A DNA stretch of 64,000 bases from Listeria sp. PSOL-1. GTDB taxonomy: Bacteria; Bacillota; Bacilli; Lactobacillales; Listeriaceae. Made by a program: the position numbers and the translations under genes. This document shows positions 1-64,000 of this stretch, one piece after another. Below the pieces are notes generated by a model, which saw only the letters and a list, made by a program, of their open reading frames with translations, ran no database searches and was not told the DNA's origin. The stretch's first letter is position 1. The number at the start of each line of letters is the position of its first letter. The DNA is taken from assembly GCF_902806445.1 (NCBI RefSeq), contig NZ_LR760298.1, forward strand, positions 1,116,001 to 1,180,000, written 5' to 3'.

Positions 1-66
1 TGCTTTCATACTGATTTTATTTTTGCCACCAACATTAACCGCGCGAAGTAAAACAACAAATTCCAT
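1..66 (-). CDS. DUF1697 family protein, N-terminal fragment
   Basis: The first 22 codons of a gene that runs off the left edge of the window. The ATG at 64-66 has a GAGGAGG ribosome-binding site just upstream on the minus strand. The translated start MEFVVLLRAVNVGGKNKISM matches the characteristic N-terminus of DUF1697 proteins, usually of the form M-x-x-V-x-L-L-R-x-x-N-V-G-G-K-N. The family's biochemical role is not established. The gene follows the rplT terminator and is probably its own transcription unit. The family call rests on only about 20 residues. Confidence 0.7.
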   Translation of the reverse strand, partial: MEFVVLLRAVNVGGKNKISMKA

Positions 67-87
67 CTTTTTTCCTCCTCATAACAT

Positions 88-123
88 AAAAAACTGCAAT
101 TCACAAAAGCGAAATTGCAGTTT
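88..123 (-). terminator. Rho-independent terminator after rplT
   Basis: On the minus strand an AAACTGCAATT arm pairs with AATTGCAGTTT across a loop of about 11 bases and runs directly into a U-tract. It lies 5 bases past the rplT stop codon and ends the infC-rpmI-rplT operon. Confidence 0.85.
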
Positions 124-128
124 CAAAA

Positions 129-488
129 TTATTTAGTTAGTTCTTGTTTTGCTGTTTCAGCAAGGGTAGTAAATGCTTGTGCATCATTGACTGCAAGATC
201 AGCAAGCATTTTACGGTTAATATCAATTCCAGCAAGTTTTAGACCATGCATTAATTTGCTATAAGAAAGATCATTTAAACGTGCTGCTGCATTAATACGA
301 GCAATCCACAATTTACGGAAATCACGTTTTTTCTGACGACGATCTCTGTAAGCATATTGATAAGATTTCATTACTGCTTGGTTAGCTACTTTAAATAATG
401 TATGTTTCGAGCCATAATATCCTTTGGCTAATTTAATGACTTTTTTACGACGTTTGCGAGTTACTGTTCCGCCTTTTACACGTGGCAT
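129..488 (-). CDS. rplT: 50S ribosomal protein L20
   Basis: Ribosomal protein L20 (bL20), 119 aa, the usual length. It binds 23S rRNA and is needed early in assembly of the large subunit. The N-terminus MPRVKGG and the very basic first 60 residues, including [14 protein letters not shown], are typical. It is the last gene of infC-rpmI-rplT and is followed by a strong terminator. In Firmicutes L20 is known to repress its own operon by binding the infC leader, and such a leader is present here at about 1261-1476. The start has a GGAGG ribosome-binding site. Confidence 0.98.
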
Positions 489-522
489 AATGTCAACCTC
501 CTAATTTTTTACAAAAGTTTTA

Positions 523-723
523 TTATTTCATCTTAGCGACCATTTGGCGGATACGTTTGAAATCGCCGGCCGATACCATTCCAGATTTACGTAGTTTACG
601 TTTTTGTTTTTGGGATTTGTTAGCAAATAAGTGACTAGTATAGCCATGATTGCGTTTTAATTTTCCAGATCCTGTTCTTTTGAAACGTTTAGCGGAACCT
701 CGGTGGGTTTTCATTTTTGGCAT
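523..723 (-). CDS. rpmI: 50S ribosomal protein L35
   Basis: Ribosomal protein L35 (bL35), 66 aa, full length. The N-terminus [20 protein letters not shown] is diagnostic. It sits between infC and rplT with short gaps, the standard IF3 operon order, and is co-transcribed from the promoter upstream of the infC leader. The start has a GAGGA ribosome-binding site. Confidence 0.98.
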
Positions 724-744
724 GAATGCTTCCTCCTCAAAACT

Positions 745-1260
745 TTACTTTTCCTTATCTGGTACAAGGACTAAGAACATTGAACGTCCGTCCATTTTTG
801 GTCTTTGCTCAATTTTGCTAACATCGTTACAAGCTTCAGCAAAACGGTCAAGTACCTTTTGACCGATATCTTTATGGGTAATCGCACGACCTTTGAAGCG
901 AATCGAACATTTTACTTTATCGCCTTTTTCAAGGAATTTGCGCGCATTACGTAGCTTTGTGTTAAAATCATGTTCATCAATGGTTGGACTTAAGCGTACT
1001 TCTTTCATAACGATGACTTTTTGATTTTTGCGAGCTTCTTTATCTTTTTTCTGTTGTTCAAAACGGAATTTTCCGTAGTCCATAATTCGAGCTACTGGTG
1101 GTTTTGCATTTGGAGCAACAAGTACAAGGTCAAGATTGGCTTTCTCAGCAATACCAAGTGCATCAAATTTGCTTTTCACACCTAATTGTTCACCATTTTG
1201 ATCAATTAATCTTACTTCGCGTGCACGAATTCCATCGTTTACCAACATGTCTTTGCTAAT
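745..1260 (-). CDS. infC: Translation initiation factor IF-3
   Basis: IF-3 prevents premature subunit joining and checks initiator tRNA and start codon choice on the 30S subunit. The start used here is ATT at 1258-1260, preceded by GGAGGTG with a 9-base gap. This gives 171 aa beginning (M)[17 protein letters not shown], the normal Listeria/Bacillus form. An in-frame ATG at 1306-1308 would add 16 residues that do not fit the family and has no good ribosome-binding site. Rare AUU-type starts are known for infC and make it self-limiting, because IF-3 discriminates against them. The gene heads infC-rpmI-rplT and is preceded by an L20-type attenuated leader. Confidence 0.95.
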
Positions 1261-1476
1261 TTTGAGCCACCTCCATGTTCTTTTGGTATAACAAGTCAGA
1301 AATAGCATCTCTATCTGTTTTACAAGTAAACAATAAAAAATGCGGGCTGCAATTTTGCGACCCGCACATTCAAAGTTACATCATAAAAGATGCAACGAAC
1401 CATTTGAATTCTTTGCCTGAAAACAACAGTTGACGAGGCGAGAAGCGGGTTGCTTCTTCTTTCCTGTTTAATAACC
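1261..1476 (-). ncRNA. L20-type leader RNA of infC-rpmI-rplT
   Basis: A transcribed leader of roughly 215 nt lies between the mapped-looking promoter (1483-1511) and the ATT start of infC. It holds a GC-rich terminator hairpin near its 3' end and upstream segments that can form other structures. Position, size and internal terminator match the Firmicutes L20 leader, in which free L20 promotes termination. Assignment to the Rfam family is inferred from context; I could not run a covariance model. Confidence 0.75.
1333..1366 (-). terminator. Attenuator hairpin in the infC leader
   Basis: On the minus strand TGCGGG (1361-1366) pairs with CCCGCA (1341-1346), with a further GC/GC pair inside, and is followed by ATTTTTTATT. 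It lies 73 bases before the infC start, so it must be read through for expression. This is the regulated terminator expected of an L20 leader. Confidence 0.85.
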
Positions 1477-1482
1477 TTATGT

Positions 1483-1511
1483 AGCATAACATAGAACGTT
1501 TTTCTTGTCAA
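1483..1511 (-). promoter_or_regulatory. SigA-type promoter for infC operon
   Basis: On the minus strand a perfect -35 TTGACA (1506-1511) is followed after 17 bases by -10 TATGCT (1483-1488). It is placed to start the infC leader at about 1476. Confidence 0.85.
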
Positions 1512-1526
1512 ACACAACATAAAGAA

Positions 1527-1548
1527 AAGCTCTTGATTACAAGAGCTT
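1527..1548 (-). terminator. Terminator after rplS
   Basis: AAGCTCTTG pairs perfectly with CAAGAGCTT over a 4-base loop, followed on the minus strand by TTCTTTA. It lies just past the rplS stop, upstream of the infC promoter. The U-tract is short. Confidence 0.7.
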
Positions 1549-1562
1549 CAATCGCTATTAAA

Positions 1563-1907
1563 TTAGCGAATTTCTTTAATACGAGCTGCTTTACCACGAA
1601 GATTACGCAAGTAGTAAAGTTTCGCACGACGAACTTTACCGCGACGGATAACTTCTAACTTCGCGATACGTGGAGTGTGTACTGGGAAAGTACGTTCCAC
1701 ACCAACGCCATAAGAAATTTTACGAACAGTGAAAGTTTCACTGATTCCTGCTCCACGACGTTTAATAACAACGCCTTCAAAGATTTGGATACGTTCACGA
1801 GTACCTTCGACTACTTTCGCATGTACACGTACTGTATCACCTGGTCGGAAACTAGGGATATCAGATTTTAATTGATCTTTGGTAATTTCTTCAATTAACT
1901 TGTTCAT
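1563..1907 (-). CDS. rplS: 50S ribosomal protein L19
   Basis: Ribosomal protein L19 (bL19) sits at the interface of the 30S and 50S subunits. The start chosen is ATG 1905-1907, giving 114 aa starting [13 protein letters not shown], with GGAGAAAA upstream. An in-frame ATG 33 bases earlier would add 11 residues not seen in the family. The body, with [20 protein letters not shown] and the basic end [20 protein letters not shown], is typical. It has its own promoter (1998-2026) and terminator, so it is separable from trmD-rimM, which precede it in the transcription direction. Confidence 0.96.
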
Positions 1908-1919
1908 CTTATTTTCTCC

Positions 1920-1990
1920 TTCCAACAAACACTCATACACATATCAAATTGCGCAGCGGAATATCGTTATATACTGGAAACTTCCAGTCA
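1920..1990 (-). ncRNA. Possible L19 leader upstream of rplS
   Basis: Between a promoter at 1998-2026 and the rplS start lies a leader of about 80 nt with a hairpin, ACTGG pairing with CCAGT. L19 leaders are known upstream of rplS in Firmicutes. I see the position and a hairpin but cannot confirm the family consensus. Confidence 0.4.
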
Positions 1991-1997
1991 CTAGTAT

Positions 1998-2026
1998 AGA
2001 TTACCATAATCGCGTTTTACTGTAAA
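1998..2026 (-). promoter_or_regulatory. Promoter for rplS
   Basis: On the minus strand -35 TTTACA (2021-2026), a 17-base spacer and -10 TAATCT (1998-2003). It lies in the trmD-rplS gap. The rpsP promoter has nearly the same hexamers and spacing. Confidence 0.65.
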
Positions 2027-2039
2027 GTTTTTTTCTTGC

Positions 2040-2774
2040 TTAGCTTTGTTCTTGTTCGATTTCAGCAAGCCACTTTTCTTCCTCTTTACTAAGTGAATAA
2101 TTTGCTAATAGATCAGGACGACGTAAAAAAGTCCGTCTTAATGATTCTTTATGACGCCATTTTTCAATTAATCCATGATTTCCACTTAGTAAGGTATCCG
2201 GTACTTTTAAGCCACGAAAATTACTTGGTCTTGTATAATGAGGGTGTTCAAGTAGACCTGTTGAGAATGAATCAGTGACAGCAGAGGTTTTGTTCCCGAG
2301 AGCACCTGGAAGAAGCCTAATCACACTGTCCATCATCGCCATTGCGCCAATTTCACCGCCAGTTAAAATATAATCTCCAAGTGAAACTTCATCTGTAACA
2401 AGCTCTTCACGAATGCGCTCATCATAGCCTTCATAGTGTCCACAAATAAAAATCAATTGCTCTTCTTGTGAAAATTCCTCGGCCATCTTTTGGTTAAATG
2501 GCTGACCCGCTGGATCCATTAAGATAATCCGCGGTTTCTTTTCATTTTTTCGCACTGCGTAAACAGCATCAAAAACAGGTTGAGCCTTAAGCAGCATGCC
2601 TGCTCCACCGCCATAAGGATAGTCATCAACGACTTGGTGCTTACCTTCTGCAAAATCACGAAAATTCGTCACGTTAACTTCCACTAGTTCTTTTTCAATC
2701 GCTTTTTTTATGATCGATTGATTAATAACTCCGTGAAACATTTCAGGGAAAAGAGAAAGGATATTGATTTCCAT
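2040..2774 (-). CDS. trmD: tRNA (guanine-N1)-methyltransferase
   Basis: TrmD methylates G37 at N1 in tRNAs reading CNN, CCN and CGG codons and prevents +1 frameshifting. The protein is 244 aa, a normal length, starting [13 protein letters not shown]. The trefoil-knot SAM site is visible as [13 protein letters not shown] (about residues 130-145), and [10 protein letters not shown] lies near residue 55. The start overlaps the rimM stop by one base (TAATG), so the two are translationally coupled in ylqD-rimM-trmD. Confidence 0.97.
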
Positions 2775-3292
2775 TAGTCTAACAATCCTGGAATGGCTTC
2801 AATAATAATTTCTTTTTGCTTTGTATCAATTGATTTTACAACGTCTTCAATATAAGGAATGAGAACGTCTTTACCATTTTTTTGTTTGATCACCCAGACG
2901 TCATTGGCGCCTGGTGTTAAAATCTCAGTAACTTCGCCAAGTTCTTCGCCACTAACTAACTTGACTTTTGAGCCGATAATTTCATGGAAATAAAAAGCAT
3001 TTTCTTCTAGTTCTAAAAGTTGGTCAGCGCTTACTTTTAAAATTCCCTCTTTCATACGTTCCACTTGATTAATATTGTTGTATCCTTCAAAGGTTAATAA
3101 ATCAAAGTTTTTGTGTACGCGATGAGATTTAACGATTAATTCTTCGGGTTCTTTTTTATTTTTAGCATAAAGTAATAGCTTGTTTCCAGGCTTATACCTT
3201 TCTTCTTTAAAATCAGTACGCGAAATCACACGAACTTCTCCCATCAACCCATGTGTGTTGACAATCTTTCCGACATTATATATTTTTTCCAT
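2774..3292 (-). CDS. rimM: 16S rRNA processing protein RimM
   Basis: RimM is a 30S assembly factor that acts on the head domain through S19. The protein is 172 aa with an N-terminal beta-barrel ([18 protein letters not shown]) and a C-terminal PRC-barrel domain from about residue 95 ([20 protein letters not shown]). It lies 9 bases after ylqD, and its stop overlaps the start of trmD. Confidence 0.96.
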
Positions 3293-3301
3293 TTTCCACC
3301 T

Positions 3302-3688
3302 CTAGCGTATTTCTGTTACAACTTCATCAGTTACAACAATGGTTTTATCAAAAAGCGTATCGTTCCATACATCTCCTACATTTACTTCAATGAGCGCTTC
3401 GATTTCACGTTCACGAACCTCACTTCCAAGCGGTAATACTTCAAGTTGATCCATTTGAAAATCGACTAGCTTCATTTTTTCATGGCGTAAATTTAATTCA
3501 CGTTCAAAGTATTCAGTGATATTTTCTAGGTTGTACTTGTTTTTTCGTTCTACTTTTTTTCGTTCAAAATGGAGTTGATCGCTTTCTTGTTGCAGCATAC
3601 GCTTTTGTTCGTTGTAGTAAGTAAGGAGCTTTGCTTTACTTTGCTTTGTTAAAACTTGTTTAACTGTTATTTTTTGAATAATTTTCAT
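3302..3688 (-). CDS. ylqD: YlqD family protein
   Basis: A 128-aa protein of the YlqD family, conserved between rpsP/khpA and rimM in Bacillus relatives; its function is unknown. The start is taken as ATG 3686-3688 (MKIIQKITVKQVLT), which has GGAGGAAAG just upstream; a longer in-frame reading to 3709 lacks support. Residues 35-75 are rich in Glu, Lys and Arg and probably form a coiled coil. The gene is first in ylqD-rimM-trmD, with its own promoter at 3728-3756, which suggests a link to ribosome or tRNA maturation. Confidence 0.85.
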   Translation of the reverse strand: MKIIQKITVKQVLTKQSKAKLLTYYNEQKRMLQQESDQLHFERKKVERKNKYNLENITEYFERELNLRHEKMKLVDFQMDQLEVLPLGSEVREREIEALIEVNVGDVWNDTLFDKTIVVTDEVVTEIR

Positions 3689-3727
3689 AACTTTCCTCCA
3701 GCTAAGCAAATTTATATCTTATACTCT

Positions 3728-3756
3728 ATTTTAGCAGGTAAAAGAGGGATAGCCAA
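3728..3756 (-). promoter_or_regulatory. Promoter for ylqD-rimM-trmD
   Basis: On the minus strand -35 TTGGCT (3751-3756), 17-base spacer, -10 TAAAAT (3728-3733). It starts about 40 bases before the ylqD ATG. Confidence 0.65.
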
Positions 3757-3765
3757 AGGTTTTCT

Positions 3766-4335
3766 TTATTTCCTGTCCATTAGCCAAGCGTAGGTAATGG
3801 CTAAAAACTCTCGGCAATAATCTTTTAAGCGCCTAGATGTTTTCGTTTTAATGGGGAATCCGCTTGCTTTTAAGCCCTTTTGTTTGGCGAGCATTAAAGC
3901 CCGGTACATGTGATAATCACTCGTAACGATCACAACACTTTTTAAATTAAAACGTTCTTTAGCATTGATAATGTTTTCTTTTGTTCTTTTGGACTTCGCT
4001 TCGATTTGGATTTGTTTCCGCGGGATCCCTCTTGTTTCTAGGTAATTTCCCATTACTTTTGCTTCAGCTTTACTTTCATTAGGGCCTTTGCCACCGCTTA
4101 CGATAATCGTTATGTCTCGATGTTCATGGTAATAGTTAATCGCTCCATCAAGACGTTCAGCTAAAATTTTACTTGGCCTCGCTTTTTTTCCATTTACTTT
4201 TGCACCTAAAACAAGTACATTTTTCACGTTAGCGTCTGGTTTTGCTTTTCTTCCTTGATACATCTTCCAAATAATAAAACAACAATAAATAATGGCAAAC
4301 AAAGCAATGACAATAACGAATGACAATTTTTTCAT
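3766..4335 (-). CDS. YdcF/SanA-like DUF218 membrane-anchored protein
   Basis: A 189-aa protein with one N-terminal membrane segment (about residues 5-24) followed by a DUF218 domain. Family landmarks are NVLVLGAKVNGKKARPSKIL (about 40-58), IIVSGGKGPNE, and the late SDYHMYRALMLAKQKGL. YdcF/SanA-type proteins are linked to envelope functions, but no reaction is firmly assigned. The Arg/Lys-rich flank after the membrane segment gives no clear topology. It lies between the amidotransferase and ylqD, with about 90 bases upstream, and may be transcribed with the amidotransferase. Confidence 0.8.
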   Translation of the reverse strand: MKKLSFVIVIALFAIIYCCFIIWKMYQGRKAKPDANVKNVLVLGAKVNGKKARPSKILAERLDGAINYYHEHRDITIIVSGGKGPNESKAEAKVMGNYLETRGIPRKQIQIEAKSKRTKENIINAKERFNLKSVVIVTSDYHMYRALMLAKQKGLKASGFPIKTKTSRRLKDYCREFLAITYAWLMDRK

Positions 4336-4425
4336 CTCTTTTCGCTCAACTTCCTAAAATTGATCTTGTTTCGTTTAACAATGAATGCTTAAAGGAAAAA
4401 CAGACGGATATTTGTATGTATGATT

Positions 4426-5160
4426 TTATTTTAACTTATTTTTTTTGGCATGATCAATGAATAACTGAAAAAGGGCTTCACTTTCAGGATCCATCTTATA
4501 CATAAGTTCTGGATGCCACTGGACACCCAGAAAGAAATTTTTACGATGCTTAAATTCAATCGCTTCAATCATTTGATCAGCTGTTCTTGCAACGACTTGT
4601 AAGTTTTTTCCTAAGCGATTTATAAATTGATGATGCAGACTGTTAACAAATTTTCCAGGATGATGAATTGTTTCAAGTAAGCTGTCTTTTTTAATGGTTA
4701 TTTTATGTGAACCAAGCTGCTCATCAGCGTGTTGTTGGTGTTGAACGAGCGGTGCAGCTACTTTTGAACCGTCTTGATAAAGAGAACCTCCAAAGGCTAC
4801 ATTTACCAGTTGCATGCCGCGGCAAATAGCTAAAATAGGTTTGTTTCGCTTTAAAGCTGCGTCAACTAAACTTAGCTCGAATGCATCACGTGGTGGATAA
4901 TAAACGCCCATTTCTGGAAGAGGCTCTTCATCATAAAAGTATGGTGAAATATCTTGTCCACCTGTCATTAACAATCCATCCAACAGATCTACCGCTGCGG
5001 TTGCCGCAGACGTATCACCAATTGGAAGGATAATTGGTAAACCGCCTACTTTTTGGATCACATCAATATAACGCTGTTGTGTATAAGCGACACGATGTCC
5101 ATAAAAAGCATTTATTCCTTTGACAAGTTGATTTCCAGTAATTCCGATAATAGGCTTCAT
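4426..5160 (-). CDS. Class I glutamine amidotransferase-like hydrolase (peptidase C26)
   Basis: A 244-aa single-domain hydrolase like gamma-glutamyl-GABA hydrolase PuuD. The triad is visible: nucleophile Cys113 in ILAICRGMQLVNVAFGG, and His216/Glu218 in GVQWHPELM. A LLMTGGQDI oxyanion-type motif lies near residue 65. There is no partner synthetase domain, so it probably hydrolyses a gamma-glutamyl compound; the substrate is unknown and no puu or spe genes are nearby. A terminator separates it from rpsP-khpA. The start has a GGGGGAG ribosome-binding site. Confidence 0.85.
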   Translation of the reverse strand: MKPIIGITGNQLVKGINAFYGHRVAYTQQRYIDVIQKVGGLPIILPIGDTSAATAAVDLLDGLLMTGGQDISPYFYDEEPLPEMGVYYPPRDAFELSLVDAALKRNKPILAICRGMQLVNVAFGGSLYQDGSKVAAPLVQHQQHADEQLGSHKITIKKDSLLETIHHPGKFVNSLHHQFINRLGKNLQVVARTADQMIEAIEFKHRKNFFLGVQWHPELMYKMDPESEALFQLFIDHAKKNKLK

Positions 5161-5234
5161 CCATTTGCTCCCCCGTTCTTTTTTTTATTTTACAATAGAA
5201 CGAGCTAAAAAGCTTTATGTTTGCTTTTTACAGC

Positions 5235-5262
5235 AAAAAAACTCGCCTAAACGACGAGTTTT
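5235..5262 (-). terminator. Terminator after rpsP-khpA
   Basis: AAACTCG pairs with CGAGTTT over a 9-base loop and is followed on the minus strand by a run of T. It lies 7 bases past the khpA stop and separates rpsP-khpA from the amidotransferase gene. Confidence 0.8.
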
Positions 5263-5268
5263 AAGTAG

Positions 5269-5499
5269 TTATTCAACAATTTCAAGACGGACTTTTTTAT
5301 CATTTTTGATCGCAGCGGCGTAAACTAATGTCCGAATGGCTTTCGCAATACGCCCTTGCTTACCAATAATGCGTCCCATATCATTTTTATTGACGGATAA
5401 CTTATAAACTAAATTTGAATCTGTTTCATCAATTCTGAGGAAAACATCTTCCGGGTGATCAACGAGTGGTTTTACGATGGCGAGAATCAAATCTTCCAT
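5269..5499 (-). CDS. khpA: KH-domain RNA-binding protein KhpA
   Basis: A 76-aa protein that is a single KH domain, with the GxxG loop in MGRIIGKQGRIAKAIRTLV (about residues 41-59). KhpA/YlqC works with KhpB (EloR) as an RNA-binding pair that affects cell wall synthesis and division in several Firmicutes. It lies 13 bases after rpsP, its standard neighbour, and the pair ends in a terminator. Confidence 0.93.
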   Translation of the reverse strand: MEDLILAIVKPLVDHPEDVFLRIDETDSNLVYKLSVNKNDMGRIIGKQGRIAKAIRTLVYAAAIKNDKKVRLEIVE

Positions 5500-5512
5500 G
5501 CGTCAAACCTCC

Positions 5513-5785
5513 TTATTTTCCTAACTTTTGATCATGGAATTTTTTCATAATGCCTTCTTTAGATAACAGATTACGAACTGTGTCAGAAGGTTTTGCACCG
5601 TTACTCATCCATTTTAATACAGCTTCTTCATCAATTTTAACTTCTGCTGGATTAAGAAGTGGATTATAAGTTCCTACAGTTTCGATTGAACGGCCGTCAC
5701 GTGGGAAACGAGAATCAGCTACAACGATACGATAAAAAGGTTTTTTATTAGAACCCATACGTTTTAAACGAATTTTAACTGCCAT
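5513..5785 (-). CDS. rpsP: 30S ribosomal protein S16
   Basis: Ribosomal protein S16 (bS16), 90 aa, full length, beginning [26 protein letters not shown]. It is an early 30S assembly protein. It heads rpsP-khpA from its own promoter (5823-5851). The start has a GGAGGTG ribosome-binding site. Confidence 0.98.
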
Positions 5786-5822
5786 GTTTTAATTACACCT
5801 CCATAAAGTCTTACATTCATTT

Positions 5823-5851
5823 ATATTACCAGTAAAGCATTTGTTTGTAAA
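5823..5851 (-). promoter_or_regulatory. Promoter for rpsP-khpA
   Basis: On the minus strand -35 TTTACA (5846-5851), 17-base spacer, -10 TAATAT (5823-5828). It is placed to give a leader of about 30 nt before rpsP. Confidence 0.65.
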
Positions 5852-5914
5852 GTGTTTTTTCTTTACAGAATGAATTTTATTAAATGGTAGCTATTTTATG
5901 GATTTTAAACTGAA

Positions 5915-6154
5915 TTATGACAGCTCTGGTGTTCCAAAATAAAAAGTAAGGTAGCCTAATAAGGATAAAATGAGTCCTAAACTTTGTAAAATGAGGGCAA
6001 CGATTGCTACAACTTTTATCCAGTGTGCCTTAGTACTATTTCTAATGATAAGCACTGAAAAAATGATGCCAAAAACAGGGAGAATAAAAGCTAAAATTAG
6101 AAAACAGATGCGTTGAGCGTAATTCATGTTTAAATCTTGCTCGTTTTTATTCAT
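5915..6154 (-). CDS. Small two-helix membrane protein, unknown function
   Basis: I do not recognise this 79-aa protein. It is hydrophobic, with two predicted membrane segments (about residues 16-38 and 46-72) separated by a short polar loop (RNSTKAHWIK). The start ATG 6152-6154 lies inside the end of the upstream gene (8-base overlap) and has GGGGAAGGA upstream, so the two are translationally coupled. A longer reading from 6178 lacks a good ribosome-binding site. The arrangement of a small membrane protein coupled to an anchored partner would suit an immunity or partner protein, but that is speculation. Confidence 0.6.
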   Translation of the reverse strand: MNKNEQDLNMNYAQRICFLILAFILPVFGIIFSVLIIRNSTKAHWIKVVAIVALILQSLGLILSLLGYLTFYFGTPELS

Positions 6155-6617
6155 AGTTATCCTTCCCCCGTTTAGCATAGTTAAAATATTCTTGGATCTC
6201 CTTTGAACCTGCCGAATTACCTGCTAAAACATAGTCTATCTTGATTGACTTTGATTTAGGATTATAAGTAAAATCATAAGTTATTTCACAATTTTCAACT
6301 TTATTTACCTCATTTTTATTTATTAACTTCTTATTATTAAAATAACGATTTCGTTGTAGTACAGTTTTTTTCCAGTTTTCATAGTCTTTTTTAGTCGTTA
6401 TGACCTTATCCACCCAATCGCCGGCATTATCAGAACCATATTGATTATTTTGGATAACGTAAATTTCTTTTTGTGGCATGTGAGTTGCTTGTATCGCTTC
6501 TTCAATTGGTTTTTTCGCTTTCGCTTTTTGATAAAATAGATTTCCATAATAGTAACCTTCGATAATGACAACAATACCAATAACCAATATGAATATACTT
6601 AGCATGATTTTTTTCAT
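6147..6617 (-). CDS. Signal-anchored extracytoplasmic protein, unknown function
   Basis: I do not recognise this 156-aa protein. It starts with a lysine pair and a hydrophobic stretch (MKKIMLSIFILVIGIVVIIE, residues 1-20), which is a signal anchor or uncleaved signal; no lipobox is seen. The rest is polar, Lys/Asn/Tyr rich, and has no cysteine cluster or obvious catalytic motif. Its AT-rich codon use (AAT, AAA, ATA) differs from the ribosomal genes beside it and suggests accessory DNA. It has its own extended -10 promoter at about 6672-6680 and overlaps the next gene by 8 bases. Confidence 0.6.
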   Translation of the reverse strand: MKKIMLSIFILVIGIVVIIEGYYYGNLFYQKAKAKKPIEEAIQATHMPQKEIYVIQNNQYGSDNAGDWVDKVITTKKDYENWKKTVLQRNRYFNNKKLINKNEVNKVENCEITYDFTYNPKSKSIKIDYVLAGNSAGSKEIQEYFNYAKRGKDNYE

Positions 6618-6671
6618 AAATGTATCCTCTCTGAATTAATTAGTTCCTTTTTTGTTATTCCTTTCCTTTTC

Positions 6672-6680
6672 ATCATAACA
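6672..6680 (-). promoter_or_regulatory. Extended -10 promoter for the 6617-5915 gene pair
   Basis: On the minus strand TGTTATGAT gives a TGn extension before -10 TATGAT. No good -35 is seen. It lies about 55 bases before the ATG at 6617. Confidence 0.45.
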
Positions 6681-6864
6681 TGAAACCGGATACAAAAACG
6701 AAAAATACCACAAATGAACAAACGGAAGTACATAAAAACTCCTGTTAAATTACATTATTAGCAATTATTTCTTAGTTAGTGGGTATATCTCCCTTTACTA
6801 GCTTGATAGGCTACAGACAAGTCTGGGCTTATACGGCGCTCATCACTTTGCAAGATATAACCTA

Positions 6865-6918
6865 AATACGAAGACTAGCGGATAACGTTTGAATTAGTCC
6901 ACTAATCTTCGTATTTTT
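6865..6918. terminator. Long inverted repeat after ffh, U-tract on plus strand
   Basis: AATACGAAGACTAGCGG (6865-6881) pairs over 17 bases with CCACTAATCTTCGTATT (6899-6915), with two mismatches that become G-U in the minus-strand RNA. The loop is 17 bases. The run of T follows the repeat on the plus strand, while the ffh side (minus) has only TATTTAGG after the stem. It may act as a two-way terminator for ffh, or terminate an unseen plus-strand transcript. Confidence 0.55.
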
Positions 6919-6934
6919 TCATATTCATTTAGAA

Positions 6935-8293
6935 TTAAAACGGCATTTTAAAGCCATTAAATAATCCTTTTCCTTTTTTTCCTTTGCCACCCATGCCGCC
7001 GCTCATTTGTTTCATCATTTTTTTCATTTCGTTAAATTGTTTTAACAAGCGGTTTACTTCTTGAATGGGACGACCGCTTCCACGGGCGATTCGTTTTCTT
7101 CTTCCGGCGTTAATAATATCTGGATTTTCTTTTTCATTTTTAGTCATGGACTTGATAATTGCTTCGATGTGCCCAAGTTGCTTCTCATCGACTTGCATGT
7201 TGTCAAGGCCTTTCATTTTGTTTGCTCCTGGAATCATCTTCATAAGTTCATCAAGCGGACCCATTTGTTTGACTTGTTGTAGTTGATCGAGAAAATCATC
7301 TAACGTCATTGAATTTTCTTTGATTTTCTTTTCCATCTCGCGCATTTTTTCTTGATCAATATCGACTTGCGCTTTTTCAATTAAGGAGAGCACATCACCC
7401 ATCCCAAGAATTCTTGATGCCATACGATCTGGATGGAAAGCTTCGAGGGCTTCCATTTTTTCACCTTGACCAACGAATTTAATTGGCTTTCCGGTAACAG
7501 CACGAATAGATAAAGCTGCACCACCACGCGTATCACCATCAAGCTTTGTTAAAATGACGCCGGTCACGCCTAATTGTTCATTAAAGCTTTCGGCAACATT
7601 AACGGCATCTTGACCTGTCATCGCATCCACCACTAGAAAAATTTCAGCTGGCTGGCTAAGTTCTTTTACTTCTTTCAGTTCACCCATCAGTGCTTCATCA
7701 ATATGCAAACGTCCAGCTGTGTCAATGATCACATAATCAAGGTGTTCTTCTTTTGCTTTTTCAATCGCTTGCTTTGCGATTTCAACAGGGCTTACTTGAT
7801 CGCCTAGCGAGAAAACAGGCATATTGAGTTGCTTTCCTAATGTTTCAAGCTGTTTAATTGCGGCTGGACGATAAATATCGGCAGCAACAAGAAGCGGTTT
7901 ACGATTATATTTTTTGCGTAATAAATTGGCTAGTTTTCCTGTCGTCGTTGTTTTACCAGCACCTTGCAAGCCGACCATCATAATAACGGTCGGTGGGCGA
8001 TCAGAAACAGCAATTTTACTTTCTTCTCCACCCATTAAATTGGTCAATTCTTCTTGAACGATTTTGATCACTTGTTGGCCTGGGGTTAAACTTTTCATTA
8101 CATCAGAGCCAACTGCGCGTTCACTTACAGTTTTAATAAATGTTTTAACGACTTTAAAGTTGACATCAGCTTCAAGTAAAGCTAAACGAACTTCACGCAT
8201 CATTTCTTTTACATCAGCTTCGGTAACTTTACCTTTCCCGCGAATTTTATCCATCGTTTCTTGGAGCCTTCCAGCTAATCCTTCAAATGCCAT
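6935..8293 (-). CDS. ffh: Signal recognition particle protein Ffh (SRP54)
   Basis: SRP GTPase of 452 aa that binds signal sequences and SRP RNA and docks with FtsY. It has the N domain, a G domain with MMVGLQGAGKTTTTGKLA (about residues 104-121), DTAGR and TKLDGD, then a Met-rich M domain from about residue 300 ending in a Gly/Lys/Met tail. It lies 11 bases after ylxM, the classic pair, and shares its promoter (8661-8689). Confidence 0.98.
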   Translation of the reverse strand: MAFEGLAGRLQETMDKIRGKGKVTEADVKEMMREVRLALLEADVNFKVVKTFIKTVSERAVGSDVMKSLTPGQQVIKIVQEELTNLMGGEESKIAVSDRPPTVIMMVGLQGAGKTTTTGKLANLLRKKYNRKPLLVAADIYRPAAIKQLETLGKQLNMPVFSLGDQVSPVEIAKQAIEKAKEEHLDYVIIDTAGRLHIDEALMGELKEVKELSQPAEIFLVVDAMTGQDAVNVAESFNEQLGVTGVILTKLDGDTRGGAALSIRAVTGKPIKFVGQGEKMEALEAFHPDRMASRILGMGDVLSLIEKAQVDIDQEKMREMEKKIKENSMTLDDFLDQLQQVKQMGPLDELMKMIPGANKMKGLDNMQVDEKQLGHIEAIIKSMTKNEKENPDIINAGRRKRIARGSGRPIQEVNRLLKQFNEMKKMMKQMSGGMGGKGKKGKGLFNGFKMPF

Positions 8294-8304
8294 ATCGATT
8301 CCTC

Positions 8305-8637
8305 CTAATCCATATTTTTCAGCTTATCTAGGAGTATGGTTACTTCACCTGTAAGCGCCTTTTTATCTTCAAGCTGACGGGTTAGTTGTTGAAGTAATGT
8401 TTCACGTGCTAGATATTTTGCAAGCATTCCCAGCTTTTTTTCGTAATTTTCAAGTGTTTCTTCGGTTCTTTTGATATTATCATATACGGCTTGACGACTG
8501 ACTTCAAATTCCTCAGCAATTTCGCCTAATGAAAAATCATCAAGATAGTAGTGTGAAATATAGGCTTTTTGTTTTTCGGTTAAAAGCTCTTGATAAAAAT
8601 CAAATAACAAATTGATTCGTGTTGTTTTTTCAAACAA
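8305..8637 (-). CDS. ylxM: YlxM, SRP-associated helix-turn-helix protein
   Basis: A 110-aa helix-turn-helix protein of the sigma-70 region 4-like YlxM/p13 family, encoded directly upstream of ffh in Firmicutes and linked to SRP function. The helix-turn-helix is [20 protein letters not shown] (about 37-56). I choose TTG 8635-8637 ([15 protein letters not shown] follows), with AGAGGTGG 5 bases upstream, because it gives the usual 110-aa form. A GTG at 8644-8646 would add three residues and is the alternative. Confidence 0.9.
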
Positions 8638-8660
8638 GAGGACCACCTCTTCCTCTATTT

Positions 8661-8689
8661 AGATTACGTTTAAAATGTTCGTTTGTCAA
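8661..8689 (-). promoter_or_regulatory. Promoter for ylxM-ffh
   Basis: On the minus strand a perfect -35 TTGACA (8684-8689), 17-base spacer, -10 TAATCT (8661-8666). The sequence ACGAACATTTT occurs twice nearby, once in the spacer and once upstream of the -35. Confidence 0.8.
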
Positions 8690-8746
8690 TGAAACGAAAA
8701 AATGTTCGTATTTAACGAGTTTTCCTAACTTCTAGATCGCAATGAT

Positions 8747-9745
8747 TTAATCAGCTGCGTCCTTATTATTGTCAATAAAATCAGCGAATAAACCATAAAC
8801 ATACTCGGGGGCGTTGAATGGTTGTAAGTCATCCATTTTTTCACCTAAGCCGATAAACTTAACGGGAATCTTTAATTCATTTCTAATCGCTATCACGATT
8901 CCGCCTTTTGCTGTGCCATCTAATTTAGTTAAAACAATACCCGACACATCTGTTACTTCTTTAAATTGTTTTGCTTGGACAAAAGCATTTTGACCTGTTG
9001 TAGCGTCAAGTACAAGTAATACTTCATGTGGGGCATTTGGAATTTCACGTGCGATAACGCGCTTAACTTTTTCAAGTTCGTTCATTAAATTAACTTTGTT
9101 TTGCAAGCGACCTGCTGTATCACAAAGCAAAATGTCTGCGCCTTTAGCTTTGGCAGACTGAACTGCATCAAAAATAACTGCGGCAGGATCGCCACCTTCT
9201 CCGTGCTTGATAACATCAGCACCAACACGCTCGCCCCAAACTTCTAGTTGATCAATCGCACCAGCACGGAAAGTATCACCAGCAGCAAGAACGACTTTTT
9301 TCCCTTGTGTTTTATATAAATGGGCCATTTTACCAATGGTTGTTGTTTTGCCGACGCCGTTTACGCCGACAAATAAAATAACGGTTAAGCCTTCTTTTTG
9401 CAGATTGATGGTTGGTTCGGTTTCTTCCTCGCCTTGATAAATTCGTGCAAGTTTTTCAACAATCACTGCTTCGACATCTTTTGGATCGCTGATATTACGG
9501 AGTTTCACCTCTTGTTTCAACTCGCTGACAACTTCGATTGCAGTATCAAAACCAACGTCAGCACCGATTAATACTTCTTCTATTTCTTCAAAAAAGTCTT
9601 CGTCAACTTTTCTGTAACGCGCCATAATTTCATTCATTCTGCCTGAAAAATTATTTCTTGTTTTTGATAAGCCACTTTTGAATTTTTCCGTAACAGTATC
9701 TGTTTGTTTCGTTAATTTATCTTTCATCTTTTTGAAAAAGGTCAA
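8747..9745 (-). CDS. ftsY: SRP receptor FtsY
   Basis: SRP receptor GTPase, 332 aa, with a short charged N-terminal region in place of the long E. coli A domain, as in Bacillus. G-domain motifs are [19 protein letters not shown] (about 125-143), [17 protein letters not shown] and [12 protein letters not shown]. The start is TTG 9743-9745 ([16 protein letters not shown]), matching homologues, with AAAGGAG about 11 bases upstream. It lies 16 bases after smc in the rnc-smc-ftsY operon. Confidence 0.97.
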
Positions 9746-9761
9746 TTGACTTCACGCTCCT

Positions 9762-12700
9762 TTACTTAATTAGCTTGGCTGTTTCTTCTAAGCGAACAGA
9801 AACAAGCTTCGATACACCAGATTCTTGCATCGTTACGCCGTATAGTACATCGGCTTCTTCCATTGTTCCTTTGCGGTGTGTAATCACAATAAATTGTGTT
9901 TTAGATTCAAATTGTTTGAGATAACGGCTAAAGCGGATAACATTTGCTTCATCAAGAGCTGCTTCAACTTCATCGAGAATACAAAATGGAACGGGTCTAA
10001 CACGAATGATCGCAAACAGTAAAGCAATCGCTGTTAATGCACGTTCTCCACCTGAACGCAGCGAAAGGTTTTGCAATTTTTTCCCTGGTGGTTGCACAAT
10101 GATATCAATCCCTGTTGTAAGCAAATTCTCTGGCTCAAGCAAAACGAGTTCAGCTTTACCGCCGCCAAATAGTTCAGGAAATACGAGCGCAAATTGTTCT
10201 TTAATTGCGGAAAAAGTGAGCGCAAAACGTTTTTTCATTTCTTCATCCATTTCTTCCATCACTTTAAAAAGATTTTCTTTGGCTTCAAGTAAGTCCGTTT
10301 GTTGGTTGGTTAAGAATCTGAAACGCTCATCCACACGCTCAAATTCTTCAATTGCACCAAGGTTTACAGCGCCTAATTCTTCAATTGAGCGCTTTAATAA
10401 ACGAACTTTACTCAAAGATTCGGCGATGGTAAGTTCGGGCACACACTTTTCAGATGCTTCTTTACGTGTTAGCGAGTAATCAGCTAAACGTTCTGTCCGA
10501 TTTTTTAGATCCACTTCAATTTTACCGATTTTAATTTCTGCTTGGTTTTTTTGCTCAAGATAAAAGCTCGCTTGGTTACTCTTTTGTGTTAAAGCATCTT
10601 CTAATTGCTGAAGTTCTTGCTTTAAATCGCTGCGTTTATTTCGCGTTAATTCAAGTTGTTCTTGTGCTTGTTCTTTAGCAAGACGGATCTTTTCGATGGC
10701 TATTTTGGTCTCATTTTCATTAACATCTGTATTGGTTAATTGTTGTTTTAAATCGGAATATCTTTTTTCATTTGCTTCTTTTTGTTCATCTTGTTCCATT
10801 AAAGATTCTTCTACTCGAAGGACGTCTTGTTTTGCGGTTTGAAGCTGTTCTTTTTGTACAGCAATCACTGCTTTTAGTTCTGAAAGCGCGGTTTGATCGC
10901 GATCTAATTTACTTTCAAGTGCTTTACTTTCTGATACCATCTCTGTAATTTCTTTATCGGTTTGTTCAAGAGCTTTTGAGAGGGCTTGTTTCTTTTCTTC
11001 TAATTCTGCTTTTTGTTTCTCCAACTGGCTACGCTCATTTTCTTCATTGGCTTTTTCAAAGTCGTATAATTCAAGTTGTTTATTCAGCCGTTCGAGCGTT
11101 TCTTTTTCACGTGTTTCTTTTCCGACTAGCTCTTGTTCTTTGACGCGTAAATTTTCGCCCACTGCTCGAGTTTCTTCTAACTCGGCGCGCTTTAAGTGTA
11201 AGCTTTCTTTTGCTTTTTGCAAACCTCTTTCTAGAGGAAGCGTTTTTTGTTCTAAGGCGCTTAATGTTTGTGTGAGTTGTTCTAGCTCATTTTTACGTGA
11301 TATGATAGAGGACTTGCCTTGCTTTGTAGCCCCTCCTGTCATCGAACCAAAAGCATTGACAACGTCGCCTTCAAGTGTTACAACACGATAACGATAATTA
11401 ACGAGTTTAGCTAGGGCCCCTGCGCCTTTTAAATCTTTTGCTAAAATCGTTGTCCCAAGAATACTTGTCACAATCGGGGTGATTTTTGCTTCAAAAGAAA
11501 TCACATCACTTGCAACAGCAATAAAAGCTGGCTCGTTTTCGAGCGCCTGACGAATGTTTGCGGGTAGTTCACGTGATTGAATGGTTGAAAGAGGTAAAAA
11601 TGTAGCGCGTCCAGCACGTTTCTCTTTTAAAAAGGAAATAGCGCTGCGTGCCGATTCTGCATCATTTGTCACGATATTTTGGGCACTGGCACCAAGAGTG
11701 ATTTCGATAGCCGTTTGGTAGTTTTCTGGAATATTGATTAGTTCAATAAAAGCGCCTAAAACACCTTTCAAATGGTCTTTCGCTTTCAAAACTTCACGTA
11801 CACCTTGAAAAAAACCAGCATAATCATCCGCTAATTCAGCCAATGTTTCTTTGCGCGATTTTAATTGTTGTACTTTCTCATAATGACGATATAATGCCCT
11901 TTCTTCTTGTTCAAAAGCATCATTCTTTTTTTCTAAAACAGCTTTTACTTCAGAAAAAATCTCGATTTGTTCTTGTAGCTCTTGCTGAAGCACTTCTAAA
12001 TGTTTTTTTGTTGCCAAAGCCGTTTCTTTCGTTTCGTTTCGTTCAGCGATGAGTTCGCGATTTTCGAGCTGCATTTTCTCAGCTCGATCATTCATCTGTA
12101 TCAACTCACGCTCAATGTAGCCTATATCATTATGGACAGTAGTTTGTTCGTGTCTAATCTCAATATAATCACTTTTTTTATTTTCGATCGCTTCTTCTGA
12201 AAGGGCATCATAGCGGGCTAATTTTTTTTCAAGCTCAATTTGTGCTTTTTTTGACACTTCGAGCTTGATCTCTTTTTCCATTCTTACTGCTTCAAGTTCT
12301 TTTTTCTGCGCTTCGAATGCTGCTATTTTTGTTGTTAACATTGCCAAGGCTTCAGTCAAAGCTTGCTCATTTTCATTGCCATGTTTTTTGCGCTCTAAAA
12401 CAAGGTTTCGTTCACCTTCTAGTTGTTCGAGATTTTCAGTTAGCTTAAGTAACGTCGCTTGTAGCTCTTCTAATGTATAGTCAGTTTCTGATAACAGGTG
12501 TTTTTTCTGGGAAATTTTGTTTTCTTCGGCATGCATTTGTTCGCGCATTTGAAGCAGAGCTGTTTGATTCTCGTCAAAAACTTGTTGTTTCTGATTTAAT
12601 TCTTGAGTGAACTGCTCCATTTCGCGCACAATTAATGTCACTTCATACTTCTCAAGTTCTTTTTGCTGATAAAGGTAATCTTTAGCAATAGATGCTTGCA

Positions 12701-13319
12701 TTTCAAGAGGTTCGTGTTGTGCTTCTAACTCATGTAAAATATCACTTACACGGTTTAAATTCTCTTCTGTTTCAAACAGTTTATTCTCAGCTTGTTTTTT
12801 ACGTCCTTTATATTTTAAAACGCCAGCTGCCTCTTCAAAAATCGTACGACGTTCTTCTGGCTTACTATTTAAGATTTCGTCAATCTTCCCTTGTGAAATA
12901 ATGGAAAAAGCTTCGCGTCCTACTCCTGTCTCCATAAATAAATCGACAATATCTTTCAAGCGACAACTTTGTTTATTAATCAAAAACTCACTATCACCAT
13001 TACGATAAATACGTCGTGCAACAGATACCTCGCTATAATCAACAGGTAAAAAGCGGTCTTCATTCTCAAGGATAAGTGACACCTCAGCAAAATTGACCTG
13101 TTTTCTCGTATCGCTTCCAGCAAAAATAACATCGCCCATTCTGCCGCCGCGCAAGCTCTTGGCTGACTGCTCGCCTAACACCCAACGTATCGCTTCAGTA
13201 ATATTGCTTTTTCCACTTCCATTTGGGCCAACAACCGCTGTCATTCCTGGTACAAAGTCAATCGCCACTTTATCAGCAAACGATTTAAAACCGTTCATTT
13301 CTAGTCGTTTGAGTAGCAA
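9762..13319 (-). CDS. smc: Chromosome partition/condensation protein Smc
   Basis: SMC ATPase, about 1185 aa, full length. It has an N-terminal Walker A (AVVGPNGSGKSNITEAIRWV, near residue 30), two long coiled coils with a hinge around residues 510-640 (GVLGAFIELINIPENYQTAI, then FGSMTGGATKQG), and a C-terminal signature LSLRSGGERALTAIALLFA with Walker B FCILDEVEAALD. It works with ScpA/ScpB in chromosome organisation. I choose TTG 13317-13319 because the perfect AAAGGAGGTG is then 7 bases away; the adjacent GTG 13320-13322 is too close. It follows rnc by about 27 bases. Confidence 0.97.
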   Translation of the reverse strand: MLLKRLEMNGFKSFADKVAIDFVPGMTAVVGPNGSGKSNITEAIRWVLGEQSAKSLRGGRMGDVIFAGSDTRKQVNFAEVSLILENEDRFLPVDYSEVSVARRIYRNGDSEFLINKQSCRLKDIVDLFMETGVGREAFSIISQGKIDEILNSKPEERRTIFEEAAGVLKYKGRKKQAENKLFETEENLNRVSDILHELEAQHEPLEMQASIAKDYLYQQKELEKYEVTLIVREMEQFTQELNQKQQVFDENQTALLQMREQMHAEENKISQKKHLLSETDYTLEELQATLLKLTENLEQLEGERNLVLERKKHGNENEQALTEALAMLTTKIAAFEAQKKELEAVRMEKEIKLEVSKKAQIELEKKLARYDALSEEAIENKKSDYIEIRHEQTTVHNDIGYIERELIQMNDRAEKMQLENRELIAERNETKETALATKKHLEVLQQELQEQIEIFSEVKAVLEKKNDAFEQEERALYRHYEKVQQLKSRKETLAELADDYAGFFQGVREVLKAKDHLKGVLGAFIELINIPENYQTAIEITLGASAQNIVTNDAESARSAISFLKEKRAGRATFLPLSTIQSRELPANIRQALENEPAFIAVASDVISFEAKITPIVTSILGTTILAKDLKGAGALAKLVNYRYRVVTLEGDVVNAFGSMTGGATKQGKSSIISRKNELEQLTQTLSALEQKTLPLERGLQKAKESLHLKRAELEETRAVGENLRVKEQELVGKETREKETLERLNKQLELYDFEKANEENERSQLEKQKAELEEKKQALSKALEQTDKEITEMVSESKALESKLDRDQTALSELKAVIAVQKEQLQTAKQDVLRVEESLMEQDEQKEANEKRYSDLKQQLTNTDVNENETKIAIEKIRLAKEQAQEQLELTRNKRSDLKQELQQLEDALTQKSNQASFYLEQKNQAEIKIGKIEVDLKNRTERLADYSLTRKEASEKCVPELTIAESLSKVRLLKRSIEELGAVNLGAIEEFERVDERFRFLTNQQTDLLEAKENLFKVMEEMDEEMKKRFALTFSAIKEQFALVFPELFGGGKAELVLLEPENLLTTGIDIIVQPPGKKLQNLSLRSGGERALTAIALLFAIIRVRPVPFCILDEVEAALDEANVIRFSRYLKQFESKTQFIVITHRKGTMEEADVLYGVTMQESGVSKLVSVRLEETAKLIK

Positions 13320-13346
13320 CACTGCACCTCCTTTTTCGTTCAGTCA

Positions 13347-14033
13347 TTAACGGGATAAGTGTTTAATCGCGTGTCTAGCTGCATTTTGTTCGGCTTGTTT
13401 TTTTGTTCTACCTGTCCCGCGACCAAGTATTTGGCCATTAATCACAACTTGCGCTTCAAAAGCTTTGTTATGGGCAGGGCCTGTTTCCCCAAGGATATCA
13501 TATTGGATTAATACGTCTCGATCACGCTGAACAATTTCTTGTAATTGTGTTTTAAAGTCAACGATATCCAAAAATGCGCCTGAATCAATTTTTGGAAAAA
13601 TAATTCTTTCTAAAAAGGAAACTACTTGTTTTAATCCGTGTTCTAAATAAAGTGCGCCAATAAAAGATTCAAATACATCTGCTAAAAGCGCTGGGCGTGC
13701 TCTTCCTCCTGCCTTCTCCTCACCTTTACCAAGTCTGATATATTTAGAAAAATGAATGGCTTCTGCAAATTCAACAAGTGAAGGTTCACAGACAATAGCC
13801 GCTCGCATTTTCGTCATTTGTCCTTCTTCCATATCTGGATACTTTTTAAAAAGATATTCCGATATTGTTAGCTCAAGTACTGCATCTCCTAAAAATTCTA
13901 AGCGTTCATTATCATGAATTTTTTCCCGACGATGTTCGTTTACATAAGAGGAATGTGTGAAGGCCGCTTTTAATAAGCCTACATCAACAAAGTCAAAACC
14001 AGTACTTTCTTGTAGTTCTTCCCATTGATTCAT
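13347..14033 (-). CDS. rnc: Ribonuclease III
   Basis: RNase III cuts double-stranded RNA and matures rRNA precursors. The protein is 228 aa, with the catalytic signature [14 protein letters not shown] (about 41-54) including the metal-binding Glu and Asp, and a C-terminal dsRNA-binding domain ending [19 protein letters not shown]. It is first in rnc-smc-ftsY. Its leader contains an unusual 20-bp stem (14061-14112) that could be a target for the enzyme itself. The start ATG has AAAGGAG 9 bases upstream. Confidence 0.97.
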
Positions 14034-14060
14034 AATGATTAACTCCTTTCAAGTACCTTT

Positions 14061-14112
14061 CAGTCCATTTTCTAAACAGCCTGATAAAAAAAGCTGCTTA
14101 GAAAATGAACTG
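14061..14112 (-). promoter_or_regulatory. 20-bp stem-loop in the rnc 5' leader
   Basis: In minus-strand RNA CAGTTCATTTTCTAAGCAGC pairs along its whole length with GCTGTTTAGAAAATGGACTG: 18 Watson-Crick and 2 G-U pairs, no bulges, 12-base loop containing seven U. It lies 28-79 bases before the rnc start codon. No U-tract follows, so it does not look like a terminator. Such a duplex is a reasonable RNase III substrate. Confidence 0.65.
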
Positions 14113-14174
14113 GATTAAAAAAGTTGCCTATACTGCTTAAAATAGAGGTCCCCCTGAGATCATATGCTTGTTTT

Positions 14175-14365
14175 GGGTACGACAAATCGAACGAAAGCGT
14201 CCCGATTTGCAGGTTTTGGCAGAAGTCGTACGAATAGTACGACTACACATGATGACTAAAAAAACAGGGAAAGGTAACTTTACCCGGCCATGTGACTAGT
14301 TATCAGAAATCTGTCAAAACAAGCAAAGCGAAAAGCTTGTCGCCGATTTATTTCGTTTATGTCCC
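14175..14365 (+). repeat. Intergenic palindromic repeat element, copy A
   Basis: The left arm begins GGGTACGACAAATCGAACGA. The right arm (14336-14365) includes CGCCGATTTATTTCGTTTAT and ends GTCCC. The same arms occur in copy B (62938-63086), and the right arm also in copy C (35730-35831). Inside are a perfect 8-bp hairpin (AGTCGTAC/GTACGACT, 14225-14245) and a GGG-AAAG/CTTT-CCC hairpin. There is no coding potential. It resembles a small non-autonomous palindromic repeat. Confidence 0.7.
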
Positions 14366-14436
14366 AAGCTTATAAGCTCTAATCGCCTCTTTAGATTAAA
14401 AGCAACGAGGCTATCCATGCATTCTTATCACTTGAA

Positions 14437-14670
14437 TTAAGAATGTTCTTCTATATATTTCACTGCATCGCCAACTGTAGACATCTTCTCAGCTTCTTCA
14501 TCAGAGATTTCAATTCCAAATTCATCTTCAAGTTCCATAATTAATTCTACAACATCTAAAGAATCTGCACCTAGATCTTCTGCAAAGGAAGCTTGTAAAG
14601 TTACCTTTTCTTTATCGACACCAAGACGATCAACAATAATATCTGCAACTTTTTCTAACACTTCTGCCAT
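14437..14670 (-). CDS. acpP: Acyl carrier protein
   Basis: Acyl carrier protein, 77 aa, acidic, carrying growing fatty acids on phosphopantetheine. The attachment site is Ser37 in [18 protein letters not shown]. It is the last gene of fapR-plsX-fabD-fabG-acpP, 69 bases after fabG, with a GGAGG ribosome-binding site. Confidence 0.98.
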
Positions 14671-14739
14671 TTCACTTCACCTCCCTCCACGTATTATAAA
14701 GGATTTCTCTACAGGAGTAAACAGAAATTACCATTTTAA

Positions 14740-15486
14740 TTACTGCATACTCATCCCACCGTCAACGGATAATGTTTGTCCAGTAATATAATGAGATAAG
14801 TCACTAGCTAAGAAATAAACTGCATTCGCAACATCTGCTGTTTTACCATAATATCCAAGTGGAATCTGGCTTAACATCGCCTCTTTTGCCCGTTCATCTA
14901 AATGATCTGTCATCTCTGTTTCGATAAATCCAGGGGCGACAGCGTTCACATGAATCCCTCGCGCAGCAAGTTCGCGCGCGGTTGTTTTTGTTAGGCCAAT
15001 CATACCTGCTTTACTAGCAACATAATTTGCTTGACCAGCATTTCCTGTTATGCCTACAACGGAAGCCATATTAATAATTTTACCAGAACGCTGTTTCATC
15101 ATGATACGTGACACTTCTTTTGTCATCAAAAAGGTCCCTTTTAAATTGATGTTTATTACATCATCCCAATCTGATTCTTTCATGCGCATTAAAAGGTTAT
15201 CTCGCGTAATGCCAGCATTGTTTACTAAAATGTCTACACGTCCAAAACGCTCGATCACTTCTTTAAAGAATGCTTTGACGTCTTCTTCTTTTGAAACGTC
15301 TGCTTTCATTGCTTCTGCATTGACACCTATTTCAGTTAATAGATCTAATGTTTCTTTGGCTGCATCTGCGCGACCACCGTAATTGAAGAAAATATCAGCA
15401 CCTTCTTTTGCTAATTTCAAGGCAATTTCGCGTCCTATGCCACGCGATCCCCCAGTAATAACAGCTATTTTACCTTTCAAAGACAT
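14740..15486 (-). CDS. fabG: 3-oxoacyl-[acyl-carrier-protein] reductase FabG
   Basis: NADPH-dependent beta-ketoacyl-ACP reductase of type II fatty acid synthesis, a 248-aa short-chain dehydrogenase. The cofactor motif is TGGSRGIG (residues 11-18), NNAG is at 89-92, and the catalytic Ser142, Tyr155 and Lys159 appear in NMASVVG and YVASK. It begins directly at the fabD stop, consistent with coupled translation in the FapR-regulated operon. Confidence 0.97.
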   Translation of the reverse strand: MSLKGKIAVITGGSRGIGREIALKLAKEGADIFFNYGGRADAAKETLDLLTEIGVNAEAMKADVSKEEDVKAFFKEVIERFGRVDILVNNAGITRDNLLMRMKESDWDDVININLKGTFLMTKEVSRIMMKQRSGKIINMASVVGITGNAGQANYVASKAGMIGLTKTTARELAARGIHVNAVAPGFIETEMTDHLDERAKEAMLSQIPLGYYGKTADVANAVYFLASDLSHYITGQTLSVDGGMSMQ

Positions 15487-16431
15487 TTATTTTCCCTCCT
15501 TTAGTTGTTCAGCCACTTGTTTGATTGATTCCACGTCATTTGCCGATAGAATCGTTACATCTCGATTTATTTTTTTTATAAGTCCAGAAAGTACTTTACC
15601 AGCCCCAATTTCAACAAATGTATCGACACCTGCATCGACTAAAGCTGTAATCGTTTGTTCCCACTTAACAGGTGAATAAATTTGTCTAATTAGTTTTTCT
15701 CGAACGTTCGATGGATCTGTTGTAAAAGAAACATCAACATTACTTACAATAGGCACTGCCCCGTCTTTTAAAGTAACTTCTTCTAAGACACTTACAAAAG
15801 CTTCTGCAGCAGGCTTCATTAGTTTAGAATGAAAAGGGCCACTAACAGCAAGTGGGATGACGCGTTTTGCACCTTTTTCTTTTAATTTTTCTGTGCCTTT
15901 AGCAATTCCTGAGGCTGTACCAGAAATAACGATTTGCCCAGGAGAATTATAATTAGCAATTTGAACAGTATCTCCACCGGCGCTTACTTCACTTGTCACC
16001 GCTTCAATCGCATCAGCTTCCATGCCAAGAACAGCAGCCATTTCTCCTGTGCCATTTGGAACTGCTTCTTCCATCAACTCACCGCGTCGATGCACTAAAT
16101 AAACGGCATCACTAAATGTTAAAACCCCAGCTGCCACCAATGCACTGTACTCACCTAAACTATGCCCTGCAACATAATCCGCCTTTACTCCATAAGATTC
16201 AAGTGCTTTTAAAATCGCTATACTTGTGCTAACAAGCGCAGGCTGAGCGTTTTCTGATTTAGTAAGTTCTTCAATAGGTCCTTCTGTAATTAACTGGGTT
16301 AACGAAAAACCAAGGCGTTGATCTGCTATGTTATAAATCGATTTCGCTTCGGGATATTTCGCTGCTACATCTTGTCCCATATCTATTTGTTGTGATCCTT
16401 GTCCTGGAAAAACAAATGCGACTTTATTCAT
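15487..16431 (-). CDS. fabD: Malonyl CoA-acyl carrier protein transacylase
   Basis: FabD moves malonyl from CoA to ACP to supply chain elongation. The protein is 314 aa, starting [14 protein letters not shown]. The nucleophile is Ser91 in [16 protein letters not shown] and the catalytic His is in [12 protein letters not shown] (about 201). Its start overlaps the plsX stop by 8 bases. Confidence 0.97.
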
Positions 16432-17437
16432 GAGCTAAGTTCCCTCCTAATTTCCCATTATCAACTTCGCGTTTAATCGTCTCCACAACACGTCGTTCAA
16501 TCATTTCACGCGCTTGTCTAATCGTCGTAAAAATCGCATTGGCATTGGATGAACCGTGAGCTTTAATGACCGGTGCCTGTACGCCGAAAAAGCAAGCTCC
16601 CCCATATTCACTGTAATCCATTTTTGCACGTAATTCTAACAGATCTTTTCTCAAGAATCCTGCTGCAATTTTATTTTTTAGGTTGCTGAGCAAACTCATT
16701 CTTAACATTGAAAAGAAAGCAGCTCCTGTTCCTTCTAAACTTTTAAGTACCATATTTCCAGTAAAGCCATCGGTTACAACAACGTCAGCCACATCCATAA
16801 GAAGATCCCGCGATTCAACATTGCCAATAAAATGATAGGCGTCTTGTTCTTTCATTAATGAATAGGCTTTTTTCGTTAATTCGTTCCCTTTTGTTTCTTC
16901 TGTCCCAATATTTAACAAGCCTACGCGTGGCTTATCGATTTTGCGGACTTGTTCAGCATAAATCGACCCCATTAAACCAAATTGGAGTAAATGTTCTGGT
17001 TTAGCCTCTGAATTAGCGCCAAGGTCAAGCATGATAAAACCTTTTCCACTAATGGTTGGCAAAATTGGAGCCAGTGCTGGTCGATCGATTCCTTTGATTC
17101 TTCCAACAACAAAAAGTCCGGTAGACATCAGTGCCCCAGTGTTTCCTGCTGAAATACAGGCATCTGCTATACCATCTTTTACTGCTTGAGCGGCAAGTAC
17201 CATTGACGCCTTTTTTTTGCGTTTAACCGCGCGGACTGGTTCATCTTCGCTTTCGATTTTTTCATCTGTATGCACAATACTTACTCTTGTTTGATCGGTT
17301 AGATATTCAAGAATAGCCGATTCTTTTCCAAAAAGGATAAATTCAACATCTTTAAATTTTGCTGCAGCAGTCATTACACCTTCAACAATTTCTTTAGGTG
17401 CATGGTCACCGCCCATTGCATCAATTGCTATTTTCAT
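16424..17437 (-). CDS. plsX: Phosphate acyltransferase PlsX
   Basis: PlsX converts acyl-ACP to acyl-phosphate, the donor for PlsY in phospholipid synthesis. The protein is 337 aa, starting [20 protein letters not shown], a clear family signature; other conserved runs are [16 protein letters not shown] and [17 protein letters not shown]. It lies 15 bases after fapR and overlaps fabD, linking fatty acid and phospholipid synthesis in one unit. Confidence 0.97.
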
Positions 17438-17452
17438 TTTCGTCAGTCCTTT

Positions 17453-18025
17453 TTACTTTTTTTCGGTGGCATGATACATTTCGAATTTGCCTTTTAGCAC
17501 AATCTCGTCGCCCACGTAACTTTTAATATCAACTATTGTGATCGCACGTTGATCTGTTTTTTCTCTTACTTTCGCTTTCGCAATGACTCGTTCCCCTTCT
17601 TTTACGGAGCGAACAAAACGAACAGCAGATTGCGTTGTGAGTGCTAGTTCATTTGGAATAACTGCTGTAGCAAGTGAGTTTGCTTGAGCGAACAAATGAT
17701 GTCCACGTGCAATTTTATTCCGCTTAAAGACGTGTTCTGGACCGACATCAAAAAGTGATATCGCACTTTTCCCTGGATTGATATCAATAATTTCACCGAT
17801 AACTTCATCTATAGGTAAACTTTTCACGGCATCAGCATAATTAACGCTTGCGACCTGCTCTATTCTGACGCGAAGCTCTGGTATGGAAAGTGCCACACGA
17901 TCAAGCCTAACTGTCTGCACACTAACATGAAAAAGGTCAGCAAGCTGTTCATCCGTGATAAAAGGATTTTCATCAATGGCTTCTTGTAATCTTTTTTGCC
18001 TTTCTTTTTTTGGGTGTTTTTTCAT
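17453..18025 (-). CDS. fapR: Transcription factor FapR, fatty acid regulator
   Basis: FapR represses fatty acid and phospholipid genes and is released by malonyl-CoA. The protein is 190 aa with an N-terminal helix-turn-helix ([20 protein letters not shown], about 24-43) and a C-terminal hot-dog domain carrying the conserved [20 protein letters not shown] (about 108-127). It is first in fapR-plsX-fabD-fabG-acpP, with a FapR-type operator in its own promoter, so it should be autoregulated. Confidence 0.96.
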
Positions 18026-18059
18026 ATACTTTCCCCATCTTTCCTATTTTCAAGTGCTA

Positions 18060-18076
18060 CTAATACCAGATCCTAA
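18060..18076. promoter_or_regulatory. FapR operator at the fapR promoter
   Basis: The 17-bp imperfect palindrome CTAATACCAGATCCTAA resembles the FapR box with TTAG/CTAA ends. On the minus strand it overlaps a possible -10 (TATTAG), with a weak -35 TAGACT 17 bases upstream, and lies about 35 bases before the fapR ATG. Binding here would block transcription. Confidence 0.7.
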
Positions 18077-18085
18077 AAGGTAAGT

Positions 18086-18112
18086 CTAAAAAAAGAGACA
18101 ATCCGCCTCTTT
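18086..18112 (-). terminator. Terminator after recG
   Basis: AAAGAG pairs with CTCTTT over a 9-base loop (GCGGATTGT), followed on the minus strand by TTTTAG. It lies about 85 bases past the recG stop and just upstream of the fapR promoter. Confidence 0.75.
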
Positions 18113-18196
18113 AAAGTAGGATGGCTATTTTAAACTCATACAGCTTAATGTTATAGAAAATAAAGCGCACTTGCAAGTATTTTTCTTTATTCGTAA

Positions 18197-20245
18197 TTAG
18201 TCTAGCTTTTCCTCCGTAAAAACACCACTTGCTAAAAGGGACTCATATAAACGAGCGTATTCGGGATTTTCAGCTAAATTTTCATCAAAGATCAACTTGG
18301 CGGCGTCTTCGCGTGCGATTTCTAGCACACGGTAATCATGGACGATATCAGCTATGTTAAACTCAGGAAGTCCACTTTGTTTTGTACCAAAGAAGTCGCC
18401 TGGGCCTCGTAGCTCTAAATCACGTTCGCTTAGAGCAAAACCATCGTTTGTTTCAGTCATAATGGTCATTCGCTCTTTTCCAACTTCAGTTTTAGGATCA
18501 GCTAGTAAGATGCAGTAAGATTGATCAGAACCCCTACCAACCCTTCCTCGCAATTGGTGCAGCTGGGAAAGTCCAAAGCGGTCAGCATCATAAATCACCA
18601 TCATTGTTGCATTCGGTACATTAACGCCTACTTCAACAACTGTCGTAGAAACAAGGCAATCGATCTTTTGGCTACTAAACGCGCGCATTAGCCCTTCTTT
18701 TTCGGCTGGTAAAAGTTTCCCATGCATTAAACCAACTGTATGCCGCTTTTTCCATTTAGCAAGTAGTAAATGATAAAAATCTACAGCATTTTGTACTTCA
18801 AGCTTGTCTGATTCCTCAATTAATGGACAAATAACATACACTTGGTGTCCTTTTATGATTTCTTTTTCGACAAATTGAATGACGCGATCCAACATCTCGT
18901 GTTTTACCCAGAATGTCTCAATTTGTTTTCGGCCAGCAGGGAGCTCATCAATCACAGAAACATCCATTTCACCAAAAGTCGTAATGGCAAGCGTTCTTGG
19001 AATAGGTGTAGCTGTCATAAACAGAACATCCGGATATTCTCCTTTTTCGCGTAAAATTCGCCGTTGACCAACACCAAAACGGTGCTGTTCATCTGTAATA
19101 ACTAGTCCTAAGCGGTGGTAAATAACCTCTTCTTGAATTAAAGCATGCGTTCCTACGAGGACATCAATGTTACCTTCTTCAAGTAAAAGAAGGAGTTCTT
19201 TTCTCCGTTTCCCTTTCACTGAACTTGTAAGTAAGCCAACTGTTACATCAAATGGTGCAAGTAACTCGACTAAAGAATTGGCATGTTGCTCAGCTAAGAT
19301 CTCCGTTGGTACCATGAGTGCGCTTTGAAATCCACTCTTTGCAGCTGCAAAGATCGCAATGGAGGCAACGACTGTTTTTCCAGAACCTACATCTCCTTGG
19401 AGCAATCGATTCATATGAAAATGTGATTTCATATCCCCACAAATTTCATTAACGACGCGTTTTTGTGCGTTAGTAAGTGGAAAAGGTAAAGCATCAATAT
19501 AGGTTCTTAATTCAGCAACATCATAGTCAATCGCAATTCCGCCTGCTTTTTCCCGTTCAATTTTTCGAAAAAACTGCATTCTAAGTTGAAACAGTAATAG
19601 CTCTTCGTACACCATTCTGCGCCTAGCCTGCTTTAATTCACTGCTGTCTTTTGGAAAATGTAAGATGCGAATCGCTTCGTCTCGTGCAATTAGTTTATAT
19701 TTATCAAGGTAAACTTGAGGAATAATTTCTTCAATCTCTTTATGATACATCGTAAAAGCAGCTTGCACATATTTTTGCATGGTCTTAGTACGTAGGCTGC
19801 CTTTTAAGCGATAGATCCCTTCTAACGCTTCGTCTTGTGTTTGCATGCCTAATTTGAATTTGCTTGCTGTAATTTGGGCTCGATTTTTATCCCATTTTCC
19901 AGAAATTGTCACTGTTTCACCCGTTGCAATTTTCGCTTTTAAATAGGGTTGATTAAAAAAATCGATGCGAATGACTTGTCCTTCTACTGAAAGACGAAAA
20001 GACAATTTTGATTTTTTCTTTCCATAAAAAGCAAGCGAAGGTTCAGTAAGCACTTCGCCACAAACTGTTATTCGCTCCGCATCGCCCACTTGTTCTAAAT
20101 TCCGCAAGCGATAATCTTCATAGCGATATGGAACATTCCAAAGCAAGTCCTGCACCGTTGAAATGCCTAATTCTTTTAATGTTTTTGCCGTTTCTTCGCC
20201 AATTCCTTTAATTCCAGTAACGCTTATTTTTTTTAAGTTATTCAC
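18197..20245 (-). CDS. recG: ATP-dependent DNA helicase RecG
   Basis: RecG remodels stalled forks and Holliday junctions. The start chosen is GTG 20243-20245 (NNLKKISVTGIKGIG follows), giving 682 aa, the usual Firmicutes length. It overlaps the sdaAA stop by 8 bases, as GTGAATAA. A TTG at 20267-20269 would add 8 residues. Domains in order: N-terminal helix-hairpin region, OB wedge (about 60-150), then the helicase core with LLQGDVGSGKTVVA, VITDEQHRFG and TATPIPRT, and C-terminal QLRGRVGRG. It is the last gene of yloU-fakA-sdaAB-sdaAA-recG. Confidence 0.96.
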   Translation of the reverse strand: MNNLKKISVTGIKGIGEETAKTLKELGISTVQDLLWNVPYRYEDYRLRNLEQVGDAERITVCGEVLTEPSLAFYGKKKSKLSFRLSVEGQVIRIDFFNQPYLKAKIATGETVTISGKWDKNRAQITASKFKLGMQTQDEALEGIYRLKGSLRTKTMQKYVQAAFTMYHKEIEEIIPQVYLDKYKLIARDEAIRILHFPKDSSELKQARRRMVYEELLLFQLRMQFFRKIEREKAGGIAIDYDVAELRTYIDALPFPLTNAQKRVVNEICGDMKSHFHMNRLLQGDVGSGKTVVASIAIFAAAKSGFQSALMVPTEILAEQHANSLVELLAPFDVTVGLLTSSVKGKRRKELLLLLEEGNIDVLVGTHALIQEEVIYHRLGLVITDEQHRFGVGQRRILREKGEYPDVLFMTATPIPRTLAITTFGEMDVSVIDELPAGRKQIETFWVKHEMLDRVIQFVEKEIIKGHQVYVICPLIEESDKLEVQNAVDFYHLLLAKWKKRHTVGLMHGKLLPAEKEGLMRAFSSQKIDCLVSTTVVEVGVNVPNATMMVIYDADRFGLSQLHQLRGRVGRGSDQSYCILLADPKTEVGKERMTIMTETNDGFALSERDLELRGPGDFFGTKQSGLPEFNIADIVHDYRVLEIAREDAAKLIFDENLAENPEYARLYESLLASGVFTEEKLD

Positions 20246-21128
20246 TTGGATTTTCTGGCGATAGACCAAAGATTTTTGCTTGAATGGCTCTTCCTGTTGG
20301 TGTAGCCGCCAGCCCTCCTTCAGCAGTTTCTCTTAAACTACTTGGCATCTGCAACCCAACACGATACATCGCTTCAATCACTTCATCACATGGGATTTGA
20401 CTCTTAATTCCAGCAAGTGCCATATCAGCAGAAATAATGGCTTGCGAAGATCCTAGTGCATTTCGTTTCACACATGGGACTTCAACGAGACCAGCAACAG
20501 GATCACAGACTAGACCCAGCATGTTTTTAAGCGTCATCGCCATGGCATGTGAAGCTTGTTCAGGTGTTCCTCCTGCTGCTTCAACAATTGCAGCTGAAGC
20601 CATAGCTGATGCCGATCCCACTTCTGCTTGACACCCTCCTGCTGCCCCGCTAATAAACGCTTGGTTCGCAACAACAAAACCAAAGGCGCCAGCAGTAAAT
20701 AAAAAATCCACCATTTGTTCACGCGTTAATTCAAGTTTATCTTTTACAGCAAAAAGAACACCTGGAACAACGCCAGCACTTCCAGCTGTTGGTGTTGCAC
20801 AAATGACACCCATTGCTGCGTTGACTTCGTTGGTTGCAATTGCTTTTTGAACAGATTCAAGGACAAGTTCTCCCGATAGAGTATTTCCTTTTTCAATGTA
20901 TTTTTTCATTAAAACCGCATCGCCACCAGTTAATCCTGTTGTAGAGTTAACGCCATTTTCTCCTTTTTTAATCGCCTCTTCCATCACATCTAGATTACGA
21001 GTCATCGCTGCAAAAATTTCATCATGTGATAATCCTGAAACGTTCATTTCACGTTCGATCATCACTTTTGAAATCGGCTTTTTTTCATGCTGAGCAATAT
21101 CAATTAATTCAGCAACTGTACGAAACAT
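20238..21128 (-). CDS. sdaAA: L-serine dehydratase, iron-sulfur-dependent, alpha subunit
   Basis: The catalytic chain of L-serine dehydratase, which turns serine into pyruvate and ammonia using a [4Fe-4S] cluster. The protein is 296 aa. Cysteines suited to the cluster occur in GVICATPTAGSAG, CDPVAGLVEVPCVKRNALG and GGCQAEVG. It lies about 22 bases after sdaAB, the partner chain. Its 3' end overlaps recG. Confidence 0.95.
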   Translation of the reverse strand: MFRTVAELIDIAQHEKKPISKVMIEREMNVSGLSHDEIFAAMTRNLDVMEEAIKKGENGVNSTTGLTGGDAVLMKKYIEKGNTLSGELVLESVQKAIATNEVNAAMGVICATPTAGSAGVVPGVLFAVKDKLELTREQMVDFLFTAGAFGFVVANQAFISGAAGGCQAEVGSASAMASAAIVEAAGGTPEQASHAMAMTLKNMLGLVCDPVAGLVEVPCVKRNALGSSQAIISADMALAGIKSQIPCDEVIEAMYRVGLQMPSSLRETAEGGLAATPTGRAIQAKIFGLSPENPSE

Positions 21129-21150
21129 TTATCTTCCACTCACTTTCTTC

Positions 21151-21813
21151 TTAAATGACAATGCTAGCTACTTGATAAACACCTTGAATTTCGCTAATTT
21201 GATCTAACAATGATTGATCCACAACTTGATCCACTTCAATGACCATTAATGCTTCGTTCCCTTTTGTTTTACGTGAAACTTTCATCTGCCCGATGTTGAT
21301 CTCATGGCGCGCGATCAAAGCGGATACAGAAGCGATAATGCCATATCGGTCCTGATGTAAAATTAAAATCGCAGGCAATGTTCCCGTAAAGTCGAGTTCA
21401 AAATCATTTAACCGAACAATCTCGACTTTTCCACCACCAATAGAGGCTCCAACAAGGGTGGTTTGCTTCATTCCATTTTTTAAAACTAATTTTACGGTAT
21501 TTGGGTGAGGCGCTTCTTCTAGTTCTTCAATAAATTGAATATGTATCCCCCATTTTTTGGCTAATGCAGGGGAATCTTTCATCCGTGGATCATCTGGCTC
21601 AAAACCAAGTAAACCACCAATCAAAGCGACATCCGTACCATGACCTTTATACGTTTTAGCGAATGAGCCATACAAATGGATATCTACTTGTGTTGGCGTT
21701 TCTCTAAAAACATCACGAGCGATTTTGCCTATCGTACTTGCTCCAGCTGTATGCGAACTGGATGGACCAATCATCACTGGACCAATGATATCAAAGACGC
21801 TGTTAAATTTCAT
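21151..21813 (-). CDS. sdaAB: L-serine dehydratase, iron-sulfur-dependent, beta subunit
   Basis: Beta chain of the two-subunit serine dehydratase, 220 aa. The N-terminal part starts with SVFDIIGPVMIGPSSSHTAG, diagnostic for the family, and the C-terminal 70 residues form an ACT domain (GIIASVSALIARHEINIGQM onward). It lies between fakA and sdaAA with short gaps and is part of the same transcript. Confidence 0.95.
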   Translation of the reverse strand: MKFNSVFDIIGPVMIGPSSSHTAGASTIGKIARDVFRETPTQVDIHLYGSFAKTYKGHGTDVALIGGLLGFEPDDPRMKDSPALAKKWGIHIQFIEELEEAPHPNTVKLVLKNGMKQTTLVGASIGGGKVEIVRLNDFELDFTGTLPAILILHQDRYGIIASVSALIARHEINIGQMKVSRKTKGNEALMVIEVDQVVDQSLLDQISEIQGVYQVASIVI

Positions 21814-21840
21814 CTTTTTATGCCCCTTTCTAAAATATGT

Positions 21841-23493
21841 CTATTCAACAGAAAAAATATAAGGGTATACTGGTTGATTTCCAGCATGTACTTCAAATTC
21901 AATATCGGGAAATTTCACTTCAAGTTGGCTTACTAAATCTTCAGCCTCGTCTTTTGTTACACTTTCTCCGTATAAAAGCATCACAATTTCACTATCTTCA
22001 TCTATCATTTTTTCAAGGGTGGCTAGCATCGTAGCGTTTAGATCAGATAAGCTTATTTGAATTTTGCCTTCAATGATGCCAATGTAATCCTCTTTCTTGA
22101 CCTCTAAACCTTCTACACTTGTATCACGAACAGCTGTTGTTACTTGTCCACTAACGATTTGTTTCAGCGCTTGTTCCATTTCCCGTTGATTGTTTGCAAA
22201 GCTTTCTTCTTTTCGAAAAGAAGCGAGTGCAGCAAGCCCCTCTGGAATCGTCTCAGTTGGAATCACTTGGATATTTTCAACACGTGCAATCGCTGCGGCT
22301 TGTTTAGCAGCCATTACAATATTTTTATTGTTTGGTAAAATAAAAACTTGTTCAGCATTCGCTGCTTCAATCGCTTGGACAATATCTTCGGTACTTGGAT
22401 TCATCGTTTGCCCGCCAGAAAGAACAACATTTGCGCCTAAACTTGTAAACAATTTCTTTATTCCTGTACCAGCAGAAACGGTAACGATGCCATAGGGTGT
22501 TTTCCCTTTAGGCTTTTCTTTTTCATGGATGATGGCCTCGTGCTGTTCGCGCATGTTCTCTACTTTCATTTTAATCAGGCTCCCGTACTGTTGTCCGTAA
22601 TTAAAAACATCACCTGGGCGCTCTGTGTGAATGTGAACTTTAGCCACTTCATCATCAGCCACAACAAGCAAGGAATCGCCCATTTTGTTTAAATCTTGGC
22701 GGAATTTTTCTTCATCAAATGGCTTTTGATCTGCTTTATTTTTCTTAATTTGGACCATGATTTCTGTACAGTAACCAAATATAATCTCATCTGTTGACAT
22801 AAAGTCTTGAACGTGGCGATGATGCTCAGCATTGATCATCTCATTCATTGATTTCATATAATCTTTAAGTTCAAGTTGTCCAGTTAGCGCCCCGTAAAAG
22901 CCTTCATAGATCAGGATCAGCCCTTGACCACCACTATCAACAACGCCTACTTCTTTTAAGATCGGTAATTGTTCGGGTGTGTTTTTAAGTGCAATATTCC
23001 CGTGTTTTACGATAGCCTTCATGACTTCTTCAATGCTTCCATCAACAAGAGCCTCGTTCATTCCTGCTTTTGCAGCTTCTCTTGCCACGGTTAAAATCGT
23101 TCCCTCAACTGGTTTCATGACTGCTTGATAGGCCGTTTCAACGCCTTTTGCAAAAGCTTTAGCAAATTCTTCTGGTGTAAGGATTTCTTTTGCTTCGACA
23201 GCTTTAGAGAAACCACGGAAAAGCTGTGATAAAATAACCCCCGAATTCCCTCTTGCTCCCATAAGCAAACCTTTCGCAAAATCAGCACTAACATTCGACA
23301 TGGATTCTGATTCATTTTGAGAAACTTCTTTTGCTCCACTTGCCATTGATAAATTCATATTTGTCCCAGTATCTCCATCTGGTACAGGAAAAACATTTAG
23401 CGAATCTACAAAATCAGCGTTTTTGGCTAGGTTTTCCGCTCCAAGGGCTATCATTTCAGCCCATTTTTTTCCATTTAACTGGTAAATATCCAA
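21841..23493 (-). CDS. fakA: Fatty acid kinase FakA (YloV), DAK2 domain
   Basis: FakA phosphorylates fatty acids held by FakB (DegV-type) proteins to feed them into phospholipids. The protein is 550 aa. The N-terminal DAK2 ATP-binding domain has NVFPVPDGDTGTNMNLSM (about 34-51) and LLMGARGNSGVILSQLFRGF; the middle and C-terminal domains are of the DegV-associated type. It lies 15 bases after yloU, the standard pair. No fakB is in the window. Confidence 0.93.
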   Translation of the reverse strand: MDIYQLNGKKWAEMIALGAENLAKNADFVDSLNVFPVPDGDTGTNMNLSMASGAKEVSQNESESMSNVSADFAKGLLMGARGNSGVILSQLFRGFSKAVEAKEILTPEEFAKAFAKGVETAYQAVMKPVEGTILTVAREAAKAGMNEALVDGSIEEVMKAIVKHGNIALKNTPEQLPILKEVGVVDSGGQGLILIYEGFYGALTGQLELKDYMKSMNEMINAEHHRHVQDFMSTDEIIFGYCTEIMVQIKKNKADQKPFDEEKFRQDLNKMGDSLLVVADDEVAKVHIHTERPGDVFNYGQQYGSLIKMKVENMREQHEAIIHEKEKPKGKTPYGIVTVSAGTGIKKLFTSLGANVVLSGGQTMNPSTEDIVQAIEAANAEQVFILPNNKNIVMAAKQAAAIARVENIQVIPTETIPEGLAALASFRKEESFANNQREMEQALKQIVSGQVTTAVRDTSVEGLEVKKEDYIGIIEGKIQISLSDLNATMLATLEKMIDEDSEIVMLLYGESVTKDEAEDLVSQLEVKFPDIEFEVHAGNQPVYPYIFSVE

Positions 23494-23508
23494 GTCAAAG
23501 ATTCCTCC

Positions 23509-23874
23509 TTACAATTCCTTCATCACTTTCACGCCTTGAACATAGATGTTAACTGATTCAATGACTAAGCCAAGTGTTTGTTCAAGTGTGTATTTGACGC
23601 GTTCTTGTACGTTATGTGCGACTTCAGATATCTTCGTTCCAAAGCTGACAATAATATACATATCAATGTGTAATCCTGAGTCTTCTTGCCTTACAATGAC
23701 GCCTTTTGTATAATTTTCACGCCTTAATATATCGGTTAATCCGTCTCTAATTTGATGTCTGCTTGCCATTCCAACGATGCCAAAATTCTCTTCGGCCACA
23801 CCGCCTGCAATCGCTGCAATCACATCGCTTGTAATATCGACTTTACCTAAATTCGTTTCTATTTCAAGTGACAT
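23509..23874 (-). CDS. yloU: Asp23/YloU family protein
   Basis: A 121-aa Asp23-family (alkaline shock protein-like) protein, conserved directly upstream of fakA in Firmicutes. Members are linked to envelope homeostasis; the precise role is unclear. The start is ATG 23872-23874 (MSLEIETNLGKVDITSDVIA), with AAAGGAGG upstream; an in-frame start at 23895 would add 7 residues and has no such site. Family landmarks are AAIAGGVAEENFGIVGMASR and the amphipathic VQERVKYTLEQTLG. Confidence 0.92.
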   Translation of the reverse strand: MSLEIETNLGKVDITSDVIAAIAGGVAEENFGIVGMASRHQIRDGLTDILRRENYTKGVIVRQEDSGLHIDMYIIVSFGTKISEVAHNVQERVKYTLEQTLGLVIESVNIYVQGVKVMKEL

Positions 23875-24036
23875 AATAGTCCTCCTTTGTGCCATTTACT
23901 TTTACCTGTTTCTCTCTTTTTCAAGAAAAGTCTTTCAAGTTTATTTTACTATATTAAGAAAACAATGGGAAGCTTTAAATCTCGCTGTATTTCTTCTGTC
24001 AAGTAAAAATTCTTTGCACTATTTTCCCATAAAAGC

Positions 24037-24065
24037 TTGCAATGTTATCTTAACTATGATAAATT
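24037..24065 (+). promoter_or_regulatory. Possible promoter for rpmB
   Basis: -35 TTGCAA (24037-24042), 17-base spacer, -10 TAAATT (24060-24065). The -10 is weak. A leader hairpin (24088-24112, AAGATAT/ATATCTT) lies between it and the gene. Confidence 0.45.
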
Positions 24066-24141
24066 ATTCTAGTATATGATATTTAAAAAGATATCTATTT
24101 CTGAAATATCTTGTGAATGCTTTGTAAGGAGGGGTTAAACT

Positions 24142-24330
24142 ATGGCAAAAGAATGTTTTATTACTGGTCGTAAATCTCGCTCTGGTAACAAGCGTTCCCA
24201 CGCGATGAATTATAGCAAACGTACTTGGAAAGCTAACCTACAAAAAGTACGTATTCTAGTAGACGGCAAACCTAAACGAGTTTGGGTTTCAACTCGTGCG
24301 CTTAAATCCGGTAAAGTGGAACGCGTTTAA
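24142..24330 (+). CDS. rpmB: 50S ribosomal protein L28
   Basis: Ribosomal protein L28 (bL28), 62 aa, full length: [20 protein letters not shown]. It carries Cys4 but lacks the full four-Cys zinc set, so it is the zinc-free type. It is a single gene on the plus strand between two minus-strand operons, with AAGGAGGGG upstream and a terminator after it. Confidence 0.98.
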
Positions 24331-24345
24331 TGAATGTAAAGAGGT

Positions 24346-24376
24346 AATGCAGCGAATTTTGTTCGGTGCATTTTTT
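24346..24376 (+). terminator. Terminator after rpmB
   Basis: AATGCA-CGAA pairs with TTCG-TGCATT, with a single mismatched position, followed by TTTTTTC on the plus strand. It begins 16 bases past the rpmB stop. Confidence 0.85.
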
Positions 24377-24377
24377 C

Positions 24378-24456
24378 TTGTGCAAAATAGTTTGAATAAA
24401 CTGTTTTTTCGGGAAATATCCTGCTTTTTAGGCGGATATGCGCACAATTCAAACTA
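24378..24456. other. Structured spacer with interlaced inverted repeats
   Basis: TTGTGC (24378-24383) can pair with GCACAA (24442-24447), and TAGTTTGAA (24388-24396) with TTCAAACTA (24448-24456). The two pairings cross each other, with a hairpin (ATATCC/GGATAT) between them. It lies between the convergent rpmB and the 24485-24811 gene. It may be a terminator for the minus-strand operon; the pairings could be alternatives or a pseudoknot. Confidence 0.4.
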
Positions 24457-24484
24457 GGCTGATACACCCGCCGACACCTCATTT

Positions 24485-24811
24485 TTATATTGATTTCGCC
24501 AAAATGCCACTGATTAAAATGGCAGCACCTACCAAAATATTCACGAAAAAAAGCGAAACAAGACCGCTAACTAATAAAATCGTTGCTGCCAATTGAACTT
24601 TCTTTTGCACAAGAAATAAATAACCAATTCCTGCAGAGAGTAAAAAGACAAAACTAAAAATGGTTAGCACAATTAAACTTGTTTTTAAGTTACTAGAATA
24701 GCTCCCACTATTTAAATTAATAAACGTAATAACTTGGACATAAACGCCAAGCAGTAAGCCTAATCCTCCTGCTACTAATGCCCACGAATAGCGTTTTTTA
24801 AAAAAAGTCAT
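24485..24811 (-). CDS. Small integral membrane protein, unknown function
   Basis: A 108-aa protein with about four membrane segments (residues about 10-32, 42-66, 72-84, 86-106), separated by short Lys-rich turns such as VQKKVQ. No catalytic motif is seen and I do not recognise a family. It lies 15 bases after thiN with an AGAGAGG ribosome-binding site, so it is the probable last gene of the coaBC-to-thiN operon. The name DUF4064-like is possible but unsupported. Confidence 0.65.
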   Translation of the reverse strand: MTFFKKRYSWALVAGGLGLLLGVYVQVITFINLNSGSYSSNLKTSLIVLTIFSFVFLLSAGIGYLFLVQKKVQLAATILLVSGLVSLFFVNILVGAAILISGILAKSI

Positions 24812-24826
24812 GTTAGAACCTCTCTT

Positions 24827-25474
24827 TCAATCATTGCTCTCAATATAAAGTATCAAACCTGTTTTAAACGAAAATTCGCCGCTTTCACCTAAAAATTCAT
24901 TACTTGAAAGCGCACTTCCTACCGGATAACCAGCGTTGATAAGTGGATATTTAAACCCTGAAAGCGTAAGTCCTGTTACATCTGCCATTGTTGTAAAAGC
25001 AACATATTTTTTATCGGGTTGTTTTACAACAAAATAGTTTCCTGGCAAATACATACGCATATAATTGTGTTTGTCAATCAGCTCCACAAGAGGAATGGCT
25101 GCCCGAAATGCAGGTTTTGTTAGCATCATTAAGTTTGCCAGCAAATGATCAATCCTTCCTCCTGTTGCACCGAAAATACGGATGATTGACGGATTTAAAG
25201 CCATTGCCCACGAAAGACCGAGTTCAGTGTCTGTTTCATCTTTTTCAGCTGGAAATTCTCTAACATCTGTTACCTTTTCTTTCACTTCATTTAATTCAGC
25301 TTTTGTAAGTGAATCAAAGTCCCCAAGCGCGATGTCCGGAATGATGCCCATTTGAAGCAACCTTTTTGAGCCGGAATCAACACCGGCCCAAGTAATATTC
25401 TCATGATTAAACTGAGCTAAATCAGGAATCTCGGCTGCTGGACCTCCAACCATGATATGAACGATTCTTGTCAT
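24827..25474 (-). CDS. thiN: Thiamine pyrophosphokinase
   Basis: Thiamine pyrophosphokinase makes TPP from thiamine and ATP. The protein is about 215 aa, with the N-terminal signature IMVGGPAAEIPDL, then ALGDFDSL, FPAEKDETDTELGLSWA and FGATGGRIDHLLANLMML, all family motifs. Two starts are possible: ATG 25472-25474 has AGGTGA at 6 bases and is used here; ATG 25478-25480 overlaps the rpe stop (ATGA style) but sits right against that site. No TPP riboswitch is seen upstream. Confidence 0.93.
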   Translation of the reverse strand: MTRIVHIMVGGPAAEIPDLAQFNHENITWAGVDSGSKRLLQMGIIPDIALGDFDSLTKAELNEVKEKVTDVREFPAEKDETDTELGLSWAMALNPSIIRIFGATGGRIDHLLANLMMLTKPAFRAAIPLVELIDKHNYMRMYLPGNYFVVKQPDKKYVAFTTMADVTGLTLSGFKYPLINAGYPVGSALSSNEFLGESGEFSFKTGLILYIESND

Positions 25475-25476
25475 CT

Positions 25477-26133
25477 TCATTCACCTACTATCGTACGGAG
25501 CTTATCCATTGCTAGCTGCCTTTGTTTGTTCCCATAAATATAACTTCCAGCAACAAATACATCGGCTCCGACATCGAAACATTGTTGCGCTGTTTCCGGG
25601 TTAATTCCTCCGTCCACTTCAATTTCAATTTCTAAACCTTTTTCTTGGATCAAATCACGGAAAGTAGCAATTTTTTCCAACACTTCAGGAATAAAAGCCT
25701 GACCGCCAAAACCAGGGTTAACTGTCATAAAAAGCACTATGTCTAATTCATGCAAAACATGCTTGATCGCGTTAATTGGTGTTGCTGGATTTAAAACGGC
25801 TCCTGCTTTTACATCAAATGAGCGAATATGGGTCAACGTTCGGTGTAAGTGAGGACAAGTTTCAACATGTACAGAGATATAATCGGCTCCTGCTTTAGCA
25901 AATTGCTCAATAAACAAGTCTGGATTTTCAATCATTAAATGGACATCAACTGGCAGCTTCGTATTTGGACGAATTGCTTTGACAACATCTGGTCCAAATG
26001 TAATGTTTGGAACAAAATGGCCATCCATCACATCTACATGCAAATAATCGGCTCCAAGTTCTTCTACTTCTGCAATCTCTTTAGCTAAATTTGCAAAATC
26101 CGCACTTAAAATTGATGGCGCAATTTTTCCCAT
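25477..26133 (-). CDS. rpe: Ribulose-phosphate 3-epimerase
   Basis: Rpe interconverts ribulose 5-phosphate and xylulose 5-phosphate in the pentose phosphate pathway. The protein is 218 aa, a TIM barrel, starting MGKIAPSILSADFANL; active-site runs are HVDVMDGHFVPNITFGP, HVDVHLMIENP-like VDVHLMIENP, and VDGGINPETA. The start ATG 26131-26133 has GAGGT 7 bases upstream; a TTG 6 bases earlier is less likely. It follows rsgA, as in many Firmicutes. Confidence 0.95.
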   Translation of the reverse strand: MGKIAPSILSADFANLAKEIAEVEELGADYLHVDVMDGHFVPNITFGPDVVKAIRPNTKLPVDVHLMIENPDLFIEQFAKAGADYISVHVETCPHLHRTLTHIRSFDVKAGAVLNPATPINAIKHVLHELDIVLFMTVNPGFGGQAFIPEVLEKIATFRDLIQEKGLEIEIEVDGGINPETAQQCFDVGADVFVAGSYIYGNKQRQLAMDKLRTIVGE

Positions 26134-26135
26134 AA

Positions 26136-27008
26136 TCAATACCTCGGCTTTCTATTTTTTATTTCTGTTAAAATTTGCAAATAATGTTCATAACGAAATA
26201 GCTGAATATCCCTCTCCGTAACCGCATCTTTTACAGCACAACCTGGCTCGGTTTCATGTAAACACCCGCGGAATTTACAAGCGGATCGATAACTTGCAAT
26301 CTCCGGGAAGCAAAATTGCAAGTTTTCTGGTGTAATCATGGACCATTCAATCGAGCTAAAGCCAGGTGTGTCTGCAATAAGTCCCTCCCCAATTTGAAGC
26401 AGTTCTACATGTCTTGTGGTGTGTCTACCACGACCTAGTGCCTCTGAAATCCCGGCTGTTTTAAGGGTTAAATTGGGATTGAGTTGATTGAGTAGCGTTG
26501 ATTTTCCGACACCGGATTGGCCAGCGATAACAGCTGTTTTATCTTTAAGAATCGTTATCAGTTGTGTTTTATCGAAGGCATCATTTGTAAGATAGACTTG
26601 ATAGCCAATTTTTTGATAGATTTCTTGATAGGCTAAAAATGTTTCTTGCTGATTTTTTTCTACCAAGTCAAGTTTACTAATACAAAGGATAGGTGTTACA
26701 TCAGCTTCTTCAATCGCGACAAGGAAACGATCCGCTAAGTTTGTTGAAAAATCAGGTTCTACTGCTGAAAATACTAGAATTGCAATATCAACATTAGCAA
26801 TGGGAGGACGTACAAGTTCATTTTTTCTTGGTAATATTTCAAGAATGTAGCCGTCTGTTTGATTCTCAGCTTGAAAAATGACTTCATCCCCTACAAGTGG
26901 TGTCATCTTTCGTTTGCGAAAATTCCCACGTGCTCTGCACTGATATACATTCCCCTTATGAAAACAATAGTAAAATCCACTAAGTGCTTTGACAATTTGA
27001 CCTTCCAG
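26136..27008 (-). CDS. rsgA: Ribosome small subunit-dependent GTPase RsgA, CTG start
   Basis: RsgA is a circularly permuted GTPase that matures and releases the 30S subunit. The frame up to the first ATG (26906) would lack the N-terminal OB fold. The same frame runs further upstream to a CTG at 27006-27008, giving 290 aa starting LEGQIVKALSGFYYCFHKGN, clear RsgA OB-fold sequence. A perfect AAGGAGG lies 7 bases before this CTG, and the only codons between it and the prkC stop are GGA GGA AGT AAT, so no ATG, GTG or TTG is available. The GTPase motifs are SKLDL, AGQSGVGKSTLLNQL and DTPGFS; the zinc motif is CKFRGCLHETEPGC. A sequencing error in the start codon is the main alternative. Confidence 0.9.
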   Translation of the reverse strand: MEGQIVKALSGFYYCFHKGNVYQCRARGNFRKRKMTPLVGDEVIFQAENQTDGYILEILPRKNELVRPPIANVDIAILVFSAVEPDFSTNLADRFLVAIEEADVTPILCISKLDLVEKNQQETFLAYQEIYQKIGYQVYLTNDAFDKTQLITILKDKTAVIAGQSGVGKSTLLNQLNPNLTLKTAGISEALGRGRHTTRHVELLQIGEGLIADTPGFSSIEWSMITPENLQFCFPEIASYRSACKFRGCLHETEPGCAVKDAVTERDIQLFRYEHYLQILTEIKNRKPRY

Positions 27009-27020
27009 ATTACTTCCTCC

Positions 27021-28973
27021 TTACCTTGGATAATCGACGGTTCCTTCATCTATGACAGTATTATCACGTGTAATTTTATATCCTGCTTGTTTTCCTTCTT
27101 CAATTTCAAAAGGAATGGTAACGGTTGTATCTTTTGTAATATTCATTTCCTTATAAGCATTTGTCATGCCGTGATCGTTATCCTCGATATAGATTTGAAC
27201 CCGGTTAGATTTTTCACCATCTTGAGCTTCAGGATCGTATTTGATGTTGAAACTTTTTTTAACTGTTTTTACTTCTTTTTCTTTAGGACCAGCAGAAATA
27301 ACGACATTTACTGTAGAGCCTTTATTTATCTCTGTTCCAGCTGCAGGTGTTTGTTTGATCACTTGACCTTTTGCGGCATTTGCATTTTCTTCTGTTGTTT
27401 TAATCGTAATCCCATTAGAAGCAGCGTAATCATCTAATCCACGTTTGCTATAACCGGTTAAATCGTTTAACTTAAACGGGGCAACCCCTTTACTTACAAC
27501 AAAAACAACATCGGTATCTTTTGCAACTACTTCTGATCCAGGTGAAGGCTCTTGACTGATAATCATACCTTTATCAATCGAATCGTTGTATTCTTCTTTT
27601 TTACTTATCGATTTAAAGCCCTGCTCTTTTAATAGCTTTTTCGTTTCATCATAACTTCTTCCGGAAAAATCTTCCACTGATATCTTTTTCGAACCGATGC
27701 TCACGTAAATATTAATAGAAGTGCCTTTTTCTGCCATTTCACCGGCTTCTGGATCCGTTTTAATAACTTTGCCTTCGTCTACTTTATCACTGTTTGTTTT
27801 AATCGTTTTACCAATGTTAAATCCTTCTTTTTGGAGTGTGCTAACCGCTTTTTCTTCTGATTTTAAAGCGACATCAGGAATTTCAATTTCTTTTGGCGGT
27901 TTGCCGAGGAACCAGAGCGCTAAAATAATAGCTGCAGCTAGTAAAATAACGGAAAATACAATCCAAAAAACCTTTTTCTTTTTGCTTTTTTTCTTTTTCT
28001 TGTTTTTTTCTTTTGGTGGTTCCTCTTTTTTTATGGCTTCAGGCTGCGGATTTGACTCAAGATCACGCATGGCGTTTTTTGTTGGAAGTACAGGGATCGT
28101 TTTTGTATCACCATCGTCCCCATCAATCATATATTTTTCTTCATTCAAACGATCACGCTGCAAACAGGTATCTAAATCGCGCTCCATTTCACTTGCTGAC
28201 TGATAACGTTTAAACGGATCTTTTGCCGTAGCACGGGTGATAATATTTTCTAAGCTCTGTGGTATGCCTGGGTTTTGTTCACGGACTGAAGGCACATTTG
28301 CTTGAAGGTGTTTGATAGCAATTGAAACAGCAGACTCTCCGTCATAAGGGACATTCCCAGTTAAAAGCTCATAAAAAACGATTCCTAGTGAATAAATATC
28401 TGATTTTTGCGTTGCCATGCCACCACGCGCTTGCTCTGGTGAAAGATAATGCACCGAGCCAAGAAGTGAATTGGTCTGCGTAATGGACGTTTCTGAAAGT
28501 GCCATTGCGATACCGAAATCAGTAATTTTCACCACACCTTGTGGGTTGATCAAAATATTTTGTGGCTTTAAATCGCGATGAATAATGTGATAGCTATGCG
28601 CCGCGGAAACGGCAGAAACAATTTGTTTCATAATATCGACGGCTTTTTCAAAAGAAATGGGGTGATGTTCATGAATGTATTGTTTTAAATCCATGCCTTC
28701 TACGTACTCCATCACGATATAATGTAAATCATTTTCTTCACCAACATCATAGACGCTGACAATATTTGGATGAACGAGACTCGTAGCTGATTGTGCCTCA
28801 CGCTGAAAACGGCGAATTAAATTGCTTTCATCAGCTAAATCAATACGCAAAATTTTCACAGCAACATCACGATCTAAAATAATATCATGGGCTAAGAAGA
28901 CATTGGCCATTCCTCCCCCACCAATTGGGCTAATAATTTTATAGCGATCGTTTATTCGCTTGCCAATCATCAT
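27021..28973 (-). CDS. prkC: Serine/threonine protein kinase PrkC with PASTA domains
   Basis: A membrane kinase that senses muropeptides or lipid II and controls cell wall homeostasis. The protein is 650 aa. The kinase domain covers about 1-270: glycine loop IGGGGMANVF, Lys41 in VAVKILR, HRDLKPQN and ITDFGIA. A Lys-rich stretch precedes one membrane segment (about 335-357), then three PASTA repeats (about 360-560) and a C-terminal domain of about 80 residues. Its start overlaps the stp stop (ATGA), the usual kinase-phosphatase pair. Confidence 0.96.
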   Translation of the reverse strand: MMIGKRINDRYKIISPIGGGGMANVFLAHDIILDRDVAVKILRIDLADESNLIRRFQREAQSATSLVHPNIVSVYDVGEENDLHYIVMEYVEGMDLKQYIHEHHPISFEKAVDIMKQIVSAVSAAHSYHIIHRDLKPQNILINPQGVVKITDFGIAMALSETSITQTNSLLGSVHYLSPEQARGGMATQKSDIYSLGIVFYELLTGNVPYDGESAVSIAIKHLQANVPSVREQNPGIPQSLENIITRATAKDPFKRYQSASEMERDLDTCLQRDRLNEEKYMIDGDDGDTKTIPVLPTKNAMRDLESNPQPEAIKKEEPPKEKNKKKKKSKKKKVFWIVFSVILLAAAIILALWFLGKPPKEIEIPDVALKSEEKAVSTLQKEGFNIGKTIKTNSDKVDEGKVIKTDPEAGEMAEKGTSINIYVSIGSKKISVEDFSGRSYDETKKLLKEQGFKSISKKEEYNDSIDKGMIISQEPSPGSEVVAKDTDVVFVVSKGVAPFKLNDLTGYSKRGLDDYAASNGITIKTTEENANAAKGQVIKQTPAAGTEINKGSTVNVVISAGPKEKEVKTVKKSFNIKYDPEAQDGEKSNRVQIYIEDNDHGMTNAYKEMNITKDTTVTIPFEIEEGKQAGYKITRDNTVIDEGTVDYPR

Positions 28974-29728
28974 ACTTCTTCGCCTCCCTTTTGCTTGTGG
29001 TCGCGCTCTAATAACAACACAGTGATGTTATCTTCGCCCCCATAAGCATTAGCTTTTGTAATGAATATATCGGCTTTTTCAGAAAGCGTGCGGTTACTCA
29101 CAAGGATATTTTTCATTTCTTCTTCTGGCACCATATTGGTCAAGCCATCTGAGCAAAGAAGAAGTAAATCGCCCGTTTGAAAAGGGAGCGTAAAAGTATC
29201 GCTACTTACTTTGCCTTCTACACCAAGTGCACGTAATAAAATATTTTTCCGTGGATGGTTCTTAGCATCTTCTTTTGAAATTTCACCTTTTCGAAGCAGT
29301 TCATTAACAAGTGAATGATCTTCTGTTACTTGTGAGAGTGTGCCTTGTGATAATAAATAGCCTCTACTATCCCCAACATTCGCTACAATCACTTGACTGC
29401 GCGTAAAAACCGCAGTCACAAGTGTTGTTCCCATACCTTTTAAATCTGGCTTTTCGGCGGCATACCGAACGATTTCGGTATTGACTTGTTGAATCGCTGT
29501 TTGTAGCCACTTTTCGACTTCAACGGCGTGCAAAAATTCTTCTGTCTTGCACCAAGCATCACTTAATAACTTAACAGCCATTTGAGAGGCTACATCACCA
29601 GCACGGTGTCCTCCCATGCCGTCAGCTACTATGACAATCGGATTATTGGTTTTATTCGTAAAAACGCCACCACTGTCTTCATTATGATTCCTAATTCTCC
29701 CGCGGTCTGTTCTAAACTCTGCTCGCAC
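28970..29728 (-). CDS. stp: PP2C-type serine/threonine phosphatase Stp (PrpC)
   Basis: Metal-dependent phosphatase that opposes PrkC. The protein is 252 aa with PP2C motifs TDRGRIRNHNEDS (about 7-19), VADGMGGHRAGDVAS, NVGDSRGYL, LLCSDGLTNM and GGEDNITVLLLE. The start is GTG 29726-29728 with AGGAGA upstream. It lies about 23 bases after rsmB and overlaps prkC. Confidence 0.96.
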   Translation of the reverse strand: MRAEFRTDRGRIRNHNEDSGGVFTNKTNNPIVIVADGMGGHRAGDVASQMAVKLLSDAWCKTEEFLHAVEVEKWLQTAIQQVNTEIVRYAAEKPDLKGMGTTLVTAVFTRSQVIVANVGDSRGYLLSQGTLSQVTEDHSLVNELLRKGEISKEDAKNHPRKNILLRALGVEGKVSSDTFTLPFQTGDLLLLCSDGLTNMVPEEEMKNILVSNRTLSEKADIFITKANAYGGEDNITVLLLERDHKQKGGEEV

Positions 29729-29751
29729 TTGTTTGATCTCTCCTGTCTTAC

Positions 29752-31074
29752 TTAAAGTCTTCTGAAACTAGCGACAAAAAAACCGTCACTTCCTACATCA
29801 GTTGGTAAAAGCTGTAACCCGTTATCCTGTTCTAAATTTGCCAAAGATAGCGGCACATGAACCGGAATAAGTTCAAATTCTGGATGGTTCATTAAAAAGC
29901 TTGCTACAACTTGTTGATTTTCTTCTTGGTCAATGGTACACGTACTATAAACTAATATACCATTTTCTTTCACTAATTGGCTAACTTCATTTAATATATC
30001 TTGTTGAATGCTAGAAAGCTTTTTAATATCCGCTAGTGTTTTATTGTATTTAATATCTGGTTTATGACGTAAAACGCCCAAGCCACTACAAGGAGCATCA
30101 ACAAGAATTCGGTCAAAACTCTGCTTTTCAAACTGCATCGCTGCTTTTCTGGCATCTAGTTTAAATGCGCGGATGTTCAGTAAATTTAAACGATTAGCTG
30201 ACTCTTTGATTAGTTTAATTTTATGGTCATGAATATCAAGAGCAGTTACGGACCCTGTTCCGCTCATTTTTTCAGCAATGTGCGTTGTTTTTCCACCGGG
30301 TGCTGCGCAGGCATCAAGGACATTCAGGTTTTCCTTTAATTGTAAAGCATAGGTAGCGACCATTGAGCTTAAGTCTTGCACAGTGCATTTTCCGGTACGA
30401 AAAGCAGCTGTATTTGTAATGGTTCCTTTTGTGATTTCAACAGCTTCTGGGATCACTTCTGAAACGCTACTTTCAATTCCTTGATCACTAAATTCTTTAA
30501 CAAGCGATTTCGGATTGGTTTCTGTCATGTTCACGCGAACGGTTTGTTTAGGAGGCTTTAGAAAAGCTTGACCTATCTCACTTGCTTTTTGAAAACCATA
30601 TTGTAAAATGATACGTTTAGTTAGCCATAATGGTAGGCTTTTTTCTACTGATAAGCGCGCTGAGTCATCGCTTATTAAAGTAGTATCTTGTACGCCTGTT
30701 CTGATAAGGTTTCTAAGCACACCATTGACAAATTTTGTAACTCCTTGATGACCTCGTTTTTTAGCAATTTCGCCTGCTTCATGGAGAATCGCATGTTCTG
30801 GTATTTTGTCTAAAAAGACGAGTTGGTAAACAGACATTCGCAACAAATCGATGACCCAATCTTCAGGTTGCTTTTTTAAAAAAGGTTGTAAGTAGTAATC
30901 TAATGTGATTTTTCGTTGAATGGTTCCATAAACAAGCTCTGTAAAAAGAGCCTTATCGACCTGCTTTAATTGTTTATTTTTTAGCGCGTCGTTAATTAAT
31001 AAATGGCTATATGAGCCGCTTTTTTCTATTTTTAAAATGGTGTCTAAGGCTAATCCTCGAATCGTTGGTTTCAT
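29752..31074 (-). CDS. rsmB: 16S rRNA (cytosine-967-C5)-methyltransferase RsmB (Sun)
   Basis: RsmB methylates C967 of 16S rRNA. The protein is 440 aa: an N-terminal NusB-like domain (to about residue 140) and a C-terminal methyltransferase with LDACAAPGGKTTHIAE, the catalytic DAPCSGLGVLRHKPD and VYSTCTI. It begins directly after the fmt stop with no gap, so translation is probably coupled. Confidence 0.96.
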   Translation of the reverse strand: MKPTIRGLALDTILKIEKSGSYSHLLINDALKNKQLKQVDKALFTELVYGTIQRKITLDYYLQPFLKKQPEDWVIDLLRMSVYQLVFLDKIPEHAILHEAGEIAKKRGHQGVTKFVNGVLRNLIRTGVQDTTLISDDSARLSVEKSLPLWLTKRIILQYGFQKASEIGQAFLKPPKQTVRVNMTETNPKSLVKEFSDQGIESSVSEVIPEAVEITKGTITNTAAFRTGKCTVQDLSSMVATYALQLKENLNVLDACAAPGGKTTHIAEKMSGTGSVTALDIHDHKIKLIKESANRLNLLNIRAFKLDARKAAMQFEKQSFDRILVDAPCSGLGVLRHKPDIKYNKTLADIKKLSSIQQDILNEVSQLVKENGILVYSTCTIDQEENQQVVASFLMNHPEFELIPVHVPLSLANLEQDNGLQLLPTDVGSDGFFVASFRRL

Positions 31075-32016
31075 TTAATCACCAAGCCTTATCGTTTCAT
31101 TTAGTGCTCGTCCAGCGCCTTGCATATAGCTTGCTGCTTCCATTTTTGGTTTCCCAGCAGGTTGAATAACAAGTAATTCGATGATTTTATTGTCACCTGT
31201 TAAAACACCGAACCGATTTTTTCCAAGTGAAACAAAGGTGCCTGGCTCCCCTTCTTTGGTTTCTTCTGTAAGTTTTGCTTGCCAAATTTTAAATGGTTTT
31301 GCATCAAGTGTTGTATACGCAACAGGCCAAGGTGATAAACCGCGAATTTGATTAAAGATTTCACGAGCATCTTTTTGCCAATTAATTTTTTCTTGTTCGC
31401 GTGAAATATTTCTTGCAAAGGTCACTTTTTCGGGATCTTGTTTTTCAGCCGTAATTTCATCATTAAAAAATTTAGGCAGTGTTGACATCAGTAGTTCTGC
31501 TCCAAGAAGACTCAGTTTAGTAAACATTGTTCCGGTATCATCTTGATCTGTGATAGGAAGGCTTTCCTTAGCAATCATATCTCCTGCGTCTAGCTTTTCT
31601 ACCATATACATAATGGTAACACCCGTCTCTTTTTTTCCGTCCATCACTGCATAATGAACAGGAGCTCCGCCGCGATATTCTGGAAGAAGAGAAGCATGGA
31701 CATTAATCGCCCCAAAACGAGGCGCTTCAAGTAAGCTTTTTGGTAAAATTTGTCCGTAAGCTGCAGTAATTAATAAATCACTATCTAGTTGAATGAGTTC
31801 CGTAAGTTCAGTAGATGTCCGTAATTTTTCTGGTTGATAAACAGGAAATCCTAATTTTTCAGCTGCTTCTTTTACAGGTGGTGGTGTTAAGATGCGTTTT
31901 CTTCCTACAGGTCGATCGGGTTGCGTGACGACCGCTATGACTTCATATTCAGCTGCGATTTGTTCTAAGACAGGGACAGCAAATTCTGGCGTCCCCATAA
32001 AAATAATTTTTTTCAT
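31075..32016 (-). CDS. fmt: Methionyl-tRNA formyltransferase
   Basis: Fmt formylates initiator Met-tRNA. The protein is 313 aa, starting MKKIIFMGTPEFAVPVLEQI, with the catalytic run INVHASLLPEYRGGAPVHYA (about 105-124) and a C-terminal OB domain. In Bacillus a def gene lies between priA and fmt; here the gap is only 11 bases, so the deformylase must be encoded elsewhere. Confidence 0.97.
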   Translation of the reverse strand: MKKIIFMGTPEFAVPVLEQIAAEYEVIAVVTQPDRPVGRKRILTPPPVKEAAEKLGFPVYQPEKLRTSTELTELIQLDSDLLITAAYGQILPKSLLEAPRFGAINVHASLLPEYRGGAPVHYAVMDGKKETGVTIMYMVEKLDAGDMIAKESLPITDQDDTGTMFTKLSLLGAELLMSTLPKFFNDEITAEKQDPEKVTFARNISREQEKINWQKDAREIFNQIRGLSPWPVAYTTLDAKPFKIWQAKLTEETKEGEPGTFVSLGKNRFGVLTGDNKIIELLVIQPAGKPKMEAASYMQGAGRALNETIRLGD

Positions 32017-32027
32017 TGTCTGCTCCT

Positions 32028-34427
32028 TTACATCAAGACATATGGTCTTGTATCAATTGTGATCGTTAATCCTTTGGCCTGTTCTTTTTGATAACTTTCT
32101 AAAAGCTGTTTTAGCTCTAGATAAAGTGTTGGTTCTTTTTTATATTTAATAATACATTGATAGCGAAACTTATTCTTGATGCGACTAATCACACTTGGTG
32201 CAGGACCAAGAATCTGTGCTTGATTGCTTAATGTTGACTTTAAATAGTGAACCATATTTTGCATTGTTTTAATCGTTTTCATTTCATTTTCATGGCTTAC
32301 ATTAATCATGACTAAGAAATAATACGGCGGATAAGCTGCTTGATGCCGAATCTTCATTTCATATTCATAAAAGCCTAGATAATCATGTTGTTTCGCAAAT
32401 TGAATGCTGTAATGTTCAGGGGCATAACTTTGAACGACAACTTCTCCTTTTGCAACATGACGCCCCGCTCGGCCACTTACTTGTGTTAATAATTGGAATG
32501 TGCGCTCAGAAGCTCGAAAATCTGGTAAAAATAACATTGTATCAGCATTTAAAACGCCTACCAATGTAATATCTGGAAAATCTAGCCCTTTAGCAATCAT
32601 TTGTGTGCCAAGTAAAATATCTGCTTCATGATGGCGAAAACGGGTTAATAGTTTTTCATGCGCTCCTTTGGTTCTCGTTGTATCGACATCCATGCGGATA
32701 ACGCGTGCTTCTGGAATCAATTTATTTAGGCTTTCTTCGATTCTTTGTGTACCCGTTCCAAAGTAGCGAATATGCTCACTTTCGCAATTTGGGCAATGCA
32801 TTGGCATCTGTTCTATGTGATTACAATAATGGCATTTTAATTGCTGAGACACTTGATGATACGTTAATGAAATATCGCAGTTAGGGCATTCCGCAACATA
32901 ACCACAGTCGCGACACATCACAAATGAAGCATAACCGCGCTTATTTAAAAGTAGTACGGTTTGTTCTCCTTTGTTTAAACGATCTTTTATTTTTTCAAGA
33001 AGAGCCATGGAAAATTCCGTTCGATTACCTTGACGTAATTCTTCGCGCATATCAACCACTTCAACCTCAGGCATGTCTTGCTTGTTAATGCGTTCTGGAA
33101 GCTCAAGCAATGTGTAGACATTTTTAGTTGCCCGTGCATAAGATTCAAGCGAGGGGGTAGCACTCCCTAGCACAACTGGACACTTGTAAAAAGCCGCTCG
33201 CCAAATAGCCACATCACGAGCATGATATTTGGGATTATCTTCCTGCTTGTAACTTGCTTCATGTTCTTCATCCATGATAATCATGCCAATATTTTCAAAT
33301 GGTGCAAAAATAGCAGAACGAGCACCAACTACAACATGGGCTTCATGTTTTTCTATACGCCGCCACTCATCATATTTTTCGCCAGCGGAAAGGGCACTAT
33401 GAAGGACAGCAACATTACTGCCAAATCTACTTTTAAAACGCTCGACCATTTGCGGTGTGAGCGAAATTTCTGGGACAAGAACAATGGCTTCTTTTCCTTT
33501 AGCAAGAACCGCTTCAATCGTTTGTAGATAAATCTCCGTTTTACCACTACCTGTGACCCCATGGAGCAAAAATGTTTCGGCCCGGTTTTCGTTCGTTGCT
33601 TGAATGATTTGTTCTGCAGCTGTTTTTTGTCCGTCTGATAGGGCATGAGGAAAGCTTTTTTCAAAAATATGGTTTTGATAGGGATCCCGATGAATCGCTT
33701 TTGTGACTATCTCGATCGAACCTTGTTCGCTTAATTTTTTTAACGCAGCATCTGTAATGGCTAATTCTTTTGTTAGCGTACTTGCTTGGATTTCTTTGAT
33801 GTCATTCATTTGGAAAAAAGATAATACTTTTTGTTGCGCTTTGGCATTTTTAGGAAGCTCTGCCAAACGATCGCTGAGTTCATTGAATGTGAGTTCTGTC
33901 CGAACGAAGCGGGCCTGCTTTTGCGTAATCTTACTTTTTACTTGATACTCAACTTGAAGTGTTCCTGCTTCAACAAATTTCTTTAGGCTAGGTAGTAGCT
34001 TTCTTTCTTCAGCTATTTTCCAATCCAATGTTTCATGCCCTTCAAATAGTTGCGCTAGCCTGTCATCTGTTTCATCTAGACGAATAAAATATTTTTCGTA
34101 TTTCGCTCGAAGTATTGCTGGAAGCATAGCTTGATAAACGGAAATACGAAAAGCAAGGGTTTCAGATGCAATAAAATCACCTAACTCCAGCAATTCTTTA
34201 TTCAGAACAGGCATTAAATCCATCACTTCTTGAACCTCTTTTAAGCCACTTGCTTCTCCCTCTATTAATTGAACGACAAAGCCTTGCACCTTCCGCGGTC
34301 CAAATGGAACAGACACACGCATGCCTACTTGAATAAGGTCCTGTAAAGATTCTTTGACGATATAATCAAACGGACGGTCTACTTGCATAGCTGGTACATC
34401 GACAATAACTTTAGCAATTTTTGCCAT
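32028..34427 (-). CDS. priA: Primosomal protein N', replication restart helicase PriA
   Basis: PriA recognises forks and starts replication restart. The protein is 799 aa. The N-terminal DNA-binding domain is followed by the helicase core with LLHGVTGSGKTEIYL (about 285-299) and MDEEHEASYKQ, then a zinc-binding insertion with paired cysteines (CRDCGYVAECPNC and CHYCNHIEQMPMHCPNC), and late GTQMIAKGLDFPD and QVSGRAGR. It abuts coaBC with no gap. Confidence 0.97.
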   Translation of the reverse strand: MAKIAKVIVDVPAMQVDRPFDYIVKESLQDLIQVGMRVSVPFGPRKVQGFVVQLIEGEASGLKEVQEVMDLMPVLNKELLELGDFIASETLAFRISVYQAMLPAILRAKYEKYFIRLDETDDRLAQLFEGHETLDWKIAEERKLLPSLKKFVEAGTLQVEYQVKSKITQKQARFVRTELTFNELSDRLAELPKNAKAQQKVLSFFQMNDIKEIQASTLTKELAITDAALKKLSEQGSIEIVTKAIHRDPYQNHIFEKSFPHALSDGQKTAAEQIIQATNENRAETFLLHGVTGSGKTEIYLQTIEAVLAKGKEAIVLVPEISLTPQMVERFKSRFGSNVAVLHSALSAGEKYDEWRRIEKHEAHVVVGARSAIFAPFENIGMIIMDEEHEASYKQEDNPKYHARDVAIWRAAFYKCPVVLGSATPSLESYARATKNVYTLLELPERINKQDMPEVEVVDMREELRQGNRTEFSMALLEKIKDRLNKGEQTVLLLNKRGYASFVMCRDCGYVAECPNCDISLTYHQVSQQLKCHYCNHIEQMPMHCPNCESEHIRYFGTGTQRIEESLNKLIPEARVIRMDVDTTRTKGAHEKLLTRFRHHEADILLGTQMIAKGLDFPDITLVGVLNADTMLFLPDFRASERTFQLLTQVSGRAGRHVAKGEVVVQSYAPEHYSIQFAKQHDYLGFYEYEMKIRHQAAYPPYYFLVMINVSHENEMKTIKTMQNMVHYLKSTLSNQAQILGPAPSVISRIKNKFRYQCIIKYKKEPTLYLELKQLLESYQKEQAKGLTITIDTRPYVLM

Positions 34428-35630
34428 TTAATTTAACCCCAAAAGCGTTTCAATTTCATCGATTAATTTTTTTGCCACATCGCGTTTATCTTGGAGAGGA
34501 AGCTCCATTTGCTTTCCATTGGCGAAATAAAAGGTAACAACATTGGTATCTGTCCCAAAGCCAGCTCCTTCTGTTAAAACATTATTTGCTACAATCAAGT
34601 CCGCTTTTTTTGTAGCTAATTTTTGTTTTGCTCCTGCTTCAACGTCTCTTGTTTCTGCGGCAAAACCGATAACAACTTGTTCATTTGTTTTTGTTTGACC
34701 AACTTCAGCTAAAATGTCTTTCGTGCGTTTCATTTTAACAACAAATTCGTCGCCTTGTTTTTTGATTTTATGCTCGGATACTTCAATAGGCGTATAGTCG
34801 GCAACAGCAGCAGCCATGATAAATGCATCTTGTTTCTTTTGTTCAGCGATCACAACTTGATACATTTCGTCTGCTGAATCAACATAACGAACGTCAATTT
34901 TTTCATTGACAGGAAGTTCACGTATCGTTGTAACAAGGGTAACAAGAGCGCCTCTTAACATCGCTTCTTCTGCTATACGAGAACCCATTTTACCACTTGA
35001 GCGATTAGTCAAGTAGCGTACAGGATCAAGATTTTCACGCGTGCCGCCAGCTGTAACTAAAACCTTTTTCCCAAGCAAGCGACTACTTTCTTGTTCAAAA
35101 TGCTCACGAATACGCGCTATAATTTTTTCAGGTTCTTCTAAACGGCCTCGACCAATGTAACCACAAGCAAGATAACCTTCTTCTGGCTCAATAAAGCGAA
35201 CACCATCTTTATAAAGCTGATCTAAATTGCGTTTAACGGCAGGATGGTTAATCATGTGTACATTCATCGCTGGAGCAAGCCAAATTGGAGCTTCCGTAGC
35301 AAGGAGTGTTGTTGAAACCATATCATCCGCTATTCCATTTGCCATCTTTGCTATAAGATTAGCAGTTGCAGGGGCTACAATCACAAGATCTGCCCAATCC
35401 GCTAAATCGATATGCGCTACAACACTTGCATTTTTTTCAACAAATGTATCAGTATAAACATCATTTCGTGATAATACTTGAAATGATAACGGAGGTACGA
35501 ATTCAGTTGAATGAGGCGTCATCATCACTTTTACATTTGCGCCTGCTTGTGTTAACTTGCTTGTTAAAGAAACGGCTTTATAAACAGCAATCCCACCTGA
35601 TACGGCAAGTAAAATATTTTTTCCTTGCAT
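34428..35630 (-). CDS. coaBC: Bifunctional phosphopantothenoylcysteine decarboxylase/synthetase
   Basis: CoaBC joins cysteine to phosphopantothenate and decarboxylates the product in coenzyme A synthesis. The protein is 400 aa. The N-terminal flavodoxin-like CoaC part starts GKNILLAVSGGIAVYKA, with APAMNVHM and the Cys-containing ACGYIGRGRLEEPE; the CoaB part begins KKVLVTAGGTRENLDPVR (about 190). The start ATG 35628-35630 has GAGGTG 6 bases upstream; a GTG 9 bases earlier is less likely. It has its own promoter (-10 at 35668-35673) and leads the coaBC-priA-fmt-rsmB-stp-prkC-rsgA-rpe-thiN run. Confidence 0.95.
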   Translation of the reverse strand: MQGKNILLAVSGGIAVYKAVSLTSKLTQAGANVKVMMTPHSTEFVPPLSFQVLSRNDVYTDTFVEKNASVVAHIDLADWADLVIVAPATANLIAKMANGIADDMVSTTLLATEAPIWLAPAMNVHMINHPAVKRNLDQLYKDGVRFIEPEEGYLACGYIGRGRLEEPEKIIARIREHFEQESSRLLGKKVLVTAGGTRENLDPVRYLTNRSSGKMGSRIAEEAMLRGALVTLVTTIRELPVNEKIDVRYVDSADEMYQVVIAEQKKQDAFIMAAAVADYTPIEVSEHKIKKQGDEFVVKMKRTKDILAEVGQTKTNEQVVIGFAAETRDVEAGAKQKLATKKADLIVANNVLTEGAGFGTDTNVVTFYFANGKQMELPLQDKRDVAKKLIDEIETLLGLN

Positions 35631-35667
35631 GTTTTTCACCTCATCAAATTATTATTTCGTCTTCTCT

Positions 35668-35698
35668 ATTATACAATAATGAAGACTTTACTTCATTA
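35668..35698 (-). promoter_or_regulatory. coaBC promoter -10 with overlapping inverted repeat
   Basis: On the minus strand a perfect -10 TATAAT (35668-35673) lies about 38 bases before the coaBC ATG. Just upstream, TAATGAAG and CTTCATTA form a perfect 8-bp inverted repeat with a 6-base loop (35677-35698) across the spacer and -35 region. No good -35 is seen, so the repeat could be an operator or activator site. Confidence 0.6.
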
Positions 35699-35705
35699 GA
35701 AAGAC

Positions 35706-35852
35706 AAAAAAACTCTGTAGTCTAAAGCCTAGGACATAAACGAAATCAATCGGTGACAAGTGATTCGCTTGGTTTATCCTCTGCCATACTTTTTCATGTG
35801 TATTTTATGGCTAAACCAATTTATGTCCTAAACTCTTGGACCCAGAGTTTTT
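35706..35852 (-). terminator. Giant terminator after rpoZ enclosing repeat copy C
   Basis: On the minus strand AAAAACTCTG (35843-35852 side) pairs with CAGAGTTTTTTT (35706-35717 side), ending in a T-run. Between the two arms lies repeat copy C, itself a nested hairpin. It reads as a terminator whose loop holds an inserted palindromic element. It should end gmk-rpoZ and leave coaBC on its own promoter. Confidence 0.65.
35730..35831 (-). repeat. Intergenic palindromic repeat element, copy C
   Basis: The ends TAGGACATAAA and TTTATGTCCTA are perfect inverted repeats. The arm at 35732-35760 matches the right arm of copy A at 27 of 30 positions. Inner complementary segments (GGTTT/AAACC and GCCATA/TATGGC) allow one long nested hairpin. 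There is no coding potential. Confidence 0.7.
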
Positions 35853-35862
35853 CTTCATTTAA

Positions 35863-36066
35863 TTAATCTTCTTGATCAACAAGAACAAGCTTGCCGGCAT
35901 GGATTTCTTCTAGTGCTTTTCCAACGAATTTATGCGATTCATAGCTTGGAAGCACGCCTTTTTTACCGGTTGCTTGAAGCTCACGTGCACGTTTTGCTGA
36001 AATAGTAACTAGCGAATACTTTGAGTTGATTTTTAACAATAAATTATCAATTGATGGATTTAACAT
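35863..36066 (-). CDS. rpoZ: DNA-directed RNA polymerase omega subunit
   Basis: Omega subunit, 67 aa, helps assemble RNA polymerase around beta prime. [20 protein letters not shown] and SAKRARELQ are typical. Its start overlaps the gmk stop by one base (TAATG). A large terminator-like structure follows. Confidence 0.95.
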
Positions 36067-36683
36067 TATTTTAACCCCTCTAACATTTTTTTATAGTGAT
36101 GAATGACTCGCTTGGTTTTTAAGTGTTCAGTTTCAATGATGGCTTTAATTTTGCGAACAGCTTCAGGAACTAGATCGTTGACAACAGCATAATCATAAGA
36201 GCTCATAAGTTCGATTTCTTTGCGTGCTGTTTCCATTCGCTCATCCACAATATCAAGGGATTCAGTCCCTCTTCCAATAATGCGATTTTTAAGTTCAGCT
36301 AAATCAGGTGGCGTTAAAAAGACAAATACACCTTCTGGCATCTTTTCTTTTACTTGTAAAGCGCCTTGTACTTCAATTTCTAAAAAAATATCAATCCCAC
36401 TTGCTAGTTTTTCTTCTACATATTCAAGGGGGGTTCCGTAATAATTCCCTACGTACTCAGCGTACTCAAGCATTTTTCCTTCACGGATTGCCTCTTCAAA
36501 CTCAGCGCGCGAACGAAAATAATAATCGATGCCATCTTTTTCACCATCACGCGGGCGTCTTGTCGTCATTGAAATCGAATATTCAAAACGCGTTTCTGGA
36601 TCTTTAAAAATCGCCTCACGAACAGTACCTTTTCCAACGCCAGATGGTCCAGATAAAACGATTAATAAACCACGGTCAGCCAT
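36066..36683 (-). CDS. gmk: Guanylate kinase
   Basis: Gmk phosphorylates GMP to GDP. The protein is 205 aa with P-loop [15 protein letters not shown] (about 7-21) and the GMP-binding [20 protein letters not shown]. It lies between yicC and rpoZ; yicC-gmk-rpoZ form an operon, without the remA gene found here in Bacillus. Confidence 0.97.
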
Positions 36684-36702
36684 TCATTTTCCTCCTGCCT
36701 TC

Positions 36703-37581
36703 TCATTCAACATTTTGTACTTGTTCACGGATTTGTTCAAGCGTTGTTTTCATTTCAACAACGTTTTCAGTTACTTTAAGTGATCCTGCTTTTGAACCAA
36801 TTGTATTGACTTCACGATTCATTTCCTGGATTAAAAAATCTAGTTTTCTACCAATTGCCCCGTCTTCTTGTAAAATCTGGAAAAATTGCTTTACATGGCT
36901 ATGAAGTCGTTCGATCTCTTCACGAATATCTGCTTTTTCAAGAAATAGTGCTAGCTCAGTTAAAACCGTATTTTGATCAAATTCTTCCCCAACAAATTGT
37001 TCGAGGCGTGCCGTTAACTTCTCTTGATAGTTTTTTTCGACCTCTGGGATCGCTTCTTCAATTTCTTTTAAACTTCCCATAAGGTTCTCTAACCGATTTT
37101 TAAAATGAAGCGAAAGTTCATTTCCTTCCATACTCCTCATTTCATCAAGTCGATCGATCGCTTTGTTAAAAGCCTCTAAAAGAAGTGCCTCAAGTTCTGG
37201 ATGAACACCAGTGCCTTCTTTTACTTCTAAAAAATGAGTCTGACCAGCAAGCAAGTGACGAAGTGTGATTTGTTCATCCAACTGATAATGATTCCCCGCC
37301 TGTTTTAAAAAGCGGTAATAATGATCAGCTAGCTCCCAATCTACAACAAGCCCTTGCTCAATAAAAGTGCCGCCTTCCACCACAAAAAAGCATTCGATGC
37401 GACCGCGTCTTAGTTTTTGGTTGATCGTTTTTTTAAGTCTTGATTCAAGGTAATTTAGCTGTCTTGGCATGCGAAAAACACACTCCAAATAACGATGATT
37501 AACAGCTTTTACTTCTACGGTTACTTTTAAATCCTCTGAAACAGAACTCGCTTGTCCAAAACCGGTCATGCTTTTCAACAT
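36703..37581 (-). CDS. yicC: YicC/YloC family endoribonuclease
   Basis: A 292-aa YicC-family protein, recently shown in other bacteria to be an RNA endonuclease. The N-terminal MLKSMTGFGQAS and NHRYLECVFRMPR, and the C-terminal DFLIQEMNREVNTIGSKA, are the family signatures. It leads yicC-gmk-rpoZ from a promoter with a perfect -10 (37616-37621). Confidence 0.93.
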   Translation of the reverse strand: MLKSMTGFGQASSVSEDLKVTVEVKAVNHRYLECVFRMPRQLNYLESRLKKTINQKLRRGRIECFFVVEGGTFIEQGLVVDWELADHYYRFLKQAGNHYQLDEQITLRHLLAGQTHFLEVKEGTGVHPELEALLLEAFNKAIDRLDEMRSMEGNELSLHFKNRLENLMGSLKEIEEAIPEVEKNYQEKLTARLEQFVGEEFDQNTVLTELALFLEKADIREEIERLHSHVKQFFQILQEDGAIGRKLDFLIQEMNREVNTIGSKAGSLKVTENVVEMKTTLEQIREQVQNVE

Positions 37582-37615
37582 TGTATGGCACCTCTAATCA
37601 CGATTTCATCTAAAT

Positions 37616-37621
37616 ATTATA
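37616..37621 (-). promoter_or_regulatory. Promoter -10 for yicC-gmk-rpoZ
   Basis: A perfect TATAAT on the minus strand 34 bases before the yicC ATG. A weak -35 (CTGTTT) lies 17 bases upstream in a T-rich stretch. Confidence 0.6.
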
Positions 37622-37654
37622 ACAAAATTTCATAAAAAAAACAGCTTAATTTAC

Positions 37655-37698
37655 CTAAAAAAGCTTAAAAATCGATTTTACTCGACTTTTAAGCTTTC
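37655..37698 (-). terminator. Terminator after the ABC exporter operon
   Basis: On the minus strand AAAGCTTAAAA pairs with TTTTAAGCTTT, with an inner TCGA/TCGA stem, followed by TTTAGG. It lies 2 bases past the stop of the last permease gene. Confidence 0.85.
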
Positions 37699-37700
37699 AA

Positions 37701-38843
37701 TCAAACAAAAGATTGCAGTTGGTTATTTCGTTTATACTTATATGCCGCAATGCTGAAAAAGAGAAGTGCATAGCCACATAAAACAAGAAAACTCATTGAA
37801 ATATCGAGCAAAGAACCATTTTTTTGCAGATCAGATATGGCTTCCATTACCCAATATTGAGGCATAAAGTGGGCAATTTTTTGCATGAAAGTGGGCATAA
37901 CAAAAATCGGAATAAGCGCCCCTGATAATAAAGAAGAAACTGTAAATAAAATGACTTGAATAGCAGCCACACTCTTCCTGCTTGTAGCGGAAAATCCAAG
38001 TGCAAGCGAAAGAAGAACGGCCATTAATATAAAGACAATCAAAACGAAAAATAGCGCGAGATAACTCATTCCTGGATCAATGTTAAAGACGAATTTCATG
38101 GCTAAAAGACAAATACAAATTTCAAAAAGGAGCATGCAAAATGTAAACAACGCGTTGCCTAGAATATATTTTATCGCAGTAATCGGTGTTGTCATCAAAC
38201 GATAAAACGTACGATTTTCCTTTTCTTTTAAAATCAATTCTCCAAGGTTTCCAGCAGCATAGAGCAGCATCATACATAAAAAGCCAATAATTTGCGCACT
38301 CATAGCCTTCATCAAATCGGCATGATTATCAATATTTTTTTGCTCAATCGATAGCTTAGACTGATTAAAACTTGCGGCATATTTGGAAAATGATTGTTGA
38401 TCACTTGCTTTAACTAGTGTGTCCACTTGCTTTATAGCAGATGAAAGCCTCGTTTTGACAGCTTCTGTAACGAGTTCCCCTTGTTTTGAAGCAATTTTAA
38501 AGTGCTTTGGGGTCCCCGTTATAAAACTATGATTGCTCCCTTTTTCTAAGAGGATTAAAGCAGCTACTTGATCATCTTTTAAAGCCTGTCTTGCTTCTTT
38601 TAAATGGGTAAATTCTTGTGTATGATCATCATGCAATGATTGGACTAACTGCACTGTATATTTCCCTTGGTCTTGATTAACCACACCAACCTTAAGCGCT
38701 TCAGTACTGGATTGTGCTCCACCATATGAAAAGAAATAAATCAAAATACTTAAGATCGGTAAAAAAAGCATAATAAATATTCGAAATTTATTTTTTAAAA
38801 GGATCTGTGTATTATGTTTGAAAATCCATCCTATTTGCTTCAC
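37701..38843 (-). CDS. ABC-2 type exporter permease (LnrN-like)
   Basis: A 380-aa ABC-2 permease. One N-terminal membrane segment (about 20-40) is followed by an extracytoplasmic domain of about 150 residues, then five membrane segments from about 185 to 370, including LGFSATSRKSVAAIQVILFTVSSLL. It pairs with the permease just upstream (2-base gap) and the ATPase to form a two-permease exporter like B. subtilis LnrLMN (linearmycin resistance). The substrate is inferred only by that likeness. Confidence 0.85.
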   Translation of the reverse strand: MKQIGWIFKHNTQILLKNKFRIFIMLFLPILSILIYFFSYGGAQSSTEALKVGVVNQDQGKYTVQLVQSLHDDHTQEFTHLKEARQALKDDQVAALILLEKGSNHSFITGTPKHFKIASKQGELVTEAVKTRLSSAIKQVDTLVKASDQQSFSKYAASFNQSKLSIEQKNIDNHADLMKAMSAQIIGFLCMMLLYAAGNLGELILKEKENRTFYRLMTTPITAIKYILGNALFTFCMLLFEICICLLAMKFVFNIDPGMSYLALFFVLIVFILMAVLLSLALGFSATSRKSVAAIQVILFTVSSLLSGALIPIFVMPTFMQKIAHFMPQYWVMEAISDLQKNGSLLDISMSFLVLCGYALLFFSIAAYKYKRNNQLQSFV

Positions 38844-38845
38844 GA

Positions 38846-39955
38846 TTAATACACTTCCTTTCGTTTAATGATGAGACTAACGCCAATAAGTAACACAATA
38901 GATAAAGCTAAATTTAATGCGATGGGCCAGATAATTTCGATGATATTCCCCGCATAGAGAAAATTAGTAATCCCCTTATTCAGCCAGCCAATAGGAGATA
39001 AATTTTGTACAAAAGTATTACTTGTTGGAAAATAACTACCACCTATAAAGGCAAATAATTGTACACAAATATTTCCTAACCCACTAACCGCTGGATTTCC
39101 ATTAGAAAATACATCCAAACTCATTCCAAAAGCGGTCGAAAAAAGTAACAAGCTAAAGTAGCATAAGAAAATCAGCCACGGAGCACTTCCCCAATTTACG
39201 TGAAAGAAAAAGTGCGTCAAATTCATCATAATAAAAAGCCCGACCACATTAACAAATAATGCGCCTAAAAAGTTTCCCATGATAATTTTCGCATTAGAAA
39301 CGGGTGAAATTAATAATCGCAAATTTGTATGTTTCGCTTTTTCTACGCGAAAAATATTCATCCCACTCATGACACCAAACATCATCATCAAGCTAATAAT
39401 GGTAATCGCATAGTATTGAAAGGCAGAAAAATGAATCCCTGATTTATTTTTCTCCACTTGAATCGCATCTTTAGAAAGCGGTTCTTGCTTGGCTAAAAGA
39501 GCAAGTTTACTGGCATCGATTTTTCCAAGACTCGTACCAAGCTGATATTCTTTTCCAAAAGCATTCAGATAGCCATCCACAATCCCTTTCTTGTCTGCAT
39601 CTGGGTTGCTTGTAACAACTTGCAATTTATTTTGTTGCAAAATGACGAGTGCATCGATATCGCCATTTTTGACGCGTTCGCGTGCTTTATTTTCATTTTT
39701 TGTTGCTTTAAAGTCAATCACTTTGCCAGTGCTCATTTTAGTGAACTGCTCAAAAGATTGATCAAGCGTCTGATTTTGTCCTTTTAAATAACTTACTTTC
39801 ACAGGTTCGCTTACCGTATCACTAGCAAAACTATTTTGTAAAACCGTTCCTAAAACAAGGATTAAAACAAAAGGGAAAAGCAGTGTATAAATAAAAAAAT
39901 TGCGATCACGGATGGATAACTTTATCGTTTTTAGCATCACATGAAAAATAGCCAT
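38846..39955 (-). CDS. ABC-2 type exporter permease (LnrM-like)
   Basis: A 369-aa ABC-2 permease with the same plan as the next gene: a membrane segment near residues 22-42, an outside domain of about 130 residues, then about five membrane segments from 180 to 365 ending in a KRKEVY tail. It lies 15 bases after the ATPase gene. Two related but distinct permeases suggest a heterodimer. Confidence 0.85.
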   Translation of the reverse strand: MAIFHVMLKTIKLSIRDRNFFIYTLLFPFVLILVLGTVLQNSFASDTVSEPVKVSYLKGQNQTLDQSFEQFTKMSTGKVIDFKATKNENKARERVKNGDIDALVILQQNKLQVVTSNPDADKKGIVDGYLNAFGKEYQLGTSLGKIDASKLALLAKQEPLSKDAIQVEKNKSGIHFSAFQYYAITIISLMMMFGVMSGMNIFRVEKAKHTNLRLLISPVSNAKIIMGNFLGALFVNVVGLFIMMNLTHFFFHVNWGSAPWLIFLCYFSLLLFSTAFGMSLDVFSNGNPAVSGLGNICVQLFAFIGGSYFPTSNTFVQNLSPIGWLNKGITNFLYAGNIIEIIWPIALNLALSIVLLIGVSLIIKRKEVY

Positions 39956-39970
39956 TTCGTCCCTCCTCCT

Positions 39971-40906
39971 TTAATCTCGTAATGTTCTTCCGGTTAAGTT
40001 TAAAAAGACCGTTTCTAAGTTTAAGCTTTGTTGGCTTAATTCAAGTACTTCTACATTTTCAGCAAGTAGGTAAGCAAGGACTTGATTAAGCACATTTACT
40101 TCGGTTTTCGAAGTGATTTTTAATAGCTCTTCGTCTTGCGTCACTTGTTCTACTCCTACGATTTGTGTTAAACCCTTTGTTAGGTCATTTGCTGTGTCAC
40201 TAATTTTAATTTGTGTTTCTCGAACATCGGTAACAATATTGATCAGTTCTTCTTCAGAGCCTTCTGCGATGACTTTTCCTTGATCAATGATGGCGATATA
40301 ATCACATAATTCTTCTACTTCTTCCATGTAATGACTTGTATAAATAATCGTCGCACCGTTTTGATTCAACTTTTTTATTGAATGAAGAATATAATTACGA
40401 GACTGTGGATCAATACCAACAGTTGGCTCATCCATGATGATTAACGATGGTTTATGAGCAATCGCACAGGCAATATTAAGGCGCCTTTTCATCCCTCCTG
40501 AAAAAGTACCTAACCGCTCTTTTTCCTTTTCTTTCAAGCCAACAAATTTTAATGCCTCATCTGCTGCTTTTTCTAGCTCACTGCCTCGAAGTCCATATAA
40601 TCCTGCAAAAAAACGCACATTTTCAACAGCGGTTAACTCGTCATATAAAGCAATTTCTTGTGGAACAAGGCCGATTTTTGCTTTGCTTGCATAATGATTT
40701 CCATCTTGAGATTTACCAAATAATTTAATCGTTCCACTCGTTTTGCGCAATAAGCCACATAAAATGTTGATTGTTGTGCTTTTCCCAGCACCATTAGGCC
40801 CAAGTAGACCAAAGATTTGTCCTTCTTCAATCGTTAAATCTAGTGTATCAACCGCAATCTTACCCTCAAATTTTTTTGTAAGCTTTTCGATTTCGACAAT
40901 TTTCAT
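39971..40906 (-). CDS. ABC transporter ATP-binding protein (LnrL-like)
   Basis: A 311-aa ATPase of the DrrA/LnrL type. Walker A is GLLGPNGAGKSTTI (about 33-46), the signature FSGGMKRRLNIA (about 135), Walker B LIIMDEPTVGID, and the H-loop YTSHYMEE. The C-terminal 90 residues form the extra domain found in drug-export ATPases. It starts the exporter half of the cassette, with its own promoter after a terminator behind the kinase gene. Confidence 0.93.
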   Translation of the reverse strand: MKIVEIEKLTKKFEGKIAVDTLDLTIEEGQIFGLLGPNGAGKSTTINILCGLLRKTSGTIKLFGKSQDGNHYASKAKIGLVPQEIALYDELTAVENVRFFAGLYGLRGSELEKAADEALKFVGLKEKEKERLGTFSGGMKRRLNIACAIAHKPSLIIMDEPTVGIDPQSRNYILHSIKKLNQNGATIIYTSHYMEEVEELCDYIAIIDQGKVIAEGSEEELINIVTDVRETQIKISDTANDLTKGLTQIVGVEQVTQDEELLKITSKTEVNVLNQVLAYLLAENVEVLELSQQSLNLETVFLNLTGRTLRD

Positions 40907-40939
40907 TTTACCCTCTCAGCTCCTTTTGAATTCTTACTT

Positions 40940-40968
40940 AGTATAGAAAAAAGATGAGAAAATAAATA
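40940..40968 (-). promoter_or_regulatory. Possible promoter for the ABC exporter genes
   Basis: On the minus strand -10 TATACT (40940-40945) with a poor -35 TATTTA 17 bases upstream (40963-40968). The poor -35 would suit an activator-dependent promoter. Confidence 0.45.
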
Positions 40969-40990
40969 GTGCATTTCCTCATCTTTTTGC
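40949..40990 (-). terminator. Internal terminator between kinase and ABC genes
   Basis: On the minus strand AAAAGATGAG pairs with CTCATCTTTT across about 19 bases, with further AAA/TTT pairing, followed by more T. It would reduce read-through from the two-component genes into the exporter genes. Confidence 0.65.
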
Positions 40991-41005
40991 CGTGAGATTC
41001 TCACG
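40991..41005. promoter_or_regulatory. 15-bp palindrome, candidate response-regulator site
   Basis: CGTGAGATTCTCACG is a perfect palindrome with one central base, in the gap after the kinase stop. Its centre is about 65 bases upstream of the expected transcription start of the exporter genes, a common place for activator binding. Confidence 0.5.
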
Positions 41006-41012
41006 ATTATTT

Positions 41013-42128
41013 TCATCTTGGAATGAGTGTTAAAATTTCAAAACCGATTGTCGTGTTAAATGTGACGCGTCCTCCAAGTTTTGCTGCGCGCTCTTCCATC
41101 CCGATTAAACCTAAATGTTTATCAAAATCGACAGCGCCCTTCCCATTATCTTTAATTTCAAAGCGGACAATTTTATTTAAAACATGAACACTGACATTGA
41201 CACGTGTAGCTTGGCTATAGCGAAGAACATTCGTTAATGCTTCATTTAAATTCTCAATAAAAACATACCACATCGGTTGTGTCACAGCATCCATATTGCC
41301 AGACGTATGGAATAACGTCCGAATCTGGTAATCCTCTTCAAACTTATCTAATATCAGGCGCAAACGATCCACAGCGATGCTTTCTTGTTTTGGCTTGGAG
41401 TTTTTTAATACTTGTCTAATTTGTTCGATGCCTTTTGCGTTGATTTGAATGGCATTTTGCATAAGCTCTTGTGCTTTTTTTGGATCTGTTGTTAAAATGG
41501 CTTTTGCTGCTTCAAGCTGCATCAATCCTCCAGTTAAAGTATGCCCTAATTCATCGTGAATTTGATGCGTTAATTGATTCCGCTCCTCCATTTTAGCTAA
41601 ACCCATTTCCCGTTTAAACGAAGATTGCATCAGTTCAATCTTTACGCTTAATTCCCTTGTTTTAAGACGCAATGCTTCATTTAATTCTGCTTCTCGCACG
41701 CTTTTAAAATCATAGCGATAAAGAAGTTGATCAAATAAAAACACAAAAGTCGTTATTCCGCAAAAAAACAAGAGCATCAGCTGATCTTTTAATAAAAAAA
41801 CTGGGAGTAATGCTAAAATAATGACCAGAACAAATCGCTTTTTCTGCCATGCTTTTTCCTGTAAAAGTAAAGAAAAAAGCGCAAACGGAAAAAGCAGTAA
41901 CAAGACTAAAAAACCATGGATTGAACCCCAAAACAAAAGACCTGCTGAAAGGATAACAAAAACTATTTTCATTTTTAAAAAGACATCGGCTAAAATTTGA
42001 AGGGACAAGTAAATTAACAGCATTAACAAATAAAAAGCGAGGACTTTTCCATTCGTTTCTGTAATCAAGATAAACGCAGCGATTAAAAAAGTACTCAAAG
42101 CATCTAATCCTAATTTATAGCTATTCAT
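41013..42128 (-). CDS. Sensor histidine kinase, NarL-family partner (LnrJ/LiaS-like)
   Basis: A 371-aa kinase with about five N-terminal membrane segments (residues 8-135) and almost no extracytoplasmic domain, typical of intramembrane-sensing kinases. A short coiled linker precedes the HisKA_3 domain with phospho-acceptor His191 in HQIHDELGH. The ATPase domain has ENLNEALTNVLRYSQA and KDNGKG. The start ATG 42126-42128 overlaps the regulator stop by 8 bases and has GGAGG at 8 bases. Together they resemble B. subtilis LnrJK. Confidence 0.88.
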   Translation of the reverse strand: MNSYKLGLDALSTFLIAAFILITETNGKVLAFYLLMLLIYLSLQILADVFLKMKIVFVILSAGLLFWGSIHGFLVLLLLFPFALFSLLLQEKAWQKKRFVLVIILALLPVFLLKDQLMLLFFCGITTFVFLFDQLLYRYDFKSVREAELNEALRLKTRELSVKIELMQSSFKREMGLAKMEERNQLTHQIHDELGHTLTGGLMQLEAAKAILTTDPKKAQELMQNAIQINAKGIEQIRQVLKNSKPKQESIAVDRLRLILDKFEEDYQIRTLFHTSGNMDAVTQPMWYVFIENLNEALTNVLRYSQATRVNVSVHVLNKIVRFEIKDNGKGAVDFDKHLGLIGMEERAAKLGGRVTFNTTIGFEILTLIPR

Positions 42129-42771
42129 CAAGTCGACCTCCAACTTTTCCTGTCAAGTAAAGGATCGCTAACTGCGTTCTGTGATCCAAATCTAGCTTAT
42201 TTAACAAAGCAGAAATATTGTTAGCTACTGTCCCTTCAGAAATAAACAGCTCTTTCGCAATTTCTTTATTGGAAAGGCCACTTGCTATTGCCTTTAAAAT
42301 ATCCATTTCCCGCGTGGTTAAATGAAGTTTAGCTAAAGATGCTGTCTGGTCTCTTGATGCGTTTAAAGAGCCTTTAATTTTATCCCAAATTTCATTTTGA
42401 ATGATATTTTGATTAGCAAACACACTATGAATGGCATTTATAATTTGCTTGGGGTCATTATTTTTAAGCAGATAGCCTTTTGCCCCATTTTGAATCGCTT
42501 CTAAAATAGATTCATCATCATCGAATGTCGTTAAAATAATCACTTTTGTTGCGGTTGTTTCTGTGATGATTTTTGTTGCCAAAACGCCATTCATAATCGG
42601 CATGCGCACATCCAAAAGCGCAATATCGACGGCTTCTTTTTGGCAAAATTGAACAGCTTCTTCCCCGTTTTCTACAGTCGAAATCACCTTGATATCTTCT
42701 GCCGTATTTAAAATAATTTCCAATCCGCCTGTAATAAATGAATTATCATCGGCAATTAATAATTTTATCAT
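42121..42771 (-). CDS. Response regulator, NarL/LuxR family (LnrK-like)
   Basis: A 216-aa response regulator: receiver domain with Asp8/Asp9 and phospho-acceptor Asp54 in IALLDVRMP, switch Thr in LTTFDDD and Lys in YLLKNNDP; C-terminal LuxR helix-turn-helix LTTREMDILKAIASGLSNKE onward (about 150-205). It is first in the cassette. The start ATG 42769-42771 is used; a TTG directly before it is possible. The likely target is the palindrome at 40991-41005. Confidence 0.88.
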   Translation of the reverse strand: MIKLLIADDNSFITGGLEIILNTAEDIKVISTVENGEEAVQFCQKEAVDIALLDVRMPIMNGVLATKIITETTATKVIILTTFDDDESILEAIQNGAKGYLLKNNDPKQIINAIHSVFANQNIIQNEIWDKIKGSLNASRDQTASLAKLHLTTREMDILKAIASGLSNKEIAKELFISEGTVANNISALLNKLDLDHRTQLAILYLTGKVGGRLDE

Positions 42772-42883
42772 CAAGAATCACGCTCACCTTTTCTTTTACT
42801 TGGGAATTAACGCTTCTTTTTTCGTCAATTGATCTGACTTTATGCTAAAATAAAAATACTAATATGTAAAGGATGAATTAAAA

Positions 42884-44596
42884 ATGGCATTTGATGCAAT
42901 GTTTTTAAAAGCAATGACAAAAGAAGTGAAGCATTCAGCAGAAAGTGGTCGTATTATGAAAATCCATCAACCATTTTCAAATGAACTCATTTTACATATC
43001 CGCAAAAATCGAGAAAATAAACGCCTCTTCATTTCAGCACATCCAAGTTATGCCCGGATTCAGTGGACAAGCGATATCCCAGAAAATCCAGCAGAACCAC
43101 CGATGTTTTGTATGTTATTACGAAAATATTTAGAAGGTGGCATCATTGAATCCATTCGCCAAATTGAAAACGAACGGATTTTAATTTTTACGATTCGTGG
43201 AAAAGATGATATCGGTGAAAATCGCTTTTCTGAGCTTTACGTTGAAATCATGGGGCGCCATAGCAACATTATTTTAGTAGATCGTGAAAAAGAAACGATC
43301 GTTGACTGTATCAAACATGTCCCTGCTTTTCAAAATACCTATCGCACACTTTTACCAGGGGCTCGCTATATTTTGCCTCCTGCTATCGACAAATTGAATC
43401 CTTTTACCACGACAGAAGAAATGCTATTTACAGAAATTCAATTAGAAAATGGCAAGGTAACAAAACAGCTTGTCCAAAAATTTGCGGGATTTAGCCCCCT
43501 TATTGCAGAAGAAATCTTAACCCGCACAGAAGTACTTAACCCGCCATCTTTAAAAAACGCTTTTTTCAGCGTCGTAAAAGAGCTCAAACAGTATAGCGAA
43601 AAAACACCTTCTCCTACTTTATTTATGTATAAAGAGAAAGAAGATTATTATTTTATGCCCCTTCAACTTGGCACAAAGAAGATCCAAAAAACAACTTTAA
43701 GCGAGCTTCTCGACAGTTTCTATCTAGGTAAAGCAAGACGTGATCGTGTGCACCAAATCGCCCATGACCTAGAAAAGCTTTTAACGAACGAACTCGCCAA
43801 AAATCTAAATAAAATTGAAAAACTAAAAAACACACGCATTGAATCCGAAAAAGCAGACGATTACCGGATAAAGGGCGACTTATTAACAGCAAACCTTTAC
43901 CAGATTTCTAAAAAAATGGACAAGGTAACCGTTGAAAATTTTTACGATGAAAACAGCCCTAAAATAACCATTTCGCTTGATACGCGAAAAACGCCTTCTG
44001 AAAATGCGCAAAGCTATTTCAGTCGCTATCAAAAGCTACGCAATGCGGTTGGCTATGTAAATGAACAAATTACGCAAACAAAAGCTGAAATAAAGTACAT
44101 TGAATCAGTTCAATCAGGCCTTGAAACGGCTAGTCCTGAAGATGTGGAAGAAATCAGACAAGAGCTTGCTGAACAAGGATACATTCGCTTCAAATCAAAA
44201 ATAAAACGCAAAAAAAATAGCGTTCCTCACTTAGAAAAATATCAATCAACAACGGGACTAACGATCCTCGTTGGCAAAAATAATAAGCAAAATGATTATT
44301 TAACAAATAAGCTCGCAAAAAATAATGAAATGTGGTTCCACGTTAAAGATTTACCCGGTTCACATGTTGTGATGAAAGGCCCAAATCCAGATGAAGAATC
44401 GATTTCTCAAGCTGCTATGCTCGCTGCTTATTTCTCTAAAGCTCGATTATCTGCCTCTGTACCCGTTGATGCAACGCTTATAAAATATGTAAAAAAACCA
44501 AGCGGGGCAAAGCCTGGATATGTCATTTATGATCATCAAACGACTTATTTCGTGACACCAGATGAAGCACTTGTAGCACAACTTAAGATTAGGTAA
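42884..44596 (+). CDS. rqcH: Ribosome quality control protein RqcH (FbpA, NFACT family)
   Basis: RqcH binds stalled 50S-peptidyl-tRNA and adds C-terminal alanine tails that mark products for degradation. In Listeria the same protein is known as FbpA, a fibronectin-binding protein. It is 570 aa: NFACT-N domain (1-200, with ENRFSELYVEIMGRHSNIIL), helix-hairpin region, long coiled coil (about 285-430) and C-terminal NFACT-R (LTILVGKNNKQNDYLTNKLA, MWFHVKDLPGSHVVMKG). It is alone on the plus strand, divergent from the two-component genes, with AAAGGATG upstream and a hairpin after it. Confidence 0.95.
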   Translation: MAFDAMFLKAMTKEVKHSAESGRIMKIHQPFSNELILHIRKNRENKRLFISAHPSYARIQWTSDIPENPAEPPMFCMLLRKYLEGGIIESIRQIENERILIFTIRGKDDIGENRFSELYVEIMGRHSNIILVDREKETIVDCIKHVPAFQNTYRTLLPGARYILPPAIDKLNPFTTTEEMLFTEIQLENGKVTKQLVQKFAGFSPLIAEEILTRTEVLNPPSLKNAFFSVVKELKQYSEKTPSPTLFMYKEKEDYYFMPLQLGTKKIQKTTLSELLDSFYLGKARRDRVHQIAHDLEKLLTNELAKNLNKIEKLKNTRIESEKADDYRIKGDLLTANLYQISKKMDKVTVENFYDENSPKITISLDTRKTPSENAQSYFSRYQKLRNAVGYVNEQITQTKAEIKYIESVQSGLETASPEDVEEIRQELAEQGYIRFKSKIKRKKNSVPHLEKYQSTTGLTILVGKNNKQNDYLTNKLAKNNEMWFHVKDLPGSHVVMKGPNPDEESISQAAMLAAYFSKARLSASVPVDATLIKYVKKPSGAKPGYVIYDHQTTYFVTPDEALVAQLKIR

Positions 44597-44600
44597 GTTT

Positions 44601-44636
44601 GGGGACATAAAACAACACGTATTGTTTTATGTCCCC
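44601..44636. terminator. Perfect 15-bp hairpin between rqcH and the pyr tail
   Basis: GGGGACATAAAACAA pairs perfectly with TTGTTTTATGTCCCC over a 6-base loop. It begins 4 bases after the rqcH stop and lies 12 bases from the stop of the convergent DJ-1 gene. No T-run follows on either strand, so it may act as a two-way block or as an RNA 3' end. Its outer bases GGGACATAAA match the end of repeat copies A and C. Confidence 0.6.
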
Positions 44637-44648
44637 ATTTAGTTCATG

Positions 44649-45257
44649 CTATTTAACTTTTTGATTTGATTTACTCAGAACAAATTCATCCTCTGTGGCA
44701 TCTTGGTTCCAGCGATATTCAATCTGCTTGGCTACTTTTTCGGCTTCATTGATATTTATTTTATCTGCTACAAATCCTAGCGCCATATCAATTCCTGCTG
44801 ACACACCAGAAGAAGAATAGATATTTGCATCAACAACCCATCTCGCTTTTTCAACCCAATGAACTTGCTGGTTGAGGCTTGAAACCCATTCAAAAGCTAG
44901 TTTATTTGACGTGGCCTTCCGCGAATTTAAATAGCCTGTTTGTGCTAAAAGTGCTGACCCTGTGCAAACGGTTAAACAATACTTTGCTTTATGAACAAGT
45001 TCTTTCAAATCAGCGATAAATTTTTGGTCATGGACTAATTTTCTTGTCCCGATCCCACCAGGAATCAACAGCGTTTCATTCGGGTTAATTTTTGTTACGT
45101 CAAGCGGTTGAACAATGAGACTATCAAATGTAGTGATTTCCCTCTCAGTGATTGAAAAATAATTGACTTGAATGCCTGGTGTCCGGTGAAAAACTTCGGC
45201 TGGTCCAAACACATCCAACGGTTCAAAATTAGGAAACAATAAAATATTGATTTGCAT
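44649..45257 (-). CDS. DJ-1/PfpI family protein
   Basis: A 202-aa single-domain DJ-1/PfpI protein starting MQINILLFPNFEPLDVFGPA, with the family's nucleophile Cys98 in LTVCTGSALLAQTG. It is closest in look to the isonitrile hydratase/ThiJ-like branch with a GPAEVF N-terminus; the substrate is unknown. It lies 6 bases after pyrE with an AGGAGTTG ribosome-binding site, so it is an eleventh gene on the pyr transcript. No role in pyrimidine synthesis is known for the family, so the location may be incidental. Confidence 0.85.
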   Translation of the reverse strand: MQINILLFPNFEPLDVFGPAEVFHRTPGIQVNYFSITEREITTFDSLIVQPLDVTKINPNETLLIPGGIGTRKLVHDQKFIADLKELVHKAKYCLTVCTGSALLAQTGYLNSRKATSNKLAFEWVSSLNQQVHWVEKARWVVDANIYSSSGVSAGIDMALGFVADKININEAEKVAKQIEYRWNQDATEDEFVLSKSNQKVK

Positions 45258-45263
45258 TTCTGA

Positions 45264-45937
45264 TCAACTCCTATTTTTGTCTCTATTTAAAGCCATTTTA
45301 TGCCATAGTTCGCACGAAACATCAAACTGATTCGGATCACTTTGCCACTTGCGTAGTGTTTCCATATCCGTTTGCGTTACATAACCTTCTTCAAGTGCCA
45401 CTTCAATCAATGTATCATAGTTCGTTAACGTCGCAAGTTTCACATTTTCTTTTGCTAACTTTTCTTTCCCAGCTTCAAGACCATATGTAAAGATCGCTGC
45501 GATCCCTAAAACCTCCGCACCAGCTTCTTTAAGTGCCTCAACAGCTTTAAGTGAACTACCACCTGTTGAAACAAGATCCTCAACCACAACGACTTTCTGA
45601 TGTGCTTTAATTGGGCCTTCAATTTGATTCCCTTTACCATGCTCTTTTGCCTTACTTCGGACATAAACCATTGGCAAATCAAGTAAATCACTTACCCAAG
45701 CAGCATGGGGTATCCCGGCAGTCGCTGTTCCGGCTATCACTTCACAACCTGGAAAATGCGTTCGAATTAATTCAGCAAGACCCCTTGCAATATTTTGCCG
45801 AACTTTTGGAAAACCTAATGTTAAACGATTATCACAATAGATAGGTGATTTAATGCCTGATGCCCACGTAAAAGGCTCATTAGGTTGTAAAAATACCGCT
45901 TTAATTTTTAAAAGTTCTTCAGCTGTTTGTTTTGCAC

Positions 45938-45941
<4 letters not shown>
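45264..45941 (-). CDS. pyrE: Orotate phosphoribosyltransferase
   Basis: PyrE makes OMP from orotate and PRPP. The protein is 225 aa; the PRPP motif is [14 protein letters not shown] (about 115-128), and [19 protein letters not shown] is typical. The start ATG 45939-45941 overlaps the pyrF stop (ATGA) and has AAAGGAG 8 bases upstream; a GTG 9 bases earlier is less likely. The C-terminal tail of about 15 residues is a little longer than in B. subtilis. Confidence 0.96.
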
Positions 45942-48311
<2,370 letters not shown>

Positions 48312-48332
48312 TGCTTTTCGCCTCACTTATTT

Positions 48333-51300
48333 TTATTCTTCTGCTTCGCCAATCGCTTTTAAATCAAAGGAACGCGATTCTAATACGCGCAAAATCGCAA
48401 CGGCTGTATCAAGCGATGTACAAATTGGGATCCCATTTTCAACGGATTCACGGCGAATTTGAAAGCCGTCACGCTCTGGTCGCTTACCGTTTGTTAAGGT
48501 GTTAACAACAAGGGTTACCTGCCCGCTTCTAATGTAATCAATGAGTGTTTCATGATTTTCGCCAATTTTTTTCACTCTTGAAACAGGAAGTCCTGCTTCT
48601 TCTAGTGTTTTTGCGGTTCCAGATGTTGCTAAAAGTGTAAAACCAATTCGATTGAAACGTGAGGCTAATTGAATGGCTTCTTCTTTATCACGATCAGCTA
48701 TTGTAAGTAATACAGTGCCATAATCAAGCATTTTCGTGCCACTAGCCACAAAACCTTTATATAAAGCTTTTTCAAGTGTGTAATCTTTTCCCATTACCTC
48801 GCCCGTTGATTTCATTTCTGGGCCAAGTGAGGTATCTACACTACGCAATTTGGCAAAAGAGAATACTGGAACTTTAACAAAAATTTCTTGTTTCTCGGGA
48901 ACAAGGCCGCTCTCATAACCTTGCTTAGATAAGCTCTCACCTAAAATCACCTTTGTTGCGATATTTGCCATTTTTATATCTGTGATTTTACTTAAAAATG
49001 GTGCAGTACGGCTCGATCTTGGATTGACCTCAATAACAAATACTTCTTCGCCTGTTGTTACATATTGAATGTTTAGCATGCCGATAATATTTAAGCCTGT
49101 TGCAAGTTTTGTCGTGTAATCGACAATTTTGCGCTTCACTTCTTCACTTAAGCTTTGCGCTGGGTAAACAGCAATCGAATCACCTGAATGGACACCTGCG
49201 CGTTCGATATGCTCCATAATTCCTGGGATTAATACATTTTCCCCATCAGAAATTGCATCGACCTCTACTTCTTGTCCTTCCACATAGCGATCGATCAAGA
49301 CGGGATGCTTTGGACTGGCCTTCACTGCGTTATTCATATAGTAGTTGAGTGCTTCTTCAGATTCAACAATTTCCATTGCACGACCACCTAAAACATAAGA
49401 AGGTCGTACAAGTACCGGATAATGGATTTTCGTTGCAATTTGGATGGCTTCTTTCGTTGATGTGGCTGTTTTTCCTTCTGGTTGTGGGATGGCTAGCATT
49501 TCAAGTGCTTTTTCGAATTTATCACGGTTTTCAGCACGATCAATATCTTTAAGGCTTGTTCCTAAAATATTGACACCGCGTAAAGCTAGTCCTTCTGCCA
49601 AATTAATCGCGGTCTGGCCACCAAATTGGACGATAACGCCTTTTGGTTTTTCAAGCTCGATCACATGTAAGACATCTTCTAGCGTTAGCGGTTCAAAATA
49701 AAGTTTATCGGAAATGGAAAAATCAGTAGAAACTGTTTCTGGGTTATTATTGATAATAATGGCTTCATAGCCCGCCTCTTGAATGGCACGCACTGAATGA
49801 ACGGTTGCATAATCAAACTCGACACCTTGACCAATTCGGATCGGACCAGAGCCAAGAACAAGCACGCTTTCTTTATCAGAACGAACAGATTCATTTTCCT
49901 CTTCGTAGCTACTGTAGAAATAAGGTGTTGTCGATTCAAATTCCGCTGCACAAGTATCAACCATTTTATAAACAGGCATGATTTTGTCTGCTTTCCGCTG
50001 TTCATAGATAGTGGTTTCTTCTTGTTTCAAAATCCGAGCGATAGCTGGGTCAGAAAAACCAAGTGATTTTGCTTTTCGTAAGTACTCTGTAGAATGAGGC
50101 CGTTCTTTTAACTCATTTTCAAACGCGATGAGTCGAGAAAGTTTATGCAAGAAAAACAAATCAATTTTTGTCATTTCATGAAGTCTTTGGATCGAAATAT
50201 TTTTACGTAAAGCGGCAGCCAGATAAAATAAGCGATCATCTTCTGGAAAGCGAATTTTTTGCTCTAAACGTTTGCTGTCTGCTTGTTCTGCTTCTTCGAG
50301 ATGAAGGTGATCGACACCAATTTCAAGCGAGCGAACAGCTTTTAACAAGGCCTCTTCTAAGCTACGACCGATTGCCATGACTTCTCCTGTTGCTTTCATT
50401 TGGGTCCCAAGACGCCGGTCACCATTTTCAAATTTATCAAATGGGAAACGCGGAATTTTGGCAACGACGTAATCAAGCGCTGGTTCAAAATGAGCAAAAG
50501 TCGTTCCGGTTACAGGATTTTTAACTTCGTCTAAAGTTAATCCAACTGCAATTTTCGCAGCTAATTTAGCAATTGGATAGCCCGTTGCTTTACTTGCAAG
50601 TGCAGAAGAGCGGCTGACACGTGGATTAACTTCGATAACATAATATTGGTAGCTTTCTGGATCGATGGCAAGCTGAACATTACAGCCGCCTTCAATTTCT
50701 AATGTACGAATAATTTTTAAAGAGACATCTCTTAAAAGTTGATATTCACGATCTGATAATGTCTGACTCGGGGCAACAACGATTGAATCTCCTGTGTGGA
50801 TGCCTACAGGGTCGATATTTTCCATATTACAAACAACCATGGCATTATTATTTTTATCACGCATCACTTCATATTCAATTTCTTTAAAGCCGGCAATACT
50901 TCTTTCTAAAAGGCATTGTGTTACTGGGCTTAATTTCAGACCGCTTGCAACAATTTCTTCAAGTTCATTTTCATCGTGACAAATGCCTCCACCTGTTCCG
51001 CCTAAAGTATAGGCTGGTCTTACGATAACGGGATACCCTATTTTTGTAATAAACTGTTTTGCTTCTTCTAAATTATGGATAATTTCACTTTCAGGGACAG
51101 GCTCTTTTAGCTGATTCATCAAATCGCGAAAGGCTTCGCGATCTTCTGCTTTTTTGATCGCCTTTAAATCGGTACCTAATACTTCCACCCGACATTCATC
51201 TAAAATCCCTGCTTCAGCAAGTTCCATTGCCATATTTAGACCAGTCTGCCCTCCTAATGTTGGCAAAATAGCATCTGGTCGTTCTTTCCGAATAATTCGT

Positions 51301-51524
51301 GAAACAAATTCAAGTGTAATTGGCTCAATATAAACCTTATCAGCAACCTCAGAGTCTGTCATAATCGTTGCCGGGTTAGAATTAACAAGGACTACCCGAT
51401 AACCTTCTTCCTGCAAACTAAGACATGCTTGTGTCCCTGCATAATCGAATTCAGCTGCTTGGCCAATAACGATTGGACCAGAACCGATCACTAAAATGGT
51501 TTTTATATCTTCACGTTTAGGCAT
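48333..51524 (-). CDS. carB: Carbamoyl-phosphate synthase large chain
   Basis: CarB (PyrAB) makes carbamoyl phosphate from bicarbonate, ammonia and two ATP. The protein is 1063 aa with two matching ATP-grasp halves, each starting with a nucleotide-binding run ([19 protein letters not shown] near 12 and [19 protein letters not shown] near 556), an oligomerisation region between, and a C-terminal MGS-like regulatory domain. Its start overlaps carA by 8 bases. Confidence 0.97.
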
Positions 51525-52611
51525 GACGATGTTTCCCCTCCCGTTCTATCTCCATCATATCGATAAATTGATCAAATAAATAGTTCACATCACTTGGTCC
51601 AGGATTTGCTTCTGGATGATACTGAACGGTAAATGCTTTAAAAGCTGTATGCGCCAAGCCTTCAATTGTTCCATCATTTAATTCAACGTGTGTTACTTCA
51701 AGATCTGTTCCAAGAAGCGATTTTTCTGTCACAGAATAACCGTGATTTTGTGCTGTAAAATCAACGCGACCAGTCGCTATTTCCTTTACTGGATGATTCG
51801 CCCCACGATGACCAAATTTCATCTTAAATGTATCGCCGCCATTTGCTAAAGCGAATAACTGATGACCTAGACAAATCCCAAAAAGTGGTATAATACCCTG
51901 AATACCGCGAATCATATCAAGCGCTTCAGGGACATCTTTTGGATCTCCTGGGCCATTTGAAAGCATTACGCCATCTGGGTGCATACTTAAAATTTCTTCA
52001 GCTGTAGTATGATGAGGAACAACCGTTACATGGCAATGACGCTTATTTAGTTCTTTTAAAATCGAACTTTTAACACCATAATCAACAAGGACAACGCGTT
52101 TTCCCTCTCCAGGGCTCGTGAAAGCTTTTGAAGGAGATACTTGGCTTACTTGGTCGGTTAACAGTCTTACAGCTTTTAAATGGTGTAAAAGGACTTCGCG
52201 ATCTTTCTTTTCAGAGGCAAGCATGCCCTTAAGTGTTCCTTCTTTTCTGATCATTTTCGTTAACTTTCTTGTATCAATTCCTGCAATACCTGGGATTCCT
52301 TTTTCCTTTAAAAAAGCATCAAGAGACATTTGTTCTCGCCAATTCGAGGGGAATTCAGCTGCTTCTTTAACAACAATTCCTTTAGCAACGGGTTGAATCG
52401 ATTCAAAATCATCACGATTAATCCCATAATTACCCACTAGAGGATAAGTGAAGGTAATGATCTGACCACAATAAGATGGATCTGTAATCGTTTCTTGGTA
52501 ACCTGTCATTCCTGTATTAAAAACGACTTCCCCAACTGTCTCCTTGTCAGCCCCTATCGCCGTACCTGTAAAACATGTCCCATCTTCTAACAGCAATATT
52601 CGCTTTGTCAT
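51517..52611 (-). CDS. carA: Carbamoyl-phosphate synthase small chain
   Basis: CarA (PyrAA) supplies ammonia from glutamine. The protein is 364 aa: an N-terminal domain and a C-terminal class I amidotransferase with the nucleophile in [13 protein letters not shown] and the His/Glu pair in [12 protein letters not shown]. The start overlaps the pyrC stop by one base (TAATG). Confidence 0.97.
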
Positions 52612-53891
52612 TATTCTTTATCCTCCTTACGATAAACGAGTTTTCCGCTAAACCAAGTTGCAACGGAAAACCCGCTACATTTCATTCCTGTAAAAGGTGT
52701 GTTTTTTCCTTTTGAATAAAATGTCTCTGGATCAATCGGTTGTTCTGTTTCTAAATCAATCATTGTTATATCAGCTACTTCACCAATTTTTAATTCACCA
52801 TAAGGCAAGTTAAACACATTAGCTGGCTTAATCGTCATCCAATCTACTAGCTGTTTTAACGTCCATTTTCCCGTTTTAACAAAATTCGTATAAAGAAGGG
52901 GAAAAGCTGTTTCTAAACCAACAATCCCAAATGCTGCTTTTTCCATGGATACATTTTTTTCATTTTCTGCATGTGGTGCATGATCAGTTGCGATAAAGTC
53001 AATCGTTCCATCAAGTAGTCCTTCTAAAAGTGCAGCGCGATCTTCTGCTGCACGTAATGGTGGATTCATTTTCCAATTTCCATCATTTTTTGGAATATCA
53101 TTTTCATCAAGTAACAAATGGTGTGGCGAAACTTCTGCAGTTACTTTAATCCCTGCACGTTTAGCATCACGAACGACGCGAACAGACTCCTTCGTTGATA
53201 GATGACAAACATGATAATGGCATCCACTAGCTTCAGCAAGGAGTACATCACGGGCAATTTGGACGGATTCAGCAATATTTGGAATTCCTTTTAAGCCTTC
53301 TTTTTTGGCAAACTTCCCGTCATGAACAACGCCGCCATAAACGAGTGAATTATCCTCACAATGAGCAACAATTGCCCGATTTAATTTAGCTGCTTGCTTC
53401 ATGGCTTCATACATTGTACCTGCTAGCTGAACGCCTACACCATCATCTGTAAAAGCGAAAGCACCGGCTTCTTTTAATGCAATAAAATTGACCAGTTCAT
53501 CTGTACCAAGACTGGATGTAATGGAAGCATACGGTAAAACACGCACAACGGCAGTTTCTTTGATACGTTGGTTAATCGCTTCTAGTTTTTCTTTTGTATC
53601 GGGGACGGGATTGGTATTTGGCATCGCACAAATGGTTGTATAACCCCCGCGTGCTGCTGATAAAGTGCCCGTTAAAATAGTTTCTTTATGCTCAAAACCC
53701 GGCTCACGTAAATGAACATGCACATCGATCAATCCAGGTGCAATCAATTTACCTTTTGCATCGATCACTTCAGCATTTTTTTCCTCAATGGAAGAAGCAA
53801 TCTTGCTAATTTTATCATCATGAATCAAGATATCTTGCCGTGTTAATTCACCTGTTTCAGTTAACAATAAACCATTTTTTATAATGTACAT
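52611..53891 (-). CDS. pyrC: Dihydroorotase
   Basis: PyrC cyclises carbamoyl aspartate to dihydroorotate. The protein is 426 aa, class I, with metal ligands in [18 protein letters not shown] (about 54-71), [14 protein letters not shown] and ATDHAPHA. Its start overlaps the pyrB 3' end by 13 bases. Confidence 0.97.
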
Positions 53892-54790
53892 GCTTTTACC
53901 TCCGCTTCTTTTCCAGTTAAAATCGCATCTAAAATTGCCATTCGCACATAAACACCATTTGTCATTTGGCTAATAATTCTTGATTTCTCTGATTCAACAA
54001 GTTCACTTGCCATTTCAACATCACGATTAACTGGGCTTGGGTGCATGATGATGGCGTCATGTCTCATATTAGCTGCTCGCTTTTTCGTCAAACCGTATTC
54101 CTGATGATAAAACTGTTTCGAAAAACTTGCTTTCCCGTCATGACGCTCATGTTGAATTCTAAGGAGCATAACAACATCTACTTGATCAACGACTTCATCA
54201 ATCGTTAAATAAGTACCAAAATCATCACAACTAGCATCAAACCATTCTCTTGGCCCTGCAAAAAACACTTCTGCCCCTAAACGCTTTAGTGTCTCCATAT
54301 TTGAATGCGCTACACGACTATGCAAAATATCTCCAACCATTGCCACTTTAATCCCTTTAAATCCGCCAAATTGTTCTTTAATCGTAAACAAATCTAACAA
54401 ACATTGGCTTGGGTGTTGCCCACAACCATCACCACCGTTTATGACCGAAATATCTAGTGCTTTAAGTGGTTCGTAATAATTTTCAGCTGAATGGCGAATC
54501 ACAGCGACATCAACGCCAATCGCTTGCATGGTTAAAACGGTATCATATAAAGTTTCCCCTTTTGTCACACTTGATTGACTGGGTTCAAATGAAAGTGTCT
54601 CGATACCAAGTTTTTTCTCAGCCATTTCGAAACTATTATGTGTTCTCGTGCTCGGTTCAAAAAATAGATTCACAGCATAGTAACCTTTTTTTATAAAATG
54701 TTCCTTTCCTTTTTTAAAAATGGATGCTCGGTCAAGTAAGTTCTCGATTTCTGCTACGGATAAATCTTCCATTGAAAGTAAATGTTTCAT
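53879..54790 (-). CDS. pyrB: Aspartate carbamoyltransferase
   Basis: PyrB joins carbamoyl phosphate to aspartate, the committed step. The protein is 303 aa with the carbamoyl-phosphate motif [15 protein letters not shown] (about 46-60) and the late [11 protein letters not shown]. No regulatory PyrI chain is present, as in other Firmicutes. The start ATG 54788-54790 has AAGGTGG upstream; a TTG two codons earlier is less likely. The gap to pyrP is only about 30 bases, too short for a third attenuator. Confidence 0.96.
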
Positions 54791-54820
54791 GATCAAACGC
54801 CACCTTCATCTCTAAATTTT

Positions 54821-56107
54821 TTAGCTTTGTTTTTTCTCTGGAATAAGCAAGTTTAAAACAATTCCTACAAGTGTAGCCATTGCCATACCAGAGACTTGCA
54901 CTGGCCCAAACTTAACAAATAAACCACCAATTCCAATCACAAGCACAACAGAAGTAATAATCAAATTACGATTGATATTTAAATCAATTTTATTATCAAT
55001 CATCATTCGTAAACCACTTGATGCAATCACGCCAAAAAGTAGCAGAGAAATTCCGCCAAGAACAGCTTGCGGAACCGATGTAATAATGGCTGTTATATAG
55101 CCGATAAACCCAATAAGAATCGCACAAACAGCCGCACCACCGATAACAAAAACGCTATACACACGTGTGATTGCCAGAACCCCAATATTTTCTCCATATG
55201 TTGTTACTGGTGGACCACCGATCAGTGAAGCAATAATAGAAGCTGTCCCGTCTGCAATCAGTGAGCGATGTAATCCAGGATCCTTAAAGAAATTGCGGTT
55301 TGTTATTTTATTTAAGACAAGCTGGTGCCCCATATGTTCAGCCATTGTTACAAAAGCAAGTGGGGCCATACTAATGATCACTGTAAAGGTCACAACAGGA
55401 TCATCATTGACAAAGGGAATCGTAAAATCGGGAATCTGGAAAAGACTGGCTTGACTGATCAATGTATAGTCAACCAAACCAAAGGCAATACTAGCCAGGT
55501 ACCCAACAAAAAAACCAAAAAGAATCGGAATAAGCCCAAAGAATCCTTTGAAAAAAATCATCGCAATAATGGCGGCCACAAGCGTAATAATCGCTACACC
55601 AAGCGATACAAAGCTATAATGTTCTGCGCCATTACTTGTCCCCATCGCCATATTCGCAGCACTCGGAGCAAGACTTAAACCGATAACCATAATCACTGGC
55701 CCAACAACAACAGGTGGCAATACTTTTTGAATCCAATCCACACCAGCATAGTAAACAATAAGCGAAATGATGGCGTAAACAACACCAACAGAAAATGTTC
55801 CTACCATTACAGACCCTGGTGATTGATCTTTTAACATAAACTGTGTCAATGGCGCAATAAAAGCAAAGGATGAACCTAGATAAGCAGGTATTTTTCCACG
55901 GGTAATTGCCAAATAGGCTAGTGTGCCAAGCCCACTCGATACAAGTGCAACACCTGGGTTCATTCCTGTAACGCTTGGTACAAAAATCGTGGAACCAAAC
56001 ATTGTAAAAAGGTGCTGGATACTTAATATAATCCACCGATTTAAAGCTGGTTTATCGTGAATATCAAGTACTGGTTTATTATTTGTTACGCTTTCTTGTT
56101 CTGTCAT
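54821..56107 (-). CDS. pyrP: Uracil permease PyrP (NCS2 family)
   Basis: A membrane uracil transporter of 428 aa with about 12-14 membrane segments. NCS2 motifs include FGSTIFVPSVTGMNPGVAL and the later TTYGENIGVLAITRV. The start ATG 56105-56107 (MTEQESVTNNK) has GAGAGAGGG upstream; longer in-frame readings run into the attenuator. Expression is gated by a PyrR attenuator at 56126-56234. Confidence 0.95.
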   Translation of the reverse strand: MTEQESVTNNKPVLDIHDKPALNRWIILSIQHLFTMFGSTIFVPSVTGMNPGVALVSSGLGTLAYLAITRGKIPAYLGSSFAFIAPLTQFMLKDQSPGSVMVGTFSVGVVYAIISLIVYYAGVDWIQKVLPPVVVGPVIMVIGLSLAPSAANMAMGTSNGAEHYSFVSLGVAIITLVAAIIAMIFFKGFFGLIPILFGFFVGYLASIAFGLVDYTLISQASLFQIPDFTIPFVNDDPVVTFTVIISMAPLAFVTMAEHMGHQLVLNKITNRNFFKDPGLHRSLIADGTASIIASLIGGPPVTTYGENIGVLAITRVYSVFVIGGAAVCAILIGFIGYITAIITSVPQAVLGGISLLLFGVIASSGLRMMIDNKIDLNINRNLIITSVVLVIGIGGLFVKFGPVQVSGMAMATLVGIVLNLLIPEKKQS

Positions 56108-56125
56108 TTCTTTCCCTCTCTCCAT

Positions 56126-56234
56126 CAAAAAACGCCTTGCCAGATTTGACAAAGCGTTTGATTGTAAAGGTTATTAGCTAAAAACAGCTTGTAGCCTTCA
56201 CTTTCATCACTCTTTGTCAGACTCACTGGACTGC
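56126..56234 (-). promoter_or_regulatory. PyrR-dependent attenuator before pyrP
   Basis: On the minus strand GCAGTCCAGTGAGTCTG (56212-56234 region) matches the PyrR-binding loop consensus with the CCAGnGAG core. It is followed about 70 bases later by a terminator hairpin, AACGC...GCGTT, with TTTTTT (56126-56159). UMP-bound PyrR should favour termination before pyrP and the downstream genes. Confidence 0.88.
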
Positions 56235-56250
56235 ATTTAAAAAGTGTTAT

Positions 56251-56921
<671 letters not shown>

Positions 56922-56959
56922 AATTTAAAGGATTTTCTATGTTCTTTTCATTGTTAACT

Positions 56960-56989
56960 AGCTTATCATGAATTAAAAGAATTTGTCAA
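56960..56989 (-). promoter_or_regulatory. Promoter for the pyr operon
   Basis: On the minus strand a perfect -35 TTGACA (56984-56989), 18-base spacer, -10 TAAGCT (56960-56965). It overlaps the last bases before the rluD-type stop and leads into the first PyrR attenuator. Confidence 0.65.
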
Positions 56990-57898
56990 TCACTGGCTTT
57001 CTTTTAAATCAAGCAGCACTTTTTTAAAATCATCTGGAAGCTCTGCTGTAAAGTGTAAATATTCTTTTGTTCGCGGATGTATAAAGCCTAGTTCACTCGC
57101 ATGTAAAAACTGTCCGCTTCCTTTTATCGTGTTTTTAGGTCCATATTTAGGATCCCCAGCAAGCGGATGCCCAATATATTTCAGATGAACGCGAATTTGA
57201 TGTGTCCTTCCAGTATCTAGTTGACATTTAATCAGCGTAAAGCCTGAAAAACGCTCAACAACTTCAAAATGCGTTCTTGCTTCTTTTCCATCTGCTACCA
57301 CTGCCATTTTTTGACGGTCCTCTTTGGCACGACCAATCGGAGCTTCGATCGTCCCTTTTTGATGAGCAATTTCCCCATGTACAAGCGCCAAATAAATTCG
57401 CTCACTTGTTTTATTTTTTAACTGCTCAGCTAGTGCTTCATGTGCTTGATCATTTTTGGCAACCATTAAAAGACCAGATGTGTCTTTATCAATACGATGA
57501 ACAATTCCCGGTCTTTTCACTCCATTAATCCCAGATAAATCCTCGCAATGATAAAGCAACGCGTTCACTAGTGTACCAGACGTATGACCTGCTGAAGGAT
57601 GGACTACCATTCCCGCAGGCTTATTTACAACAAGGACATCGCTATCCTCAAAATAAATATCAAGAGCGATATTCTCCCCCTCAATTAAAAGTTCCTCTGG
57701 CTGGATAAATTGATAATGAATTTCATCATTTAATTGTACTTTATAATTCGCTTTTGTTGTTGCTTGATTTACGAGCACAGCTTCTTTTTTAATCATTGTC
57801 TGTACTTGCGATCTACTAATCTCAAGTTTTTCGGAAAGCACTTTATCAAGCCGGTTTCCAGCAAGTCTTTCATCAATATTAACGATTTGCTTCGTCAT
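56990..57898 (-). CDS. rluD: RluA/RluD family pseudouridine synthase (YlyB)
   Basis: An rRNA pseudouridine synthase of 302 aa with an N-terminal S4 RNA-binding domain (about 12-60) and the catalytic Asp in GIVHRIDKDTSGLLMVAKN (about 131-149); VNKPAGMVVHPSAGH also marks the family. It overlaps the lspA stop (ATGA), the standard lspA-ylyB pair. Which rRNA site it modifies cannot be told from sequence alone. Confidence 0.94.
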   Translation of the reverse strand: MTKQIVNIDERLAGNRLDKVLSEKLEISRSQVQTMIKKEAVLVNQATTKANYKVQLNDEIHYQFIQPEELLIEGENIALDIYFEDSDVLVVNKPAGMVVHPSAGHTSGTLVNALLYHCEDLSGINGVKRPGIVHRIDKDTSGLLMVAKNDQAHEALAEQLKNKTSERIYLALVHGEIAHQKGTIEAPIGRAKEDRQKMAVVADGKEARTHFEVVERFSGFTLIKCQLDTGRTHQIRVHLKYIGHPLAGDPKYGPKNTIKGSGQFLHASELGFIHPRTKEYLHFTAELPDDFKKVLLDLKESQ

Positions 57899-58359
57899 TT
57901 TCCCGTTCCTTTCGCTTTACTATCACTGATAAAAATATAAATCAACAAGAGGACAACACCAATTGAAAGCGCCGTATCAGCTATGTTGAAGATTGGAAAA
58001 TAATAGTGACCAAAAACAGTTGAAATAAAATCAACGACTTCTTGGTGTAATAGCCGGTCAATAAAATTCCCAATCGCTCCACCTAAAACTAATGCAAGAC
58101 TCGTTGAAAAGAGCGGGTGCCCTTTCGCATATTTTTGCATGATATAAATAATAATCATCACAACAATTACTGTAATAACATAAAAAAGCCACATTTTCCC
58201 TTCAAGAATGCTCCAAGCAGCACCGGTATTTCGGTAGCTTGTTAAGTAGAGAAACCCTGGGATCACTGTCACTGAATCACCAATTTGCATATTTGCGACC
58301 ACAAGATATTTAGTAAACTGATCAATAAGCAGCACGAGGACCGTTACAAAATAATACAT
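57895..58359 (-). CDS. lspA: Lipoprotein signal peptidase
   Basis: Signal peptidase II cuts lipoprotein signal peptides after lipid attachment. The protein is 154 aa with four membrane segments. The aspartyl pair is visible in GNFIDRLLH and FNIADTALS, and RNTGAAWSI is conserved. The start ATG 58357-58359 has GAGG 7 bases upstream; GTG and TTG codons just before it are less likely. Confidence 0.96.
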   Translation of the reverse strand: MYYFVTVLVLLIDQFTKYLVVANMQIGDSVTVIPGFLYLTSYRNTGAAWSILEGKMWLFYVITVIVVMIIIYIMQKYAKGHPLFSTSLALVLGGAIGNFIDRLLHQEVVDFISTVFGHYYFPIFNIADTALSIGVVLLLIYIFISDSKAKGTGK

Positions 58360-58385
58360 CAACACACCTCTTCATTCATTTAACT

Positions 58386-58420
58386 AAAAAAAGGCTAATC
58401 CCGCTCCCCGAGAAAAGCCC
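58386..58420 (-). terminator. Terminator after the purine permease
   Basis: On the minus strand GGCT and AGCC flank a GC-rich loop of about 19 bases, followed by TTTTTTT. The stem is short, but the U-tract is strong. Confidence 0.6.
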
Positions 58421-58431
58421 CACGAACTCGA

Positions 58432-59721
58432 CTATATCCATTGTAAAACAAATTGCAGTAAAAATAAAGCGGCAATCACGTACATAACAATCGAAGGCCG
58501 TTTCGTTTTTTTCGTAAATACGCTTAGAATTGGATAAACAATAAAGCCAATTGCAATCCCATCTGCAATACTGTATGAAAAAGGAATCAATACAATAATT
58601 AAAAGCGCAGAAAAAGAATCAGCCAGATCTGTTAAATCCATATCTTTAAACTCAAGTAACATATTCATACCAATAATGACTAAAATCGGTGCAATCGCGC
58701 TATTTGGAATAACTGTTAAAAAAGGCATAAACAATAAGGACGCTAAAAAAAAGCAAGCTGTGATAACAGAAGCAAACCCTGTTTTTGCCCCACTTGCAAA
58801 AAGCGAACCACTTTCAAGCGCAGATACAGTAGGACTTGTTCCAAAAAGCCCAGACAAAAATACAGTAAAAGAACTAACCTGCAAAACCCGTGGCAACTTT
58901 TCTTCTTTTTTCAACTGACGTGTTTGTCCATAAGTCAACCCTACTGTTTCAAAAACGACAACCATTGTCATCGAAAATACGCCTGTCCAAAATGAAATAC
59001 TAGCCATTCCAGAAAAATCCGCTCGCAAAAACACTTCTTTAAATGGCGCTAAACTAAGCGAGCCATGGGTCACTTTTCCATTAACCCCAAATAAATAACC
59101 AACAAAAGTTCCAATCAGAATACTCCACAAAAACATTCCTGGAACTTTACGCATAACAAGGAGCATGGTAATCACAAGCGTAATCATTGTCGCCAAAACC
59201 ATTTTGTCATCCAGTGCACCAAGCGCAAGAAGTGAATGCCCGCCTCGTTCAATTAACTTCCCTTTTTCTAAGCCTAACAAAATTAGGAATAAGCCCAATC
59301 CCACTGTTATCGCTTGTTTCAAAACAAGGGGAATCGCTTCATTTAACAAGCGAGCAAGCGATGTGAAAGCAAGAATCATAAACACACCACCACTAATCGT
59401 AACAGCGGCAAGGGCAACAGGAAAGCTGAGTCCCATGCCTTGAACCAGATTATACGCAAATAAAGCATTAATTCCCATTCCAGGCATTAAAACAAGAGGG
59501 ACATTCGCCCAGATTCCCATAAGCAAACAACCTACCACTGAAATAAAAATCGTAGCAAGTACAGCAGCACGTGCTGGAATCCCAACCTCACTTAAAATAG
59601 AACTATTAACGATAATGATATAAGCCACCGTGAAAAAACCAATCATCCCAGCTAGAAACTCGGTTCGAATCGTTGAATCTTGCTTTCTAATTTGAAAAAC
59701 TTGATCGAGTAATTTACCCAT
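58432..59721 (-). CDS. AzgA/PbuG-type purine permease (NCS2 superfamily)
   Basis: A 429-aa transporter with about 12-13 membrane segments, of the hypoxanthine/guanine/adenine (AzgA, PbuG/PbuO) branch. Marks are FLAGMIGFFTVAYIIIVNSS, PLVLMPGMGINALFAYNLVQ and FETVGLTYGQTRQL. The exact base transported is uncertain. No purine riboswitch is visible upstream; it has a plain promoter at 59788-59816. Confidence 0.88.
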   Translation of the reverse strand: MGKLLDQVFQIRKQDSTIRTEFLAGMIGFFTVAYIIIVNSSILSEVGIPARAAVLATIFISVVGCLLMGIWANVPLVLMPGMGINALFAYNLVQGMGLSFPVALAAVTISGGVFMILAFTSLARLLNEAIPLVLKQAITVGLGLFLILLGLEKGKLIERGGHSLLALGALDDKMVLATMITLVITMLLVMRKVPGMFLWSILIGTFVGYLFGVNGKVTHGSLSLAPFKEVFLRADFSGMASISFWTGVFSMTMVVVFETVGLTYGQTRQLKKEEKLPRVLQVSSFTVFLSGLFGTSPTVSALESGSLFASGAKTGFASVITACFFLASLLFMPFLTVIPNSAIAPILVIIGMNMLLEFKDMDLTDLADSFSALLIIVLIPFSYSIADGIAIGFIVYPILSVFTKKTKRPSIVMYVIAALFLLQFVLQWI

Positions 59722-59787
59722 CTTTTTCCCTCAATATTTAATTATCCCTCTCCCAACCCACAAGAAAATGTCTTGTCACAAGCAGTA

Positions 59788-59816
59788 ATTATAGCAGAAA
59801 AGCCCACTTTCGTAAA
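59788..59816 (-). promoter_or_regulatory. Promoter for the purine permease
   Basis: On the minus strand -35 TTTACG (59811-59816), 17-base spacer, perfect -10 TATAAT (59788-59793). It is divergent from the MATE promoter, the two -10 boxes lying about 56 bases apart. Confidence 0.75.
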
Positions 59817-59827
59817 GTTTATACTAC

Positions 59828-59855
59828 TTACCCAACATATAAAATATGATATAAT
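59828..59855 (+). promoter_or_regulatory. Promoter for the MATE gene
   Basis: A perfect -10 TATAAT at 59850-59855 with a weak -35 TTACCC 16 bases upstream. It leads to a leader of about 20 nt before the TTG start. Confidence 0.65.
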
Positions 59856-59880
59856 TTTGCTAAAGAAAGGGGGAAATGAA

Positions 59881-61233
59881 TTGATCCAACAACAGACCTA
59901 TTTAGCAAAGTGGAAACAATTTTTGCTTATTTTCACACCCATTGTCATTACACAACTGACGCTTTTTTCGATGACATTTTTTGATACGACCATGTCAGGG
60001 CACTACTCTAAAGAAGCCTTAGCTGGTGTTGCGATTGGCAGTTCACTTTGGTCCCCGCTAAATGCAAGTATCTCAGGTTTACTGATGGCGGTTACACCGA
60101 TTATTTCACAATTCATCGGTGCTAAAAAGCTAGATAAAGTGCATCAGACCGTTCAATGTGGTTTTTTGATCGCTTTATTTCTTGCTGCATTTTTTATCGT
60201 TGTTAATACTTTTTTTGTTCCATTTATTTTGGCGCACATGGGGATTAGTGAACGTGTGTTCACCATTTCTCGCCATTTTTTAATTGGAATTTCAATCGGA
60301 TTGCCCGCTTTTTTCCTATCTACTGTGCTTAGATCTTTTATTGATTCACTCGGAATGACACGGATTACAATGCTGATTACTTTGATGACCGTTCCGCTTA
60401 ATATTTTGCTTAATTATTTATTTATCTTTGGGAAGCTTGGTTTTCCTGAACTTGGGGGAGCTGGGAGTGGTTATGCTACGGGTATGACGTATTGGTTTGT
60501 TTTCGCCCTCACAACGGTTTTTATTCAATCAGAAAGATCTCTTCGTTCATTTCATCTGTTTAAACTAGACTTCATCCATTTAAAAAAGCTGAAAGAAATC
60601 ATTAAACTTGGTATTCCTAATGGTTTAACTATTTTATTTGAAACAAGTATTTTTTCCGCAGTAACTATTTTGATCAGCCGTTTTGGTACTGAAACCATTG
60701 CGGCACATCAATCAGCAAATAGTGTTTGTACGTTACTTTACGCTTTTCCGCTTAGTATTGCTAGTAGTTTAACGATTCTTGTTGGCTTTGAAAAAGGAGC
60801 GGGACGTTTAGCAGAAGCACGCTCTTATCGTCATATTGGAATGCTTGCCGCACTTTTCATTGGTACAATAAGCGGTACAATACTTTTTCTACTGCGTCAA
60901 CCCATTTCTTATTTATATACGGATGATCCAGCACTTGCTACTTTAATTATGGCCTTTTTAGTCTATGCTATTTTCTTTCAATTTGCTGATGCCATTCTTT
61001 CTCCCGTTCTTGGTGCTCTTCGTGGTTATAAAGACGTGACCATAACTTCTATTGTTGCCTTTATCGCTTACTGGGTGATTGGACTTCCAATTGGTTATTT
61101 ACTTTCACTTGGAAAATTAGGTCCTTTTGGCTTTTGGATTGGGTTAAGTACAGGTCTATTTATTGCTGCGATATCACTTTCTTTCCGCGTACGCAAAACA
61201 GAGCAAAAAATAAAGAGTTTGGACTATAAATAG
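59881..61233 (+). CDS. MATE family multidrug/Na+ antiporter
   Basis: A 450-aa MATE exporter with about 12 membrane segments in two halves. Family marks include ITQLTLFSMTFFDTTMSGHY (about 20-39), VTPIISQFIGAKKLDKV, and PNGLTILFETSIF in the second half. The start is TTG 59879-59883 region, codon 59881-59883 (IQQQTYLAKWKQF follows), with AAAGAAAGGGGG 7 bases upstream; the frame opens further to 59773, but that would run through the promoter. The substrate is unknown. It is the only plus-strand gene between the purine permease and ctpA. Confidence 0.9.
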   Translation: MIQQQTYLAKWKQFLLIFTPIVITQLTLFSMTFFDTTMSGHYSKEALAGVAIGSSLWSPLNASISGLLMAVTPIISQFIGAKKLDKVHQTVQCGFLIALFLAAFFIVVNTFFVPFILAHMGISERVFTISRHFLIGISIGLPAFFLSTVLRSFIDSLGMTRITMLITLMTVPLNILLNYLFIFGKLGFPELGGAGSGYATGMTYWFVFALTTVFIQSERSLRSFHLFKLDFIHLKKLKEIIKLGIPNGLTILFETSIFSAVTILISRFGTETIAAHQSANSVCTLLYAFPLSIASSLTILVGFEKGAGRLAEARSYRHIGMLAALFIGTISGTILFLLRQPISYLYTDDPALATLIMAFLVYAIFFQFADAILSPVLGALRGYKDVTITSIVAFIAYWVIGLPIGYLLSLGKLGPFGFWIGLSTGLFIAAISLSFRVRKTEQKIKSLDYK

Positions 61234-61234
61234 T

Positions 61235-61320
61235 TTGCCATGTTCAAAATATAGCTTCTACCCTATATTTTTTAAATCGCACATCTATTAATGCCCAAAA
61301 CTCTTTATTTCGCTTATGGT
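61235..61320 (+). repeat. Partial relative of the intergenic repeat, copy D
   Basis: TTTGCCATGTTCAAAATATA at 61234-61253 and the following hairpin and T-run match the left-arm flank of copy B (TTTGTCGTGTTCGAAATGTA from 63073) in about 33 of 42 positions. Near the other end, TTTATTTCGCTTATGG resembles the right arm of copy A (TTTATTTCGTTTATGT). The inner part of the element is missing. Confidence 0.45.
61246..61273. terminator. Terminator between convergent MATE and ctpA
   Basis: AAAATATAG pairs with CTATATTTT over an 8-base loop; the plus strand then has TTT and the minus strand TTTTGAAC. It probably serves both genes. The surrounding 40 bases resemble the end of repeat copy B (63072-63114). 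Confidence 0.7.
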
Positions 61321-61324
61321 CTCT

Positions 61325-62815
61325 TTACTTTTTGACAAGTTCTTTTGCTGCTTTTAATTGTGGATCTTGTTCTTTTAATTGTTTCCGCGTTAACTCAATC
61401 AGTTTATTCGTTGTTTTTCCAGTCATAACGCCTGTAGCTGCTAAATTATTATCCTGCTCAAAGCGCTCGACTGCATAGGCAGTTTCTGCATCATATAAAC
61501 CGTCCTCTTTCCCAACATTGTAATCAAGAGCTTTTAAGAGGATTTCGATTGCTTTTACATCATTGCCAAACGAACCAATCTTAAATGTTTTACTTGCGCT
61601 AGGAATGATTACTTTTGCGTATTCTGGTAAGCTAATCACTTTATCTGGTGTCATTCCTTTTTTATTAATCCATTCTCCATCTGGTGTGAGCCACTTAGCT
61701 ACTGTTAGTTTCAACGTTGAGCCATCATCAAGCTCTTTTGCAGTTTGGACAGTTCCTTTACCGAATGACTTTGTTCCTACCAATTTAACGTTGCCGGACT
61801 CTTTCGCAGCAGCTGCTAAAATTTCAGAAGCGCTAGCACTTCCTCCGTCAACAATCATTGTTGTTGGAACCTTTACCTTATAACCGTCGTTTTCTGTACC
61901 ATTTACTTTAATCGTTGTTTTTTCGTTAGAGCGATTTTCTTCTTGCACAACCGTTGCTCCGTTAGGTAGAAATAGACTTGCAATATTCACTGCTTGGTCT
62001 AATAAACCACCTGGATTGCCACGTAAATCAACAACAAGCCCCTTCATCCCGTCGTTTTCCAACGCTTTAATCGCTGCTAAAAATTCTTTTGACGTATTTT
62101 CAGAGAACGTGCTGATTGTTACATGAGCAATTTTATCTTCTCCCATTTCTTTATAAACCGTTTCAATTGGAATTTCAGCACGTACAATCACTACATCAAA
62201 GGGCTTATCTTCACCTTCTCGTTGGATGGTTAAGGTTACTTTTGAACCTTTTTCTCCGCGAATTTTTTTTGTTGCTTCTGTTGCCGTCTTGCCTTTTAAA
62301 GATTCTCCATCTACGCTTAAAATAACATCTCTTGGCTTAATACCAGCTTTTTCGGCAGGGGAATTTTTAATGGGTGAAACAACCATAATATTTCCATCTT
62401 GTTCTTGAATTTCGGCACCGACACCTTCAAAACTTGATGAAATGGTCTGATTGAAATCACCTGATTCCTTTTTAGACATATAGTCAGAATATGGATCATT
62501 AAGCGACGCGACCATCCCTTTAATTGCTCCATTGATCATCGTAGTAGAATCCGGATTTTGATAGTAGGATTTAGCAATCGCGTCATAAACATTATACAAT
62601 TTGGAAAAATTCTTTCGTTCAGGTATCGAAACCTTTACCTGCTTATCTGCTCCAAGCGAAGTAACGAGCGTTGTTACGAGCGCTGTTACAAAAACAAAAG
62701 CAAAAAGCATCATAATGAAAGGAAATAATTTTATTTTAATGTATCGATTTCCTACTTTTTTAGACTTATCATTATGTTTCTCTTCTTCTGATTCGTGCGG
62801 AGGGTGTTGCTTCAT
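61325..62815 (-). CDS. ctpA: Carboxy-terminal processing protease CtpA (S41 family)
   Basis: A membrane-anchored serine protease, 496 aa. A cytoplasmic charged N-terminus precedes one membrane segment (about 31-54), then a PDZ domain (about 110-200, with SFEGVGAEI and SPAEKAGIKPRDVI), the S41 core with LRGNPGGLLDQAV, catalytic Ser in GGSASASEILAAA and Lys in GTKSFGKGTVQ, and a C-terminal peptidoglycan-binding domain (about 400-460). It is probably involved in envelope protein turnover. The start ATG 62813-62815 is preceded by a TTG codon that is a less likely start. Confidence 0.94.
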   Translation of the reverse strand: MKQHPPHESEEEKHNDKSKKVGNRYIKIKLFPFIMMLFAFVFVTALVTTLVTSLGADKQVKVSIPERKNFSKLYNVYDAIAKSYYQNPDSTTMINGAIKGMVASLNDPYSDYMSKKESGDFNQTISSSFEGVGAEIQEQDGNIMVVSPIKNSPAEKAGIKPRDVILSVDGESLKGKTATEATKKIRGEKGSKVTLTIQREGEDKPFDVVIVRAEIPIETVYKEMGEDKIAHVTISTFSENTSKEFLAAIKALENDGMKGLVVDLRGNPGGLLDQAVNIASLFLPNGATVVQEENRSNEKTTIKVNGTENDGYKVKVPTTMIVDGGSASASEILAAAAKESGNVKLVGTKSFGKGTVQTAKELDDGSTLKLTVAKWLTPDGEWINKKGMTPDKVISLPEYAKVIIPSASKTFKIGSFGNDVKAIEILLKALDYNVGKEDGLYDAETAYAVERFEQDNNLAATGVMTGKTTNKLIELTRKQLKEQDPQLKAAKELVKK

Positions 62816-63135
62816 CAATTGTCACCACTTTCTATATGTAAAAATAGCTCCTTTTATTTACTTGCTAACTTTTTTATTTTACCAGTTTTTCGGGGCGAAT
62901 GGTATTGTTTTTATTCCACTAACAATAAAACAAGTCTGGAGCATACACAAAATAAATCGGCGGCAAGCGCTCATATTTAAAAAGCTTGCCAGACTTCCGG
63001 TTCTCATGTACAGTCGTACGCTCCGCTTCCTTGTTCTGGCAAACTTTTTAAATGCAAACACTTTCGCTCGATTTGTCGTGTTCGAAATGTAGAACCTACG
63101 CTTTATTTTTTAGAAAGTATAGTGCATCAAGTCTT
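62816..63135. other. 320-base gap between copZ and ctpA
   Basis: No gene is seen. It holds repeat copy B (62938-63086), a small hairpin with a T-run pointing to the plus strand (63087-63113), and next to ctpA an AT-rich stretch with a TTGTTTTATT/AATAAAAACAA inverted repeat (62905-62935 region). A ctpA promoter must lie in this stretch, but I see no clear -35/-10 pair apart from a TAAAAT. Confidence 0.7.
62938..63086 (-). repeat. Intergenic palindromic repeat element, copy B
   Basis: Read on the minus strand, the left arm includes ACGACAAATCGAGCGAAAG and the right arm CTTGCCGCCGATTTATTTTG. Both match copy A (the right arm at 25 of 30 positions). Inside, ATTTAAAAAGTTTGCCAGA and TCTGGCAAGCTTTTTAAAT are inverted with one difference over 19 bases, making a long stem with a loop containing a CGTAC/GTAC-type mini-hairpin. 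There is no coding potential. Confidence 0.75.
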
Positions 63136-63342
63136 TTATACGACTTCATATCCAGCGTCTTCTACTGCTTCGATTAATTCTTCTTCGGTGACTTGTTCTT
63201 TGTGATAGATGACTTGAGCTTGTTTTTCTTCAAGAGAAACAATAGCCTCACTTACACCTGTTAAACGAAGAAGCGCCTCTTCTACGCTTTTTTTACAATG
63301 CTCACAGCTCATTCCATCGATGGTTAATACTTTTTTATTCAT
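63136..63342 (-). CDS. copZ: Copper chaperone CopZ
   Basis: A 68-aa heavy-metal-associated domain protein that carries Cu(I). The metal site is GMSCEHC, with Cys13 and Cys16. It lies 42 bases after copA, the usual pairing. The start ATG 63340-63342 has AAAGGAG 9 bases upstream; a TTG two codons earlier is possible. Confidence 0.95.
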   Translation of the reverse strand: MNKKVLTIDGMSCEHCKKSVEEALLRLTGVSEAIVSLEEKQAQVIYHKEQVTEEELIEAVEDAGYEVV

Positions 63343-63384
63343 GTGCAATTTCTCCTTTATTAAAAATTATAATTGTTGGCGGCA

Positions 63385-64000
63385 TTATTCTGACCTAGTA
63401 AAATGATAGCGTTTAAGTCGCAAAGCATTCATAACAACCGAAATAGAGCTAAACGCCATCGCAAGGCCAGCAACCCAAGGGACAAGTAGTCCAAGTGCTG
63501 CAATAGGTATTCCTGCACAATTATAAGCCAGTGCCCAAAAAAAGTTTTGCCGAATATTTCGCATGGTTGCTTTACTTAAAGAGATTGTTTCAGGTACTAA
63601 AGTCAAACGGCTGGAAACAAGTGTTATATCTCCTGTTTCAATGGCAATATCTGTTCCCGTTCCTATACTAATACCAATATCAGCGGTCGCTAAAGCTGGC
63701 GCATCGTTCATTCCATCACCAACAAAAGCTACGACCTCTCCTTGTTGTTTCAGCTTTTCAACAAGTTTACTTTTTTCATTTGGTAACGCTTCAGCGTAAA
63801 AAGCATCGATTCCAAGGGTTTTAGCAATATTTTTGACAACAATTTTTTGATCTCCTGAAGAAAGATATACCTTTATTCCTGCTTGTTGCAGTGCTTTGAT
63901 CGCTGCGCCTGCTTCTTCCCGTACTTCATCTTCTAAAGCAAAAGCTAAAGCAAATTCCCCATCAACGGTCATAGCAACAATGGTTTTTCCTTGCTGCATC
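63385..64000 (-). CDS. copA: Copper-transporting P-type ATPase CopA, C-terminal part
   Basis: The last 205 codons or so of a P1B-type ATPase; the gene continues past the right edge. Visible are the end of the nucleotide-binding domain, the hinge motif FVGDGMNDAPALATADIGI (about 95-113 of the fragment), and the final two membrane segments with PIAALGLLVPWVAGLAMAFS and the MxxSS-type element SSISVVMNALRLK. The metal-binding and DKTGT phosphorylation motifs lie outside the window. Copper as the ion is inferred from the adjacent copZ and the SSxxxxxNALRL end. Confidence 0.93.
   Translation of the reverse strand, partial: MQQGKTIVAMTVDGEFALAFALEDEVREEAGAAIKALQQAGIKVYLSSGDQKIVVKNIAKTLGIDAFYAEALPNEKSKLVEKLKQQGEVVAFVGDGMNDAPALATADIGISIGTGTDIAIETGDITLVSSRLTLVPETISLSKATMRNIRQNFFWALAYNCAGIPIAALGLLVPWVAGLAMAFSSISVVMNALRLKRYHFTRSE

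Follow-up and report, generated by a model that had tools for sequence, protein, structure and literature searches.

Hairpin elements of high copy number at gene ends in Listeria, and their probable spread by stem-loop-replacing transposition

Results

Three copies of a palindromic element in a 64-kb window

The window analysed here is a stretch of 64,000 nucleotides from the genome of Listeria sp. PSOL-1. Two intergenic regions within it carry long copies of one palindromic element. Copy A (positions 14118 to 14395, + strand) sits between rnc and acpP, and copy B (62913 to 63124, − strand) lies between copZ and a gene for a ctpA-like protease; the gene names were assigned by reading of the sequences. 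Both pairs of genes are on the − strand, so that copy A is antisense to rnc and acpP, and copy B is sense to copZ and the ctpA-like gene. In a profile search, copy A (E 7.4e-28) has a diverged interior, whereas copy B (E 1.9e-57) is near the consensus. Copy B is also matched by a covariance model of the element, R1 (117.7 bits), and its apical tip (62987 to 63038, − strand) is the sole match in the window to the tip model R2 (54.1 bits, E 2.7e-13), the interior of copy A being diverged. The third copy, at about 35725 to 35840 on the − strand, is short; its right part was found by the profile (E 6.3e-06) and the remainder by eye, and it is enclosed by the arms AAAACTCTG...CAGAGTTTTTTT at about 35707 to 35852.

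The initial annotation had described copies A and B as a pair with common arms. Both copies and the arms that they share were confirmed, beyond what reversed patterns give by chance, but the element extends further in each copy than first drawn and the third copy lies besides. The left-arm pattern has two matches in the window at 0–3 mismatches (none for the reversed pattern), and at four mismatches it has three, against five for the reversed pattern. The right-arm pattern has two matches at 0–2 mismatches and three at three mismatches, with none for the reversed pattern.

The open reading frames over copy A are six, all of 31–43 amino acids, and the one over copy B is a 163-amino-acid frame on the opposite strand. 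Scanning the copy A region for promoters and terminators gave nothing informative. Rfam, run over the whole window at gathering scores, returned four other RNAs and none at the elements, and it gave no match for the element family at the curated threshold. With four element sequences (L004, L274, L282 and L149) as queries at E up to 5 or 1, it returned nothing beyond a sub-threshold ncr1175 match. At 56124–56935 and 1328–1967 the window has two PyrR binding sites together with leaders of L20 and L19, all on the − strand.

Comparison with relatives suggests that both long copies stand where terminators stood. In all 10 of the other genomes of the genus that were compared, the gap between acpP and rnc holds a hairpin flanked by AAAAAGAGG and CCCTCATTTAT; in the same gap here, copy A is flanked by AAAATAGAGG and GCCTCTTTAGA. 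The outer arms around copy A (TAGAGG ... GCCTCT, 14148 to 14390, strand unassigned) are likely the remains of the ancestral acpP terminator. By eye, copZ is followed by an ordinary terminator in the four relatives displayed, and here by copy B instead. The relatives for both gaps are too distant to set the exact boundaries of copies A and B. A second hairpin, CATTTTCTAAACAGC...GCTGCTTAGAAAATG, lies unreplaced at 14060–14115 between rnc and copy A, and the 10 relatives compared have it too.

Family size and distribution

The whole genome (G000; 2,096,749 bp in one contig) was searched for both arms by pattern. With up to three mismatches there were 76 matches to the left arm (control 11) and 82 to the right arm (control 1). 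Among them, 49 left/right pairs share a strand and are no more than 300 bp apart; at these thresholds 33 right and 27 left arms are unpaired. A profile made from 46 of these arm pairs was then run over 290,897 bp, comprising the stretches around pattern matches and the window, and at E up to 1e-4 it found 95 elements, 68 of which span the core and three of which lie in the window. Because only these stretches were covered, 95 is a lower bound; the family numbers about a hundred small, mobile hairpins in this genome. The genome measures 2.10 Mb at 95.9% completeness, less than any of the 24 other genomes of the genus that were compared (2.6–3.2 Mb).

The initial annotation had proposed a search for further copies; they were found in abundance, bringing the family to at least 95 here, with others in all nine genomes of a sister genus that were compared. 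A 219-nt consensus matched 13 of 80 relatives, with this genome counted among the 13: this one, the nine sister-genus genomes and, weakly, G009, G022 and G036, the match in G036 being 26 bp only. Covariance model R1, searched against the order with stricter filters by which weak matches were possibly lost, found 13 of 295 genomes, namely this one, the same nine, and G009, G020 and G022. The last three carry a diverged, second subfamily. In a pattern scan, 32 stretches came from Listeria booriae, newyorkensis, rocourtiae, riparia, portnoyi and cornellensis. The full sister-genus element had no match in the plasmid and phage collections. Separately, a sequence of some 76 bp that flanks one element (L191:10010-10085) matches many other places in the sister genus at 84–92%; ARAGORN found no tRNA in it, and it may be another dispersed repeat.

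Anatomy and a conserved hairpin

The element is about 220 bp long and MITE-like, with terminal inverted repeats around a long hairpin. Its outer stem is of the type GAGTCTGGGACAT...ATGTCCCAGACTC, its 5′ module carries a small hairpin, and its core forms a hairpin, AAATCGAGCGAAAGCG...CGCTTGTCGCCGATTT, with a middle stem that varies from copy to copy. In the sister genus a run of at least four T follows 37 of 62 right ends. Many cores in L. riparia (G034; C2, C7, C13, C21 and C27) measure 195 bp against 127 bp, as if they had an extra tip block.

Pairing in the hairpin is closely maintained. For the 48 pairs, examined in 42 copies, 99.0% of cells are paired, compared with 27–42% in slid controls, and 18 of the 48 pairs change on both sides, a count as high as that being reached in none of 500 shuffles. 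The two strands are not equivalent. Read on the + strand of the element, the wobble cells comprise 219 G-U against 12 A-C, and still 35 against 12 after removal of five pairs in which G-U is the majority. All 50 sister-genus copies fold more stably as the + strand, and so do 41 of 52 local copies, against 10 in which the − strand is the more stable. This asymmetry of pairing and folding points to RNA of the + strand.

Elements stand in place of older hairpins

Flank searches in the sister genus found sites at which one or two species have the element and others lack it, and copies at unrelated loci are 97–98% identical. We aligned 21 orthologous sites (5, then 16 more), each of which has an element-free ortholog. 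At 20 of the 21 the element-free ortholog holds a hairpin, and alignments of filled against empty sites show that the element replaces this old hairpin in whole or in part. The initial annotation had proposed a search for ordinary target-site duplications; none was seen in the first subfamily, where the target hairpin is instead replaced wholly or partly.

All 19 empty-site hairpin stretches tested have a minimum free energy (MFE) below −12 kcal/mol, with a median of −21.3. The same level is reached by 26.8% of 1,500 random windows and by 41.7% of 369 windows placed downstream of long open reading frames, many of the latter windows containing terminators themselves. This energy control is approximate, the 19 stretches being of variable length and cut by eye and the controls being 58 nt, and the hairpins at S5 and S11 are only within the lowest 7% of random windows. 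At S13, hairpins were seen by eye in element-free G033, G030 and G034, outside the 19 energy values. The exception among the 21 is S8, where element-free G033, G035 and G032 show a short gap without a hairpin; this may reflect loss of the hairpin or a hairpin-free target.

The clearest exchange of a hairpin for an element is at S9, where the flanks match up to the boundary and the 120-nt flank is 100% identical in empty G025. At S1, S10, S14 and S15 the old stem persists in its outer bases, which serve as arms of the new stem, S14 having G032 as its sole usable ortholog (L262 ends with its contig and L263 has diverged). Replacement is less sharp at site 0, site 4 and S4, and at S4 the G025 and G031 orthologs differ too much. 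One ortholog each at S5, S12 and S16 is itself filled. For site 1 we considered whether the new outer arms might be the old ones swapped, but discarded this because sites 2 and 3 show no swap.

Ends shared with an IS1182-family insertion sequence

The termini of the sister-genus elements recur in insertion sequences (ISs). The IS in L293 has an intact open reading frame for an IS1182-family transposase (NF033551, 428 bits, cut-off 270). In this IS and in that of L294, both termini read GAG, two letters, TGRGACAAAAG, as they do in the sister-genus elements. The L293 ends, GAGNNTGRGACAAAAG, resemble the element ends, and the terminal repeats GAGNNTGRGACAAAA are common to the sister-genus elements and both ISs. 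With at most one mismatch, the 15-mer end occurs 12 times inside elements and once outside them in 398,020 bp. A left end within three mismatches is found in only 37 of 75 sister-genus elements, against 13 of 75 for the reversed pattern. The inner hairpin of the elements is absent from the IS.

A near-full matching IS is present in 2 of 36 Listeriaceae genomes, both of the sister genus; other matches are fragments or distant relatives. The shared ends are demonstrated for the sister genus, whereas the genome studied here is without the IS, a search of it for the IS protein having found nothing. The transposase domain PF13751 occurs in 5 of the 13 element-bearing genomes and was not found in the other eight, this one included. 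Other PF13751 proteins are a 419-amino-acid protein in G027 and partial ones in G025 and G033. From the common ends we infer that an IS1182-type transposase moves the elements. Given that the domain is missing from eight of 13 genomes and the matching IS occurs in two of 36, the enzyme may have been lost, or may be another.

A second subfamily with duplicated hairpins

Elements in G022, G009 and G020 have different ends, which in G022 are CAGACTGAAG... and ...CAAGCTG. These second-subfamily copies are mostly flanked on both sides by the same terminator-like hairpin, which differs from locus to locus. By an automatic criterion the hairpin is duplicated at 16 of 20 copies, with duplicated stretches of 22–33 bp; two that fail it (L289 and L292) have duplicated arms visible by eye, and two (L287 and L290) have none. 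A PF13751 transposase was not found in these three genomes. Replacement and duplication, the two outcomes of the published IS1272 model, are visible in sister groups. At S13, G027 of the sister genus holds an element of the second type where G029, G031 and G025 hold one of the first (by eye). This element (L363, G027:C1:3008535-3008995) lies at that shared terminator, as if the target were common to both subfamilies.

Orientation to genes

Simple open reading frame calls gave a gene context to 59 of the 75 sister-genus elements and to 56 of the 95 local ones. In the sister genus 35 elements are sense between tandem genes and one is antisense, with 15 between convergent and eight between divergent genes; in this genome the numbers are 29, 11, 13 and three. 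The binomial p values for orientation are 1.1e-9 and 0.006, respectively, orthologous sites being not fully independent. A bias to one replication half was sought and none was found (27/26 and 21/21). TnSha1, like IS1272 of the IS1182 family, has been reported in both orientations (PMC4923244, in the text available), so a strong bias would not be expected from the transposase alone, and selection on the transcript is the simplest reading of the sense bias.

The apical tip beyond Listeria

The tip of the hairpin recurs well outside the genus. A search with a 48-nt consensus of the tip picked out 30 plasmid records, chiefly from Sphingobium, Shinella and Agrobacterium, and no phage record. With an element of the sister subfamily as query there were 12 plasmid records, one of them from Legionella adelaidensis. 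The motif AGCGGAGCGTAC-N(3-7)-GTACGTGAG was found in 19 stretches of viral contigs, 18 of them with a GC content of 0.60–0.68 and one of 0.46. The folded tip copies beyond Listeria sit in long palindromes, and the letters of the tip stem co-vary across groups (GT/AC, AT/AT, GG/CC).

The tip also appears to resemble the centre of ERIC. Model R2 was built from 20 tips with ERIC excluded. When run on both E. coli ERIC copies tested, it matched their centre (17.9 bits, E 0.0019 in 22,860 bases), the match spanning only 21 of 52 model positions and the next match having E 0.33. This likeness is suggestive and short of proof. ERIC (or IRU) is likewise a long imperfect intergenic palindrome, with the tip GGAGC-TTAC-ATAA-GTAA-GTGA; its outer stems read differently, and in the R2 search the alignment is confined to the tip. 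The ERIC core, in the form given by its primers, is present in 5,375 of 5,426 E. coli genomes. For the alphaproteobacterial relatives, we take RIME to be the first candidate.

Discussion

We suggest that these are probably MITE-like elements moved by a DDE transposase of the IS1182/IS1272 type through stem-loop-replacing transposition. The target would be a hairpin recognised by its structure and not by its sequence, mostly an intrinsic terminator at the end of a gene. Insertion would occur at the base of the stem or within it, with the old hairpin lost wholly or partly, and the terminal repeats, GAGNNTGRGACA...TGTCYCANNCTC, would form a new stem beside the old T-tract. The gene would probably retain a terminator after insertion, and an insertion that costs so little would allow the element to build up to about 100 copies in each genome. 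Selection on the RNA, and perhaps also on a DNA cruciform used in transposition, would maintain the long inner hairpin. Preserved termination and a role for the inner RNA are what we infer from this arrangement.

The initial annotation had offered a small non-autonomous mobile element or an RNA-level hairpin family. Each half fits what was found: the first is favoured by the number of copies, by insertions peculiar to single species at orthologous sites and by ends in common with an IS1182-family IS, the second by covariation, the G-U bias and the sense orientation. The opposition between them did not hold up, since they look like two sides of one thing.

It is possible, though we would not call it probable, that the structured inner RNA is the primary unit. 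The elements would then be a dispersed RNA of 3′ untranslated regions, occasionally mobilised and useful to the host, whose tip binds a host factor in mRNA stability or regulation. The covariation, the excess of G-U over A-C (219:12, or 35:12 without five pairs) and the sense orientation all agree with this, as does a tip that is conserved across phyla and across subfamilies with different ends. In the part of the Bacillus cereus literature available (PMC3446304), bcr3 repeats correlate with longer mRNA half-life. Against an RNA unit of this kind, the ends match an IS, and the sites differ between close species, which leaves no fixed regulon.

The converse, in which the inner hairpin is kept solely as a DNA hairpin or cruciform for transposition and has no role as RNA, seems to us unlikely. 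It has a precedent in the IS1272 model, which, as outlined in PMC5678879, uses cruciforms in both donor and target, but the strand asymmetry of wobble pairs, the orientation bias relative to genes and the lack of any bias to a replication half all tell against it. We would give still less credence to another mechanism, RNA-templated or of the single-strand HUH type, that moves both subfamilies and makes the IS1182 end match secondary. What recommends it is that the elements of G022, G009 and G020 have other ends, a duplicated hairpin and no PF13751, and share the tip with the rest; yet the ends do match in the sister genus, and a variant in which the stem-loop is duplicated is drawn in the IS1272 stem-loop-replacing model as well (PMC5678879, in the portion available). 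That the elements are ordinary terminators, evolved in place and alike by function, as the initial annotation had allowed, is scarcely credible: they do lie at the positions of terminators, and many of them close with a terminator-like stem and a T-run, but they are a repeat family, 97–98% identical at unrelated loci and present in one species while absent in close relatives, and the filled/empty comparisons already contradict this reading.

Stem-loop-replacing transposition remains our preferred account, and several known systems resemble parts of it. As far as the available text of PMC4923244 goes, IS1272 takes hairpins and terminators as targets, part of the hairpin being lost and the target not being duplicated. 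IS1272 and TnSha1 share with the Listeria elements the sequence-independent hairpin or terminator targets, the disappearance of the target hairpin and a position immediately downstream of genes (available portions of PMC4923244 and PMC5678879). Unlike the Listeria elements, which appear to carry no transposase gene and reach about 100 copies, IS1272 and TnSha1 carry one; the Listeria elements also have a long RNA hairpin that is conserved, a bias in their orientation and, in a sister subfamily, duplication of the target hairpin.

Among miniature elements, MITEPye1 of Paracoccus yeei, which has no open reading frame, is similarly short and intergenic, has IS1182-like terminal repeats and a predicted long RNA stem-loop, and is thought to be moved by IS1182-family ISs (PMC11578231, in the text available). 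It differs, by a comparison of descriptions, in its 159 bp, its 1–3 copies per chromosome and its 4-bp direct repeats, and that portion of PMC11578231 describes no hairpin targeting. The ISMac2-related MITEs of Methanosarcina acetivorans, at 160 and 169 bp, also have an assigned IS1182-family partner, but they are archaeal, number 14 and seven copies, and in the available part of PMC3852290 hairpin targets are unmentioned. The bcr1–bcr18 repeats of Bacillus cereus are intergenic and of high copy number, some being MITE-like and some transcribed in untranslated regions; compared by description, the available part of PMC3446304 makes no mention of hairpin replacement in them.

The IS1272 type of transposition and IS1182-linked MITEs in Paracoccus and Methanosarcina are therefore already known. 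A literature search, mainly outside subscription papers, found no account of such a family in Listeria and nothing joining IS1272 with 'miniature inverted' elements. As far as these searches reach, what is new is their combination at high copy number, the presence of both outcomes in sister subfamilies, the bias in orientation and a tip shared across phyla. Stem-loop-replacing transposition was described for IS1272 and TnSha1 of staphylococci; here it has apparently rewritten roughly a hundred gene ends in each genome of a whole clade. Terminators would in this respect offer mobile DNA a sequence-independent niche in which termination may stay intact.

The shared tip ties the Listeria elements to proteobacterial repeats, possibly including ERIC, and would turn these old families into a mechanistic question. 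We tentatively raise the idea, which we hold to be somewhat improbable as a whole, that one ancient class of hairpin elements with the tip GSAGC-NNAC-N(3-6)-GTNN-GTGA, in which the stem letters co-vary, spans Listeriaceae, alphaproteobacteria, Legionella and ERIC, and spreads by recognition of terminator hairpins, which it replaces or duplicates. As the tip is constant and the ends are not, a conserved host factor or the mobilising machinery would act at the tip. To our knowledge the mode of spread of ERIC is unsolved, and a single class, if real, would give it a testable mechanism.

Many of the tip-bearing viral contigs (L329–L347) share a neighbouring gene end, TTCAGCAGCTTGATCGCGTC... (L336, 1780–1830), and a related element may be fixed there beside one phage gene.
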